Shown here: positions 1 through 44,376 of the stretch, one piece after another | How positions within the stretch are numbered: the stretch's first letter is position 1 | Layout: each line of letters opens with the position of its first letter | From: an uncultured Bacilli bacterium | Lineage (GTDB): Bacteria; Bacillota_I; Bacilli_A; RF39; UBA660 | Length of the DNA: 44,376 nucleotides | Assembly: GCA_944363795.1 (NCBI GenBank) | Contig: CALVVG010000004.1 | Span: 1 to 44,376 of the forward strand | Direction of reading: 5' to 3' | Position numbers and translations under genes: made by a program | The notes under the pieces: generated by a model | Seen by the model: the letters and a program-made list of their open reading frames with translations, nothing else | Told to the model about the DNA's origin: nothing | Database searches by the model: none

Positions 1-67
1 TTATATATATTTATGTTTTTTATTTTTGAAAAAAATAAAAATTAAAAAAAATTTAAATAAAAAAAAA
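1..67. other. AT-only low-complexity leader at window edge
   Basis: The first 67 bases are almost purely A and T, with short A and T runs and no convincing gene. They run directly into the T-run promoter of the first surface gene. Any gene lying upstream is outside the window. Confidence 0.6.
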
Positions 68-100
68 TTGATTTTTTTTTTTTTTTTTTTTTTGTATAAT
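68..100 (+). promoter_or_regulatory. T-run promoter, candidate phase-variable switch (copy 1)
   Basis: A -35-like TTGATT (68-73) and a perfect TATAAT (95-100) are separated by 21 bases. Nearly all of these belong to an uninterrupted run of 22 T (72-93). The sister promoter at 40267-40296 has the same elements but 19 T and an 18-base spacer. Homopolymer runs inside promoter spacers change length by slipped-strand mispairing and switch transcription; an 18-base spacer is near optimal and 21 is poor. An alternative is that the T run is the tail of a terminator for an upstream gene, and both could be true. Confidence 0.65.
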
Positions 101-122
101 GATGGAAAATAGAGGTGTACCC

Positions 123-1403
123 ATGAAAAAAATAGTAGTAGGAATAATATTAATAATAACAATAATAGCAGTAGGAAGTTATCAATATTTAGCGAGTAAA
201 AATGAAGTAAGTACAAAAGAAAAACAGATAAAAAGTACAAATATGCTCACCATGATGTTAGAAACAGAAGCAGGAACAGGAGTTTATGAAGAAACAACAG
301 CCAGTGAGTGGCCGATTGATGGCTATGTATTTAATGAAACATTAAGTAAATGTGAAAATGATAGTGAACTTTCATGGGATAATAATTTAAAAAAAGTAAT
401 ATTTGCATCGACTAAAGCAGATAAGTGCTATATTTATTTTGATATAAAAAAAGATCCAACATTTGCTGATTATATTATAGATGAAGTATATAGTGTGGAT
501 GGAACAAATGGATTATATTATCATGATGGACAAGGAACATATACAAATGCCAATCAAGAAGCTGGAGATAATTCATATCGCTATAGTGGTGCGAATCCCA
601 ATAATTATGTATGCTTTGGGAGTGATGCTGCAACCTGTCCAAATGATAACTTATATAGAATAATAGGGTTATTTGATGATGATAAAGATGGAATATATAA
701 TATTAAATTAATCAAACATGATTATACAACAAGTGATATTCTAGGAACAGATGGTAGAGATTATGTAGGATTATTACAATCCTTTATAATTGATAATTAT
801 AAAGGAAATATGGATACTAATACTATAGCAACATATAGATGGAATAATGATGAAAGTATAAGTGAATGGGGATCAAATAATTGGACTACTAGCGAATTAA
901 ATATTATTAATTTAAATGACAACTACATAAACTATTTATATAGTATAAATAGCAAATGGGTAGAAATGATAGACAATACAACTACATGGTATTTAGGAGG
1001 AGTAGATGGTAGTGATTATACAGCCAAAGAATTTTATGAAGGAGAACGGAATAATTTAAGCTATGGTAATAATCCAATAACTTATAAAAACCAAATAGGT
1101 TTAATGTATCCTAGCGATTATGGATATGCTATTAGTTCAGAAGGCTGGAGTACTAGTTTGCATTATTATTATAATGAACCATTAATAGCAAATAATTGGA
1201 TGTTTATGGGATTGAATGAGTGGACAATAACCCATTATTTGTATGACAAAAGTTCCGTATATCGTTTTTATTATGACGGTGGTTTTAGTTATGATACAGC
1301 AGATAGCGTTGGGGTTGTAAGACCAACATTTTATCTTACTAGTAATGTTCTAATAATGGAAGGCAATGGTAGTTTAAATAATCCATATAGATTAAATTTA
1401 TAA
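123..1403 (+). CDS. Surface-anchored lectin-like variable protein, type I anchor
   Basis: This 426-residue protein is predicted to be membrane-anchored and extracellular. Residues 1-25 form one hydrophobic anchor after Lys-Lys. The following type I module carries a TMMLETEAGTG motif and two cysteines (SKCEN and DKCYIYFD). The shared C-terminal module follows: YYHDG, a Cys pair (NYVCFGSD and TCPNDN), an acidic DxDxDG calcium-type loop at residues 185-190, a GLMY..DYGYA segment, then a variable stretch before R-P-T-F-Y-L. The ATG at 123 is chosen because AGAGGTG lies just upstream; the ATG at 99 lies inside the promoter. The same architecture recurs at 40318, and the C-terminal half recurs at 8783, 10449 and 13422. 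I do not recognise a named family with certainty. The end resembles C-type-lectin-like ligand-binding tips, so adhesion or ligand binding is inferred. Confidence 0.75.
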   Translation: MKKIVVGIILIITIIAVGSYQYLASKNEVSTKEKQIKSTNMLTMMLETEAGTGVYEETTASEWPIDGYVFNETLSKCENDSELSWDNNLKKVIFASTKADKCYIYFDIKKDPTFADYIIDEVYSVDGTNGLYYHDGQGTYTNANQEAGDNSYRYSGANPNNYVCFGSDAATCPNDNLYRIIGLFDDDKDGIYNIKLIKHDYTTSDILGTDGRDYVGLLQSFIIDNYKGNMDTNTIATYRWNNDESISEWGSNNWTTSELNIINLNDNYINYLYSINSKWVEMIDNTTTWYLGGVDGSDYTAKEFYEGERNNLSYGNNPITYKNQIGLMYPSDYGYAISSEGWSTSLHYYYNEPLIANNWMFMGLNEWTITHYLYDKSSVYRFYYDGGFSYDTADSVGVVRPTFYLTSNVLIMEGNGSLNNPYRLNL

Positions 1404-1413
1404 TATTATTAAG

Positions 1414-1436
1414 GCAATTTTTTAAATTGCTTTTTT
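1414..1436 (+). terminator. Intrinsic terminator of the first surface gene
   Basis: A 7-bp stem (GCAATTT with AAATTGC) around a TTT loop is followed by six T, 10 bases after the stop codon. Confidence 0.85.
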
Positions 1437-1467
1437 GTAAATTAAATGTTAAGTGATTGTAAAAAAA

Positions 1468-1496
1468 TTGACGTTTTAATTGATGAGAATTATAAT
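1468..1496 (+). promoter_or_regulatory. Sigma-A promoter of the FIST operon
   Basis: TTGACG (1468-1473), a 17-base spacer and TATAAT (1491-1496). It sits just after the terminator of the previous gene and about 50 bases before the FIST start. Confidence 0.85.
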
Positions 1497-1545
1497 TTAA
1501 TTAGCATAGATACCTGTTGGTGGTATTATGAATGGAGGGATAAAC

Positions 1546-2718
1546 ATGCTAAAAACCAAGGTTGGTTATAGTGAAAATGTTGATGCATTTTCATCTGGTG
1601 TTGAAACAGCCAAAATGGCTAATGTTATAGAAAATCCTCAAGTTGGATTATTCTTTACAAGTTGCGTTCAAGACCAAAATGAACTTATGAAAGGAGCAAA
1701 AAGCATTTTAGGTGAAGTTCCGATTATCGGATGTACATCTTCTGCTGCTTTATGTACTCAAGATGGATATTTAAATAAGGAAACTGGATATTCTGGAATG
1801 ATGCTTTTTGGTGGTGATGCGGAAGTAGTAGTTGCTGGTTCTAAAAAAACAGATGAAACACCAAGAGAAATAGGGCAAAGAATTGCTAAAGAAGCAATTA
1901 GCAAAAGAAAAGGAGAAGATAAGGAACCAGATTTCTTCTTTATGAGTGCTAGTCCAGCTAATGAAGAAGAATATCTAAAGGGAATTCAAGACGTTATTGG
2001 CAATATTCCAGTTTTTGGCGGTTCAGCTGCTGACAATACTGTTGAAGGTAAATGGAGTATTTTAAATGATGGGGAATGTTTCAGCGATGGTTGTGTTATA
2101 GCTATATTTTATACTGATGGTAAAATGGCTAATATCTATACAGGAGCATATCATGAAACAGAAAATGCTGGTATAATAACTAAAGTAGAAGGTAGTAGAA
2201 CTTTAGTGGAAATTGACCATGAACCAGCACTAAAAAAATATGCAGAATGGACTCATCAAAATGTTGAAGATTTAATGGGTGGAAATTTATTAACTGCTAC
2301 AATTTGTGCGCCACTTGGAGTAAAAGATCCAATTGGAAAAGTTATTGCTGTTCGTCACCCAATGAATGGAAATGCTGATTTATCAATGAATATTGGAGCA
2401 GATCTTGCTGAAAACACTGCGGTGATTCAACTTACAAATTCTCCAGAAGGAATATTAAAAGCTAATGAAGAAACTATTTGTAAAGTTAATGATTTGATGG
2501 AAAGTGACGTTAATTCTTATTTCTTAATACATTGTGGAGGACGTCGTTTAGGATTAGCATTAGCCAATATTGAAGATAAGATTTATCCAGAAGTAAAAAA
2601 AGTTATACCTAATAAAGAGTTTTTAATGGTATTTACATTTGGTGAATACGGACAAGGAGATCATTCATCTAATACAGTTGGTGGATTGTCACTTTCATAT
2701 ACTGGATTTGGTGAATAA
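1546..2718 (+). CDS. FIST-domain sensory protein
   Basis: This is a 390-residue soluble protein with the FIST N and FIST C pattern. The N half has an LFFTSC strand and the IIGCTSSA motif near residue 65. A glycine-rich VFGGSAADN segment lies in the middle. The C half ends with a conserved GEYGQGDHSSNTVGG stretch. FIST domains are thought to bind small molecules in signal transduction. Here the domain stands alone, without a kinase or chemoreceptor fused. The ATG at 1546 is chosen because GGAGGG lies six bases upstream; the ATG at 1528 would place that ribosome site inside the gene. It heads an operon with an aldehyde dehydrogenase 26 bases downstream and a dehydrogenase after that, so it may sense a substrate of those enzymes (inference). 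Confidence 0.85.
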   Translation: MLKTKVGYSENVDAFSSGVETAKMANVIENPQVGLFFTSCVQDQNELMKGAKSILGEVPIIGCTSSAALCTQDGYLNKETGYSGMMLFGGDAEVVVAGSKKTDETPREIGQRIAKEAISKRKGEDKEPDFFFMSASPANEEEYLKGIQDVIGNIPVFGGSAADNTVEGKWSILNDGECFSDGCVIAIFYTDGKMANIYTGAYHETENAGIITKVEGSRTLVEIDHEPALKKYAEWTHQNVEDLMGGNLLTATICAPLGVKDPIGKVIAVRHPMNGNADLSMNIGADLAENTAVIQLTNSPEGILKANEETICKVNDLMESDVNSYFLIHCGGRRLGLALANIEDKIYPEVKKVIPNKEFLMVFTFGEYGQGDHSSNTVGGLSLSYTGFGE

Positions 2719-2744
2719 TTGTAAAAGAATAAAAAGGAGAATAA

Positions 2745-4181
2745 ATGAAAAGTTTAATAGGAAATTTATGGCGGGATTCTAGCGATGGAAAAGTAATTGA
2801 AGTTATGAATCCTGCAACTAATCAATTGGTAGATACAGTGCCAAGTTTAACAAAAGAAGATGTAGAAGAAGCAATTAAATATGCAAAAGATCATCAAAAA
2901 GAATGGGAAAAATTATCTGTAGTTGCTAGATGTGATATATTGACTAAATTCGCCGAATTAGTTGAAAAAAATAAAGATGAACTTGCAAAACTATTATCTG
3001 ATGAAACAGGTAAACCAATTAAAGAAGCTTATAATGAAATAGCTAATATTCAAATTGGAGTTCCTGCTTATGTAGAAAAAGTTAAACACGAATATGGAAA
3101 TATTATTTATCGTGGAACTGAAAAAGGTCAAGAAAATACAATTCAATACACTATACAACAACCATTAGGTGTTGTGGTAGCTATTATTCCTTTTAATTTC
3201 CCAAGTGATATTTTTATTAATAAAATACCACCAGCATTATTGATGGGAAATGCTTGTATACTTAAACCTGCTAGTGCTAATCCTCTTACACTTACTAGAT
3301 ATGTAGAGCTTTTAGTTGAAGCTGGTGTTCCTGCAGGAATAATATCTGTAGTTCATGGATCAGGTTCAGTAGTAGGAACTGCTTTAACAAGTAGTAAATT
3401 AGTTGATATGGTAAGTCTTACTGGTTCTACAGCAGCTGGAATAGATGCCGCCAAAAATTGTGCTGAACATTGTGCACATAGTTCTCTAGAATTAGGTGGT
3501 AATGATGCATTTATTTTATGTGCTGATGGAGATATTGATCTTGCTGTTGAGGAAACAGTTTGGGGAAGACTTTATAATACCGGGCAAGTTTGCTGTGCTA
3601 GTAAAAGATTTTTAGTAGAAAATTCAGTAAAAGACGAATATATTAATAAAATGATTGCAAAAATTAAATCTTTAAGAGTAGGAATGCCTTCTGAAATGAG
3701 CACAGATATCGGCTGTTTAATTAGTGAAGAAGCAGCTATTGAAGTAGAAAAACAAGTAAATGAAACAATTGCTCAAGGTGCTAAATTGGTCTATGGTGGC
3801 AGAAGAAAAGGTGCTTTTTATGAACCTACTATACTTGATAATGTTACTCGTGATATGGATGTAGCTAAAGATATGGAAATATTTGGCCCAGTAATTCCTG
3901 TAATTGGATTTGATACGATTGAAGAAGCAATAGAAATAGCTAATAGTTCGATATACGGATTATCTGGTTCAATAATCACTCGTGATTTTAATAAAGCTAT
4001 AAAAGTTAGTGAACAAATGGATTGTGGTGGATTTGTTATCAACGGAGCTAGTTTCTTTAGATCTTTTGAGCAACCATTTGGTGGTTGGAAATATTCCGGT
4101 ATTGGTAATGAAGGAATCATGACTACGTTAAAAGAAATGTCTAGAACAAAAACCGTTATTTTAAAAAATATTACAAAATAA
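2745..4181 (+). CDS. NAD(P)-dependent aldehyde dehydrogenase
   Basis: This 478-residue enzyme has the full length of the ALDH superfamily, which oxidises aldehydes to acids with NAD(P). The catalytic cysteine is Cys283 in GQVCCASKR, followed by a second Cys. The general base Glu249 lies in LELGGND, and the cofactor loop SLTGSTAAG is present. Because that Glu is kept, the hydrolytic type (succinate-semialdehyde or glyceraldehyde-3-phosphate dehydrogenase-like) is more likely than the CoA-acylating type. Its substrate cannot be read from sequence. The ATG follows AAAAAGGAG by a good distance. It lies between the FIST gene and the short-chain dehydrogenase and is presumably co-transcribed with both. 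Confidence 0.9.
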   Translation: MKSLIGNLWRDSSDGKVIEVMNPATNQLVDTVPSLTKEDVEEAIKYAKDHQKEWEKLSVVARCDILTKFAELVEKNKDELAKLLSDETGKPIKEAYNEIANIQIGVPAYVEKVKHEYGNIIYRGTEKGQENTIQYTIQQPLGVVVAIIPFNFPSDIFINKIPPALLMGNACILKPASANPLTLTRYVELLVEAGVPAGIISVVHGSGSVVGTALTSSKLVDMVSLTGSTAAGIDAAKNCAEHCAHSSLELGGNDAFILCADGDIDLAVEETVWGRLYNTGQVCCASKRFLVENSVKDEYINKMIAKIKSLRVGMPSEMSTDIGCLISEEAAIEVEKQVNETIAQGAKLVYGGRRKGAFYEPTILDNVTRDMDVAKDMEIFGPVIPVIGFDTIEEAIEIANSSIYGLSGSIITRDFNKAIKVSEQMDCGGFVINGASFFRSFEQPFGGWKYSGIGNEGIMTTLKEMSRTKTVILKNITK

Positions 4182-4234
4182 ATTAAAGAAGAGTATGTAA
4201 ATATTTGCTCTTTGAATATTAAAGGAGAAAAAAT

Positions 4235-4993
4235 ATGTTTAATTATAAAGGAAGAGTAGTTGTAATGACTGGTGCATCATCAGGTTTAGGCAAACAAATG
4301 GCTCGAGGATTTGCCAAACAAGGTGCAGATTTAGTATTAATGGCAAGAAGAGTTGAAAAATTAGAAGAATTAGCACAAGAAATTAAAAGTATGGGTGTTG
4401 AAGCATTACCAATTAAATGTGATGTTACCAATGTTGCTGAAGTAAATGAAGCTGCCAAAGTTGTTGAAGAAAAATTTGGTAAAGTAGATGTACTAGTTAA
4501 TTGTGCTGGTAGTGCCAAAAATAATGGTGTACTTAACATGACTGATGAAGAATGGCAATTTACAATAGATACTGATATGAATAGTGTATTTTATGTAACA
4601 CGTGCTTTTGCTAATATTATGAAAAAAAATAGTTATGGACGTATTATTAATATTGCCTCTATGTATGGTATGGTTGGAAATATGGCTATGGATACTGTTG
4701 CATATCATACAAGTAAAGGCGGAGTAATTAATTTCACTAGAGCTGTAGCTGCAGAACTGGCAAAATATGGTATTACTTGTAATGCTATTTGTCCCGGATA
4801 TTTCGATACAGAACTTACACATGACACTTTAATTACAGATGAATTTAAACAATATATGAAAGCCACTGTACCAGTTGGGAGATATGGTAATGAAGGTGAG
4901 CTTAATGCTGGAGCAATATTCTTAGGTAGCGAAGAAAGTGGATACGTAACTGGAATTATATTGCCGATAGATGGTGGATACACTTGTGTATAA
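4235..4993 (+). CDS. Short-chain dehydrogenase/reductase (FabG-like)
   Basis: This 252-residue classical SDR fits the family length. The nucleotide-binding TGASSGLG is at residues 11-18, an NCAGS variant of the NNAG motif follows, and the catalytic set is Ser142, Tyr157 and Lys161 (YHTSK). MARR after the second strand suggests preference for NADPH. The C-terminal PIDGGYT end is typical. It probably reduces a ketone or 3-oxoacyl group. It is the last gene of the FIST-ALDH-SDR operon, with AAAGGAG before the start. It could equally be an alcohol or sugar dehydrogenase, because FabG-like sequences are poor guides to substrate. Confidence 0.88.
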   Translation: MFNYKGRVVVMTGASSGLGKQMARGFAKQGADLVLMARRVEKLEELAQEIKSMGVEALPIKCDVTNVAEVNEAAKVVEEKFGKVDVLVNCAGSAKNNGVLNMTDEEWQFTIDTDMNSVFYVTRAFANIMKKNSYGRIINIASMYGMVGNMAMDTVAYHTSKGGVINFTRAVAAELAKYGITCNAICPGYFDTELTHDTLITDEFKQYMKATVPVGRYGNEGELNAGAIFLGSEESGYVTGIILPIDGGYTCV

Positions 4994-4995
4994 TT

Positions 4996-5023
4996 AAAAG
5001 CCTATATTAATTGGCTTTTTTTT
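4996..5023 (+). terminator. Terminator after the FIST-ALDH-SDR operon
   Basis: A 7-bp stem (AAAAGCC with GGCTTTT) and a 10-base loop are followed by further T. It begins two bases after the stop codon. Confidence 0.8.
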
Positions 5024-5067
5024 GTTGAAAAATTTCTTGTAAAATAATACCACTTTTTTTTATATTG

Positions 5068-5076
5068 TGATATAAT
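5068..5076 (+). promoter_or_regulatory. Extended -10 promoter element
   Basis: TGA-TATAAT, an extended -10, lies 25 bases before the next start. No convincing -35 element is seen. Confidence 0.55.
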
Positions 5077-5101
5077 AAGCAGGCATTAGAAGAGGTGGGA
5101 A

Positions 5102-6121
5102 ATGAACATTAAACAATTATTAGAAAAAATAGGAAAGAAAAATTTTAATATTATATTTGAAGATCCTAAAATTGAAATAGCGATTGGGAGTGGTTTAGGC
5201 ATTATTCCAAATCAAAGCCATTATTTAAAGTTAGGATTAATGCCAGAGCTTAAATTAAGTAATAAAGAAAAAAATCAAATAGCAGATGAGTTTAGATTTT
5301 TATTAAAAAATGCAGGTATTAATGAAGATACGATTTGTAAATTAAATAATTTTAATAAAGACGATTTAACTTTTGTGTGTAATATTGGTGATTGTCCAAT
5401 AGGAATTATGGGAATAAATTGTGAAAACTATTTAAAAAATTATATTACTTTTACATTAATGAGTGATATTAATACTATTACATATGAATATACTAGAAAT
5501 GATAAATATTATCCAGACAAATTTGAGTTTCAACGTAAATGCATAAAAAATTTTTTTAATGATAGTTGCTGCTATTACTCTCAAAAATCATCAATTTTTA
5601 GAGCTACTTTGATATGTAAAGATTATAATTTACATATTGAAATTGATAATCTAGACAAAAATTCTAAACAAGAAACAGGTATTATTGAAAACGAAGAAAT
5701 TTTAATTGATCGTTTATTAAATTTAAAATTTCCAATGGATATTAAGCAAGTTTATGAATTAATAAAAGAAGCTTCTTTAAAAAATATTTTTGAAATTCCT
5801 AAAATAGTTATTCAACTTGGTAAAAATAACGTTAATCAAAAAAGTGCCATTTTAGAATATATTAAAATTTATTATGGAATTGTTGAAAGGCTAAGTGTAA
5901 CTCGTGATGAAAAAAAAATAACTTTTAGTAATAATAATTGGATTTATGAAGATGCAAATGTTTTAGTTAAAAAAGTTAATGATAATATTGATTGTAAAAT
6001 TAATGAAGAATCCAAAGAAAATATTTGTTTATCAGAAAATGAATTAAATGTTATAAAACGTGAAGTTGATGATGCTATTAAATTAACACGTGACTTAGAT
6101 CATATTAAAACCCCATATTAA
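5102..6121 (+). CDS. Uncharacterised 339-residue soluble protein
   Basis: I do not recognise this gene. It has its own promoter and a strong ribosome site (GAGGTGGG), and its codon use fits its neighbours, so it is real. The product is soluble, rich in Lys, Asn and Ile, with no signal peptide or membrane segment. Cysteines cluster at residues 98-109 (CNIGDCPIGIMGINC) and again as CCYY near 158, which could bind metal or be coincidental. The N-terminal third has a repeated LKLGLMPELKLS character. It ends in a shared bidirectional terminator with the opposite-strand vanY-like gene and is transcribed alone. Confidence 0.7.
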   Translation: MNIKQLLEKIGKKNFNIIFEDPKIEIAIGSGLGIIPNQSHYLKLGLMPELKLSNKEKNQIADEFRFLLKNAGINEDTICKLNNFNKDDLTFVCNIGDCPIGIMGINCENYLKNYITFTLMSDINTITYEYTRNDKYYPDKFEFQRKCIKNFFNDSCCYYSQKSSIFRATLICKDYNLHIEIDNLDKNSKQETGIIENEEILIDRLLNLKFPMDIKQVYELIKEASLKNIFEIPKIVIQLGKNNVNQKSAILEYIKIYYGIVERLSVTRDEKKITFSNNNWIYEDANVLVKKVNDNIDCKINEESKENICLSENELNVIKREVDDAIKLTRDLDHIKTPY

Positions 6122-6139
6122 TCATGGGGTTTTAATATG
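6101..6139. terminator. Bidirectional terminator, 16-bp perfect inverted repeat
   Basis: Bases 6101-6116 are exactly complementary to 6124-6139, with a 7-base loop. The outer stem is AT-rich and the core is CCCC/GGGG. It overlaps the 3' ends of both convergent genes. Confidence 0.85.
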
Positions 6140-7235
6140 AAGTTTGATATAAATCTACGTATTCTTCAAGTGTTAATTTTTTTTCATATATGATTTTAGC
6201 AGCATCTTTACCAACGTATCTTATATGCCAATTTTCAAATTGATATCCAGTTATATTCGTTTTATCTTCCGGAAAACGAATAATAAAACCAAAACGATAA
6301 GCGTTATTACTAAGCCATTTATAATTTTCATCTGTTAATCGAGTATTACCTGTTAAATTGGTATTTTTTAAATCAATAGATAATCCTGTTTGATGTTCAG
6401 AATACCCTGGTCTTGCTGAGTAAGTATCTGCCGCTTTTACTCCATCGCTAGCTACATAATTATTATATAATGTTTTTTGAAAATTATAGTTTCTAAATGC
6501 GGTAGTAGGCATAAAATTTATGTTTTCTTCTTCTTTAGCAGCTTGCTGTAATTCTTTAAATGGTTCAACAATAACCGAACGCATTGGTACATTATTACCA
6601 TAAGCACCTGGAAGGTATTCTAGATCATCTGGTGTATAATTATTTGGTAAATAATTATATTTATTGACTAATACATATAAACTATTTGGATCATTTACTT
6701 CTTTAGTGTTAGTATAAACTGGTAAATCTAAATTTATATTTACATAGGTAACAATGGTTTGGTAACTATAATTATTTTTTTGATAATAGGCATTATATCT
6801 ATCTATTTTACTAACATCAAAGTTAGTAAATTCATAATAATTATGAATATCGATATAATCTAAATTAGATAATTTAGTTATGTTACTATCACTAAGTTTC
6901 ATAATCAAATTTATTTCTTTGCCACTATATCCCTTTGGTAAAAAAGTAGTTAATATATAACTAAAATTTTCTTTATCTGTAAATTCTATATCTTTATATT
7001 CATTTAAATATTTTTCATCATAAATATTATTTAGTAATACATATTCTAAAGTTTTTGAATAATTGTCAGATGAAATATTATTAACTTGCATTAGTTTTTC
7101 AACTTCACTAGTAATTTCCTCTTTTGTTTTAAATATTTTATTATAAATTAAATAAATACTGCTAAAAACAATGAGTAATAATAAAAATAATATAATAAAT
7201 TTTCCTTTCTTCTTTAATTTTTTTCTTTTTTTCAC
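6132..7235 (-). CDS. VanY/DacB-type D-Ala-D-Ala carboxypeptidase (M15)
   Basis: This 367-residue membrane-anchored protein has a basic N terminus and one membrane segment (about residues 12-30). A novel-looking spacer follows, and then an M15B peptidase domain at about residues 215-345. Zinc and catalytic residues are visible: His281 and Asp288 in ARPGYSEHQTGLSIDL, and His337 in NWHIRYVG. The family trims D-Ala from peptidoglycan stem peptides outside the cell. The start is GTG with AAGGTGAT five bases upstream. No van resistance genes are nearby, so a housekeeping cell-wall or spore-cortex role is more likely than glycopeptide resistance. It is divergent from ffh. Confidence 0.9.
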   Translation of the reverse strand: MKKRKKLKKKGKFIILFLLLLIVFSSIYLIYNKIFKTKEEITSEVEKLMQVNNISSDNYSKTLEYVLLNNIYDEKYLNEYKDIEFTDKENFSYILTTFLPKGYSGKEINLIMKLSDSNITKLSNLDYIDIHNYYEFTNFDVSKIDRYNAYYQKNNYSYQTIVTYVNINLDLPVYTNTKEVNDPNSLYVLVNKYNYLPNNYTPDDLEYLPGAYGNNVPMRSVIVEPFKELQQAAKEEENINFMPTTAFRNYNFQKTLYNNYVASDGVKAADTYSARPGYSEHQTGLSIDLKNTNLTGNTRLTDENYKWLSNNAYRFGFIIRFPEDKTNITGYQFENWHIRYVGKDAAKIIYEKKLTLEEYVDLYQTSY

Positions 7236-7341
7236 ATTATCACCTTAAATATTATATCATAATTATACTCAGCAATTTAAAATTAAATTTTTATTTTTTT
7301 TATTTTAATGTAAAAGTATAGTCAAAAAAACTTTTTTAATA

Positions 7342-7347
7342 TATAAT
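7342..7347 (+). promoter_or_regulatory. ffh -10 element
   Basis: TATAAT lies 36 bases before the ffh start, with a weak TAGTCA 17 bases further upstream in the divergent vanY-ffh gap. Confidence 0.5.
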
Positions 7348-7383
7348 AATATTTAAGTTTTAAAATAAATGAGGAGTGATTAT

Positions 7384-8691
7384 ATGTTTGAATATATGGG
7401 AGATAGAATAAGTAAAGCAATTAAAAATATTAAAGGAATGGGTAAAATTACTGAAGAAAATATATCTGATGCAATGCGAGAAATTAGAATTGCTTTGCTG
7501 GAAGCTGATGTTAATTATCAAGTTGTCAAGGAATTTGTAGCTAACGTTAAAGAAAAAGCTTTAAATGCAGAAGTAGAAAAAAGTATTAAACCAGATGAAT
7601 TATTTTTAAAAATAGTTAAAGATGAATTAGTTTCCTTATTAGGTGGAGATTATGTACCATTAGAGATTCATAAAGTACCAACAATTTTGATGTTAGTAGG
7701 ACTTCAAGGAAGCGGTAAAACAACTACTGCTGGGAAATTATCTAATTTTTTAAGAAAAAAACATGCTAAAAGCCCACTTTTAGTAGCAGGTGATATTTAT
7801 CGACCAGCAGCAATAGATCAACTTAAAACCATTGGCAAAGAATTAAATATTCCAGTGTTTAGTGAGGATAAAAAAAATGTTACTGATATAGTAAATGATG
7901 CATTAATTTATGCTAAAGAAAATAAGCATGACTATATTATTATTGATACTGCGGGACGATTACAAATTGACGAGGCCTTAATGCAAGAATTAAAGGATGT
8001 AGATGCTGCAGTTAATCCGGATGAAAAAATACTAGTAATTGATGGATCTATGGGGCAAGATGCTATTAATGTTATTACAGGATTTAATGAAGCTTTAAAT
8101 TTAACAGGTTGTATTCTAACAAAATTAGATGGTAATACTAAAGGTGGAGTTGCCTTATCGGTAAGACATTTAACTCATATTCCAATTAAATTTATTGGTA
8201 ATTCAGAAAAAATGGATGGATTATCAGAATTTTATCCGGAAAGAATGGCTGAACGTATTTTGGATATGGGAGACATTTTAGAAATTGTTTCTAAAGTTGA
8301 AGATGTTATTGATGCAGATGAAGCAAAAAAACAAGCTATAAAAATGAAAAAAGGAACTTTTGATTTAGAGGACTTTTTATCAACTATTAAACAAATAAAA
8401 AAACTAGGACCACTTGAAAATATTTTAAAAATGCTTCCACAAGCACGTAAAATGGGACTTAATAATATTTCTATAGATCCTAAAGAAATAGCTCATATTG
8501 AAGCAATTATTCAATCTATGACTAAAGAAGAAAGAAAAAAACCAGAAATATTAAAAGCTACACGTAAGCAAAGAATAGCAAAAGGTAGTGGTAGAAGTGT
8601 TGAAGAAGTAAATAGATTATTAAAACAATTTGAAAATATGAAAGATATGATGAAAAAAATTAGTAATGGAAGCATGAAATTTCCTTTTTAA
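7384..8691 (+). CDS. ffh: Signal recognition particle GTPase Ffh (SRP54)
   Basis: This 435-residue SRP GTPase targets nascent membrane proteins to FtsY and SecYEG. The order is N domain, G domain with P-loop GLQGSGKTT (residues 106-114), DTAGR and TKLDG motifs, then a methionine-rich M domain that binds SRP RNA. The family normally starts with a Met-Phe-type N terminus, and GAGGAGTG precedes the ATG at 7384, so the ATG at 7369 is rejected. The usual Bacillota neighbours (ylxM, rpsP) are absent here, which shows that local gene order has been rearranged. It is transcribed alone and followed by a terminator. Confidence 0.97.
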   Translation: MFEYMGDRISKAIKNIKGMGKITEENISDAMREIRIALLEADVNYQVVKEFVANVKEKALNAEVEKSIKPDELFLKIVKDELVSLLGGDYVPLEIHKVPTILMLVGLQGSGKTTTAGKLSNFLRKKHAKSPLLVAGDIYRPAAIDQLKTIGKELNIPVFSEDKKNVTDIVNDALIYAKENKHDYIIIDTAGRLQIDEALMQELKDVDAAVNPDEKILVIDGSMGQDAINVITGFNEALNLTGCILTKLDGNTKGGVALSVRHLTHIPIKFIGNSEKMDGLSEFYPERMAERILDMGDILEIVSKVEDVIDADEAKKQAIKMKKGTFDLEDFLSTIKQIKKLGPLENILKMLPQARKMGLNNISIDPKEIAHIEAIIQSMTKEERKKPEILKATRKQRIAKGSGRSVEEVNRLLKQFENMKDMMKKISNGSMKFPF

Positions 8692-8720
8692 AAATAGTAA
8701 ATCTATTTTCTTTTTTTTTT
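8691..8720 (+). terminator. ffh terminator
   Basis: AAAATAG pairs with CTATTTT around a TAAAT loop, followed by C and ten T. The stem is AT-rich but the tail is long. Confidence 0.7.
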
Positions 8721-8724
8721 AAAA

Positions 8725-9420
8725 AAGCCTTTTTAATATTTAAAATTAATGGTATAATTTTCAAAGAATAGGTGATTAAATTATGGTAAAAACAAAAAGA
8801 AATATTTTACTAGCAATAATCATAGTATTAATTCTTGTAGTAATAGCGTTATTGATAGGAAGATTCACATATTCATATTTAGCAGCTCAAACTAGTGAAG
8901 ATTTAAAAAATGAAGGAGAAACCACAGCAAGTGGAGATACAATAATTTTTAGTAAAGGTAATGATTTATCAATTAGTGCAACAACAGATAATTTTAATGC
9001 AACGAGTGGGAATTTAACTGATACTACTAATCCATCAGTAAGATTAGTGGCAAGTAGTAAAACAAATGAAGCAACAGCTACTTATTATGCTGGTATAAAA
9101 ATAAATAAAAATACTTATACTTATTCAGGTAGTGAAGCAGAACTAATATTGACGGTAAGAGATGAAACTGGGCAAATATTAACTACAAGTGCTGATGCCT
9201 TAGATTATGTAACGGTAAATGGAGTATCAGGTTTTGATATAACTGGAAAAACCGGAGCATTTAATATAGTTAAAGAACACTTAATTAGTACTAATTCATC
9301 AACTGCAGGAACAACACATACTTGGACATTTACATTGACATTTGTTAATTTAGATATAGATCAATCAATAAATGAAAATGCGGAACTAAGTATGGATGTA
9401 GTATTACAAAAAGACGAAAT
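8725..9420 (+). repeat. Direct repeat copy A (promoter plus type II anchor module)
   Basis: This stretch matches 10391-11086 at a constant offset of 1666 bases, with only scattered substitutions. It covers the extended -10 promoter, the leader and the first ~213 codons of the surface gene. Similarity stops abruptly where the C-terminal modules begin. Confidence 0.9.
8750..8758 (+). promoter_or_regulatory. Extended -10 promoter of surface gene at 8783
   Basis: TGG-TATAAT without a good -35. The same promoter region is duplicated before the gene at 10449, as TGT-TATAAT at 10416-10424. Confidence 0.6.
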
Positions 9421-10378
9421 AAAGTTGAGTTTGGCTGAACTATGTGATAAAAATTTTTTGACAGATTGTATTATTGAATGGTTATATACTGAAGATGGTA
9501 TAAATGATTTGTATTATCATGATGGAATGGGGGCTTATACAAATGCTTCTGAAGAAGCAGGTGATAATAGCTATCGCTATAGTGGAGCAGATCCAAATAA
9601 TTATGTTTGCTTTGGAAGTGATGAAGAAATATGTCCGGATAATAATCTTTATCGAATAATTGGATTATTTGATGATGATAAAGATGGGAAATATAAAGCT
9701 AAATTAATTAAAGCTGATTTAGCAAATAACGAATTATTAGGAGAAAATGGTAATTATAATACAAATGTATTTGTGGATACTGATTTAGAATATTATAAAG
9801 GAAAATTAAAAACGATAAATAGGTATTATTGGAATGATGACACTCAAAGTAATAACTGGAATGAAAGCGAATTAAATACGATTAATTTAAATGAAAATTA
9901 TATGAGTAGTATAAACAATAATTGGCAAAATTTAATAGATTATAGTAATTGGATAATTGGGGGTAATAGTATTGCAAATATATATGAAGTATCGGTTAAA
10001 AATGCATATAATTTTGAAATAATTACTCCAATAGATGCAACTAAATATTCTGATGAAATAGGACTAATGTATGTAAGTGATTATGGATATGCAGCCAGTC
10101 CTGAAAATTGGCAAACTATCTTATATGAATATGATAATGATTTAAATCGAAACAATAATTGGTTATATTTAGGCATTTTAGAATGGACAATTACAAGAAT
10201 AACTGATTATAATGATTATGTTTCTGGAATTAATTCTTCTGGTAGGGTTGGGTATGATTATATTGGTTATAGTGAAGCTGTTAGACCAGTATTTTATTTA
10301 AAAGAAAATGTAATATTAAATTCTGGAGATGGTACGATTAGTGATCCTTTTAGGATTATTTTGGCAAACAATGTTTAA
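8783..10378 (+). CDS. Surface-anchored lectin-like variable protein, type II anchor (copy 1)
   Basis: This is a 531-residue predicted extracellular protein. Residues 7-30 are a single membrane anchor. Residues 35-213 form a Ser/Thr/Asn-rich type II module with beta-strand character, almost identical to that of the next gene. The shared C-terminal module follows: YYHDG, Cys pair (NYVCFGSD and CPDNN), DDDKDG calcium-type loop, LMYVSDYGYAASPENW, and a variable Tyr/Gly/Ser stretch before AVRPVFYL. An extra Cys pair (LCDKNFLTDC) lies at the join, unlike the sister genes. GGTGAT stands before the ATG. The role is inferred to be ligand binding or adhesion at the cell surface. Confidence 0.75.
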   Translation: MVKTKRNILLAIIIVLILVVIALLIGRFTYSYLAAQTSEDLKNEGETTASGDTIIFSKGNDLSISATTDNFNATSGNLTDTTNPSVRLVASSKTNEATATYYAGIKINKNTYTYSGSEAELILTVRDETGQILTTSADALDYVTVNGVSGFDITGKTGAFNIVKEHLISTNSSTAGTTHTWTFTLTFVNLDIDQSINENAELSMDVVLQKDEIKLSLAELCDKNFLTDCIIEWLYTEDGINDLYYHDGMGAYTNASEEAGDNSYRYSGADPNNYVCFGSDEEICPDNNLYRIIGLFDDDKDGKYKAKLIKADLANNELLGENGNYNTNVFVDTDLEYYKGKLKTINRYYWNDDTQSNNWNESELNTINLNENYMSSINNNWQNLIDYSNWIIGGNSIANIYEVSVKNAYNFEIITPIDATKYSDEIGLMYVSDYGYAASPENWQTILYEYDNDLNRNNNWLYLGILEWTITRITDYNDYVSGINSSGRVGYDYIGYSEAVRPVFYLKENVILNSGDGTISDPFRIILANNV

Positions 10379-10390
10379 ATATTATAGAAT

Positions 10391-11086
10391 AAAGCTTTTT
10401 AATATTTAAAATTAATGTTATAATTATTAAAGAATAGGTGATTAAATTATGGCAAAAACAAAAAGAAATATTTTACTAGCGATAATCTTAGTATTGATTC
10501 TTGTAGTAATAGCGTTATTGATAGGAAGATTCACATATTCATATTTAGCAGCTCAAACTAGTGAAGATTTAAAAAATGAAGGAGAAACCACAGCAAGTGG
10601 AGATACAATAATTTTTAGTAAAGGTAATGATTTATCAATTAGTGCAACAACAGATAATTTTAATGCAACGAGTGGGAATTTAACTGATACTACTAATCCA
10701 TCAGTAAGATTAGTGGCAAGTAGTAAAACAAATGAAGCAACAGCTACTTATTATGCTGGTATAAAAATAAATAAAAATACTTATACTTATTCAGGTAGTG
10801 AAGCAGAACTAATATTGACGGTAAGAGATGAAACTGGACAAATATTAACTACAAGTGCTGATACTTTAGATTATGTAACGGTAAATGGAATATCAGGTTT
10901 TGATATAACTGGAAAAACTGGGGCATTCAATATAGTTAAAGAACACGTAATTAGTACTAATTCATCAACTACAGGAACAACACATACTTGGACATTTACA
11001 TTGACGTTTGTTAATTTAGATATAGATCAATCAATTAATGAAAATGCGGAATTAAGTATGGATGTAGTATTACAAAAAGATGAAAT
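10391..11086 (+). repeat. Direct repeat copy B (promoter plus type II anchor module)
   Basis: Partner of 8725-9420. The high identity at silent sites as well as coding sites suggests a recent tandem duplication or continuing gene conversion between the two surface genes. Confidence 0.9.
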
Positions 11087-11933
11087 TAATATGGGAAAAT
11101 TTACAGATTATATAATAAATAATATATATACACAAGATGGAGAAAATGGCTTATATTACCATGATGGTATAGGAACATATATTAATGCTGATCAAGAAGC
11201 AGGTGATAATTCATATCGCTATAGTGGTTCAAATCCAAATAACTATGTTTGTTTTGGAAGTGATGCAGCAACATGTCCAGCAAATAATTTGTATCGTATA
11301 ATCGGCTTATTTGACGATGATAATGATGGAGTGTATAATGTTAAATTGATAAAGTCAACTACTAATGGTCGAGCTATATGGGATGGAACATATGATGAGC
11401 ATAGCAATTTGTGGTCTGCAGATATAAAACCGGATATATATTATACTTTAAATACAGACTTTTGGAACACCTTAACATCACAATGGCAAAGTAAAATAGA
11501 TGCAACTTATCAGTGGAAAGTAGGAGGAATGACTTGGAATACTTCATATACAATTAAGCAATATTATGATGTGGAAGTAGGAACTAATCAAAATGGTTAT
11601 GTGGAAACAATGGCAATAGGATTAATGTATGTAAACGATTATGGTTATGCTTCTAGTCCTGAAAAATGGCTAGAGTCAATTGGTGATCCTAATGTTGAAA
11701 ATTATGGTGAAACTGATTGGTTATTTTCAGATAAATTAGAATGGCTATTAACCCGTACTTCTGATAGCTCAAATTTAGCATTTATTTTATACTCAGACAT
11801 GGGTGGTACAATTGATGGATATAACAGCGTTTATGCAGATTATGATATAAGACCAACGTTTTATTTAAAAAACGATGTTATGCTTAATGGTGGTACTGGT
11901 ACAGAAACTAATCCATATCGAATCAGTTTATAA
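10449..11933 (+). CDS. Surface-anchored lectin-like variable protein, type II anchor (copy 2)
   Basis: This 494-residue tandem paralogue of the preceding gene has the same membrane anchor and type II module (residues 1-213), joined to a different version of the shared C-terminal module. It contains YYHDG, Cys pair (NYVCFGSD and TCPANN), DDDNDG loop, VGGMTW, LMYVNDYGYASSPEKW and a variable stretch before DIRPTFYL. The C-terminal half is closer to the copies at 13422 and 40318 than to its own tandem neighbour, which points to module shuffling. It has its own extended -10 promoter. No terminator separates it from the liaF-like gene 20 bases downstream, so these are probably co-transcribed. Confidence 0.75.
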   Translation: MAKTKRNILLAIILVLILVVIALLIGRFTYSYLAAQTSEDLKNEGETTASGDTIIFSKGNDLSISATTDNFNATSGNLTDTTNPSVRLVASSKTNEATATYYAGIKINKNTYTYSGSEAELILTVRDETGQILTTSADTLDYVTVNGISGFDITGKTGAFNIVKEHVISTNSSTTGTTHTWTFTLTFVNLDIDQSINENAELSMDVVLQKDEINMGKFTDYIINNIYTQDGENGLYYHDGIGTYINADQEAGDNSYRYSGSNPNNYVCFGSDAATCPANNLYRIIGLFDDDNDGVYNVKLIKSTTNGRAIWDGTYDEHSNLWSADIKPDIYYTLNTDFWNTLTSQWQSKIDATYQWKVGGMTWNTSYTIKQYYDVEVGTNQNGYVETMAIGLMYVNDYGYASSPEKWLESIGDPNVENYGETDWLFSDKLEWLLTRTSDSSNLAFILYSDMGGTIDGYNSVYADYDIRPTFYLKNDVMLNGGTGTETNPYRISL

Positions 11934-11953
11934 ATATAGAAAGGAATATTATA

Positions 11954-12631
11954 ATGAATAAAGCTAATAAAATATTATGGGGTATTGTATTTATAGTTCT
12001 TGGTATTGTAGCAGCATTAAATGCATTAGATATCATAAAATTTAACATTTTCTTTAATGGCTGGTGGACATTTATTATAATTGTTCCTTGTTTTGTTAAC
12101 TTATTTAATGATACCAATGAAAGTAAAATTAGTAGTATATTTGGCCTTATTATAGGTATTTTATTATTGTTAATGTGTCAAGGATGGTTAAGTTTTGATT
12201 TGTTAATTAAATTGTTTATTCCAATTGTTTTAGTGTTTATTGGACTATATTTAATATTTGGAGGACTTTTTATAAATAAAATAAATGAAAAAATAAAAAG
12301 TAATAAGCAAAAAAACATAGAAAATATTTTAGCAACCTTTTCTGAACAAATAATAAATAAAAATGAAGAAAAATTTGATGGTGCTAATTTAGATGCTGTA
12401 TTTGGAAGTATTGTTCTTGATTTAACAAATGCTAAAATCAAAAATGAATCAGTAATTAGTGCTAGTGCTATATTTGCTAGTATAGATATTATAGTACCAA
12501 AAGATTGTGAAGTAAAAATAAAATCAATACCAATTTTCGGTGGAGTTACAAATAAAAATAAAAATAAGAACAATAAAAATGTTATTTATATTGAAGCTTT
12601 TGTCTTATTTGGAGGTATTGATATAAAATGA
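11954..12631 (+). CDS. LiaF-like envelope stress membrane protein
   Basis: This 225-residue membrane protein has four hydrophobic segments in the first ~110 residues (starting ILWGIVFIVLGIVAAL and WWTFIIIVPC). A cytoplasmic or wall-facing C-terminal domain follows, with the FGSIVLDLTNA and IFGGV strands seen in LiaF/VraT-type proteins. In Bacillus, LiaF holds the LiaSR two-component system off until the cell wall is attacked. No LiaS or LiaR is in the window. It overlaps the next gene by four bases (ATGA), so the two are translationally coupled. It sits between two surface-lectin genes in one apparent operon. Confidence 0.78.
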   Translation: MNKANKILWGIVFIVLGIVAALNALDIIKFNIFFNGWWTFIIIVPCFVNLFNDTNESKISSIFGLIIGILLLLMCQGWLSFDLLIKLFIPIVLVFIGLYLIFGGLFINKINEKIKSNKQKNIENILATFSEQIINKNEEKFDGANLDAVFGSIVLDLTNAKIKNESVISASAIFASIDIIVPKDCEVKIKSIPIFGGVTNKNKNKNNKNVIYIEAFVLFGGIDIK

Positions 12632-13404
12632 ATGATGTTCATAAGATAATTAAAATTATAGCAATACTATTAGCAATATTTATTATTTGTTTGATAATAA
12701 ATGGTATATTTATGTTTTTAAATTTATTTATTAATCAAGATAATGATAATAATATTGTAAAAGTATATGAAAATGTAAATAAATTAGAAATAGATTTAAA
12801 GAATTCAAATTTAAAGATTTTAAAAGGAGAAAAATTTAAAATTGAAGCTAGTAATGTTAGTGATAGCTTTAAAGTAAAACAGGATAATACTACATTAAAA
12901 ATTGATGAAAGTAGTTTTTGGTTTTTTAATAATAATGGTGGTGATGTAGTAATATATATTCCTAAAAATATTGATGAATTAAGTATTGATACTGATTCCG
13001 GTAAAGTAAATATTGATAATATTATTACTAATGAGTTAGAATTAGATAATGGAATAGGTGTAGTTGAAATAACTAATTCGAGTTTTAATAACACTATTAT
13101 TGATGGAGGTACTGGAAATATTAATATAACTAATACTTACTTAAATAATTTAGAATTAAATGTCGGTATTGGTAAAGTTGATATAAATGGTTATATATAT
13201 GGAAATAGTGAAATAGATTCTGGTATAGGATCAGTAAATTTAGATTTATTAGGTAGTGAAACATTATACAAATTAATTATTGATTCAGGTATTGGTAATG
13301 TTAAAATAAATGATAAAGATTATAATGAAACAATATATGGCAATGGGACAAATAAAATAGATATAGATGGTGGAATAGGAAGTATAAATATATATTTTAA
13401 TTAG
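12628..13404 (+). CDS. DUF4097-type beta-repeat envelope protein
   Basis: This 258-residue protein has one N-terminal membrane segment (residues 7-32), followed by a rod of repeated short beta strands. The motif I-D-x-G-I-G-x-V/I-x-I recurs about every 20 residues (SGIGSVNL, SGIGNVKI, GGIGSINI). This is the DUF4097 pattern, commonly found beside LiaF- or PspC-like envelope-stress proteins. Its molecular role is unknown. Its start overlaps the stop of the LiaF-like gene, and the next surface-lectin gene starts 17 bases after its stop, so all four genes from 10449 to 14867 look like one transcript. Confidence 0.78.
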   Translation: MNDVHKIIKIIAILLAIFIICLIINGIFMFLNLFINQDNDNNIVKVYENVNKLEIDLKNSNLKILKGEKFKIEASNVSDSFKVKQDNTTLKIDESSFWFFNNNGGDVVIYIPKNIDELSIDTDSGKVNIDNIITNELELDNGIGVVEITNSSFNNTIIDGGTGNINITNTYLNNLELNVGIGKVDINGYIYGNSEIDSGIGSVNLDLLGSETLYKLIIDSGIGNVKINDKDYNETIYGNGTNKIDIDGGIGSINIYFN

Positions 13405-13421
13405 TAAAGGTATGGTGAAAA

Positions 13422-14867
13422 ATGAAAACAAAAACACGAATAATATTATTAAGTATTATTGGAATATTAATAATTATAACTATTGTTTTAGGTGTAACTT
13501 ATGCATTTATGAGACCGGTGAAAGAATCAAGTTCAATAACTAGTGTAGATATTAAAAGTTGTGCTAAAATTACTCTAACTGATACGGGACAATCTATTAA
13601 TTTAAGTAATACATATCCGATGAGTAAAAATAAAGCACTACAAACAACTCCATACACTTTTACTGTAAGCTCTACATGTGAATCATATGTTGGATTTAAT
13701 TTATATTTAGCAACATTAAATACTAATACTATAGATGCCAGTAATATTCATTATATAGTAACTGAAAATAGTTCAAAAGAAATATTAGAAGAAGGTATTT
13801 TAGGAGATGCTACAAATGGATTAAGTGATTTTAATAGTGAAGAACAAGAACAATTAAATAATGGTATTAATGGAACATTTAGTCATGTTTATAAAATATA
13901 TGTAGGCAGTATTCCATATCAAGGAGAAGCAAGCTTTGATTTATATTTATATATAGATGGTGAAGTAACTGATAATACTACAATGGGTAAAACTTTTGTA
14001 GGTGGTGTTGCTGTTAAATCTATAGATAGAGAACCGGATCCAGAAATTACAACATTAGCAGATTATATAATAAATAATGTCTATACAACAGATGGCGAAA
14101 ATGGGTTATATTATCATGATGGAGTAGGAACATACACGAATGCTGATCAAGAAGCCGGAGATAATTCATATAGATATGCAGGGGCAGATCCTAATAATTA
14201 TGTCTGTTTTGGAAGCGATGCAGCAGCATGTCCAAATGATAACTTGTACCGAATCATAGGATTATTTGATGATGATCAAGATGGAACATATAATATTAAA
14301 TTAATAAAAAATACAAGTATTGGAAATTATGCTTGGGATAGTGAACGTGATAATACATGGGATGCAAGTACAAAACCAGATATAAGAAATACATTAAATA
14401 ATACATTTTTAGGAACAATAAATCCAACATGGCAAGATAAGATAGCAATACACATATGGAAAGTAGGAGGAATGGCTCAAGATAATTCAGCAACAGCAAA
14501 AGAATATTACAATACAGAAATAGGAAGTAGCTCAAGTAGTACAACAGATAGTATGAAAATAGGATTAATGTATGTAAGTGATTATGGATATGCAGCAGCA
14601 CCAAGTAATTGGACAACAGAATTATATAATTATGAAAGTGCAACAAGTACAAACTGGCTATATTTAGGTTCTCATGAATGGACAATTTCCCGCAGTACAG
14701 GCACTACGGTTTATGCCTTCTATGTGTACCTCACAGGGTATGTTTGCTACCGCGGCAACGACAATGTGACTTTTTCGTTTGCGGTGCGTCCGTCCTTCTA
14801 TCTAGAATCTAGTGTGAGCATTACTGGTGGAACAGGAACTTCGAGTGATCCTTACAAAATAGCTTAG
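13422..14867 (+). CDS. Surface-anchored lectin-like variable protein, type III anchor, GC-rich tip
   Basis: This is a 481-residue protein with a membrane anchor (residues 7-29) and a third kind of N-terminal module (residues 30-205), which carries CAKITLTDTG and an STCESY cysteine. The shared C-terminal module follows, with YYHDG, NYVCFGSD/ACPNDN, DDDQDG, VGGMAQ and LMYVSDYGYAAAPSNW. From codon CGC at 14691 onward the composition jumps from about one-third to about half G+C (56 of 110 bases in 14691-14800). This change falls exactly at the hypervariable tip before AVRPSFYL. The atypical block continues past the stop into two hairpins. The tip looks replaced or rewritten as a unit. Confidence 0.78.
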   Translation: MKTKTRIILLSIIGILIIITIVLGVTYAFMRPVKESSSITSVDIKSCAKITLTDTGQSINLSNTYPMSKNKALQTTPYTFTVSSTCESYVGFNLYLATLNTNTIDASNIHYIVTENSSKEILEEGILGDATNGLSDFNSEEQEQLNNGINGTFSHVYKIYVGSIPYQGEASFDLYLYIDGEVTDNTTMGKTFVGGVAVKSIDREPDPEITTLADYIINNVYTTDGENGLYYHDGVGTYTNADQEAGDNSYRYAGADPNNYVCFGSDAAACPNDNLYRIIGLFDDDQDGTYNIKLIKNTSIGNYAWDSERDNTWDASTKPDIRNTLNNTFLGTINPTWQDKIAIHIWKVGGMAQDNSATAKEYYNTEIGSSSSSTTDSMKIGLMYVSDYGYAAAPSNWTTELYNYESATSTNWLYLGSHEWTISRSTGTTVYAFYVYLTGYVCYRGNDNVTFSFAVRPSFYLESSVSITGGTGTSSDPYKIA

Positions 14868-14879
14868 GGCGGTACAAAT

Positions 14880-14913
14880 GCTCGTCTTCGCGCCTTTACG
14901 GTGCGAGGCGAGC
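14880..14913 (+). repeat. GC-rich hairpin 1
   Basis: The 14880-14894 arm pairs with 14900-14913 (14 bp, one bulged T, two G-T pairs) around a TTTAC loop, 13 bases after the surface gene stop. There is no T tail, so it is not a normal terminator. Confidence 0.75.
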
Positions 14914-14961
14914 GGGGATGTAATTTAGCTATTGATTAGTAAGGTTGAACGATAAAATTGA

Positions 14962-15021
14962 TGCAATAATTCTGCCACGGCTGCGCGAAAGTGCAGGAGT
15001 GGCAGTGGCCCATTATTGGCA
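14962..15021 (+). repeat. GC-rich hairpin 2 with GAAA tetraloop
   Basis: CTGCCAC (14972-14978) pairs with GTGGCAG (14999-15005), and CTGCGC (14981-14986) pairs with GTGCAG (14991-14996), around a GAAA loop. An outer AATAAT/ATTATT pairing adds length. There is no T tail. A hairpin with GAAA loop downstream of a variable region is what DGR targets carry in Bordetella phage. Confidence 0.75.
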
Positions 15022-15045
15022 TATAATATGGATAGTTGGAATAAT

Positions 15046-15417
15046 TCATTGGTTCTTTAAATTTTCTAATTCTTTTTGAATTTTTTGAACAGCATTAAGT
15101 AGGAAGTCAACTTCTTCTCTTTGAGTTTGGTTACTTCTTCCTTGTTCGTTATCAGTAAATGGCCCGCCTTGGCCATTTTTGTGTTTTTGTGAATTAATAT
15201 TTAAATTGTTATTTTCCAGTCTTGCTTCAATTAATTGTTGTTGGGCAGCATGAGTTAAAATATATTGGCCAACTAAAATAAGCCAATTACCTATAGAATT
15301 TTGTTCGTTAGCATTATAATCTCCCACACTTGCAAATCCCACCGTAACAGCAAGCATTGCAAATAAATGAGGATCGGTACTGGGAGGAAAATTAGTATTA
15401 TGATAATTTTTATCCAT
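15046..15417 (-). CDS. Small hypothetical protein with central hydrophobic patches
   Basis: I do not recognise a named family for this 123-residue product. The N-terminal 65 residues are mildly hydrophobic and carry DPHLFAMLAVTVGF and NSIGNWLILVGQYI. The middle is Asn/Gln-rich and the last 35 residues form a probable coiled coil (VDFLLNAVQKIQKELENLK). No good ribosome site precedes the ATG. It is divergent from the SleB-like gene. Its 3' end runs toward the GC-rich hairpins. A role near the membrane is possible but unsupported. Confidence 0.65.
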   Translation of the reverse strand: MDKNYHNTNFPPSTDPHLFAMLAVTVGFASVGDYNANEQNSIGNWLILVGQYILTHAAQQQLIEARLENNNLNINSQKHKNGQGGPFTDNEQGRSNQTQREEVDFLLNAVQKIQKELENLKNQ

Positions 15418-15435
15418 ACTTAATTTTATTAACAG

Positions 15436-15484
15436 GTAAAGTTAAACTTTACTAAAAAAAGTATTTATGCTAAAATACTTTTTT
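15436..15484 (+). promoter_or_regulatory. Promoter embedded in inverted repeats before the SleB-like gene
   Basis: TTTACT (15448-15453), 17 bases and TAAAAT (15471-15476) form a promoter. A palindrome GTAAAGT-TAA-ACTTTAC (15436-15452) overlaps the -35, and a perfect 12-bp hairpin (15455-15466 with 15473-15484) covers the spacer and -10. The palindrome could be an operator; the hairpin ends in six T and could stop opposite-side read-through. Confidence 0.55.
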
Positions 15485-15500
15485 GTTTGGGGTGATAAAA

Positions 15501-16175
15501 GTGATTAAAGTAGATAAAAAAAAGATTAATATTTTAGATTTATATAAATTACGCTATTTAATTTGTATGGCATTAATTACTTCAATGACTTTTACAACTT
15601 CTAGTTATGAAAAAAGTTTTTTAAAAAATTTAAAAATTGTAAGAGTATATCATAAAAGGATTATAGGTAACGAAATAAAAGAAATAAGTAATACAGATAA
15701 AATAACAGAAATACTACAAAATTATAATTTAACTAAAGAACAATTTGATGTTATTGTAGCTGTTGTTTTAGGAGAAGCGGCAGCTAATAGTTATGATGAT
15801 GCTTATGCTGTTATTAATACAATTTATAATAGAACTCAAAGTCAAACTTGGATAAATTATGTTAATCAAGTTATGAATTGTGAAAATGGTAATAATTTGT
15901 ATTATCAAGTAATTTGTCCTTCACAATTTAGTGTTTATATTGATAATCTATATTTAGATTATATGAATAAAACTGATTTGCCAGGTTACCAAGCTGTTAT
16001 AGATTTTTTGTATAATAAAGAAATAAAACATAATTATTTAAGTTTTGTTTCATGTAATGATTCTATGAAGGATAAAGTTCAATTTGTGGAAAATGGTAAT
16101 TTATATTATAATGAATTAATAGATGAAGATAGATTAAGTAATAGTATTAGTTTGCAAAGAACAAAAGCAAATTAA
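15501..16175 (+). CDS. SleB/CwlJ-like cell wall hydrolase (probable)
   Basis: This 224-residue protein has an N-terminal hydrophobic segment (about residues 20-36), so it is exported or anchored. The C-terminal half resembles hydrolase_2 domains of the spore cortex-lytic enzymes SleB and CwlJ. It has the catalytic-type Glu in VVLGEAAAN, the AVINTIYNRT helix and the PSQFSVY motif. Such enzymes cleave cortex peptidoglycan during germination. The start is GTG at 15501, because GGGGTGAT lies four bases before it; the upstream TTG is poor. Similarity is moderate and the family usually has a more complete C terminus. The sporulation-type genes nearby support the call. Confidence 0.65.
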   Translation: MIKVDKKKINILDLYKLRYLICMALITSMTFTTSSYEKSFLKNLKIVRVYHKRIIGNEIKEISNTDKITEILQNYNLTKEQFDVIVAVVLGEAAANSYDDAYAVINTIYNRTQSQTWINYVNQVMNCENGNNLYYQVICPSQFSVYIDNLYLDYMNKTDLPGYQAVIDFLYNKEIKHNYLSFVSCNDSMKDKVQFVENGNLYYNELIDEDRLSNSISLQRTKAN

Positions 16176-16184
16176 TGGGGTTAT

Positions 16185-16213
16185 TTGCAATTTTACAATA
16201 TTTACTATATAAT
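16185..16213 (+). promoter_or_regulatory. Sigma-A promoter of engB-pilin-der operon
   Basis: TTGCAA (16185-16190), a 17-base spacer and TATAAT (16208-16213), 17 bases before the engB start. Confidence 0.8.
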
Positions 16214-16230
16214 TAGATTGGTGATTAATT

Positions 16231-16812
16231 ATGCAAATTGAACGAGTTGAAGAGCCGATAATTGCAGTAAGACGTAGTCAATATCCAGAAGATAAAAAGC
16301 CTGAATTTTTATTAGTAGGAAGAAGTAATGTTGGAAAAAGCAGTTTTATAAATACATTAATTGAGAGAAAAAATTTTGCTAGGACGTCATCTAAACCTGG
16401 AAAAACTCAGACCTTAAATTTTTATTTAATTAATAATAGTTTTTATTTAGTCGATGTACCAGGCTATGGTTATGCTAATGTTAGTAAAGATAGGCAAAAA
16501 AAATTTGGCTTAATGATAGAAGAATATTTAAAAAGTCGTGATAATTTAAAACATGTATTTTTACTTATTGATTATCGTCATAAACCTACCGAAGATGATG
16601 TATTAATGTATGAATTTTTAAAATATTATAATTTAGATATAACTATTGTAGCTACTAAATATGATAAAATAAGTAAAAATAATCGTCTTAAACAAGATAA
16701 ATTAATTAAAGATACACTTAAGTTAAGTGAAGATGATGAATTTATAACTTTTTCAACTATAACTAAAAAAGGTCGTAGTGAAATATTAGAAATATTAGAA
16801 AGTAAAATATAG
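16231..16812 (+). CDS. engB: Ribosome biogenesis GTPase EngB (YsxC)
   Basis: This 193-residue TRAFAC GTPase is required for late assembly of the 50S subunit. The G1 motif is GRSNVGKSS (residues 30-38), the switch/G2 region is KPGKTQT, G3 is DVPGYGYA, and G4 is TKYDK. Length fits the family (about 195). The ATG follows GGTGAT. It is the first gene of an operon with a prepilin-like gene (8 bases after its stop) and der, another ribosome-assembly GTPase. Confidence 0.96.
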   Translation: MQIERVEEPIIAVRRSQYPEDKKPEFLLVGRSNVGKSSFINTLIERKNFARTSSKPGKTQTLNFYLINNSFYLVDVPGYGYANVSKDRQKKFGLMIEEYLKSRDNLKHVFLLIDYRHKPTEDDVLMYEFLKYYNLDITIVATKYDKISKNNRLKQDKLIKDTLKLSEDDEFITFSTITKKGRSEILEILESKI

Positions 16813-16820
16813 GTGAATTG

Positions 16821-17228
16821 ATGGATAATAAAAAGGGTTTTACATTAGTTGAATTACTAGGAGTAATAATAATATTAGGTTTAGTCATAACTATATCTTT
16901 TACAAGTATTAATGCTGTTAAAAAAAATTCTTTGAAAAAACTAGTAGAGACAAAAGAAAATGCTATAGTTCAAGCTGCTATTTTATATGGTCAAGATAAT
17001 CCTAATGTTTTAGTAGAAAATAGTGTTACAAATGATTGTCAAGGCAACCAATATTGTGCAAAGTTAACAGTAGAATTTTTAATTGAAAACAATTATATTG
17101 ATAGTGAATATATAAACAATGATAATGGTAAATATGATATGATTAATGATGTTACTGGTGAAAGTATGAGTAATCAAGAAGTATTAGTGTATCGCCAAAA
17201 TAATCGAATATATGCTAAACTTTTGTAA
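16821..17228 (+). CDS. Type IV prepilin-like protein (first)
   Basis: This 135-residue protein has a class III signal: a short basic leader, then G-F-T-L-V-E-L with Glu5 of the mature form, and a 20-residue hydrophobic helix. The peptide would be cut between Gly and Phe by a PilD-type peptidase. The globular part has a Cys pair (NDCQGNQYC) likely to be disulfide-bonded. It is placed oddly, between engB and der, without assembly ATPase, platform protein or peptidase in the window. ATG 16821 follows AGGTGA; the TTG one codon upstream is rejected. It may be a pseudopilin of a competence or secretion system encoded elsewhere. Confidence 0.82.
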   Translation: MDNKKGFTLVELLGVIIILGLVITISFTSINAVKKNSLKKLVETKENAIVQAAILYGQDNPNVLVENSVTNDCQGNQYCAKLTVEFLIENNYIDSEYINNDNGKYDMINDVTGESMSNQEVLVYRQNNRIYAKLL

Positions 17229-17243
17229 AGTAGGGTGATTTTT

Positions 17244-18548
17244 ATGCAAACTGTGTGTTTGATTGGTAAGCCAAATGTTGGAAAAAGTAGTATTTTTAAT
17301 CGGCTTTTAAAAGAAAAAAAAGCTATAATAATGGATACTCCTGGTATTACTAGAGATCGTATATATGGAACTTGCGAATATAAAAATAAAAAATTTCATT
17401 TAATAGATACTGGGGGAATCAGTTTAGAAAATGCTAGTTTTGATCAAGATATAATTATGCAAGCAGAAATAGCTATAGTTGAAGCTGATTTAATACTTTT
17501 TGTAGTCGATGGAATTAATGATTTAGATGCTACTGATTTATATATAAAAGAAATGTTACATAAAACTAAAAAAAGAGTAATTGTAGTAGTAAATAAAATA
17601 GATAATGTTAAAAGAAAAGAAAATATTTATAATTATTATGAGTTAGGGTTTAGTGAAATAGTTGGTATTAGTGCAGAACATAATTTAGGAATTAATGAAT
17701 TATTAGAATTAATAACTAATAATATTATAGAAGAAGAAGTAAGTGAAAATTCTAATGTTAAGTTTTGCATAATAGGAAGGCCAAATGTTGGAAAAAGTAG
17801 TTTAATAAATGCTTTATTAAATGAAAATAGGTCCATAGTAAGTGATGTTTCAGGAACTACTAGAGATGCAATTGATACTAATTTTAAATACAATCATCAA
17901 GAATTTACTGTAATTGATACAGCAGGAATGCGTAAAAAGGGCCGGATTTATGAAAATGTTGAAAAATATAGTCTAATTCGTAGTTTAAAAGCAATTGATC
18001 GTAGTGATGTTTGTGTAGTGGTAATTGATGCAAGTACAGGAATAATTGAGCATGATAAGCATATTGTTTCTTATGCAATAGATGCTGGTAAAGGCTTAGT
18101 TATAGCTGTTAATAAATGGGATACTATAAAAAATCCTAATCAAGATATAAAAACATGGCAAGAATTAATTAAGCATGAATTTCAATTTGTCCCATTTGCT
18201 AAAGTAGTATTTTTAAGTGCTTTAACCAAAAAAAGAATAACTACATTAATGCCAGCAGTTATTGAAGCATATGAAAATAATAGTAAAGAAATTAAGACAT
18301 CTTTATTAAATAATATAATTATGGAAGCTGTAAGTTTTCATGAACCACCATCATATAAAGGAAAAAGATTAAAAATTTATTTTGTTAGTCAAACAAGTAA
18401 TAAACCACCAAAATTTACATTTAATGTTAATGATAAAAAATTAGTACACTTTAGTTATGCAAGATATTTAGAAAATCAAATTAGAGCTAATGTTGATTTA
18501 ACTGGAACTCCTATTATCTTGCAATTTAAAAATAAGAGTGATGAATAA
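17244..18548 (+). CDS. der: Double GTPase Der (EngA)
   Basis: This 434-residue ribosome-assembly GTPase acts on the 50S subunit. It has two tandem G domains: the first P-loop GKPNVGKSS at residues 8-16 and the second GRPNVGKSS at about 178-186. The DTGG and DTAG switch motifs, NKID and NKWD are present, followed by a KH-like C-terminal domain (residues 350-434). Length matches the family. ATG 17244 is preferred because AGGGTGAT precedes it; a GTG three codons earlier lies in the ribosome site. Its stop codon lies inside the loop of a bidirectional terminator. Confidence 0.97.
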   Translation: MQTVCLIGKPNVGKSSIFNRLLKEKKAIIMDTPGITRDRIYGTCEYKNKKFHLIDTGGISLENASFDQDIIMQAEIAIVEADLILFVVDGINDLDATDLYIKEMLHKTKKRVIVVVNKIDNVKRKENIYNYYELGFSEIVGISAEHNLGINELLELITNNIIEEEVSENSNVKFCIIGRPNVGKSSLINALLNENRSIVSDVSGTTRDAIDTNFKYNHQEFTVIDTAGMRKKGRIYENVEKYSLIRSLKAIDRSDVCVVVIDASTGIIEHDKHIVSYAIDAGKGLVIAVNKWDTIKNPNQDIKTWQELIKHEFQFVPFAKVVFLSALTKKRITTLMPAVIEAYENNSKEIKTSLLNNIIMEAVSFHEPPSYKGKRLKIYFVSQTSNKPPKFTFNVNDKKLVHFSYARYLENQIRANVDLTGTPIILQFKNKSDE

Positions 18549-18563
18549 AACTCTTATTTTTTT
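18530..18563. terminator. Terminator between convergent genes
   Basis: AAATAAGAGT (18530-18539) pairs with ACTCTTATTT (18550-18559) and is followed by T. It overlaps the end of der and abuts the end of the opposite gene. Confidence 0.8.
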
Positions 18564-19339
18564 CTTAATCTTTTTAATTCTTCTAAATGAGCTAAATTAA
18601 TTGTAATATTATATTCTTCTTGAATTTGTTCGTTAATTTTAATATATTTTTTTCCAGAAATAATAAAGCTATATTTAGGAAAAAATTTTTGCCAAATATC
18701 TAAAGAAACGGAGCAATTGTTTGCTAAATCATAAACTATTTTTTTATCTAAATCTATTAAAACGGAATGTTCTAAATAGCCACAAAATGCTTGGGGAATA
18801 TAATAGTAAGCTCCATATAATTTCGGAAATTGATATAAAGCAGAGCTAGTTAAGTCATGACATTTTCTTTTTCTATCATCATAAGATAAAACATCAATAT
18901 CTAATATATTGGGAATCTTATTAATTAAAAAGTTACCATTTTTTGAATCTATGAAATAATTGTTATGAGGTAATATATTAAGACTATTAATTATATATAA
19001 ACCATGCATACTAATGTTAAATAAATCATAATCTATTTTCTTTTCATTAAAACTATCTATAGTTTGATGGGCTTCAATTAATTCTCCTTGGTAGTGATAA
19101 TTAAAGATATGTAAATATTTATATAAGTAGTTAATAGCATCTTTATTTTTACTATTTAAAATCATAATCATTAAAGCTTTTAAATTATAAATATTATCGT
19201 TCGTTTCGAATGGGGCTTTTATATTAAAATTATCCAAAAATTTTCCTGCTAATTTACTGTTATTATGTTTATTTATCATTTGTCTTGTATTATAATTATT
19301 AGTTAATTCTTTTATAGAATAGTCATTTAAATAAACCAT
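18554..19339 (-). CDS. Uncharacterised 261-residue protein under a consensus promoter
   Basis: I do not recognise this gene. The product is soluble and rich in Asn, Lys, Tyr and Ile. Notable parts are a KLYGAYYYIPQAFCGYLEHS stretch at about residues 174-193 with a Cys and two aromatic clusters, and a C-terminal helix of Lys, Leu and Arg. The ATG at 19339 is chosen because AAAGGAGA lies upstream; an upstream in-frame start would lie beyond the promoter. It is transcribed alone from a perfect TTGACA-17-TATAAT promoter whose -35 lies inside a palindrome, so repression by a dimeric regulator is likely. Confidence 0.72.
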   Translation of the reverse strand: MVYLNDYSIKELTNNYNTRQMINKHNNSKLAGKFLDNFNIKAPFETNDNIYNLKALMIMILNSKNKDAINYLYKYLHIFNYHYQGELIEAHQTIDSFNEKKIDYDLFNISMHGLYIINSLNILPHNNYFIDSKNGNFLINKIPNILDIDVLSYDDRKRKCHDLTSSALYQFPKLYGAYYYIPQAFCGYLEHSVLIDLDKKIVYDLANNCSVSLDIWQKFFPKYSFIISGKKYIKINEQIQEEYNITINLAHLEELKRLRKK

Positions 19340-19363
19340 TTTTATTTCTCCTTTGGTCCAAAT

Positions 19364-19399
19364 ATTATATATTTGTTTATTATGTTTGTCAAACATAAT
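19364..19399 (-). promoter_or_regulatory. Consensus sigma-A promoter with palindromic operator
   Basis: On the minus strand TTGACA (19392-19387), exactly 17 bases and TATAAT (19369-19364). ATTATGTTTG-T-CAAACATAAT (19379-19399) is a perfect 10-bp inverted repeat covering the -35. A further half-site ATTATGT lies at 19402-19408, next to the SpoVIF-like gene's -10. Confidence 0.75.
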
Positions 19400-19410
19400 T
19401 TATTATGTAG

Positions 19411-19418
19411 CATATAAT
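19411..19418 (+). promoter_or_regulatory. -10 element before SpoVIF-like gene
   Basis: CATATAAT lies 17 bases before the start. It fits a sigma-A -10 and also looks like the CAT-starting -10 of mother-cell sigma factors; no clear -35 was assigned. Confidence 0.4.
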
Positions 19419-19434
19419 ATGAAAGAGGTGGATA

Positions 19435-19677
19435 ATGAAGTTTGGAGATGATTTTTTTAAAAAAGTAGAGAAAAAAACAAAGGTAGATAAAAATACTATT
19501 ATCAGTTTAGCTCAAAAATTACAAAATGGTAATATGAAAGATGAAAATACATTAAGGGAAGTAATCGATACTTTAAGTAAAATGACTGGTAAAAAAGTAA
19601 CTAAGGAACAAAGTGATAAAATAATTAGTAAAATAGTATCTGATAAAGTTCCTAAAGACGTTGATAAGATGTTTTGA
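19435..19677 (+). CDS. Stage VI sporulation protein F-like
   Basis: This 80-residue protein matches the SpoVIF pattern: DFFKKVEKKTKV at the start, then a helical stretch (LAQKLQNGNMKDENTLREVI), and a TGKKVTKEQSDKIISKIVSDKVP end. In Bacillus this protein is needed for late spore coat and resistance. It is soluble, highly charged and of family length (about 85). GAGGTGG precedes the ATG. It is divergent from the hypothetical gene at 19339 and shares its palindromic control region. Its presence supports a sporulation programme. Confidence 0.8.
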   Translation: MKFGDDFFKKVEKKTKVDKNTIISLAQKLQNGNMKDENTLREVIDTLSKMTGKKVTKEQSDKIISKIVSDKVPKDVDKMF

Positions 19678-19682
19678 TGCAT

Positions 19683-19712
19683 TTGACAGAAATTAATAAT
19701 ATATGATAAAAT
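19683..19712 (+). promoter_or_regulatory. Sigma-A promoter of gene at 19740
   Basis: TTGACA (19683-19688), an 18-base spacer and TAAAAT (19707-19712) with a preceding TGA (extended -10). Confidence 0.75.
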
Positions 19713-19737
19713 AATCTCTTCGCTAAAGGAGGAGATT
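19713..19737 (+). promoter_or_regulatory. Hairpin hiding the ribosome binding site
   Basis: AATCTCTTC (19713-19721) pairs with GAGGAGATT (19729-19737), nine pairs with one G-T, and covers the GGAGG before ATG 19740. In transcripts from the near promoter most of the 5' arm would be missing. Confidence 0.5.
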
Positions 19738-19739
19738 GT

Positions 19740-20288
19740 ATGAAAAAAAGTGAAGTACAAAAACATTTTTTAGCTTTAATGAAAAGACCAGGAGATTATT
19801 TATTTATTGATATTTCTCAATTGGATATAGCCAACGGTTATAAACCAAGCACATTAATGGAAATTGACGGATTTACAATGTATTTTACAAAAGAAGAAAT
19901 AATGGCATCAATTAAAAGAGCTAACATTGCTGATGCTGATTATTTACATGGAAAATTAGTTATTCAAGATAATCAAAAACATAATCCATTAGAAGTCGTT
20001 GACAAAGACTTATTTATAAATTTTCGTGTAGATACTTATTTAGAAAGTAAAGTAAATAATAAAGAAATATTTAATAAAATAATTAATAAATTTATGGGAA
20101 TAACTAAAGATAATAATTTAGTTAAGTTATTAAAAAAAAGTTTAGAAAATTCTGATTTAAATACAGTTATTGAAATATTAGATGGTATGAATTATTTAGA
20201 TCAAAGAAAATTTGTAATTTTTTTATTAGATTTAAGAAATAAGGAAAGAGAATTAGAAAAACAATTAGTACGTGATAAAACAGTTTAA
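19740..20288 (+). CDS. Uncharacterised 182-residue protein
   Basis: I do not recognise this gene. The product is soluble. The first ~90 residues have alternating strand pattern (YLFIDISQLD, EIDGFTMYFT), and the last ~70 are helical and charged. It has a strong ribosome site (AAAGGAGGAG) and its own promoter. It ends in an intrinsic terminator overlapping its last codons. It has no Cys, so metal or disulfide roles are unlikely. It follows the SpoVIF-like gene but is probably expressed independently. Confidence 0.7.
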   Translation: MKKSEVQKHFLALMKRPGDYLFIDISQLDIANGYKPSTLMEIDGFTMYFTKEEIMASIKRANIADADYLHGKLVIQDNQKHNPLEVVDKDLFINFRVDTYLESKVNNKEIFNKIINKFMGITKDNNLVKLLKKSLENSDLNTVIEILDGMNYLDQRKFVIFLLDLRNKERELEKQLVRDKTV

Positions 20289-20302
20289 AACTGTTTTTTT
20301 TT
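20277..20302 (+). terminator. Intrinsic terminator
   Basis: AAAACAGT pairs with ACTGTTTT around a TTAAA loop, with five further T after it. It begins inside the last codons of the preceding gene. Confidence 0.8.
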
Positions 20303-20380
20303 GTCAAATATTGCCAATTTTACTGAAAAATCAATAATAAATAAAAATTTGTATTATAATATTAGTTAGGGAGATAAATT

Positions 20381-21532
20381 ATGTTTAAGAAAAATAATAA
20401 AATAGATACTAATGGTTTAAATGAAATTATTTATCTAAGTAAAAATATATTAAAATTATTATTTATTGTGCTTATAATTAGCATAATTTTATGTATGGTT
20501 TTATTATTTCGAGAATTAGGTATATTTAAATTTATTGGTAATGTTTTAAAAGTATTGTCACCATTATTTATTGGATTTGTTGTTGCTTGGTTATTTGCTC
20601 CATTGGTTAATAAAATGACTAAAAAAGGAATGTCAAGAATTTTAGCATCAATTATAGTTTATATTATATTTGTTTTATTTTTGGTAGTATTTTTTAGAAT
20701 ATTTATTCCTATTATTTATAATGAATTAAATGAACTTATTAAAACTTTACCTGGAATAATTAATAAAATTACTAATTTTATTGATGAAGTATTTGCCAAA
20801 ATAGATGCTCCGGGGGTTGATATAGAAGGAATAAAAGATAATATCTTAGATGCTATAACTGATTATGGTAATAATATATCCAGTAATTTTCCTACAATGA
20901 TCGTTAGTGTTATGAGTAATTTATTTAGCGGTTTAGGTAGTATTTTCTTTGGTTTAATAATTGGTTTATATATGCTATTTGATTTTGATAATGTAACTGT
21001 ATTATGTTTAAAATTAATTCCTAAAAAACATCAAATGGAAATAGCTGAGTTATTAGAAAATATTGGTAAAGAAGTACGTAAATGTGTAAATGGTACTTTA
21101 TTAGTAGCATGTATGGTTTTTATTTGTGATACGATTGGTTTTTCTATTATTGGTTTAAAATCAGCTTTATTATTTGGTTTGTTTTGTGGCATAACTGATT
21201 TAATTCCTTATATTGGACCATATATTGGAACTGCTGTAGCAACAATTGTAGGTTTGACTCAAAGTCCTTTAATTGGGATTGGAGTTTTGATAATTGCCAT
21301 AATTGTTCAACTTATTGAAAGTTATATTTTACAGCCAGTAGTTATGAGCAGAGCAACAAATTTACATCCGGTTACTATTATTTGTGGCTTATTAATATTT
21401 GGTCATTTTTTTGGAATAATTGGAATGATACTAGCTACTCCAATAATGTCTATTTTTAAAGTTATTTGGCATTTTTTCTTGCAAAAATCTAATTTATTTC
21501 AAGAAAAACAATTTGAAATTATTGAAGAATAA
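20381..21532 (+). CDS. AI-2E family transporter (YtvI/PerM-like permease)
   Basis: This 383-residue integral membrane protein has about seven or eight hydrophobic segments in the AI-2E/PerM layout. A pair of N-terminal membrane segments is followed by an amphipathic region (residues 125-175). A cluster of membrane segments then carries the PYIGPYIGTAVATIVG motif, and the C terminus has GHFFGIIGMILATPI, the family signature. Members export small molecules or ions; the substrate of this one is unknown. TATAAT at 20355-20360 and GGGAGAT precede the start. Its last codons contain the -35 of the T-box promoter. Confidence 0.87.
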   Translation: MFKKNNKIDTNGLNEIIYLSKNILKLLFIVLIISIILCMVLLFRELGIFKFIGNVLKVLSPLFIGFVVAWLFAPLVNKMTKKGMSRILASIIVYIIFVLFLVVFFRIFIPIIYNELNELIKTLPGIINKITNFIDEVFAKIDAPGVDIEGIKDNILDAITDYGNNISSNFPTMIVSVMSNLFSGLGSIFFGLIIGLYMLFDFDNVTVLCLKLIPKKHQMEIAELLENIGKEVRKCVNGTLLVACMVFICDTIGFSIIGLKSALLFGLFCGITDLIPYIGPYIGTAVATIVGLTQSPLIGIGVLIIAIIVQLIESYILQPVVMSRATNLHPVTIICGLLIFGHFFGIIGMILATPIMSIFKVIWHFFLQKSNLFQEKQFEIIEE

Positions 21533-21550
21533 AGTAATTTATGATATATT
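21522..21550 (+). promoter_or_regulatory. Promoter of the T-box operon
   Basis: TTGAAG (21522-21527), 17 bases and TATATT (21545-21550). The -35 lies inside the end of the permease gene. Confidence 0.65.
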
Positions 21551-21740
21551 AAAAAAGTAATTGATGAAAAAAGATTTTAAATAAATTATTTTTTAAAAGA
21601 GAGTTAGTGGTTGGTGGAAACTAATAAAAATATTATTTAATGCTACTTTTAGAGATTAATCGTTAATCGCGTTAAGATAATTAAGAAAAATAAAGGATGG
21701 TACCGTGCAATAGCACTCCTTGGGAACATCCTTTTTATAT
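21551..21740 (+). promoter_or_regulatory. T-box riboswitch, alanine specifier
   Basis: The leader carries the stem I signature around 21600-21625 (AGAGAGTTAGTGG..TTGGTGG), a GCT triplet at 21642-21644 that suits tRNA-Ala, and the T-box core GGATGGTACCG at 21695-21705. Its 5' half can pair with the CTCCTT downstream (antiterminator) or with CATCCTTTTT at 21728-21737 (terminator). Uncharged tRNA-Ala would turn on the downstream kinase and alaS genes, in keeping with the operon content. Confidence 0.92.
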
Positions 21741-21759
21741 GTAATGAAGGAGGAATTTG

Positions 21760-22305
21760 ATGAAAATCTTTATTGTTGGAGGAAAAAGTGGTAGTGGCAA
21801 AGGTGAAGTTGCTAAAATGATTGAAGAATTTTATATTTATAAATTAAAAAAATGTGTTATTACAGAGTATAGTAAATATTTAAAAGATTTTGCTAAAGAA
21901 TTAACTGATTGGGATGGTATAAGTAAAAATAAACCACGAGATTTTTTACAAAGCTTTGGTTCAAAAATAAGAGAATATGATAAATATTTTTTTACAAAAA
22001 GAATGATAGAAGATATAAATATTTATAAAATTGCTGGAATTGATATTGTTATTATAGCAGATGCAAGAATGCCAGAAGAATTTGAAGAAATGAAAGAAAA
22101 CTATGATAATGTTTATAGTATTTTAGTTGAAAATCAATTTTCTTTAAGCAAATTAACAATTGAACAACAAGCTCATATTACTGAAACTGCTTTAGAAAAT
22201 TATAATGAATTTGATATTACTTTTGCTAATGATGATTTAAATTCATTAAAAAATAAAATTTTTAAATATTTAGAAGGAGTAGAAAATGAAAAAACTAACG
22301 AGTAA
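21760..22305 (+). CDS. P-loop nucleotide kinase-like protein
   Basis: This 181-residue protein has an N-terminal Walker A GGKSGSGKGE (residues 7-16), an internal DARMPEEFEEM region and an HITETALE helix. The pattern resembles deoxynucleoside monophosphate kinases of phages and dephospho-CoA kinase-like P-loop proteins. Its substrate is not readable. It lies between the alanine T-box and alaS and overlaps alaS by 20 bases, so it is induced by alanine starvation along with alaS. The ATG at 21760 is chosen after GGAGGAA; the TTG one codon upstream is rejected. Confidence 0.7.
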   Translation: MKIFIVGGKSGSGKGEVAKMIEEFYIYKLKKCVITEYSKYLKDFAKELTDWDGISKNKPRDFLQSFGSKIREYDKYFFTKRMIEDINIYKIAGIDIVIIADARMPEEFEEMKENYDNVYSILVENQFSLSKLTIEQQAHITETALENYNEFDITFANDDLNSLKNKIFKYLEGVENEKTNE

Positions 22306-24070
22306 AGAAGTAAGAAATTTTTATTTGAATTTTTTTGAAAGTCATAATCATACGATAATTCCATCGGCATCTATTGTACCAGAAAATGATCCTACAGTAT
22401 TGTTTACTACTGCTGGAATGCATCCATTAGTGCCATATTTACTAGGAGAAAAACATCCAGCAGGAAATAGGTTATGTGATGTTCAAAAGTGCATTAGAAC
22501 TAGTGATATAGAAGATGTTGGTGATGCTTCTCATTTAACTTTTTTTGAAATGTTAGGTAATTGGTCTTTAGGTGATTATTTTAAAGAAGAAGCAATTAAA
22601 ATGAGTTATGAATTTTTGACTAGCCCTAATTATTTAAATATTCCCAAAGAAAAACTATATTTTACTTGCTTTGCTGGAGATGAAACGGCACCTCGTGATG
22701 AAGAATCTTATAATATATGGCATAGTTTAGGTGTGGCGGAAGACCATTTATTTTATTTACCTAAAGAACATAATTTTTGGATTTTAGGAAGTGGAATTGG
22801 ACCTTGTGGACCAGATTCTGAAATGTTTTATGATACTGGTAAACCTAAATGTAGTGAAAAATGTGATCCATCATGTGATTGTGGCAAATATTTAGAAATT
22901 TGGAACGATGTTTTTATGGAATATTATCGTGATGAAGATGGTAAATTAACTAAACTTAAGCAACAAAATGTTGATACTGGTATGGGACTTGAAAGAATAA
23001 TTACAGTTTTAAATGGTTATGAATCAGTATATGATACCGATATTTTTCAAAATTTAAAAGAAAAATTAGAACAATTATCGAATAAAAAATATGAAGATAA
23101 TAAAAAAAGTTTTCGTATTATAATGGATCATGTTAGAACATCAACCTTTATTTTAGGTGATGATCATGGAATTACCCCTTCCAATATTGGAGCTGGTTAT
23201 GTTTTAAGAAGACTTATTAGAAGAGCTATAAGACATTTAAGAAAATTAGATTTAATGGAAGATTCTTTAATGAAATTAGCTAATGTAGTAATTGAAGATT
23301 ATCAAGATATATATCATGAATTAGGAAAAAATAAAGATTTTATAATTACGGAATTAGAAAAAGAAGGAGTTAAATTTGGTAAAACTATTAAAGATGGTGA
23401 AAAATTATTTTATAAAGTAATTAAACACTTGGATAACGATACGATTAGTGGCGAAGATGCATTCAAATTATTTGATACTTTTGGTTTCCCTTTAGAAATG
23501 ACTGAAGAGTTAGCAAAAGAAAATAATTTAAATGTTGATACAAAAGGTTTTGCCGAAAAATTTAAGGAACATCAAGAAAAATCTCGAACAATTGATGCCG
23601 GTTCATTTAAAGGAGGATTGGCAGATAATTCTTATGAATCTACTAAATATCATACATTAGCCCATATCATGTTAGCAGCATTGCAACAAATGTATGGACC
23701 AGATATTGTTCAAAAAGGATGTAACATTACTAGTGAAAGAATAAGGTTTGATTTCAACTTGAATCATAAAATGACAGATGATGAAAAAAAGACTTTAACA
23801 AATATAGTAAACGAAAAGATTCAAGAAGGTATTCCAGTTACAATGGAAGAAATGCCTTATGAAGAAGCTAAAGAAAAAGGTGCTCATGGTACTTTTGAAG
23901 ATAAATATGGTAGTATTGTTAAAGTTTATTCCATAGGAAATTTTTCTAAAGAAATTTGTGGTGGCCCTCATGTAAAAAATACTAATGAATTAGGTAAATT
24001 TAGAATAATTAAAGAAGAATCATCTTCTGCTGGTGTTAGAAGAATGAAAGCAATATTAGAAAATAATTAA
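22286..24070 (+). CDS. alaS: Short alanyl-tRNA synthetase lacking the C-Ala domain
   Basis: At 594 residues this enzyme is much shorter than usual AlaRS (about 870). The catalytic domain has FTTAGM, FFEMLGNWSLGDYF and the MDTGMG-like VDTGMGLERI motif. The tRNA-recognition helices (GYVLRRLIRRAIRHLR) and the editing domain are complete, with zinc/editing residues His456, His460, Cys558 and His562. The protein stops just after editing, so the C-terminal dimerisation and elbow-binding C-Ala domain is absent. It ends cleanly with a stop and terminator, so it is a natural short form and not a broken gene. It charges tRNA-Ala and is regulated by the upstream T-box. Confidence 0.93.
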   Translation: MKKLTSKEVRNFYLNFFESHNHTIIPSASIVPENDPTVLFTTAGMHPLVPYLLGEKHPAGNRLCDVQKCIRTSDIEDVGDASHLTFFEMLGNWSLGDYFKEEAIKMSYEFLTSPNYLNIPKEKLYFTCFAGDETAPRDEESYNIWHSLGVAEDHLFYLPKEHNFWILGSGIGPCGPDSEMFYDTGKPKCSEKCDPSCDCGKYLEIWNDVFMEYYRDEDGKLTKLKQQNVDTGMGLERIITVLNGYESVYDTDIFQNLKEKLEQLSNKKYEDNKKSFRIIMDHVRTSTFILGDDHGITPSNIGAGYVLRRLIRRAIRHLRKLDLMEDSLMKLANVVIEDYQDIYHELGKNKDFIITELEKEGVKFGKTIKDGEKLFYKVIKHLDNDTISGEDAFKLFDTFGFPLEMTEELAKENNLNVDTKGFAEKFKEHQEKSRTIDAGSFKGGLADNSYESTKYHTLAHIMLAALQQMYGPDIVQKGCNITSERIRFDFNLNHKMTDDEKKTLTNIVNEKIQEGIPVTMEEMPYEEAKEKGAHGTFEDKYGSIVKVYSIGNFSKEICGGPHVKNTNELGKFRIIKEESSSAGVRRMKAILENN

Positions 24071-24093
24071 CTTAATATAATACTTAATATAAT
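24070..24093 (+). repeat. 12-bp tandem duplication with two -10-like boxes
   Basis: The 12 bases at 24070-24081 are repeated directly at 24082-24093, and each unit contains TATAAT. Confidence 0.8.
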
Positions 24094-24103
24094 ACAGTTT
24101 AGT

Positions 24104-24131
24104 AATATCCATTATGGTATTGCTTTTTTTT
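24104..24131 (+). terminator. alaS terminator, overlapping a decayed T-run promoter
   Basis: AATATC (24104-24109) pairs with GGTATT (24116-24121, one G-T) and is followed by GC and eight T. The T run and the following leader match the T-run promoters of the type I surface genes, but the -10 is missing. Confidence 0.65.
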
Positions 24132-24155
24132 ATGGGGAAAATTAGAGGTATGCTC

Positions 24156-24734
24156 ATGAAAAAAATAATAATAATAGGAATAACTATATTAACAATAATA
24201 TCAATAAGTGGTTATAAATATTTAGTAAATAAAGAAGAAAAAATAAATATAATAAAACCTAAAGATAATTTAAAAAATACTAATATATTAACAATGATGT
24301 TAGAAAATGAATCTGGAGTATATGAAGAAACAAATGCTAGTGAGTGGCCGACTGATGGTTATGTATTTAATGAAGTTTTAAGTAAATGCGAAAATGGTGG
24401 AATACTAAGTTGGGATAATGATACTAAAAAAGTAGTAATACAGTCAAATAAATCTGATAAATGTTATGTTTATTTTGATAAAGTTAATATAATAAATTTT
24501 ACTATTGATGCAGTGCAATATAGTGCGGAAAAAGATATGACATGGAAAGATTGGTTATCTAGTAAATATAATGTTGATAATTATAAGCAACACTGTACAA
24601 CTGATTATATAACTGGGCATGGAATTGTAGCATATTCTGGTAAAAATTTGGTAAGTGTATCAGAAATAATTTTGGAAAATAATAATTATATACATGCTAC
24701 AGGAGTCTTTTTAGAACCATGTGGACTATTATAA
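24156..24734 (+). CDS. Type I anchor surface protein with a different C-terminal module
   Basis: This 192-residue protein shares the membrane anchor and type I module of the genes at 123 and 40318: TMMLENESG, NASEWPTDGYVFNE, SKCENGG and DKCYVYFD. After that it changes to a short module starting INFTIDAVQYSAEKDMTWKDW, with two Cys (KQHC and EPC), and lacks the YYHDG/lectin part. It resembles a short domain used repeatedly on gut Bacillota surface proteins, recalled and not verified. ATG 24156 follows AGAGG. The upstream leader is homologous to the T-run promoters but has lost TATAAT, so this copy may be silent or read through from alaS. Confidence 0.68.
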   Translation: MKKIIIIGITILTIISISGYKYLVNKEEKINIIKPKDNLKNTNILTMMLENESGVYEETNASEWPTDGYVFNEVLSKCENGGILSWDNDTKKVVIQSNKSDKCYVYFDKVNIINFTIDAVQYSAEKDMTWKDWLSSKYNVDNYKQHCTTDYITGHGIVAYSGKNLVSVSEIILENNNYIHATGVFLEPCGLL

Positions 24735-24779
24735 TTAATAAAACATGTATGATTTTTTGCCTAAGTTCCTAATTAATCA

Positions 24780-24809
24780 TTGACATTTAATAAAAATTTT
24801 TTATATAAT
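24780..24809 (+). promoter_or_regulatory. Sigma-A promoter of the acyl-CoA ligase
   Basis: Perfect TTGACA (24780-24785), an 18-base spacer and perfect TATAAT (24804-24809). Confidence 0.88.
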
Positions 24810-24846
24810 TTATTTGTATAAATTTATTTGAAAATGTGGAGGAAAA

Positions 24847-26679
24847 ATGAATAGTGGTTCACAAATTTACGATGCAATCGTAAAAAAGACAAATATGGGA
24901 AAAGAAGTTCCTATTGTGAATAAAAACGGGGTACATGTTCATAAGCTTACAATTTTTGAAGAAATTGTTTTAAGGAATTTAGATAATTTGAATGGAATGG
25001 CAATAGAAATTGCCCGTAGTGATACTAAGATGACTTTTTTAGAATTATTTAAAGAAGTCGAAAAGTACATGAGTGCATATAAAAACATGGGATTAAGGGA
25101 ATATGATGTAGTAAGTTTATGTTTGCCTGTTAGTGTAGAATTTCTCTGCTCTTATTTAGCATTGACTACACTAGGTGTTAGTGTAAATCCTTTAAATATA
25201 AGGTTTATATTAGATGATGGGCTAAAGGATTATCTTGATAAAAGATGTTCAAATACTTTTGTATGTGATGGAGACTTTTTTCATTTAATTGCATCTAGAG
25301 GTAAATTAAATGATGATAATTTAAAAAAAATAATTATTACTGGGGATGCAACATATACCCATTATAAAGATAGTGATATATTTGCATTACCGGCAGGATT
25401 AAAAAAAGTAGATGTGTTGTCGTTTACTGATTTTTTAAAAACTGCTAATATGAAAGATACTTTAAGTGCCGTTGATTATAATGAAGATAGAATTTCAACA
25501 TTAAATTATACAAGTGGAACAACAGGAAAACCAAAATGCATGGGACATTCTGATTTAGCACCGCTTTTCTTAATTGCTGCTCATGATTCTATAAAAAGAG
25601 ATGAACATAGAGGAGATAGAACATTAGTAACTATTCCACTACAACATCCAACAGGATTATTTTATTCAGCTATTTTTCAACTTGCTCAAGGAAAAACTTT
25701 AGTTTTAGAACCAATATATGATAAACGTTTATTTGCAGAGGACATTAAAAAATATGAAATTAATCATGCTGTTCAAGCAAAACCATTTTATGCTCAATTA
25801 ATTCAAGATAGGGCAGATGGTAAATTAAAACCTGGTGATTTTGAACATTTTAGAAATCCTTATAGTGGTGGAGAAGGAATACCTTATGCTAGTTGGAAAC
25901 AAATTGATGAAACATTAAAATATGCTGGATGTCCAAATGATCTAATTTTAGGTTATGGAAGAAGTGAAGAAGGTTCATCGACAATTGTTCCTTATAATAT
26001 TGAAGGAAGACAAAATACAGTTGGAGTACCTTTACCTGGCATCAAGTTAAAAATAGTTGAAGCTGGAACATTAAAAGAATTAAAACAAGAAGCTGGTGTA
26101 AAAGGCGAAATCTTAGTTAGTTGTCCAGTACATCCAATTGATCATTGTTATTTAGATGATTATAATAAGGATGGAAAATCTGATAATTCATTTGTAGATG
26201 AAGAAGGTATAAGATGGGCTAGACCAGAAGATATTGGTACTTATGTAAAAATGCCTGATGGAAGCTTATCATTACTTGCACTAGGTAGAGCTCACGATTA
26301 TGCTATTAAAAATGAAAAAAAATATTATTTATTTGATTTAAAAGAATATGTAAATAGTGTTCCTGGAGTACAAGAATGCGAAGTTGTAAAAATTCAAAAT
26401 GGTGATGAAGATTACATTAATGCCCATATTGTATTAACTGAAGATGGCAAGAAAAATAAAGAAAAAGTTATAACAGAAATAGCTAAGTTAACTAATGAAA
26501 TTGATGGTATAAAAATTCACGATATTTTTGGAATAAATGCAACATCAGGAAAATGTGATCGTGAAGCAATGAGTAATGATTATCAGGATTATTATCAATA
26601 TAGCGATGGCAAGATTGAGATGATAAACTATGAAAAGAAAGATACTCAAGTATTAAAAAGAGTAAAAAAAGTTGGTTAA
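24847..26679 (+). CDS. ANL-superfamily acyl-CoA/acyl-AMP ligase
   Basis: This 610-residue enzyme activates a carboxylic acid as acyl-AMP and usually transfers it to CoA. The adenylation motif TSGTTGKPK is at residues 222-230. The A5-type motif is GYGRSEEGS, and the hinge region ALGRAHDYAIKN precedes the small C-terminal domain, which holds Lys569 in TSGKCDRE as the adenylation lysine. There is no membrane segment or carrier domain. The substrate cannot be read. GGAGG precedes the ATG and a consensus promoter drives it alone. The nearby FIST/ALDH/SDR operon and pduL might act on related acids, but this is only a suggestion. Confidence 0.88.
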   Translation: MNSGSQIYDAIVKKTNMGKEVPIVNKNGVHVHKLTIFEEIVLRNLDNLNGMAIEIARSDTKMTFLELFKEVEKYMSAYKNMGLREYDVVSLCLPVSVEFLCSYLALTTLGVSVNPLNIRFILDDGLKDYLDKRCSNTFVCDGDFFHLIASRGKLNDDNLKKIIITGDATYTHYKDSDIFALPAGLKKVDVLSFTDFLKTANMKDTLSAVDYNEDRISTLNYTSGTTGKPKCMGHSDLAPLFLIAAHDSIKRDEHRGDRTLVTIPLQHPTGLFYSAIFQLAQGKTLVLEPIYDKRLFAEDIKKYEINHAVQAKPFYAQLIQDRADGKLKPGDFEHFRNPYSGGEGIPYASWKQIDETLKYAGCPNDLILGYGRSEEGSSTIVPYNIEGRQNTVGVPLPGIKLKIVEAGTLKELKQEAGVKGEILVSCPVHPIDHCYLDDYNKDGKSDNSFVDEEGIRWARPEDIGTYVKMPDGSLSLLALGRAHDYAIKNEKKYYLFDLKEYVNSVPGVQECEVVKIQNGDEDYINAHIVLTEDGKKNKEKVITEIAKLTNEIDGIKIHDIFGINATSGKCDREAMSNDYQDYYQYSDGKIEMINYEKKDTQVLKRVKKVG

Positions 26680-26715
26680 ATTTTAAATAGAGTTTAGCAT
26701 AAGATAACTTATATT

Positions 26716-26745
26716 GGAGGTAGCTTAAATAGTTACTTCTTTTTT
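26716..26745 (+). terminator. Terminator of the acyl-CoA ligase
   Basis: Ten pairs (four of them G-T) between 26716-26725 and 26731-26740, loop TAAAT, followed by five T. Confidence 0.65.
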
Positions 26746-26855
26746 AGCTTTAAATTTTCTAAAAAATCTAAATTCAAACTGAAATAATAGTATATTTTTA
26801 ATTGAGAATTATAAAATAAATTAATTAATGACATAGACTAAATATTTTTATACCT

Positions 26856-26882
26856 AAAAGCTACTATTTTGTAGCTTTTTTC
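26856..26882 (+). terminator. Second intrinsic terminator
   Basis: AAAAGCTAC pairs perfectly with GTAGCTTTT around TATTTT, with a T tail. It directly precedes the promoter of the kinase. The bases between the two terminators (26746-26855) contain no gene. Confidence 0.8.
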
Positions 26883-26886
26883 CGTG

Positions 26887-26915
26887 TTTACATCTTTATT
26901 TAAATTTGATATACT
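26887..26915 (+). promoter_or_regulatory. Sigma-A promoter of the kinase operon
   Basis: TTTACA (26887-26892), 17 bases and TATACT (26910-26915). It fixes the kinase start at the downstream ATG 26935. Confidence 0.82.
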
Positions 26916-26934
26916 TAGTATAGTAGGTGGTAAT

Positions 26935-28746
26935 ATGATCTTAAGCATGGCCTTTATCGTTTGTACTTTTATTTTTGCATCTATGATTGCTATAGTTTAT
27001 TTTTCTAAAAAACATATTAGTACTACAGAAACAAAATTATATAATTTTATTTTAGCGATAAGTATGCTTAATTTAATTATAGAATTTATATTATGTGTCA
27101 ATATTTTATTAGATGTTGAACTATATTCAATTTATAATCTTATAGTTAATAAGTTATTTTTAATATCCCTATTTACTTGGTTTACTTTATTTACAATATA
27201 TATTGTAAGTGTAGCGGGAGTAATTAAATATACTAATAAAAACATTAAACTATTTATAATTTATTATTTAATAATGATAATTTTATTTTCTTTTTTACCA
27301 TTAGATTTAATAGATGAAAATGGAGTAGCTTATTCTACCGGAGTGGCACCATATTTATTATATTGTTTTTGTATAATTTATTCAATTATATGGTCTTTTT
27401 TAACAACTATTTATAGGAAAAAATTGAAAAAGAAAATATTACCATTTTTAGCATTTATATTATGCTTTATTATAATTTTGATAGTAAGAGAAATTGTTCC
27501 TGGAATATTACTAAATTCATTTTCGACCGCTTTTGCTACTATATTAATGTATTTTACGATTGAAAATCCTGATATTAAAATGATTGAACAGTTAAATATA
27601 GCGCGTGAACAAGCTGAAAAAGCTAATGCTGCAAAAACTGATTTTTTATCGAATATGTCTCATGAAATTAGGACACCTCTTAACGCAATTGTTGGCTTTA
27701 GTAATTTATTATTAGATGATAATACTGTTTCAAACCAAGCTAAAGATGAAGTTAAAGATATTGTAATGGCTTCTGAAAATTTGTTAGAAATTGTAAATGG
27801 TATTTTGGATATATCAAAAATTGAAGCGAATAAACTAGAAATAGTAAATACAGAATATAGTTTTCAAAAAGTTACCGATGAATTAGTATCTTTATGTCGA
27901 GGTAGATTAGGAGATAAACCTATTGAGTTTAAAACAAATTTTGATCCATCTATTCCTCCAGTATTGTATGGAGATTCAAGTAGAATTAAGCAAATTTGTG
28001 TTAATATCTTAACAAATGCTATTAAATATACCCATGAAGGCTGGATAGAATTTAAAATAAGTACTGTTATTAAAGATAATATTTGTCGTCTTATAATTTC
28101 TGTTGAAGATACGGGAATCGGCATTAAAGAAAAAAATATTGATAAGTTATTTGATAAATTTGAAAGATTAGATTTAGAAGAAAATGTTACTATTGAAGGG
28201 ACTGGATTGGGCTTAGCGATAACAAAAAAATTAGTTGACTTGATGAATGGTAAAATTGTCGTCCAAAGTGTATTTGGCAAAGGATCAAAATTTACTGTAT
28301 GCATAGATCAAAGAATTGTAAAAAATCCTACTATAAAAGTAGAAATTAAGGAAAAGTATTCTGATATTACAGTAAATGATAAAAATGTGTTAATTGTAGA
28401 CGATAATAAAATTAATTTAAAAGTAGCGGAAAAATTGTTAGAAACTTATGGCATAAAATCAGAATGTGTTGAAAGTGGCTTTGATTGTATTAAAAAAATT
28501 AATGAAGGCAAAAAATATGATTTGATTTTAATGGATGATATGATGCCTAGAATGAGCGGAACGGAAACATTAAAAAAATTAAAGGATATTAAAGGCTTTA
28601 ATATGAAAGTTATTGCACTTACTGCCAATGCTTTAACAGGAATGCGGGAAAAATATTTAGCTGAAGGCTTTAATGATTATTTAGCTAAACCAATTAATAA
28701 AGATGAATTAAATAAAATTATCAATAAATATTTAAACAATGATTAG
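26935..28746 (+). CDS. Hybrid sensor histidine kinase with 7-segment membrane sensor
   Basis: This 603-residue hybrid kinase has about seven hydrophobic segments within residues 1-215, with no large extracellular loop and no PAS domain. A short coiled linker follows. The dimerisation domain carries His243 in SHEIRTP, and the ATPase domain has N-box [16 protein letters not shown] and GTGLGL. The C-terminal receiver has Asp534 in LMDDMMP. The signal is unknown; it is likely to be a membrane-soluble or intramembrane cue. The ATG at 26935 follows AGGTGG; the GTG at 26884 lies upstream of the promoter and is rejected. It is co-transcribed with an Hpt-receiver gene 11 bases downstream. Confidence 0.93.
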
Positions 28747-28757
28747 GAGTGAGTTAA

Positions 28758-29537
28758 ATGAAAGATGTAAATATTTTAATTGCTAATGGTGCCAATGTGA
28801 AAAAAGCTTTAGAATTATTTGGTGATATGGAAACTTATGACCAAACACTAGAAGTATTTTTAAGTGAAGTTCCTAGTAAATTACAAAACATTAAAAATTT
28901 TAAAGAAATCGGAGATATGGCTAATTATGCTATTCAAGTCCATTCATTAAAGAGTGATGCAAGATATTTTGGATTTGAAAAATTAGCAGAAATAGCTTAC
29001 CAACATGAGCTTGAAAGTAAAGCAAATAATATGTATTATGTGACTGAACACTTTGATGAATTGATGACGGAAGCTTATAGAATTGTTAATTTAGTAAAAA
29101 AATATATGGGAGTTGGTGGAGTATCAGAAGAATCATATAAAAAACAAGAAAATCATGATAAAGCTATATTAGTAGTGGATGATTCTAATATCATTAGAAA
29201 CTTTATTTTAAAAATATTTAAAGATGATTTTGAGGTAATTATAGCTAATGATGGAAAAGAAGCTTTAGACATAATTAATGATAATGAAAAAAATAGTAAG
29301 ATTAAAGCGATGCTTCTTGATTTAAATATGCCCAACGTTAATGGATTTGAAGTATTAGATTATTTTAAATGCAATGATTTGTTTAAAAAATATCCAACTT
29401 CTATAATTACAGGTGTCGATGATAAAGAATCGATTGAAAAAGCTTATAAATATCCAATTGTTGATATATTACTCAAACCATTTAATGAAAGAGATGTAAA
29501 AAAAATATTAGAAAAAACACTTAATAATATAATCTAG
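28758..29537 (+). CDS. Hpt-receiver phosphorelay protein without output domain
   Basis: This 259-residue protein has an N-terminal Hpt domain (His62 in VHSLKSDARYFGF) and a C-terminal receiver domain (Asp188 in LLDLNMP, the acidic pair at VVDDSN and a conserved Lys in LLKPF). It would take phosphate from the hybrid kinase and hold it on its own receiver. Neither this protein nor the kinase has a DNA-binding, cyclic-di-GMP or chemotaxis output, so the final target must lie elsewhere or be reached by protein contact. GGAGTGAG lies before the ATG. Confidence 0.9.
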   Translation: MKDVNILIANGANVKKALELFGDMETYDQTLEVFLSEVPSKLQNIKNFKEIGDMANYAIQVHSLKSDARYFGFEKLAEIAYQHELESKANNMYYVTEHFDELMTEAYRIVNLVKKYMGVGGVSEESYKKQENHDKAILVVDDSNIIRNFILKIFKDDFEVIIANDGKEALDIINDNEKNSKIKAMLLDLNMPNVNGFEVLDYFKCNDLFKKYPTSIITGVDDKESIEKAYKYPIVDILLKPFNERDVKKILEKTLNNII

Positions 29538-29552
29538 ATAGGACTGATAATA

Positions 29553-30158
29553 ATGACTTTGTATTTAGTTAGTAATAATATGGTTTTAGAAGATATTATT
29601 TATGAGACCGAAGAAAGTGTTGAAGCAAAAAGAATTAATAGACCACTTTCAATTGAAGGTGAAAAAGAAGCAATAAAGTTAGTAAAGAAAATTGATGCTA
29701 ATATAATTTATTCATCAAATTATGCTTCAGCCTTAGCTACAGCTAAATATTATTCTAAATATAAAAATTTAAGTATAAATATAAATTCATTTTTAAATGA
29801 TGCCCATATTGGTAAGTTAGGTAATCGAAATATTAAAATGCTTAGATTCATGCAAGAAAGAGATTTTAATTTTAAGTTTAATAATGGGGAATCTTTGAAT
29901 GAGACTAATAATAGAATGAATATAGCTATAAATAGAATTTTAAAAAAATATAATAATAAAAATATAGTTATTTTTACTCATAAAAGAGCAATAATGGCAT
30001 ATTTATTAAATTCCTTAGATAAAGGATACAATTTAGATGACCGACTTATTCTTACTTTTAATGACAAAGTAATAATAGATGATATAGAAAAAGATATAGA
30101 TATAATTAAAATTATTATTGAAAAAGGAAAGATAAAAAATATTGATATAGTTGAATAA
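29553..30158 (+). CDS. Degenerate histidine-phosphatase-fold protein
   Basis: This 201-residue protein has the phosphoglycerate-mutase/histidine-phosphatase layout: first strand at the N terminus, an IIYSSNYASALATAKYY helix, an NNGESLNETNNRM helix, and a late IFTHKRAIMAYL strand with the second histidine. In active members the first strand ends in the catalytic Arg-His-Gly motif. Here the corresponding residues read LVSNNMV, so the phosphorylated His and its Arg are missing. It is therefore probably not a classic phosphatase and may bind a phosphorylated partner or metabolite. It lies 15 bases after the phosphorelay gene, and a terminator follows. Confidence 0.72.
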   Translation: MTLYLVSNNMVLEDIIYETEESVEAKRINRPLSIEGEKEAIKLVKKIDANIIYSSNYASALATAKYYSKYKNLSININSFLNDAHIGKLGNRNIKMLRFMQERDFNFKFNNGESLNETNNRMNIAINRILKKYNNKNIVIFTHKRAIMAYLLNSLDKGYNLDDRLILTFNDKVIIDDIEKDIDIIKIIIEKGKIKNIDIVE

Positions 30159-30163
30159 ATTAT

Positions 30164-30184
30164 AAGTGGGAAACCACTTTTTTT
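30164..30184 (+). terminator. Terminator with GAAA loop
   Basis: AAGTGG pairs with CCACTT around GAAA, followed by T. It closes the kinase operon. Confidence 0.85.
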
Positions 30185-30185
30185 G

Positions 30186-30194
30186 TGTTATAAT
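30186..30194 (+). promoter_or_regulatory. Extended -10 promoter
   Basis: TGT-TATAAT directly after the terminator, 28 bases before the DUF2130 gene start. The -35 region falls in the terminator. Confidence 0.6.
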
Positions 30195-30221
30195 CCTATA
30201 TAGGAAATAATGGAGGTTAAA

Positions 30222-31559
30222 ATGAATGAAATAAAGTGTCCAAAATGTGGAACAATATTTAAACTAGATGAACAAGATTATGAATCTATAATTAAACAAG
30301 TTAGAGATCAAGAATTTACTAAACAAATTCAAGAAAGAGAAAAACTATTTGAATTAGATAAAGAAAATACTTTAAAGCTAAAAGTAGCAGAATTAACTAA
30401 TCAATATCAATTAGAATTATCTAAAAAGGAAGAAGAATTATTAAAATTAAAATTAGAAATTGAGAGTTCTAATAAAAATAAAGAAATGGAAATTAAAAAT
30501 GTCAAAGGTGATATAGAAAAACAATATCAAAATGAGGTTAGTAATTTAAATTTAAAAATTAAAGATTTAGAAAATGCAATAAAATTAAAAGATAATGAAA
30601 AAGAATCAGAAATAATAAAAATTACTAATGAAAAAAATCAGGATATACAAAATTTAAAAAATAAAATAGATTTGAGTGAAAAAGAATTTGAATTAAAAGA
30701 AAAAACAATTAAAGAAAAGTATAATTTGGAAATTCAATCTAAAAATGAATTAATTGAATATTATAAAGATTTGAAAGCTAAACAATCAACTAAAATGATA
30801 GGTGAAACACTTGAACAGCATTGTAATGCTGAGTTTAGCAGAATTAGACCGATGTTTGGATCTAAAACTTATTTTGAAAAAGATAATGATGCGCGAAGTG
30901 GATCCAAAGGAGATTTTATATTTAGAGATTATGATGAACAAGGTAATGAAATAGTATCAATTATGTTTGAAATGAAAAATGAAGCAGACAAGACAGCAAC
31001 TAAACATAAAAATGAAGATTTTTTTAAAGAATTAAATAAAGATCGATTGGAAAAGGGGTGTGAATATGCTGTTTTAGTATCATTATTAGAAATAGATAAT
31101 GAAATATATAATGTTGGAATAGTAGATGTTTCTTATAAATATGAAAAAATGTATGTAATTAGACCGCAATTTTTTGTTCCTATAATAACTTTATTAAGAA
31201 ATGCAGCTATTAAATCTTTAGAGTATAAAAAACAATTAATTCAAGTTCAAAATCAAAATATTGATATTGCTAATTTTGAAAAAAATATGAATGCTTTTAA
31301 GGAAGGCTTTTCTAGAAATTATAAATTAGCTTCAGATAAATTTAAAAAAGCAATTGAGGAAATCGATAAGACAATTGATCATTTGCAAAAAACCAAAGAT
31401 GCTCTACTTTCCAGTGAAAATAATCTTCGTTTAGCAAATAATAAAGCAGAAGATTTGTCAATAAAAAAATTAGTTAAAAATAACAAGACTATGGCAGAAA
31501 TGTTTGCTAAAGAAAACAAAAATCAAGAACTTTTAAATTATGCTAAATCTTTAGAATAA
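30222..31559 (+). CDS. DUF2130 family coiled-coil protein
   Basis: This 445-residue protein begins with a small zinc-ribbon-like CPKCG. A long Glu/Lys-rich coiled coil follows (about residues 20-195), then the DUF2130 core with EFSRIRPMFGS, a GDFIF..FEMKNEAD stretch and YAVLVSLLE. The D...E-x-K spacing in that core looks like a PD-(D/E)xK nuclease-type fold, suggesting DNA action, but the family's function is not established. ATG 30222 follows GGAGG; the upstream ATG at 30210 overlaps that ribosome site. It is transcribed alone. Confidence 0.85.
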   Translation: MNEIKCPKCGTIFKLDEQDYESIIKQVRDQEFTKQIQEREKLFELDKENTLKLKVAELTNQYQLELSKKEEELLKLKLEIESSNKNKEMEIKNVKGDIEKQYQNEVSNLNLKIKDLENAIKLKDNEKESEIIKITNEKNQDIQNLKNKIDLSEKEFELKEKTIKEKYNLEIQSKNELIEYYKDLKAKQSTKMIGETLEQHCNAEFSRIRPMFGSKTYFEKDNDARSGSKGDFIFRDYDEQGNEIVSIMFEMKNEADKTATKHKNEDFFKELNKDRLEKGCEYAVLVSLLEIDNEIYNVGIVDVSYKYEKMYVIRPQFFVPIITLLRNAAIKSLEYKKQLIQVQNQNIDIANFEKNMNAFKEGFSRNYKLASDKFKKAIEEIDKTIDHLQKTKDALLSSENNLRLANNKAEDLSIKKLVKNNKTMAEMFAKENKNQELLNYAKSLE

Positions 31560-31596
31560 ATAAAATAACCTTTTTAAATTTGGGGTTTTGTGCTAT

Positions 31597-31602
31597 TATA
31601 AT
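31597..31602 (+). promoter_or_regulatory. -10 element of pduL
   Basis: TATAAT lies 12 bases before the pduL start. GGTGAT (31605-31610) lies between, so the message would have an extremely short leader. Confidence 0.5.
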
Positions 31603-31614
31603 AATGGTGATACT

Positions 31615-32175
31615 ATGGAAGAAAAAGTGAAAATTAATATTAGTGCAAGGCATGTACATTTAACGAAAGAAACATGTGATATATTATTTGATCATGATTT
31701 ATCTATTAGAAATCCTTTAAATCAAATTGGGCAATTTGCTGCAAATGAAACTGTAACATTAAAAACTAGTAAAGGAATAATTGAAAATGTGCGAATTATT
31801 GGCCCATTAAGAAAATATAATCAAGTGGAAATTGCTCAAAGTGATGCCCGCAAATTAGGATTGAAACCTCCGGTTAGAAAAAGTGGCAATATAAAAAATA
31901 GTGAAGTAATTACAATTTGTACTGAAAAAGGCGAAGTTACTTTAGAATGTTGTATAATTGCTGATCGTCATGTCCATTTTGATCCTGAAACTGCAAATAA
32001 ATTAGGAGTTGTGGATGATGAAAAATTAAAATTAGCAATTCCAGGTATTAAAAGTGGTATTATTGATGTTAAAGCTAAAGTTAGTAGCGATGGTTATTTT
32101 GAAGTCCATTTAGATACTGATGATGCTAATGCATTCTTGATAAATCCTGGTGATGAAGGAATATTATATAAATAA
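31615..32175 (+). CDS. pduL: PduL-type phosphate acyltransferase
   Basis: This 186-residue enzyme converts acyl-CoA and phosphate to acyl-phosphate and CoA. Two PduL repeats each keep the His-x-His zinc motif: SARHVHL near residue 10 and DRHVHF near residue 120. The conserved basic RIIGPLRKYNQVE segment is also present. No microcompartment shell or targeting genes are near, so it is likely the cytosolic version serving acetate/propionate metabolism with an acetate kinase elsewhere. ATG 31615 follows GGTGAT. Confidence 0.93.
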   Translation: MEEKVKINISARHVHLTKETCDILFDHDLSIRNPLNQIGQFAANETVTLKTSKGIIENVRIIGPLRKYNQVEIAQSDARKLGLKPPVRKSGNIKNSEVITICTEKGEVTLECCIIADRHVHFDPETANKLGVVDDEKLKLAIPGIKSGIIDVKAKVSSDGYFEVHLDTDDANAFLINPGDEGILYK

Positions 32176-32210
32176 TCAGTTTTTAAGTAAAGTTATAAGC
32201 TGGTTTTTTT
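32174..32210 (+). terminator. Terminator of pduL
   Basis: AATCAGTTT (32174-32182) pairs with AAGCTGGTT (32197-32205), nine pairs with two G-T, followed by T. Confidence 0.7.
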
Positions 32211-32223
32211 ATTGAAATTTTTA

Positions 32224-32232
32224 TGTTATAAT
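32224..32232 (+). promoter_or_regulatory. Extended -10 promoter of dusB giving a leaderless message
   Basis: TGT-TATAAT ends 9 bases before the ATG. Transcription would begin about at the start codon, and no ribosome site exists in between. Confidence 0.6.
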
Positions 32233-32241
32233 AGAAACATT

Positions 32242-33228
32242 ATGGAATGGAAAATAGGAAATGTATTAATAAAAAATCAAATAGTAGTTGCTCCAATGGC
32301 TGGCATTAGCAATATGACATTTCGCAAAATTTGCAAAAATTTTGGTGCTGCTTTAGTAGTAGCGGAAATGGTGTCTGATAAAGCTATTGTGTATCAAAAT
32401 AGTAAAACAATGGAACTTTTAAAAATGAGTGATATGGAACGACCAATAAGTCAACAAATTTTTGGAAGTGATATAGATTCTTTTGTACAAGCTGCTAAAA
32501 TTGTTGAAAAAACAATGCATCCGGATATAATTGATATAAATATGGGGTGCCCAGTTCCAAAAGTAGCTTTAAAAAATCAAGCTGGAAGTGCACTTTTAAA
32601 AAATCCAATTAAAATAAAGGAAATCGTTAAAGCCGTTGTTTCTGCAGTAAATGTTCCTGTTACAGTAAAAATTAGAAGTGGTTGGGATAGCAATAGTATC
32701 AATGCTGTTGAAGTGGCCAAAATAATTGAAAGTGCCGGAGCAAGTGCAATTACAGTTCATGCACGAACTAGGGCACAAGGTTATAGCGGTAAAGCAGATT
32801 GGAATATTATTAAACAAGTAGTTGAAGCAGTAAAAATTCCTGTTATTGGCAATGGTGACGTTTTAAGTTGTTATGATGCTAAAAGAATGTTAGCTGAAAC
32901 TGGGTGTGCAGCAGTAATGATTGGTCGAGGACTTTTAGGTAATCCTTGGCTAATTAAGGATTGTGTCGATTATTTGGAAAAAGGGAAAAAGCCTTCAAAG
33001 GTAAATTGTTTTGCTAAAATTGATATGATGGAATTTCATTTAAAGGAATTAGTAAAAGATAAAAGTGAGAAACAAGCTGTATTAGAAATTCGCAGTCATT
33101 TACTTAATTATTTAAAAAATTTACCAGAAAATAAGGAAATAAAAAATAAGGTATGTAAGTGTCAAAGTAGTCAAGAAATAATTGATATATTAGAAGATTA
33201 TCGATCTAAATTGCAAAATATTATTTAA
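32242..33228 (+). CDS. dusB: tRNA-dihydrouridine synthase DusB
   Basis: This 328-residue flavoenzyme reduces uridine in the D-loop of tRNAs. Seen are the FMN-binding APMAGISN near the N terminus, the catalytic-type Cys in NMGCPVPKV, the basic KIRSGWD, the VHARTRAQGYSGKADW motif, and GNGDVLS with IGRGLLGNPWL at the phosphate site. Length fits the family. The ATG at 32242 starts the conserved MEWKIGN segment. It lies only nine bases past a -10 element with no ribosome site, so the message is probably leaderless. It is followed by parC with its own weak promoter. Confidence 0.95.
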   Translation: MEWKIGNVLIKNQIVVAPMAGISNMTFRKICKNFGAALVVAEMVSDKAIVYQNSKTMELLKMSDMERPISQQIFGSDIDSFVQAAKIVEKTMHPDIIDINMGCPVPKVALKNQAGSALLKNPIKIKEIVKAVVSAVNVPVTVKIRSGWDSNSINAVEVAKIIESAGASAITVHARTRAQGYSGKADWNIIKQVVEAVKIPVIGNGDVLSCYDAKRMLAETGCAAVMIGRGLLGNPWLIKDCVDYLEKGKKPSKVNCFAKIDMMEFHLKELVKDKSEKQAVLEIRSHLLNYLKNLPENKEIKNKVCKCQSSQEIIDILEDYRSKLQNII

Positions 33229-33243
33229 TTACAAAATTTTGTG

Positions 33244-33252
33244 TGATAAAAT
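33244..33252 (+). promoter_or_regulatory. Extended -10 promoter of parC
   Basis: TGA-TAAAAT lies 36 bases before the parC start and overlaps the end of an ACAAAATTTTGT palindrome. The -35 is weak. Confidence 0.5.
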
Positions 33253-33288
33253 TGTAATGGATTAAAAACAAATAGAATAGGTGATTTA

Positions 33289-35781
33289 ATGGACAATATA
33301 ATTAAAAGAATTGAAGATTTTTCTTTGGAAGAAATAATGGGTGATCGTTTTGCTAAATATGCAAAAGAAATTATTCAAGATCGTGCTATTCCAGATGTAA
33401 GAGATGGTTTAAAACCCGTTCAAAGACGTATTTTATATGCAATGTTTAAAGCTGGAAATACATGGGATAAAGGTTATTTAAAATGTGCCACAACTGTAGG
33501 GGATGTTTTAGGCAAGTATCATCCCCATGGTGATTCTTCAGTTTATGATGCCATGGTTAGAATGTCACAATGGTGGAAGCAAAATCATATTTTAGTTGAT
33601 ATTCATGGTAATAATGGATCGATGGATGGGGATCCACCAGCAGCCCATCGTTATACTGAAGCGAGACTTGCTAAAATTAGCGGCGAACTTTTAAAAGACT
33701 TAGATAAAAATACGGTTGCATGGGCACCAAATTTTGACGATCGACTTTTAGAACCAACTGTTTTACCCGCTAAATTTCCTAATCTTTTAGTAAATGGCGC
33801 TAATGGAATATCAGCTGGTTATGCTACAAATATTCCTCCCCATAATTTAGGAGAAATAATAGATGCTACTATCAAAAGAATAGACTCTTCAAATTGTAGT
33901 TTAGAGACTATCTTAGAAATTGTTAAAGGGCCAGATTTTCCAACCGGAGGTATTGCCCAGGGAAAGCAAGGAATAATTGATGCATTTAAAACTGGGCGAG
34001 GTAGAGTAATAGTTCAAAGTAAATATGAATTTAAAAAAGAAAAGGGAAAAGAACAAATAATTATTAGTGAGATTCCATTTGATGTAAATAAAGCTGCTTT
34101 AGTAACCAAAATAGAAAATATCAGAATTGATAAAAAAATTGAAGGCATAGCTGAAGTTCGTGATGAGACTGACCGAGAAGGTTTAAGAATAGTAATTGAT
34201 TTAAAAAATTGTGCAAATAAAGATTTAATAATAAAATATTTGTTAAAAAATACAGATTTACAAATATCGTATAATTACAATATAGTTGCCATTGTAAATC
34301 GTACTCCTAAAACTTTGGGATTATTAGAAGTAATAGATGCTTGTATTGCACATCAAAAAGAGGTTATTACGAAAAAAACAGAATTTGACTTAGCATATTA
34401 TAAGAAAAATTATCATATAGTAACTGGTTTAATAAAAGCGATATCTATTTTAGATGAAGTAATTACGACTATTAGAGCTAGTAAAAATAAAAGTGATGCT
34501 AAGGATAATTTAATAAAAAAATATGATTTTACAGCGGAACAAGCTGAGGCAATTGTAACATTACAATTATATCGTCTAACAAATACTGATATAGTTACTT
34601 TAGAAGAAGAGTGTGAAAAGTACCAAAAGTTAATTAATGAATGTGAAGAGATATTAAATAATGAAAATAAATTAAAAAATGTTATGAAAAGTGAATTGCG
34701 GGAAATAAAGAAGAATTATGCAATACCAAGAAAAACTGAAATAAAAGATGAAGTAGAAGATATTAAAGTTGATTTAAAAGAAATGATTCCTAATGAAAAA
34801 GTCGTAGTTGTAGTAACTAATGATGGATATGTTAAACGAGTTAGCATGAAAAGTTATAATGCAACAGATGAAGAAACTACATTAAAGCCTGGGGATTTTG
34901 TACGTAGTAAATATTTTGTTAGTACGCAAGATACTTTATTGTTATTTACTAATTTAGGTAATTATTTATATATTCCAATACATAAATTATCGGAATGTAA
35001 ATGGAAAGATTTAGGAAAACATATAAGTAATACCATTTTAATTAAAGAAGATGAAAAAATAATTGCTAGTATGATTTTAAAAGATAAAAATAAAAGTGTT
35101 GTTTTATTTACTAAAAATGGATTAGTAAAAAAAGTAATGCTAAAAGATTTTGAAGTTACAAGATATTCTAAACCAATGGTATCAATAAAATTGAAGGACA
35201 ATGATGAATTATTAAATGTGAGTATATGTAAAGAAGACGTTTTATTTGTTACTAACAATGGTTTATATTTACGTTTTAAATCATCTTTAATTCCAGTAGT
35301 TGGAGTAAAAGCAAGTGGAGTTAAGGGAATAAATATTAAAGATGATAAAGTAATATTTGCTAGTACAATTAGAGAAGATGATGAATATTTAAATATATTT
35401 ACTAACTTTAAAAGCGCCAAAAGGATTAAAATAACTGAACTAAATTTAATTACTAGAGCAAAAAAAGGAAATATGTTATTTAAAAAAGTAAAAACAAAGG
35501 ACTATAAATTATTATTTGCTTATTTAACAAGTAGTAAAGATATAAATCTATATCGTGTAGATAATACCATATATGAGATGAAAAATAGTGAAATACCAAT
35601 TATGGATTTAAATAGTACAGGTAGTATTGTTACAAAAGATAATGTTGATATTTGGGCATTAAAAGCCATAGATATTGATTTATTAAATAGAAACGAAAGT
35701 ATCGATAGTATTAAACCAGAAGTTAAAGAAAATAATGAACAATTGTCATTTGAAAATTTTTTAGAAGACTTTAAAATATAG
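33289..35781 (+). CDS. parC: DNA topoisomerase IV/gyrase subunit A type (ParC)
   Basis: This 830-residue type IIA topoisomerase cuts and rejoins DNA. The winged-helix/tower breakage-reunion domain carries the catalytic Tyr122 in [10 protein letters not shown]. The quinolone-determining region reads [10 protein letters not shown] with Ser83 and Asp87, the sensitive-type residues. The C-terminal beta-pinwheel repeats (residues ~500-800) lack a clear gyrase box, so ParC is favoured over GyrA. The partner ParE/GyrB gene is not in the window, which is unusual because parE-parC are often paired. GGTGAT precedes the ATG. It is followed by a terminator shared with the ylbD leader. Confidence 0.92.
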
Positions 35782-35787
35782 GATAAA

Positions 35788-35826
35788 ATTACTCATTAAG
35801 CATATTATTTAATGGGTGATTTTTTT
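35788..35826 (+). terminator. parC terminator containing the ylbD ribosome site
   Basis: ATTACTCATTAA (35788-35799) pairs with TTAATGGGTGAT (35809-35820), with two G-T pairs. Six T follow and then the ATG of ylbD at 35827. The GGGTGAT in the 3' arm is ylbD's ribosome site. Confidence 0.7.
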
Positions 35827-36192
35827 ATGAAAAATGAAGCATTTAAAAATTTTGTTAGAAGAAAACCTGAACTAATTAAGTTTGTCCAAAATGGTGAAAT
35901 GACATGGCAAAAATTTTATGAATTATATGATTTATATGGAGAAGATGAAAATATTTGGAATAAATACATTTTAAATGAAGATCGTAATAATGTTACAGAT
36001 AGTATTAGTAAAATAACTAATATGGTAAAAAATGTCGATGTTAATTCGATAAAAAGTCATATTAATACCGCTCAAAAAGCAATTGATTTTGTTCAAGATT
36101 TAACTAAAAAAACACCACCATCAAATATCACCAATAATTTAAGTAAAGGACCAGTTGCGCCACGTCCTCTCAATAAATTTTTTGAAGATTAA
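35827..36192 (+). CDS. YlbD-like spore coat protein
   Basis: This 121-residue protein matches the YlbD coat-protein pattern at its start: FKNFVRRKPELIKFVQNGEMTWQKFYELYDLYGEDE. The rest is a helical region (residues 55-100) and a Pro-rich end. In Bacillus YlbD is found in spores; its mechanism is unknown. The ATG at 35827 lies right after the T tract of the parC terminator. Its stop TAA overlaps the start ATG of the next gene by one base, as in the ylbD-ylbE pair of Bacillus. This supports the identification and a sporulation role. Confidence 0.78.
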   Translation: MKNEAFKNFVRRKPELIKFVQNGEMTWQKFYELYDLYGEDENIWNKYILNEDRNNVTDSISKITNMVKNVDVNSIKSHINTAQKAIDFVQDLTKKTPPSNITNNLSKGPVAPRPLNKFFED

Positions 36193-36413
36193 TGGAACTT
36201 TATTTACAAGTAAGTTTTAAAAATAATCCTAAAGAATATATGCATTTAAAAGAAAATTCATATTATTTTAAAGAATTAAATAGGGGTGTAATAGATTATA
36301 AAAAATTTGCAGATAATATGAAAATAAAGTATAAAGAAAGAGTTACAGATAAAATTAATAATGTAGTAGAAAATATTGATTTAATTAGTTCTGTTTTGAA
36401 TGTTTTAAAATAA
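36192..36413 (+). CDS. YlbE-like small protein
   Basis: This 73-residue protein resembles YlbE: a short N-terminal strand, a KENSYYFKELNRGVIDYKKF segment comparable to the W/Y-Y-R-x-L-x-R-x-P pattern, and a C-terminal helix ending in VLNVLK. Function is unknown. The start overlaps the ylbD stop by one base (TAATG), so translation is coupled. Conserved pairing with ylbD supports the call more than the sequence alone does. Confidence 0.7.
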   Translation: MELYLQVSFKNNPKEYMHLKENSYYFKELNRGVIDYKKFADNMKIKYKERVTDKINNVVENIDLISSVLNVLK

Positions 36414-36421
36414 AAATATTA

Positions 36422-36450
36422 TTGACTAAAAGTAGAAATTATAGTATTAT
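36422..36450 (+). promoter_or_regulatory. Sigma-A promoter of second prepilin gene
   Basis: TTGACT (36422-36427), 17 bases and TATTAT (36445-36450). Confidence 0.78.
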
Positions 36451-36477
36451 TTAATCATAGAGAGGTGCATATACCAA

Positions 36478-37014
36478 ATGAATAAAGATATAAGAAACGT
36501 TAGAGGTTTTACATTGGTTGAATTACTTGCAGTTATTGTGGTATTAGCAATTGTAATGTTGATTGCTGTTAATGCAGTTTTACCACAAATGGAAAAAGCA
36601 AGAAGACAATCTTTAGCGATTGAAGCCAATGCTGTGATTGATTCTGCCCAATTATATTTTATGAGTTCAGGTTTGACAGGTACAACTGGTTTTCCTGCTA
36701 ATGATGGTGGAACCAATTGTGTTGAAATAGACTATTTAATTAATAATGGTTATTCAGAACTAGATGTGGATGATTATGATGGAAAAGTTGTAGTTCAAAA
36801 AAAAGGTGAAATTTATTTATATTATGTATTTTTAAATAAGCAAAATACTTGGATGATTAGAGGTGCTGGTACAGATATTACTTTCGGTGGAACATATAGT
36901 GGTAGTAAAAATGAAAGTATAACTGAAGATGATGTGGATGATTATGATGCAGCTGTTGCCGGTGCGGATACAGATTTTGCAACATGTCCATCTACCTCAA
37001 CTACAACTGGATAA
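36478..37014 (+). CDS. Type IV prepilin-like protein (second)
   Basis: This 178-residue protein has a class III signal peptide ending in Gly before F-T-L-V-E-L. A hydrophobic helix (residues 11-34) and a conserved amphipathic extension (RRQSLAIEANAVIDSAQLYF) follow. The globular domain has a Cys pair (TNCVEI and FATCPS) and an unusual acidic DDVDDYDAA tail ending in Ser/Thr. It is a major-pilin-like subunit by length. No pilus machinery gene is in the window. The ribosome site AGAGGTG lies ten bases before the ATG. It has its own strong promoter and terminator, so it is made at high level independently of its neighbours. Confidence 0.85.
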   Translation: MNKDIRNVRGFTLVELLAVIVVLAIVMLIAVNAVLPQMEKARRQSLAIEANAVIDSAQLYFMSSGLTGTTGFPANDGGTNCVEIDYLINNGYSELDVDDYDGKVVVQKKGEIYLYYVFLNKQNTWMIRGAGTDITFGGTYSGSKNESITEDDVDDYDAAVAGADTDFATCPSTSTTTG

Positions 37015-37017
37015 TGA

Positions 37018-37048
37018 CAAACAGTTATAATACTGTTTGCTTTTTTTT
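37018..37048 (+). terminator. Prepilin terminator
   Basis: CAAACAGT (37018-37025) pairs perfectly with ACTGTTTG (37032-37039) around TATAAT, followed by C and eight T. Confidence 0.9.
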
Positions 37049-37065
37049 GTTTAAAAATGTATAAT
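37037..37065 (+). promoter_or_regulatory. nfo promoter overlapping the terminator
   Basis: TTGCTT (37037-37042), 17 bases including a T run and TATAAT (37060-37065). The -35 uses the 3' arm and T tail of the preceding terminator. Confidence 0.65.
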
Positions 37066-37080
37066 TTAATTGGTGATAAA

Positions 37081-37977
37081 ATGATTATTGGATCTCATGT
37101 CAGTTTTGGAGAAAAACAATTATTATCTTCAGCTCAATTGGCGATAAGTTATGGTGCAAATACTTTTATGTTTTATACTGGAGCACCACAAAATACAATC
37201 AGAAAAGAAATAGATGATCAATTAACACTAGAAGCAAAAAAATATATGATTGAAAATAATATTGATATTAAAAATGTGATTTGTCATGCTCCATATATAA
37301 TTAATTTAGCTAATAAAGAAAAAGCTGAATCTTGGAATTTTTCAATTTCTTTTTTAAAAAATGAAATTAATCGTATTACTAAAATGGGTATTAATTATAT
37401 TGTAGTTCACCCAGGTAATTCTTTAAATATAGATAGAATGACAGCTTTAGAAAATATAAGTGAAGCAATTAATAACATTATTGATGAAAATACGATACCC
37501 ATGATTTTATTAGAAACTATGGCAGGAAAAGGTACAGAATGTGGAATAAACATTTATGAATTAAAATATATATTAGAACATATTAATGAAAAATCTAAAG
37601 TAGGTATATGTTTAGATACTTGTCATTTAAATGACTCTGGTATTGATATTGCTAATTTTGATAGTTATCTAGAAGAATTTGATGAAGAAATAGGGCTTGA
37701 TAAAATAAAATGTATTCATATAAATGATAGTAAAAATCCTATTGGTTCACATAAAGATAGACATGCTAATTTAGGATATGGAACAATAGGTTTTACTAAT
37801 TTAATTAACGTTTTATATCATCCATTATTAAAAAAAGTTCCTAAAATATTAGAAACTCCTTGGGTTGGAAAATATCCTCCTTATAAATTAGAAATAGAAA
37901 TGATTAAAGAAAAAAGATTTAATCCAAATTTAGAAAAAGATCTTGAATTTTTATATGAAGATAAACAAACTTTTTAA
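37081..37977 (+). CDS. nfo: Endonuclease IV (AP endonuclease)
   Basis: This 298-residue enzyme repairs abasic sites and 3' blocks in DNA. Zinc ligands of the TIM barrel are visible in GSHVSF, CHAPYI, VVHPG, LETMAG, CLDTCHLNDSG, HINDSKNP-GSHKDRHANLGYG and LETPW. Length is typical (about 295). GGTGAT precedes the ATG at 37081. In Bacillus nfo (yqfS) has a small yqfT gene as neighbour; the small opposite-strand gene here may be a counterpart. Confidence 0.96.
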   Translation: MIIGSHVSFGEKQLLSSAQLAISYGANTFMFYTGAPQNTIRKEIDDQLTLEAKKYMIENNIDIKNVICHAPYIINLANKEKAESWNFSISFLKNEINRITKMGINYIVVHPGNSLNIDRMTALENISEAINNIIDENTIPMILLETMAGKGTECGINIYELKYILEHINEKSKVGICLDTCHLNDSGIDIANFDSYLEEFDEEIGLDKIKCIHINDSKNPIGSHKDRHANLGYGTIGFTNLINVLYHPLLKKVPKILETPWVGKYPPYKLEIEMIKEKRFNPNLEKDLEFLYEDKQTF

Positions 37978-37996
37978 AAATTTGTTTATCTTTTTT
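37960..37996. terminator. Bidirectional terminator after nfo
   Basis: GATAAACAAA (37960-37969) is a perfect match to TTTGTTTATC (37981-37990), followed by six T. It also closes the convergent small gene. Confidence 0.85.
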
Positions 37997-38255
37997 ATAG
38001 ATAATTTTTAAATTTACGATAATATTCTTCAAATATTTTGCTTACTTTTGTAAAATTTTCGGGACTATATTTATTTTTATAACGATTAATATCAAATGCA
38101 TTAGGGTTTTTTAATATATCTTGCCAATTCTTTTTTAAAAAAGTATAAGTAAAATCTAATTCTTCAGCACTTAAATAGGTATTTTTACTTTTAGCAAATT
38201 TATCTACATCTTCTTTTTTTAATATATTCATATATCTTTCGATAATATTAAACAT
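37995..38255 (-). CDS. Small hypothetical protein, possibly YqfT (DUF2624)-like
   Basis: This 86-residue protein is helical and basic. The N half (IERYMNILKKEDVDKFAKSKN) and the C half (FLKKNWQDILKNP, and IFEEYYRKFKNYL) look vaguely like DUF2624 proteins, which sit beside nfo in Bacillus. Similarity is weak, and the location next to nfo is the better argument. AAAGGTGATT precedes the ATG. Function is unknown. Confidence 0.6.
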   Translation of the reverse strand: MFNIIERYMNILKKEDVDKFAKSKNTYLSAEELDFTYTFLKKNWQDILKNPNAFDINRYKNKYSPENFTKVSKIFEEYYRKFKNYL

Positions 38256-38310
38256 TTAAATCACCTTTATTATATTGTATGTTTTTTTTATAAAAAGTAA
38301 TACTAATAAT

Positions 38311-40248
38311 ATGAAAAAGACATTATATGGAATCATAATAGTAATATTTTTAATATTAGGAATTAAAGTGTTTTTGGTAAAAAGTAATTCTACATATTAT
38401 AAAGAAAAGTTAGAAGAAAGAACTTTAGTGTATATTAATGGAGGTAGTGCTCCTAGAGGTAGAATATTAGATACTAATGGTAAAGTTTTAGTAGATAACA
38501 TAGGGGTTAAAACAATATATTATAATAAAGTAAAAGATATAACATATTCTGAAGAAGTAAAAATTGCTCAAACTTTAGCTAGTATAATTACGATTAAAGA
38601 AGGCTCTTTAGATAATTTAAAAGATTATTGGTTAATTTTAAACAATAATGGCCAAAATTTAATTAAAAATGCAGAATATAAATTATTAGAAGAAAGAAAA
38701 ATAGATAAAGAGTATTTAGAAAATTTAAAAAAAGAAAGAATTACTTCTGAAATGTTAGCAAAATTTACTGAAATTGATAAGAAAGCTGCTTATATATATA
38801 GTTTAATGAATGAGGGTTATATTTATAATAAAAAAGAAATATTGAAAAATGTATCAGAAGAAGAATTTGCTAAAGTAATAGAAACAAATATACCAGGTAT
38901 AACTGGAGAATTATCATGGGAAAGAATATATTTGTACGAAGATACTTTAAAAAACATTTTTGGCAAGATTGGAAATATTCCTAAAGAAAAAAAAGAAGAA
39001 TATTTAAATATGGGTTATGAATTAACAGATACTGTCGGACTTAGTTATTTAGAATTAGAATATGAAGAATATTTAAAGGGAAAAAAGGCTAAATATTTAG
39101 TTAATAATGATAATACTTTAACTTTAGTTGAAGAAGAACAAAAAGGAAATGATTTAGTTTTATCCATTGATATTGATATACAATTAAAGGTAGAAGAAAT
39201 TATTAAAGAAAAAATATTATTAGGAGATAAGTATCCTAATACCGAATATTACAAAGATTCTTATGCTTTAATAAGTGATCCTAATACAGGTAGTATTATT
39301 GCCATTGTTGGTTTAAGAAGAAATGATGACGATACTTGGAGTGATATTTCATTAAATGTTATCAATAAATCATTTACTATAGGTTCAGCTGTCAAAGGGG
39401 CAACAATAGCAGTTGGTTATAAATATAATCTAATAGACATGAATAAATATATTACTGATAGTTGTGTAAAGCTTTATTTAGTTCCACAAAAATGCAGTTT
39501 TAAAAGCTTAGGTAAAATAAATGATTTAAAAGCATTAGCTATGTCTTCCAATTATTATCAATATTTAATTGCTATAGGCATTACAGGAAATACTTATAAA
39601 CCTAATATGAAATTAAATGCAACGGAAGAACATTTTAATATTTATCGTAATATGTTAGCTAATTTTGGGTTAGGTGTTAAAACGGGTATCGATTTACCAG
39701 GAGAAACTATAGGTATTATTGGTAGTACTATTGCTGATGATTTACTTTTGAATTTGGCTATTGGACAATACGATACATATACGCCAATTGAAATATTACA
39801 ATATATTAATTCGTTAGCAACTGGTAATCGGACTAAGCTTTCTTTAATGAAAGAAATAAAAAATGAAAATAACATTATTTTAAAACAAAATCCTGAAGTA
39901 TTAAATAAAATAGATTTAGAAGATGTATATCTAAATAGAATTAGAGACGGTTTAAAATTAGTTTTAAGTGAAGGAACAGGAAGAATATATGTTGATAAAA
40001 ATATCAATGCAGCGGGAAAAACTGGTACAAGTGAATCTTTTTATGATTCAGATAATGATGGTAAAGTAGACGTAGCTACAATTACCTCAACTTTTGCTGG
40101 TTATTTTCCTTTTGATAATCCTAAATATAGTGTCGTAGTAATTACTCCTAACATATCACACAACAATGGTACGTCTGATACTATGTATTATGGTGCTAGT
40201 AAAATAACTAAAGATATCACAAATTATTTAAATGAGTTAAAAAAATAA
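38311..40248 (+). CDS. Class B penicillin-binding protein (transpeptidase)
   Basis: This 645-residue membrane-anchored transpeptidase cross-links peptidoglycan outside the cell. It has an N-terminal membrane segment (residues 5-25) and a dimerisation/pedestal domain with APRGRILDTNG. The transpeptidase domain has active Ser359 and Lys362 (SAVK), Ser412-Ser413-Asn414 and Lys570-Thr571-Gly572. Together these are a complete beta-lactam-binding set. It is probably a PBP2/elongation or SpoVD-like enzyme; no rodA/spoVE partner is near. The ATG at 38311 has no ribosome site, and a weak -10 lies close, so a leaderless message is possible. Confidence 0.92.
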   Translation: MKKTLYGIIIVIFLILGIKVFLVKSNSTYYKEKLEERTLVYINGGSAPRGRILDTNGKVLVDNIGVKTIYYNKVKDITYSEEVKIAQTLASIITIKEGSLDNLKDYWLILNNNGQNLIKNAEYKLLEERKIDKEYLENLKKERITSEMLAKFTEIDKKAAYIYSLMNEGYIYNKKEILKNVSEEEFAKVIETNIPGITGELSWERIYLYEDTLKNIFGKIGNIPKEKKEEYLNMGYELTDTVGLSYLELEYEEYLKGKKAKYLVNNDNTLTLVEEEQKGNDLVLSIDIDIQLKVEEIIKEKILLGDKYPNTEYYKDSYALISDPNTGSIIAIVGLRRNDDDTWSDISLNVINKSFTIGSAVKGATIAVGYKYNLIDMNKYITDSCVKLYLVPQKCSFKSLGKINDLKALAMSSNYYQYLIAIGITGNTYKPNMKLNATEEHFNIYRNMLANFGLGVKTGIDLPGETIGIIGSTIADDLLLNLAIGQYDTYTPIEILQYINSLATGNRTKLSLMKEIKNENNIILKQNPEVLNKIDLEDVYLNRIRDGLKLVLSEGTGRIYVDKNINAAGKTGTSESFYDSDNDGKVDVATITSTFAGYFPFDNPKYSVVVITPNISHNNGTSDTMYYGASKITKDITNYLNELKK

Positions 40249-40266
40249 AAATTTCAATTCCAATAA

Positions 40267-40296
40267 TTGATTTTTTTTTTTTTTTTTTTGTATAAT
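40267..40296 (+). promoter_or_regulatory. T-run promoter, candidate phase-variable switch (copy 2)
   Basis: TTGATT (40267-40272) and TATAAT (40291-40296) are separated by 18 bases. The spacer lies inside a run of 19 T (40271-40289). A short stem TCAATT/AATTGA ends at the -35, so the run may also be the terminator tail of the upstream PBP gene. The spacer is three bases shorter than in copy 1. Confidence 0.68.
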
Positions 40297-40317
40297 GGGA
40301 AAAATAGAGGTGTTGTC

Positions 40318-41475
40318 ATGAAAAAAATAGTAGTAGGAATAATATTAATTATTACAATAATTGGAATAGGAGCTTATAAATATATATTTAATAATAGAGA
40401 AGTAATACTTGATAAATCAAAAGAGCAGATTAAGAGTAATGACATTTTAACAATGATGTTAGAAACAGAAGCAGGTACTGGAATATATGAAGAAACTACA
40501 GCTAATGATTGGCCATCGGAAGGATATGTATTTAATGCAGAACTTTCTAAATGTGAAAATGGTGGAATAGTCACATTTAATGAAGAGACAAAAAAAATAA
40601 ATATGCAAACAAATATAAGTGATAAATGTTACGTTTATTTTGATATAGCTAATCAAACATTTGCTAATTATATTATTGAAAATGTATATACTGAAGACGG
40701 AGCAAATGGACTATATTATCATGATGGATTAGGAACATATACAAATGCTGATCAAGAGGCGGGAGATAACTCATATAGATATTCAGGGGCAGATCCAAAT
40801 AATTATGTTTGTTTTGGTAGTGAAGAGACAACATGCTCAGAGGACAATCTATATCGAATAATAGGACTATTTGATGATGATAATGATGAAATATATAATC
40901 TTAAATTAATAAAATCAACAAGATATGGAAGTTATGAACGGGATTCTGGAAATAGTAATACATGGAACGAAACAGAAAAACCAGATATACATACAACATT
41001 AAATACAACATATTGGAATACATTAAGTAGTGAATGGCAAAACTTGATAGATGCAACATACCAATGGCAAGTTGGTGGCATGGCATGGAATGGTACAAAT
41101 ACAGCAAAACTATATTATAATGTTGAAATAAAAAATCAAACCGGATATATAGAAACGATGAAAGTGGGATTAATGTATGTAAGTGATTATGGATATGCAG
41201 CCAGTCCGGAAAATTGGCAGACAGCATTATCAAATTATTCTAATACAACTAATACCAATAATAACTGGGTGTATTTAGGTGCAAATGAATGGACTATTTC
41301 ACGCAGATCGGACCTTCCAAACCCTGTGTTCTCCATATCGGATTCAGGCTCAATCTACGCCGAAGCCCTACGTTTTTTTGTGTGTATATATCGCCCATCG
41401 TTCTATCTCAATTCTGAAGTAAAACTTGTTAGCGGATCAGGTACATCAACAGATCCATATAGAATTTCCATTTAA
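40318..41475 (+). CDS. Surface-anchored lectin-like variable protein, type I anchor, GC-rich tip
   Basis: This 385-residue protein shares the leader, membrane anchor and type I module of the gene at 123 (TMMLETEAGTG, SKCENGG, DKCYVYFD). The shared C-terminal module follows: YYHDG, NYVCFGSE/TCSEDN, DDDNDE (calcium-type loop with the final Gly changed to Glu), VGGMAW and LMYVSDYGYAASPENW. From CGC at 41302 the composition rises to about half G+C (49 of 100 bases in 41301-41400). The tip differs from all other copies until YRPSFYL, after which the gene is AT-rich again. AGAGGTG precedes the ATG. It lies behind a T-run promoter. Confidence 0.78.
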   Translation: MKKIVVGIILIITIIGIGAYKYIFNNREVILDKSKEQIKSNDILTMMLETEAGTGIYEETTANDWPSEGYVFNAELSKCENGGIVTFNEETKKINMQTNISDKCYVYFDIANQTFANYIIENVYTEDGANGLYYHDGLGTYTNADQEAGDNSYRYSGADPNNYVCFGSEETTCSEDNLYRIIGLFDDDNDEIYNLKLIKSTRYGSYERDSGNSNTWNETEKPDIHTTLNTTYWNTLSSEWQNLIDATYQWQVGGMAWNGTNTAKLYYNVEIKNQTGYIETMKVGLMYVSDYGYAASPENWQTALSNYSNTTNTNNNWVYLGANEWTISRRSDLPNPVFSISDSGSIYAEALRFFVCIYRPSFYLNSEVKLVSGSGTSTDPYRISI

Positions 41476-41583
41476 TAAAGGTAAATAGTGTAATTTAATT
41501 ATAGAAAATACTTAATATATTTAATAGTTTATAGTAATTAAAATAAAAAAAATTATTAATAGGGGATATTTTAATGGTTTTAG

Positions 41584-41611
41584 TTGAAAAATATTAAAAT
41601 TTTGATATAAT
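41584..41611 (+). promoter_or_regulatory. Sigma-A promoter of rpmG
   Basis: TTGAAA (41584-41589), 16 bases and TATAAT (41606-41611). The preceding gap 41476-41583 contains no gene that I can see. Confidence 0.75.
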
Positions 41612-41643
41612 TATAGAGAACTTATCAGTAAGGAGGGAATTTT

Positions 41644-41808
41644 ATGGCAAAAAAAGAAAATCGTAGCGAAGTAACTATGAGATGTTCTGTTTGTGGTTTT
41701 GAATTACGCCCTGTTAGTAAAAATAAAAAAAATACTCCGGATCGTCTTGAATTAAATAGATACTGTCCAAAATGTAGAAAGACTGTTATTGCTAAAGAAA
41801 AAAAATAA
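41644..41808 (+). CDS. rpmG: 50S ribosomal protein L33
   Basis: This is a 54-residue ribosomal protein of the zinc-binding type: CSVC in the first half and CPKC in the second. The family signature KNTPDRLELNRYCPKC is clear. AAGGAGGG stands six bases before the ATG. It is slightly longer at the N terminus than the usual 49-residue form. It precedes efp by 20 bases and is probably co-transcribed with it. Confidence 0.93.
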   Translation: MAKKENRSEVTMRCSVCGFELRPVSKNKKNTPDRLELNRYCPKCRKTVIAKEKK

Positions 41809-41828
41809 TAAGAAAGTGAGAGAGTTTA

Positions 41829-42389
41829 ATGGAAATAAATATAAATGATATTAAAAACGGGATGACCGTTATCATGGATGGAAATTTATATACTATTGTA
41901 GAATTTCAACATGTTAAACCGGGTAAAGGACCAGCTTTTGTTAGGATTAAAAGAAAAAATTTAAAAACTGGATCAGTTACAGAAGATACATTTAATACAA
42001 ATATTAAAATTACAAAGGCTCATATAGAAAAAGTAAAAACTCAATACTTATATAAAATGGGAGATTCTTATGTATTTATGAATAATACAACTTATGAACA
42101 AATTGAAATCCCAGCATCAGTATTGAAAGATAATGTTAATTATATTAAAGAAGGTTTAGAAGTAGATATTGATATCTATGAAGGGGAAATAATTGGTATA
42201 ACTCTTCCAGAAAAAGTTGAATATGAAGTAGTAGAAACAGAACCAGCTGTTAAAGGTAATACTGCAACAAATGCAACAAAAGATGCCAAAATAGAAACTG
42301 GTTACATTGTAAAAGTACCATTGTTTATTAATCAAGGTGAAAAAATTATAATTTCTACTAAAGATGGAAAATATTCTAGCAGAGCATAA
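41829..42389 (+). CDS. efp: Translation elongation factor P
   Basis: This 186-residue factor relieves ribosome stalling at polyproline. The three barrel domains are present, with the tip loop HVKPGKGPAF bearing Lys33, the residue that is modified in other species. The C-terminal domain ends with KVPLFINQGEKIIISTKDG. Length matches the family. GAAAGTGAGAG precedes the ATG. No modification enzyme gene is near. Confidence 0.97.
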   Translation: MEININDIKNGMTVIMDGNLYTIVEFQHVKPGKGPAFVRIKRKNLKTGSVTEDTFNTNIKITKAHIEKVKTQYLYKMGDSYVFMNNTTYEQIEIPASVLKDNVNYIKEGLEVDIDIYEGEIIGITLPEKVEYEVVETEPAVKGNTATNATKDAKIETGYIVKVPLFINQGEKIIISTKDGKYSSRA

Positions 42390-42401
42390 GCTCTTTTTTT
42401 A
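42382..42401 (+). terminator. efp terminator
   Basis: AGAGC pairs with GCTCT around ATAA, followed by six T; it overlaps the stop codon region. Confidence 0.8.
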
Positions 42402-42407
42402 TACTTA

Positions 42408-42440
42408 AAAAGCCAAAGAATTAATCTTCTTTGGCTTTTT
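42408..42440. terminator. Bidirectional terminator
   Basis: AAAAAGCCAAAGA (42408-42420) is exactly complementary to TCTTTGGCTTTTT (42428-42440), with a 7-base loop. It overlaps the 3' end of the minus-strand membrane protein gene. Confidence 0.85.
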
Positions 42441-42870
42441 CATTAGAGCTTTTCTTTTCTTTAGGTTTTTCAGTATTTTCACTAATGATTTTAGTATTTT
42501 TCCAAATCATTATTAAAATTAATGATCCTTCGTAAATAAGACGAACTACAACAGGACCTAAAATTAAGAATAATAAGAAAACTAAGAAATTAACAGCTAT
42601 AAAGTTAAATGAGAATAAAATAATGAATATCGTTACAATTAAATAAAGAATTTTTAAAATTGGTTCAATTAACATTATTTTGAAATCTAAAAGATCTTTT
42701 AATGTTTTTAAACCTTTACTTAATTTTTGGTTTCCTTTAATAAATAAAAAGTAAACTAATATTCCACCAACAATAGCTAAAATTAATGCTACAATTGTCC
42801 ATACAGCCATTGCTTGCCCAGTTTCAACAACACGGTCTATGCTGTCATAGTCATAGTTATTGTAATACAT
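42421..42870 (-). CDS. Uncharacterised small membrane protein
   Basis: This 149-residue protein has hydrophobic segments at about residues 22-44, 67-90 and 92-120, and a short Tyr/Asp/Asn-rich N terminus. The highly charged Lys/Glu tail (residues 128-149) presumably faces the cytoplasm. I do not recognise its family. GAAAGGAGTTTTGAG precedes the ATG. It stands alone between efp and a tRNA gene. Confidence 0.68.
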   Translation of the reverse strand: MYYNNYDYDSIDRVVETGQAMAVWTIVALILAIVGGILVYFLFIKGNQKLSKGLKTLKDLLDFKIMLIEPILKILYLIVTIFIILFSFNFIAVNFLVFLLFLILGPVVVRLIYEGSLILIMIWKNTKIISENTEKPKEKKSSNEKAKED

Positions 42871-42966
42871 CTCAAAACTCCTTTCATTATAATAATATCA
42901 TTTTACTAATAATTTTACAACAAAAAAACTCAGAATATTTACTATCTGAGATAAACTTTAAATTAT

Positions 42967-43043
42967 TGGTGTCCCCGAAGTGATTCGAACACTTGACCGT
43001 ACGCTTAGAAGGCGTATGCTCTATCCAGCTGAGCTACGAGGAC
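42967..43043 (-). tRNA. tRNA-Arg (anticodon TCT)
   Basis: The minus strand folds into a standard cloverleaf: acceptor GTCCTCG with CGGGGAC, D-arm GCTC/GAGC, anticodon loop CTTCTAA with anticodon TCT in a TACGC/GCGTA stem, and T-arm with GTTCGAATC. The 3' CCA is encoded (42967-42969). It decodes AGA, the main Arg codon of this AT-rich genome. Confidence 0.97.
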
Positions 43044-43052
43044 ATCAAATAA

Positions 43053-43081
43053 ATTATAGTATAAATTACCAGTTATTGCAA
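43053..43081 (-). promoter_or_regulatory. tRNA-Arg promoter
   Basis: On the minus strand TTGCAA (43081-43076), 17 bases and TATAAT (43058-43053), 9 bases before the mature 5' end. Confidence 0.82.
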
Positions 43082-43109
43082 TACCTAAACTAAAAAAAGT
43101 GAATTAAAA

Positions 43110-44042
43110 TTAATTAAAAGCCATTACTTCAGCATCAGCATCTGGATAATTAAATAACACTTCTTCAACATTATAACTATCCCTTAATGACAAGGCAATA
43201 GAATATTTTACTTCTTCTAAAATATCTTTATCATCAATATTAGCCAACAAATGGTTATCAAATGATAAAGTAATACTATTTTCTAGTAATTCATAATTAG
43301 TTAAATTAGTTGAAGCTGCTAAATAACTTATTAGATTAGTATGGTATATTGGGGTAGTTTTTAATTCTTTAATAATTATTTCTGCTTTTTGTAGAGATTC
43401 ATTTGATACTTTTGTAACTGGAACATAATAGTAGTAATCATTATACTTGCTTAAATAATAAATTGTTGTTTTACTAGTATCTTTAATGGAATCGAGATTA
43501 TATATCTTATTAATTCCAAAGTTTTTATCTAGTATTTCAGGTAATTTTTTTTGGCTTTTTGGTAATGTAGTTAAAGGAGTTCCGTCAACTAATATTTTAA
43601 TTTTTTTAATTTCTGGTATTTCCATTAGTGAATAAACGATTGCTTCAATCATTTTTTCTTCATTTTCTTTAGTAACATCTAATAATTCTTTACTAAAGTT
43701 AATAGTTAAAAGACTATTTTCTAATTGGACACTTAATACTTTAGTATTTTCAGGAATAATAGCTTTAAATCCATCTCTTATATAGTTTGATTTATGGCTA
43801 TTTATTGTTAGAGATTCAATTATTTCTAATATTAAATCTTCGGTTTTATCGCTTTCTTTTACAATGGTTGTTCTAGCTACGTATTCCATACTATCTACTA
43901 AAAATATTGGCATTTCTTGTTTTTCAATATAAGATAATGATTCTTCAATTGGAGTAGTTGATGGAAAAAAATAAATTATTAATAATATAAATAAAGCTAA
44001 AGTTGCAACCATTATTCTGCGGAAAGAAGATTTTTTGATCAT
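43110..44042 (-). CDS. gerM: GerM-like sporulation/germination lipoprotein or membrane protein
   Basis: This 310-residue protein has one N-terminal membrane segment (about residues 12-30) and two GerMN domains. Each has the pattern of a strand, KAEIIIKELK-type helix and a closing F-S/D-x-x-L strand (for example VQLENSLLTINFSKELL and LLENSITLSFDNHLL). GerM acts at the spore septum/cortex stage in Bacillus. The ATG at 44042 is chosen because AGGAGG lies upstream; the longer version would lack a ribosome site. It lies directly after a GerE-like gene, as in Bacillus, which supports the identification. Confidence 0.85.
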   Translation of the reverse strand: MIKKSSFRRIMVATLALFILLIIYFFPSTTPIEESLSYIEKQEMPIFLVDSMEYVARTTIVKESDKTEDLILEIIESLTINSHKSNYIRDGFKAIIPENTKVLSVQLENSLLTINFSKELLDVTKENEEKMIEAIVYSLMEIPEIKKIKILVDGTPLTTLPKSQKKLPEILDKNFGINKIYNLDSIKDTSKTTIYYLSKYNDYYYYVPVTKVSNESLQKAEIIIKELKTTPIYHTNLISYLAASTNLTNYELLENSITLSFDNHLLANIDDKDILEEVKYSIALSLRDSYNVEEVLFNYPDADAEVMAFN

Positions 44043-44097
44043 GTTAACCTCCTGATTAATTATATTTATAACCAAATAAAAAAGACCTAAGTCTTTA

Positions 44098-44304
44098 TTA
44101 AATTGATAATTCTCCAAGTTTTAATAATTCAATTACTGCTTGAGCTCGACCTTTAACACCTAGTTTTTGAATGGCATTAGAAATATGATTACGAACAGTT
44201 TTTTCACTAATTTTAAGCATCTTTGATATTTCGCTAGTCGATTTATTTTTTATGAGTAATTCAAAAACTTCTTGTTCTCTATCTGTTAAAATTTTTTTAT
44301 TCAT
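44098..44304 (-). CDS. gerE: GerE-like LuxR-type HTH regulator
   Basis: This 68-residue protein is a stand-alone LuxR/GerE DNA-binding domain: LTDREQEVFELLIKN, then SEISKMLKISEKTVRNHISNAIQKLGVKGRAQAVIELLKLGEL. In Bacillus GerE (74 residues) controls late mother-cell coat genes under sigma-K, and the central and C-terminal sequence here matches it closely. No receiver domain is present. The ATG at 44304 has only a distant AAAGGA. It stands upstream of the gerM-like gene. This is the strongest sign of a sporulation programme in the window. Confidence 0.9.
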   Translation of the reverse strand: MNKKILTDREQEVFELLIKNKSTSEISKMLKISEKTVRNHISNAIQKLGVKGRAQAVIELLKLGELSI

Positions 44305-44330
44305 AAATAACTTACATTCCTTTCTTTCGT

Positions 44331-44350
44331 CCTTTCAGTCCTCTGAAAGG
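44331..44350. repeat. Perfect hairpin upstream of gerE
   Basis: CCTTTCAG and CTGAAAGG form an 8-bp perfect inverted repeat with a TCCT loop, 27 bases before the gerE start. There is no T tail. It could be an operator or a leader hairpin. Confidence 0.6.
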
Positions 44351-44376
44351 CACAAATTGAATTGAAAAATAAATAA

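What the first reader, a model, noticed from the sequence alone, without database searches (positions are those of the whole stretch)
68..100. 22-T run between -35 and -10: a likely phase-variable promoter
Seen: TTGATT, an uninterrupted run of 22 T, then TATAAT, giving a 21-base spacer before a surface protein gene. Known: homopolymer runs in promoter spacers mutate by slippage and switch surface genes ON and OFF in many pathogens, including vlp genes of Mycoplasma hyorhinis. Inference: the 21-base spacer is far from the 17-18 optimum, so this copy may be OFF in the sampled cell.
Basis: partly seen in the sequence, partly recalled or inferred. Interest (0 to 1): 0.75.

Follow-up and report, generated by a model that had tools for sequence, protein, structure and literature searches.

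The report
Slippery poly-T switches on surface-protein genes
An uncultured gut bacterium (class Bacilli) carries a run of about 20 identical bases inside the promoter of each of more than a dozen related surface-protein genes, some of which are also targets of a reverse-transcriptase mutation machine, so it probably flips these genes on and off at random as well as changing what they encode.

Summary
In detail: TTGATT (68-73), 22 T (72-93), G, TATAAT (95-100), 21-bp spacer, then a 426-aa membrane-anchored protein (123-1403). It is not isolated. A second copy sits in the window (T19, 40271-40289, 18-bp spacer). In the assembled genome all eleven sites matching T9+ next to TATAATG precede paralogues of this gene, all ten interior T>=16 loci lie upstream of family genes, and 17 of 84 contig ends are at such tracts. 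Tract length varies (clean spacers 17-21) while the flanks TTGA and GTATAATGGGGAAAATAGAGGTG are nearly fixed. Two other species of the genus have (AT)9-11 at the same promoter position before related proteins (27 sites, reversed control 0); orthologues in two more species differ T17 against T21. This strongly supports slipped-strand phase variation of the Mycoplasma vlp/vmm kind. Whether this copy is OFF cannot be told from the assembly. No reads or expression data were available.

The parts
68..73 (+). -35-like TTGATT
   Evidence: read directly; TTGA is conserved before the T tract at many paralogous sites
72..93 (+). T22 tract forming most of the -35/-10 spacer
   Evidence: chance 6e-6
95..100 (+). 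-10 TATAAT
   Evidence: GTATAATG conserved at eleven sites genome-wide, reversed control 0
111..117 (+). ribosome-binding-site-like AGAGGTG
   Evidence: conserved leader GGGGAAAATAGAGGTG across sites
123..1403 (+). 426-aa N-terminally membrane-anchored protein, DUF6273/C-lectin-like C-terminus
40253..40270 (+). hairpin after the stop of ORF 38275-40248; its 3' arm AATTGA supplies the -35; terminator stem
40271..40289 (+). second tract, T19, 18-bp spacer
40291..40296 (+). -10 TATAAT of second copy
40318..41475 (+). 385-aa paralogue of the first gene; GC-rich variable region about 41290-41420 (45% against 26%)
13422..14867 (+). 481-aa family protein, DGR variable protein without a T-tract promoter
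14685..14746 (+). DGR variable region: against the TR on contig C19, 13 of 25 TR adenines changed and 1 of 37 other bases
   Evidence: Fisher p 7e-6
14868..15039 (+). copy of the GC-rich stretch that lies between VR and TR at the C19 locus, here without a TR

Best explanation
The T22 tract is the spacer of a sigma-A type promoter of a multi-copy surface-protein family. Slipped-strand mispairing during replication adds or removes T residues, moving the -35 (TTGATT/TTGACT) relative to the -10 (TATAAT). Near 17-18 bp the promoter fires; at 20 or more it is weak or silent. Each family gene switches independently, so a clonal population shows a mosaic of surface proteins. At many sites the tract is also the U-tail of the preceding gene's intrinsic terminator, whose hairpin ends in TTGA. 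Several paralogues are in addition rewritten at template adenines by a diversity-generating retroelement, so expression switching and sequence diversification act on one family. Shown: anatomy, gene-family association, length differences among copies, (AT)n replacement in sister species, hairpins, adenine-specific VR/TR differences. Inferred: slippage rate, effect on transcription, surface location, ON or OFF state.
For: Second identical arrangement in the window. All eleven T9+/TATAATG sites in the genome precede family genes, reversed control 0. All ten interior T>=16 loci lie immediately upstream of family genes. Clean spacers 17, 18, 18, 19, 19, 19, 21 plus one of 27 here, and 17, 18 in G028. 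Same-genus G028 repeats it at more than ten family genes. Same-genus G014 and G021 have TTGA-(AT)9-11-AATT at 9 and 18 sites, control 0, before related membrane proteins, giving spacers 13/15/17. G020/G024 orthologues, 96.5% identical downstream, have T17 and T21 before GATATAATG. T tracts of 16 or more are far rarer in the 28 other same-genus genomes (0-12 against 37 and 35). Paralogues without a tract (8783, 10449) have ordinary promoters. Precedent: vlp poly-A and vmm dinucleotide promoter repeats (PMC10502178). DGR: Avd, RT, TR/VR.
Against: No reads, so no within-population length heterogeneity was seen. No transcript start or expression data. Short-read assemblies miscall long homopolymers, and this copy abuts a contig end. 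Some tract sites lack a recognisable -35 (C17, C19, C27). TTGATT matches only 4 of 6 consensus bases. Long T tracts can also simply be terminator tails. The finding's own gene shows no matched TR, so DGR action on it is not shown.
Confidence: 0.85

Rival explanations
1. The tract is only the U-tail of the upstream gene's intrinsic terminator, and the TATAAT downstream belongs to an ordinary promoter; length differences have no regulatory role.
For: At eleven or more sites a hairpin ends directly at the tract (7-bp stems with GNRA/UNCG-like loops at the best); the upstream gene is co-directional with its stop 14-70 nt before the tract at most sites where it is visible.
Against: Terminators need about 8 T, not 18-39. 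The -35 TTGA and -10 lie exactly at the two tract ends. (AT)n, useless as a U-tail, replaces it in G014/G021. Every T9+/TATAATG site belongs to this gene family. The window copy itself shows no convincing hairpin.
Confidence: 0.08
2. The tract acts as rigid or curved A-tract DNA tuning a constitutive promoter, without meaningful slippage.
For: Poly(dA:dT) has unusual geometry (general knowledge).
Against: (AT)n has different geometry yet occupies the same place in sister species; lengths vary among close copies and orthologues.
Confidence: 0.04
3. Assembly artefact: collapsed or invented homopolymers at contig ends.
For: T54, T61, T72 and T75 at contig ends and low-complexity tips are probably noise.
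Against: Interior tracts of T18-T20 with unique flanks occur in two separate MAGs and always at the same promoter position.
Confidence: 0.03

Closest known systems
Mycoplasma hyorhinis vlp promoters (poly-A tract; Citti and Wise 1995, via PMC10502178)
   Same: homopolymer in the promoter region of every member of a multigene surface-protein family, switching transcription by insertion or deletion in the tract
   Different: surface proteins are unrelated lipoproteins there; here TM-anchored DUF6273/C-lectin-like proteins, poly-T on the coding strand, overlapping terminators, scattered loci, TGA read as stop
Mycoplasma mycoides SC vmm promoter (dinucleotide repeat in the promoter spacer, PMC10502178)
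   Same: dinucleotide repeat between -35 and -10, like the (AT)9-11 promoters of G014/G021
   Different: other protein family; here two sister species use AT and two use T at the same place
Diversity-generating retroelements with C-type-lectin variable proteins (PMC8144416)
   Same: RT, Avd-like gene, TR with AAY codons, GC-rich VR at the C-terminal domain, adenine-specific TR/VR differences
   Different: variable-protein genes here also carry simple-repeat promoters; many paralogous targets; the TRs seen in this assembly are truncated

Membership tests
SSR (slipped-strand) phase-variable promoter | repeat tract located between -35 and -10 | tested here: met
SSR (slipped-strand) phase-variable promoter | tract longer than chance and tied to a gene class | tested here: met
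SSR (slipped-strand) phase-variable promoter | tract length differs between copies, strains or species with conserved flanks | tested here: met
   paralogues and species, not strains of one population
SSR (slipped-strand) phase-variable promoter | several lengths within one clonal population | not testable with these tools
   no reads available
SSR (slipped-strand) phase-variable promoter | expression follows tract length | not testable with these tools
   no expression data
Diversity-generating retroelement (for paralogues, not for the gene at 123-1403) | reverse transcriptase with Avd near a variable-protein gene | tested here: met
   C5 locus: RVT_1 E 2e-20, DivGenRetAVD E 3e-6 (below curated cutoff)
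Diversity-generating retroelement (for paralogues, not for the gene at 123-1403) | TR/VR pair differing at TR adenines | tested here: met
   window VR 13/25 A against 1/37 other; C19 9/25 against 2/37; C5 6 of 7 mismatches at A
Diversity-generating retroelement (gene at 123-1403 itself) | own VR with a matching TR | tested here: inconclusive
   no TR found in the fetched regions; the assembly is about 82% complete and most of it was not scanned for TRs
Mycoplasma vlp family | homologous lipoprotein with a cysteine lipobox | tested here: not met
   N-terminus is a membrane helix with no cysteine near it; no Pfam or NCBIfam family match

The most novel reading that the evidence does not exclude
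A two-layer diversification system in an uncultured gut lineage: one multigene family of C-lectin-like surface proteins is both switched ON/OFF by simple-repeat promoters, with the repeat (T or AT) swapped between sister species, and hypermutated by DGRs. The promoters arose by recruiting terminator hairpins and U-tracts as -35 and spacer.
Probability: 0.6. Interest if true: 0.75.

Novelty: new variant of a known kind. Interest (0 to 1): 0.62.

Why it matters
Phase-variable promoters are known mainly from cultured pathogens. Here the same trick serves a large gene family in an uncultured gut genus, evolved with two different repeat units, and meets DGR hypermutation in the same protein family. 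That would give one lineage both random expression choice and random binding-surface sequence, a combination I did not find in the papers searched. The terminator overlap suggests a simple route by which such promoters can arise behind any gene.

Tried and rejected
Pfam and NCBIfam name nothing in the 426-aa protein. A first TR search near all three RTs gave only poly-T noise; two of the RTs look retron-type (St85-like) and were set aside. Sequence search of the PDB gave no credible match. P0001 has no relative in phage records, so a prophage origin is not supported. TTGAAT-AT matches in G007 and G034 are not repeats and were discarded. Direct DGR action on gene 123-1403 was considered and is not supported by what was found.

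Full report
Observation. At 68-100 the window reads TTGATT, 22 T (72-93), G, TATAAT, followed by an AGAGGTG ribosome-binding-like sequence and an ATG at 123 opening a 426-aa frame. The spacer is 21 bp. A T22 run is not expected by chance in this 26% GC window: 300 Markov simulations never exceeded an A/T run of 18 and the expected number of such runs is 6e-6. The site lies 72 bases from the start of contig C4 of an 868-kb, 42-contig, 82%-complete genome; bases 1-67 are low-complexity and may be assembly noise.

A family of promoters. The window holds a second example, TTGA-T19-G-TATAAT at 40267-40296, before a paralogous gene at 40318. In the genome the first protein has 41 matching stretches. 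The pattern T9+, 1-3 bases, TATAATG occurs at eleven sites, all upstream of family genes, while the reversed control pattern occurs nowhere. The shared sequence is TTGA-Tn-GTATAATGGGGAAAATAGAGGTG. Every interior locus with T>=16 (ten loci) lies immediately upstream of a family gene, and 17 of 84 contig ends fall at such tracts, so the true number of switches is probably larger than assembled. Sites with both a TTGA -35 and a TATAAT -10 have spacers of 17, 18, 18, 19, 19, 19, 21 and, with an inserted GTGTGTGT, 27. These straddle the 17-18 bp optimum.

Relatives. In 59 genomes the tract-plus-TATAATG pattern is found in the own genome, in same-genus G028 and at one locus each in G020 and G024. 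G028, apparently the same assembly as the named MAG 'uncultured Bacilli bacterium BRZ_PG__bin9' since identical tract sites recur in both, shows T18-T30 before more than ten family genes. Two other same-genus genomes, G014 and G021, have TTGA-(AT)9-11-AATT at 9 and 18 sites with no control match (the same sites appear as G059/G060), before related membrane proteins, giving spacers of 13, 15 and 17 bp. A different repeat unit at the same promoter position argues for selection on repeat instability and against a role for poly-T as such. In G020 and G024 an orthologous surface-type protein of another family, 96.5% identical downstream, has T17 and T21 respectively; the upstream side of the G024 copy is at a contig end.

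Terminator overlap. At eleven or more sites a hairpin ends in TTGA or TTGAC and abuts the tract; the best have perfect 7-bp stems with loops GAAA, GTAA, TACG, TATG, TTCA or TGCA. The upstream gene usually runs in the same direction and stops 14-70 nt before the tract. The tract is therefore probably both the U-tail of a terminator and the spacer of the next promoter, with the hairpin arm supplying the -35. The copy at 68-100 shows no convincing hairpin, and its upstream sequence is unreliable.

The protein. An AlphaFold model from 18 relatives (mean pLDDT 86) has an N-terminal membrane helix, a beta-rich region and a C-terminal domain. The best viral matches include several DUF6273 proteins, and weak PDB matches include C-type lectin-like domains such as the Legionella Lcl C-terminus. 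The single strong PDB match, Thomasclavelia ramosa IgA peptidase, aligns at high rmsd (9.5 angstrom) over 316 columns at 18% identity and is not taken as evidence of a peptidase.

DGR connection. The genome has three reverse transcriptases. Two look retron-type. The third, at C5:31571-32647, lies with an Avd-like gene (DivGenRetAVD E 3e-6) and a MutS_I-like gene downstream of a family gene with a T29 promoter. At C19 a family gene with a T22 promoter is followed by a GC-rich stretch and a template repeat whose variable codons are AAY. Against this TR, the window's variable region at 14685 differs at 13 of 25 adenines and 1 of 37 other bases (p 7e-6); the C19 variable region at 9 of 25 and 2 of 37; the C6 one, also behind a T21 promoter, at 11 of 25 and 5 of 37. 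At C5 six of seven TR/VR mismatches in 31 bases are at adenines. RT relatives occur in most same-genus genomes. The gene at 123-1403 itself has a homologous C-terminal region but no matching TR was found, so DGR action on it is not claimed.

Mechanism and limits. The best reading is a slipped-strand phase-variable promoter of the vlp/vmm kind (PMC10502178), confidence 0.85, acting on a family that DGRs also diversify. Not shown: slippage within one population, dependence of transcription on length, surface exposure, and the ON or OFF state of this copy. Novelty lies in the combination, the terminator-linked architecture and the T/AT swap between sister species, not in the promoter principle.

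Noticed in passing
window 24114-24734: 206-aa family-type gene whose leader has only a T8 tract before ATGGGGAAAATTAGAGG; possibly a decayed or short-tract member.
   Followed up: no
window 8783-10378 and 10449-11933: Two tandem C-terminal relatives with near-identical ordinary promoters (TTTAATATTTAAAATTAATG then TATAAT) and no tract: natural non-switching controls.
   Followed up: partly
L193:7588-8547 and L195:3853-4794: Two retron_St85-like reverse transcriptases; the first lies next to an ATPase-like gene.
   Followed up: no
L122 (contig C23:7917-7945): T20 followed by GTGTGTGTG before TATAAT: mono- and dinucleotide repeats in one promoter spacer, 27 bp.
   Followed up: no
L194:1768-2106: 112-aa gene with a MutS_I-like domain between TR and Avd in the DGR locus.
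   Followed up: partly
L112 (contig C5:10704-10723): T20 tail upstream of a separate promoter of an 836-aa family gene: the tract lies outside the spacer here.
   Followed up: no

Follow-up and report, generated by a model that had tools for sequence, protein, structure and literature searches.

A G+C-rich tip in a lectin-like gene of an uncultured Bacilli bacterium: very probably a variable region served in trans by a diversity-generating retroelement

Why should the tip of a gene that is otherwise about 29% G+C turn abruptly G+C-rich? The gene in question lies in a 44,376-nucleotide stretch of DNA (the window), which is contig 4 (C4) of an 868-kb assembly of an uncultured Bacilli bacterium (G000; 42 contigs, 82% complete). 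The original prediction had counted 56 G or C among the 110 bases 14691-14800 and set the onset at the CGC codon following a W-T-I-S motif; the count is exact and the onset is as described, with bases 13422-14688 of the gene at 29.4% G+C. Its extent, 14689-14812, covers the tip but stops too early, as high G+C persists past 14812, through the stop codon (14867) and into the non-coding sequence beyond it, which carries two GC-rich hairpins. Of 44,267 sliding 110-base segments, only 20 reach 56 G+C, all within 14683-14800 or 14805-14925, so that nowhere in the window is G+C higher than in the tip and its flank. Two sources for such a tip had been proposed, namely a diversity-generating retroelement (DGR), which copies a template repeat (TR) into a variable region (VR), and a gene-conversion cassette. 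The accompanying statement that the window holds neither a reverse transcriptase (RT) nor a template agrees with our searches: the RVT_1 profile has no match on C4 (the three in the genome lie on C2, C3 and C5), and no template-like copy was found in the window. We consider it very probable that 14689-14787 is the VR of a DGR acting in trans, and the locus is laid out accordingly.

13422-14867, plus strand: putative DGR target gene, an open reading frame of 481 amino acids with an N-terminal hydrophobic segment and a C-terminal variable lectin-like domain.
14061-14864, plus strand: DUF6273-like domain of predicted C-type-lectin fold, carrying the variable tip (AlphaFold2, VIA-align and profile match).
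14689-14787, plus strand: VR; changes fall on 20 of 37 template adenines and on 0-1 of the 56 remaining positions.
14779-14793, plus strand: end of TR/VR homology, putatively IMH-like by analogy with BPP-1; GCGGTGC-TCCG is common to VR and TR, and divergence follows.
14788-15034, plus strand: VR tail and stop codon, then the 3' flank with its hairpins; almost unchanged between sister species.
14880-14913, no strand assigned: hairpin 1, after the stop codon; 14 pairs, 5-nt loop, RNA fold -23.7 kcal/mol, compensatory changes.
14972-15005, no strand assigned: hairpin 2, with a GAAA loop; RNA fold -23.7 kcal/mol.

Searching the genome with 14660-15040 returned another target gene, on C19, that is 90% identical and has the same flank, as well as VR-like tips on C6, C5 and C23 and a short VR-tail match on C10. 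C19 also carries two A-rich fragments that align with the first 57 VR bases.

C19 of G000 (L011), 337-393 and 1119-1175, minus strand: two truncated TR copies, each ending where the (AAC)n run begins.

Over these first 57 bases the truncated TR is identical to an intact TR in the sister species G028, the closest relative, where a C19-type locus holds, in order, a target tail, hairpins, the intact TR, a MutS_I-like open reading frame and a truncated Avd. The original prediction expected differences to be nearly confined to template adenines, and this is the pattern observed: the window VR differs from the G028 TR at 20 of 37 adenines and at none of 56 other positions (Fisher p 1.5e-10). In this alignment the window VR is six bases longer within the (AAC)n run. 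The six in-frame gap placements tried gave 19-22 adenine and 1-2 other changes; forcing gaps into frame leaves at least one non-adenine difference, GTC to GTT. Against the truncated TR of its own genome, the VR is changed at 11 of 22 adenines and 1 of 35 other bases over 57 nt. The near-copy beside an RT that the prediction pointed to was thus found in part: copies with the adenine signature exist, but those in the same genome are truncated, and neither C19 copy adjoins an RT. An intact TR of this VR type was not found in the 82%-complete G000 assembly, which yielded only the two 5'-half copies.

The signature extends beyond a single gene. Across 11 VRs from G000 and G028 compared with the G028 TR, 198 of 391 adenines and 46 of 608 other bases are changed (C 24/234, G 14/198, T 8/176), the less clean VRs being those of G028 contig 9, C5a and C6 (13/55, 8/55 and 7/55 non-adenine changes, respectively). 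VRs of two other relatives, G011 and G027, differ from the G011 TR at 50 of 108 adenines and 0 of 177 other positions, although two of the three VRs (G011 C3 and C16) are identical, and that TR was therefore tested on two distinct VRs. The shared VR of these two loci (L094 and L096) may reflect a recent duplication, conversion or an assembly copy. Length differences between VRs and TR are multiples of three and fall within or close to the (AAC)n run; three-base slippage on AAC repeats was already put forward in the part of PMC12875486 available to us, and such length variation is thus not new here.

The orthologous locus offers a second line of evidence. Between 14411 and 20387 the window is in synteny with G028 contig 38, and identity between the two is 266/278 (95.7%) ahead of the VR, 69/95 (72.6%) within it (p 4e-9 against upstream), 78/79 between VR and stop codon, 166/166 over the flank as far as 15034, 347/372 (93.3%) in the next open reading frame and 514/582 in a gene that we take to be ysxC-like. 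Hypervariability is confined to the VR while its flanks are conserved, which is the pattern that mutagenic homing predicts. The original prediction had called for tip variation among strains; the variation is there, at 23 of 37 template adenines and 1 of 56 other positions (p 3e-11), in a comparison of sister species rather than strains. The syntenic orthologue also lends itself to testing how one template may keep several remote targets variable, and of the birth and retirement of such targets.

These figures bear on two other accounts of the tip. That a receptor-binding loop is simply under positive selection, or that GC-rich DNA was imported horizontally, would fit the position of the tip within a predicted lectin-type domain and a composition sharply unlike the rest of the gene. 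Selection, however, should also have altered C, G and T template positions, as the 23/37 against 1/56 between orthologues does not show, and the same adenine bias recurs in related TR-VR pairs in cis (see below); plain selection as sole cause is ruled out by this bias, and we regard this account as a whole as extremely unlikely. Gene conversion, by which the tip would have come from another paralogue without reverse transcription, draws on the domain and hairpin flank being about 88-90% common to the C19 paralogue, and on a G028 paralogue that has a VR-stop-hairpin cassette with an old tip downstream in frame. Conversion would not hit template adenines while sparing 55-56 of 56 other positions, and no paralogue with the window's VR was found. 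As the origin of this VR it is therefore very improbable, and the adenine bias rejects it as sole cause, although conversion may well have spread cassettes between genes.

In mutagenic homing by a DGR, a TR elsewhere in the genome, rich in AAC and AAT codons, would be transcribed; a DGR-type RT with Avd would copy it, misincorporating at adenines; and the cDNA would replace the VR of the target gene, guided by the conserved VR 3' end and probably by the hairpins after the stop codon. Altered codons in a C-type-lectin-type domain would then yield new ligand-binding faces on a fixed scaffold. The composition of the tip follows from the same process, since the TR is 43% G+C (A 37, C 22, G 18, T 16) with non-adenine positions at 71%, and replacing A by any base turns it into a VR of 52% G+C (51/99) inside a 29% gene. 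A compositional oddity is thereby tied to a known hypermutation mechanism, and in AT-rich genomes DGR targets remote from the RT can be spotted by a local rise in G+C.

A candidate enzyme is encoded in the same genome. DGR-type RTs are recognized by GxxxSQ and YxDD motifs, and the RT at C5:31556-32647 carries IGNMTSQ and YMDD; like the adjoining Avd, it has no stops. It is preceded by a MutS_I match above cut-off (PF01624, 2e-5) and an Avd match (NF033474 E 3e-6, bAvd PF22296 0.002, both below curated cut-offs); the Avd of the relative G011 matches phrog_3206 at 4.7e-9. This module stands behind a target gene, a hairpin and an internally deleted TR (L013, about 6680-6730), which lost about 60 bases at the short repeat AATGCG. 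The true template of that cis target was not recovered, the TR of the nearest relative giving 22/37 adenine and 11/62 other changes. The RTs on C2 and C3 were discarded as candidates for the DGR enzyme; they are retron-like, with RT_Ec107-like as best PADLOC match, and C2:34092-34652 (L016) and C3:43728-44303 (L015) are candidate retrons of G000. In G028 the intact TR is accompanied by no RT match, and the Avd open reading frame breaks off (assembly 89% complete). We infer that either the C5 RT or one absent from the incomplete assembly serves the window VR.

Related systems also occur among the relatives, those identified being uncultured Bacilli metagenome-assembled genomes, a number of them of goat, sheep or roe deer origin. 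RT matches occur in 30 of 59 genomes (G000 counted, and including G058 with many distant ones), and VR or flank DNA in 26 of the 59 searched, all of the same genus. Of 80 related RT loci, 77 have a MutS_I-like and 79 an Avd-like open reading frame that ends within 1.5 kb of the RT. At 49 of the 80 the same module has a TR-VR pair beside it in cis, with 780 of 858 mismatches at adenine, a share inflated by a filter that kept only pairs with at least 75% adenine mismatches; by eye, one of the 49 (L157) looks unlike a real TR. The identical filter applied to C, G and T passes 0, 2 and 2 of the 80 loci. The exact TR pattern had 0 matches in viral contigs, and viral relatives of the RT, among the 80 matches listed, are at most 38% identical. 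Taken with the adenine signature, the related templates and the sister-species tip differences, the RT, Avd and MutS_I genes of this genome support the DGR reading of the tip.

A variant of this explanation is that an ancestral DGR made the VR and that TR and RT have since been broken or lost, leaving the tip frozen. Both TR copies of this type in G000 are truncated with no RT beside them, and some hairpin-less paralogue VRs have gathered non-adenine changes (C6 and C5a, as above). The window VR, however, is among the cleanest of the 11, both of its hairpins are intact and its flank is identical to that of the sister species, which together point to recent mutagenesis; an RT and Avd without stops are present on C5. 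We hold a relic to be possible though rather unlikely, and a DGR may still act on the window VR, with current activity unproven because no intact TR was found in an 82%-complete assembly.

The hairpins may be part of the machinery. Hairpin 1 keeps 14 of 14 pairs in 11 of 17 distinct sequence matches, with compensatory changes at several pairs (such as G-C/A-T, C-G/T-A and G-C/C-G); four of the other six resemble register shifts, and L032, L154 and L150 are partly mispaired, these classes overlapping depending on how strictly L150 is counted. Rfam returned nothing above a gathering score over 14600-15300. In the BPP-1 phage, efficient homing requires a hairpin close to the VR, and in phage DGRs it lies 4-34 bp away, according to the portion of PMC3240598 available; by analogy, the hairpins here could act in homing. 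Non-adenine changes number 32/275 in five hairpin-less VRs and 5/223 in four with both hairpins (p 5e-5), in a grouping made after seeing the data and omitting two VRs with hairpin 1 in which no hairpin 2 was found (C30 4/55, C32 5/55).

The target belongs to a large family. About 22 paralogous lectin-like genes were counted in the 868-kb assembly (after merging of 32 matches), at least four of which have one VR type and are probably mutated in trans. Tip G+C in the 19 readable paralogues falls at 49-62% in seven, 43-44% in two and 22-34% in ten, so that the jump marks a subset rather than the whole family. The window holds four further members (99-1403, 8783-10378, 10449-11933 and 40267-41475), for none of which did a convincing template emerge from the 49 TRs compared (the G028 TR and 48 cis-pair templates, L157 being left out). 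One of them has a raised tip.

41280-41385, plus strand, in the gene 40267-41475: tip of a second window paralogue with G+C raised to 0.46-0.49; adenine bias weak.

This tip is possibly an old VR. On G028 contig 30 (L085), downstream of a VR, stop and hairpin 1, the end of a different tip (VRPVFYLK) appears in frame, a single case of what is possibly a cassette inserted ahead of an old tip, the fossil of a target-gene capture. Tentatively, in this gut lineage of small genomes, VR, 3' end, stop and hairpin might form a movable cassette that makes paralogues new targets of one RT in trans, with genes that lose the hairpin drifting into a fixed repertoire, as the non-adenine counts given above for VRs with and without hairpins would suggest; we rate this as somewhat doubtful. 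If it were true, the genome would hold both live and archived binding specificities.

As for what is diversified, translations of TR and VR show asparagine-rich template positions replaced on a constant scaffold. The N-terminus is hydrophobic by eye (a membrane anchor or signal), which would suggest a surface location; the protein is probably membrane-anchored. No Pfam family at E<=0.01 was found for the whole protein or for residues 1-215. The variable domain, modelled with AlphaFold2 from a 60-sequence alignment (residues from 14067), reached a mean pLDDT of 94.2, an earlier model from 7 sequences being poor (41.7) and left unused; the VR spans model residues ~208 to 241. VIA-align placed the model closest to the DUF6273 domain of 9qa6 (Z 16.8, 21% identity across 191 residues; profile match E 7.9e-13), followed by the C-type lectins CLEC-2, CLEC12A, LOX-1 and CEL-IV (Z 5.0-5.5), C-type lectins and formylglycine-generating enzymes together lying at Z 3.8-5.5. 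Nineteen viral models matched with E up to 0.001, of which six are named DUF6273. The window protein itself has no match to Pfam DUF6273, and two relatives score 17.6 and 20.0 bits against a cut-off of 23.5, whereas phage homologues score 113-135 bits; the window domain is thus a distant relative of DUF6273 rather than a scored member. A DUF6273/C-type-lectin fold is predicted, and the protein would be expected to bind a ligand whose identity the DUF6273 matches (phage receptor-binding proteins, a gut IgA peptidase) make a testable question. Around the target gene, 11954-13404, directly upstream, encodes a LiaF-like membrane protein and a DUF4097 protein, and 16818-17228, between two GTPase-like genes, a protein with a type IV pilin-like N-terminal methylation motif.

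Among the papers listed in our literature searches, none dealt with this lineage, judging by title or start of abstract. The DGR itself is of a known kind; what is notable is the setting, with an unusually large paralogue set and several remote targets. It resembles the BPP-1 DGR (mtd/TR/Avd/bRT) in adenine-specific TR-to-VR transfer, an Avd beside the RT, a CLec-type target, a conserved VR 3' end and a hairpin after the VR. It differs in residing in a cellular genome, with several target paralogues on separate contigs, a second hairpin and a MutS_I accessory gene; hairpin 1, with a 5-nt loop, stands at a distance of 92 bp from the end of the VR, unlike the closer hairpins with a GRNA tetraloop that the available part of PMC3240598 gives for phage DGRs. 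The MutS_I domain (MSL, PF01624) is a known DGR accessory, and the small MutS domain-I protein encoded next to Avd and RT matches the MSL systems, no difference being established from the text of PMC10053308 at hand. As in Treponema denticola, the DGR is chromosomal, with targets far from the core and some left where RT and TR were lost; in the section of PMC4891356 available, the accessory there is HRDC and the target family another, as opposed to MutS_I plus Avd here. The closest solved structure, 9qa6, has as its N-terminal domain the DUF6273 of a Thomasclavelia ramosa IgA peptidase; that domain thus belongs to a peptidase, and a VR goes unmentioned in the accessible text of PMC12402451. 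Finally, gut-phage DUF6273 targets, namely the tentaclins (PMC10743442) and those of Faecalibacterium prophages (PMC11792537), likewise carry the VR on a DUF6273/C-lectin-like fold; as far as the available portions of both reports describe them, they are phage receptor-binding proteins, in contrast to the bacterial paralogue family found here, with its distant DUF6273 match.

Follow-up and report, generated by a model that had tools for sequence, protein, structure and literature searches.

A homopolymeric T-run promoter module ahead of a DGR-target gene family in an uncultured Bacilli bacterium: a candidate phase-variation switch

Introduction

The vlp genes of Mycoplasma hyorhinis carry a homopolymeric A tract in their promoters, the length of which switches them ON or OFF (PMC10502178). 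In the vmm gene of Mycoplasma mycoides SC, a dinucleotide repeat is located in the promoter spacer, and the number of repeats sets expression (PMC10502178). The promoter homopolymer of meningococcal nspA works without a -35 element, so that spacing could be excluded as the cause in that case (PMC6389960), which calls for caution in any spacer-based reading of such runs. Diversity-generating retroelements (DGRs) have been described in Treponema denticola, where the DGR has core and remote target genes (PMC4891356), and DUF6273 has been described as a C-type-lectin-like domain that is DGR-targeted in phages (tentaclins) (PMC10743442).

Here we analyzed a stretch of DNA of 44,376 nucleotides (the window), which is contig C4 of G000, an 868-kb, 82%-complete metagenome-assembled genome (MAG) of an uncultured Bacilli bacterium known from metagenomes alone. 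As in vlp, we found a paralogous family of putative surface proteins whose genes have their own promoters with a pure homopolymer. Unlike vlp, the tract consists of T on the coding strand, occurs at many dispersed loci, precedes DGR-diversified targets, and in many cases adjoins a terminator hairpin, with the -35 region as the 3' arm of this hairpin; moreover, switching is a prediction here. At positions 40,267 to 40,296 of the window, the pure homopolymer lies between -35 and -10, and its length differs between copies and relatives, the features by which we provisionally place the gene among candidate vlp-type genes with a phase-variable homopolymer promoter spacer. Like vmm, the repeat is located in the promoter spacer, and one copy (contig C23) even has T20 plus a GT repeat; unlike vmm, we are dealing with a homopolymer and a multigene family. 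Similar to T. denticola, a DGR cassette is accompanied by several dispersed surface-protein targets, variable regions with changes specific to A and leftovers of cassettes that were lost, but the targets described here carry putative slippable promoters, and the T. denticola study contains no mention of promoter or phase variation (PMC4891356). The likeness to tentaclins is that DUF6273 was matched weakly by 5 of the 34 family domains and that the variable region lies inside the domain, but here the family is cellular, membrane-anchored and genome-wide.

Results

The plus strand at 40,267–40,296 reads TTGATTTTTTTTTTTTTTTTTTTGTATAAT, which corresponds to TTGATT-(T)17-G-TATAAT. The sequence and a promoter scan identified a -35-like hexamer (TTGATT, 40,267–40,272) and a -10 hexamer (TATAAT, 40,291–40,296). 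Between them, a run of 19 T (40,271–40,289) supplies 17 of the 18 spacer bases, and a single G at 40,290 separates the run from the -10. A ribosome-binding site (AGAGGTG, 40,306–40,312) follows within the conserved, family-wide leader GGRAAAATAGAGGTG, ahead of the gene at 40,318–41,475. A sister module is found at 68–100 on the same strand, with 22 T and a 21-base spacer, a count that comes from suspicious low-complexity sequence 68 bases from the contig start. A previous sequence-only reading of the window had proposed this layout and its 18-base spacer, and coordinates and counts were exact. The same holds for its claims that the sister run is three T longer and that the leader and first codons of the two genes are nearly identical. 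What it took for a pair of genes, however, is a family of more than 20 members.

Both loci in the window with runs of at least 12 T are these two promoters. We counted 19 overlapping matches to such runs compared to 1.8 expected, and none of 100 shuffled sequences reached 19. A generic promoter scan of the window was without significance (30 promoter-like sites vs. 34.5 in shuffled sequences). Despite this result, we accept 40,267–40,296 as a real promoter module, because it is repeated genome-wide at paralogues.

The segment is one copy of a module, composed of hairpin, -35, T run, -10 and leader, that recurs ahead of the DGR-target family. In G000, T-run promoter modules precede about twenty related surface-protein genes, and relatives of the window gene were matched in 37 stretches throughout the genome. 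The exact layout TTGATT(T)nGTATAAT was found seven times, and the reversed pattern used as a control not once. G000 contains 39 runs of at least 14 T; those inside contigs are intergenic and lie just upstream of family genes, and the remaining ones lie no more than about 200 bp from a contig end and are mostly recognizable as broken-off modules. When run lengths were tallied in 273 kb of G000, from overlapping stretches in which a few runs were possibly counted twice, we found 129 runs of 8 T, 9 of 9 T and 3 of 10 T, and then a second, separate class mostly of at least 18 T. With this bimodal distribution, the long T runs form a class of their own rather than the upper end of what an AT-rich composition produces. 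Seventeen of the 84 contig ends are located within 200 bp of a module (about 0.5 expected by position), as would be expected if the tracts are long or heterogeneous.

Only a small clade has the module; neither this restriction nor the link to a DGR-diversified family was part of the earlier reading. A family-wide scan of 386 genomes, a sample with five genus genomes but without G002, G007 and G009, matched G000 alone. The exact module pattern and the family protein had no match in viral contigs, and thus no phage origin is seen.

From 5' to 3', a module consists of a co-oriented upstream gene (in most copies), a hairpin (in many), TTGA, the T run, a G, the -10, the leader and the start codon. 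The -10 is either TATAAT or TGN-TAGTAT/TATTAT. Of 29 copies, about 13 lack the -35 or have a degenerate one; at 40,267 it is present. The 3' ends of the upstream genes mostly lie 17–48 nt ahead of the T run. Upstream of 40,267, the gene at 38,275–40,248 (plus strand) encodes a class B penicillin-binding protein (PBP), which is PBP2B-like (Pfam PF00905, 1.8e-41; PF03717, 1.9e-28; the best NCBIfam match is the PBP2B model, with a score under the cut-off of this model). Folding revealed a hairpin, TCAATT-CCAAT-AATTGA, at 40,254–40,270 on the plus strand, which may serve the PBP gene as terminator stem and whose 3' arm holds the -35 bases TTGA. This hairpin is weak (-2.0 kcal/mol, z -1.1). Strong hairpins at other copies include TCAATCC-N4-GGATTGA and TCAATCT-N4-AGATTGA, and TCAACCC-N4-GGGTTGA in the species G002/G007. 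The arm sequences vary between copies with pairing maintained, and these hairpins fold at -7 to -11 kcal/mol. Since the 3' arm is the -35 region in many modules, one T run would be terminator tail and promoter spacer at the same time. A role as terminator tail had been suggested earlier for the run behind the PBP gene. For the family as a whole, this predicted role is well supported by the adjoining hairpins and co-oriented upstream genes of many copies, whereas at 40,271–40,289 the hairpin is weak.

The T run could also be a mere U tract of the upstream intrinsic terminator, with an ordinary promoter close behind and a length that has no regulatory meaning. The strong hairpins end exactly at the run and the upstream genes are mostly co-oriented and close by, as this explanation predicts. 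It also fits an exceptional internal run at C5:10704, where 20 T form a hairpin tail, no -10 lies directly behind it, and the promoter follows further on. Nevertheless, we consider this explanation unlikely: ordinary hairpin tails in G000 have 4–8 T, many copies lack a hairpin, some upstream genes are divergent, and the long runs are tied to a single protein family. In addition, the -10 begins within one or two bases of the run in most copies.

In some family genes, the T-run promoter is followed, about 80 nt downstream, by another promoter of the ordinary type (TTGTAT-17-TATAAT, for instance). These sites are found at L098 2680–2580, in L099 near C6:21100–20950, and in L102 near C20:5500. On contig C20 of G000 just the downstream ordinary promoter is retained; the G009 counterpart has T22. 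On contig C23 of G000 (L094:1918–1950), T20 is followed by a GTGTGTGTG repeat ahead of TATAAT, which is a second slippable repeat type in one spacer.

The different T numbers had been regarded as a length polymorphism between paralogues. This is borne out in the family, with 17–39 T inside contigs; most internal copies have 17–23 T, and outliers have 27, 29, 30, 32 and 39. For comparison between species we used G009, a same-genus species (MAG of contig CALVUS010000058.1, uncultured Bacilli bacterium), whose DNA flanking the orthologous modules is about 82–83% identical to that of G000. The T counts in G000/G009 were 22/18 at the sister locus and 32/29, 21/22 and 26/19 at others, and 27/20 at one more locus with orthology by one-sided synteny. 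The run at 40,271–40,289 has 19 T in both. As to whether both window runs stay constant, the sister run varies between the two species compared and the run at 40,271–40,289 does not. The T run that the module carries between a TTGA-type -35 and the -10 is specific to the family and bimodally long, and it is retained in G009 at orthologous sites, at most of which its length has changed. When the copies were split, post hoc, by their -35, those with a TTGA-type element had shorter and tighter runs (median 19.5 T) than those without it (22 T; p = 0.001), and the same was seen for internal copies alone (19 vs. 22 T; p = 0.004). Such a difference is predicted by spacer function.

All homopolymer counts given here are consensus values of short-read MAG assemblies, with unreliable lengths, and short-read homopolymers are prone to error. 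The run lengths and their apparent polymorphism might accordingly be assembly or sequencing artefacts of a uniform T tract. Runs of 54–72 T, the lengths of which we did not rely on, occur at contig ends exclusively, several then passing into low-complexity noise, and the position of the 22-T copy close to a contig end points in the same direction. An artefact is nonetheless improbable, considering that long T runs are found at many internal sites of four separate genomes and that internal counts cluster at 17–22; the tract and the layout themselves cannot be artefactual. Slightly less probable still is a stiff A/T tract kept for strength as a fixed promoter element (UP-like or curvature) that does not switch: pure A/T tracts influence promoter geometry and extended -10 motifs in some copies lessen the importance of -35 spacing, but 17–39 uninterrupted T, the most slippage-prone form, would be unneeded, and G000 otherwise caps T runs near 8.

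According to alignment and profile matches, the gene at 40,318–41,475 (plus strand) encodes a family surface protein of 385 aa with an N-terminal hydrophobic anchor and a C-terminal DUF6273-like domain. The alignment showed the anchor and a conserved C-terminal domain for the family proteins, which we infer to be exposed on the cell surface. A hypervariable segment lies in the C-terminal domain at residues 333–362, and the most variable columns of the family lie at the variable region (VR). Repeat comparison and column variability placed the VR-like region of this gene at 41,287–41,412 (plus strand), with a G+C content of 0.45 in an AT-rich gene. The protein itself is not among the five relatives with a weak DUF6273 match. 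An AlphaFold model based on a 7-sequence alignment was too poor (mean pLDDT 46), and the protein profile gave just spurious HSP90 matches (E 0.23) against solved structures.

The family search also identified, all on the plus strand of the window, the sister gene behind the 22-T module (123–1,403), two paralogues without a T-run promoter (8,783–10,378 and 10,449–11,933) and a short paralogue without a T run (24,114–24,734). Template comparison revealed a further paralogue (gene at 13,422–14,867, plus strand) that has a DGR variable region at about 14,676–14,807 and no T run. The paralogues at 8,783 and 10,449 are tandem neighbours, nearly identical in their N-terminal halves and divergent in their C-terminal domains. 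At two orthologous loci (window 40318 vs. L117:2995; window 123 vs. L131:104), the leader and N-terminus are similar to those of a different paralogue, suggesting that family members have recombined with each other.

The genome and the genus carry a DGR with A-specific differences between template repeat (TR) and VR, and the family is its target. The G000 cassette (C5:29367–32647; L090, L087) contains, in this order, a family target gene, a G+C-rich leader, the TR, an Avd-like ORF and a DGR-type reverse transcriptase (RT). The RT has an IGNMTSQ motif, and its best solved relative is 8ub7 (E 1.1e-21), which we take to be the BPP-1 DGR enzyme. DGR-type RTs were found in 23 of 30 genus genomes. 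The Avd-like ORF (78 aa) matched bAvd with an E value of 0.0022, which is weaker than the curated cut-off. In seven genus cassettes, 129 of 224 A sites but only 26 of 445 non-A sites differed between TR and VR; in G000, changes affected 44/96 A and 27/152 other sites (p = 2e-6). The cassettes of G002 and G007 are 98.3% identical over 5.2 kb and have one common template, but their VRs are changed at different adenines, indicating that the DGR was recently active there. In both, a T-run promoter (T18/T17) with a spacer of 17 bases lies directly on the DGR target gene. The TR on C5 is short and seems to have lost about 50 nt internally compared to its VR; as the G000 template repeats are truncated or internally shortened, current DGR activity in G000 is uncertain.

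A remnant of a second DGR was observed on the minus strand of contig C19 (L098:1–2600), with a variable gene, a leader and two truncated template repeats, but no adjoining RT. Compared to the C19 template, the variable region of 13,422–14,867 is changed at 12 of 24 A sites and 3 of 38 other sites. The VR of 40,318–41,475 differs from short template A at 6/11 A and 3/16 other sites, and is likely of VR ancestry. It is 78% identical to that of the G009 orthologue, with flanks at 83%; as this is near the flank background, no recent rewriting is seen. Three RTs were considered as DGR enzymes, but two of them were rejected, being retron RTs (Ec107-like by PADLOC). They are located at L086:1360–2319 and L088:1261–2202, and one adjoins an ATPase-like gene.

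Discussion

Slipped-strand phase variation of the promoter spacer, of the Mycoplasma vlp type and acting on DGR-target surface proteins, is the best explanation for these observations, and we regard it as reasonably probable. The T run is probably a slippage-prone on/off switch for individual family copies. Replication slippage within the run would alter the distance between -35 and -10; spacers of 17–18 bases would be transcribed, and longer ones would be weak or silent. By this rule, consensus counts predict that the gene at 40,318 (18 bases) is active and its sister (21 bases) weak, in line with the earlier proposal that one gene of the pair would be expressed and the other silenced. In a population, shifting subsets of surface proteins would be presented, with binding faces diversified by the DGR. 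The T run of many copies would double as the U tract of the terminator of the upstream gene; since a U tract is expected to work at any length above about 8, upstream termination would not be disturbed by switching. Overall, this mechanism appears likely, but the equal count of 19 T in both species at 40,271–40,289 speaks against it, and so do runs of 27–39 T and, in some copies, extended -10 motifs (TGNTAGTAT, for example), for which a -35 is not needed. Together with the second downstream promoters, the very long runs and extended -10 motifs imply that T-run length cannot gate every copy, and copies with an extended -10 or a second promoter may escape the switch.

More tentatively, with a chance that we put somewhat below even, the two features may form a two-layer system: the DGR would rewrite binding faces in many of the paralogues, and the choice of those to be expressed would fall to a slippable T run common to the terminator of the upstream gene and the promoter spacer of the target. 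The new part is the combination with DGR targets and a shared terminator. An open-access literature search for DGR combined with promoter phase variation found no report, which is weak evidence of absence. If true, one homopolymer would be common to terminator and promoter, and it would account for metagenome assemblies of this lineage breaking at module loci. Should the T runs indeed switch, two independent sources of diversity, DGR hypermutation and promoter phase variation, would act on one protein family in an uncultured Bacilli lineage.
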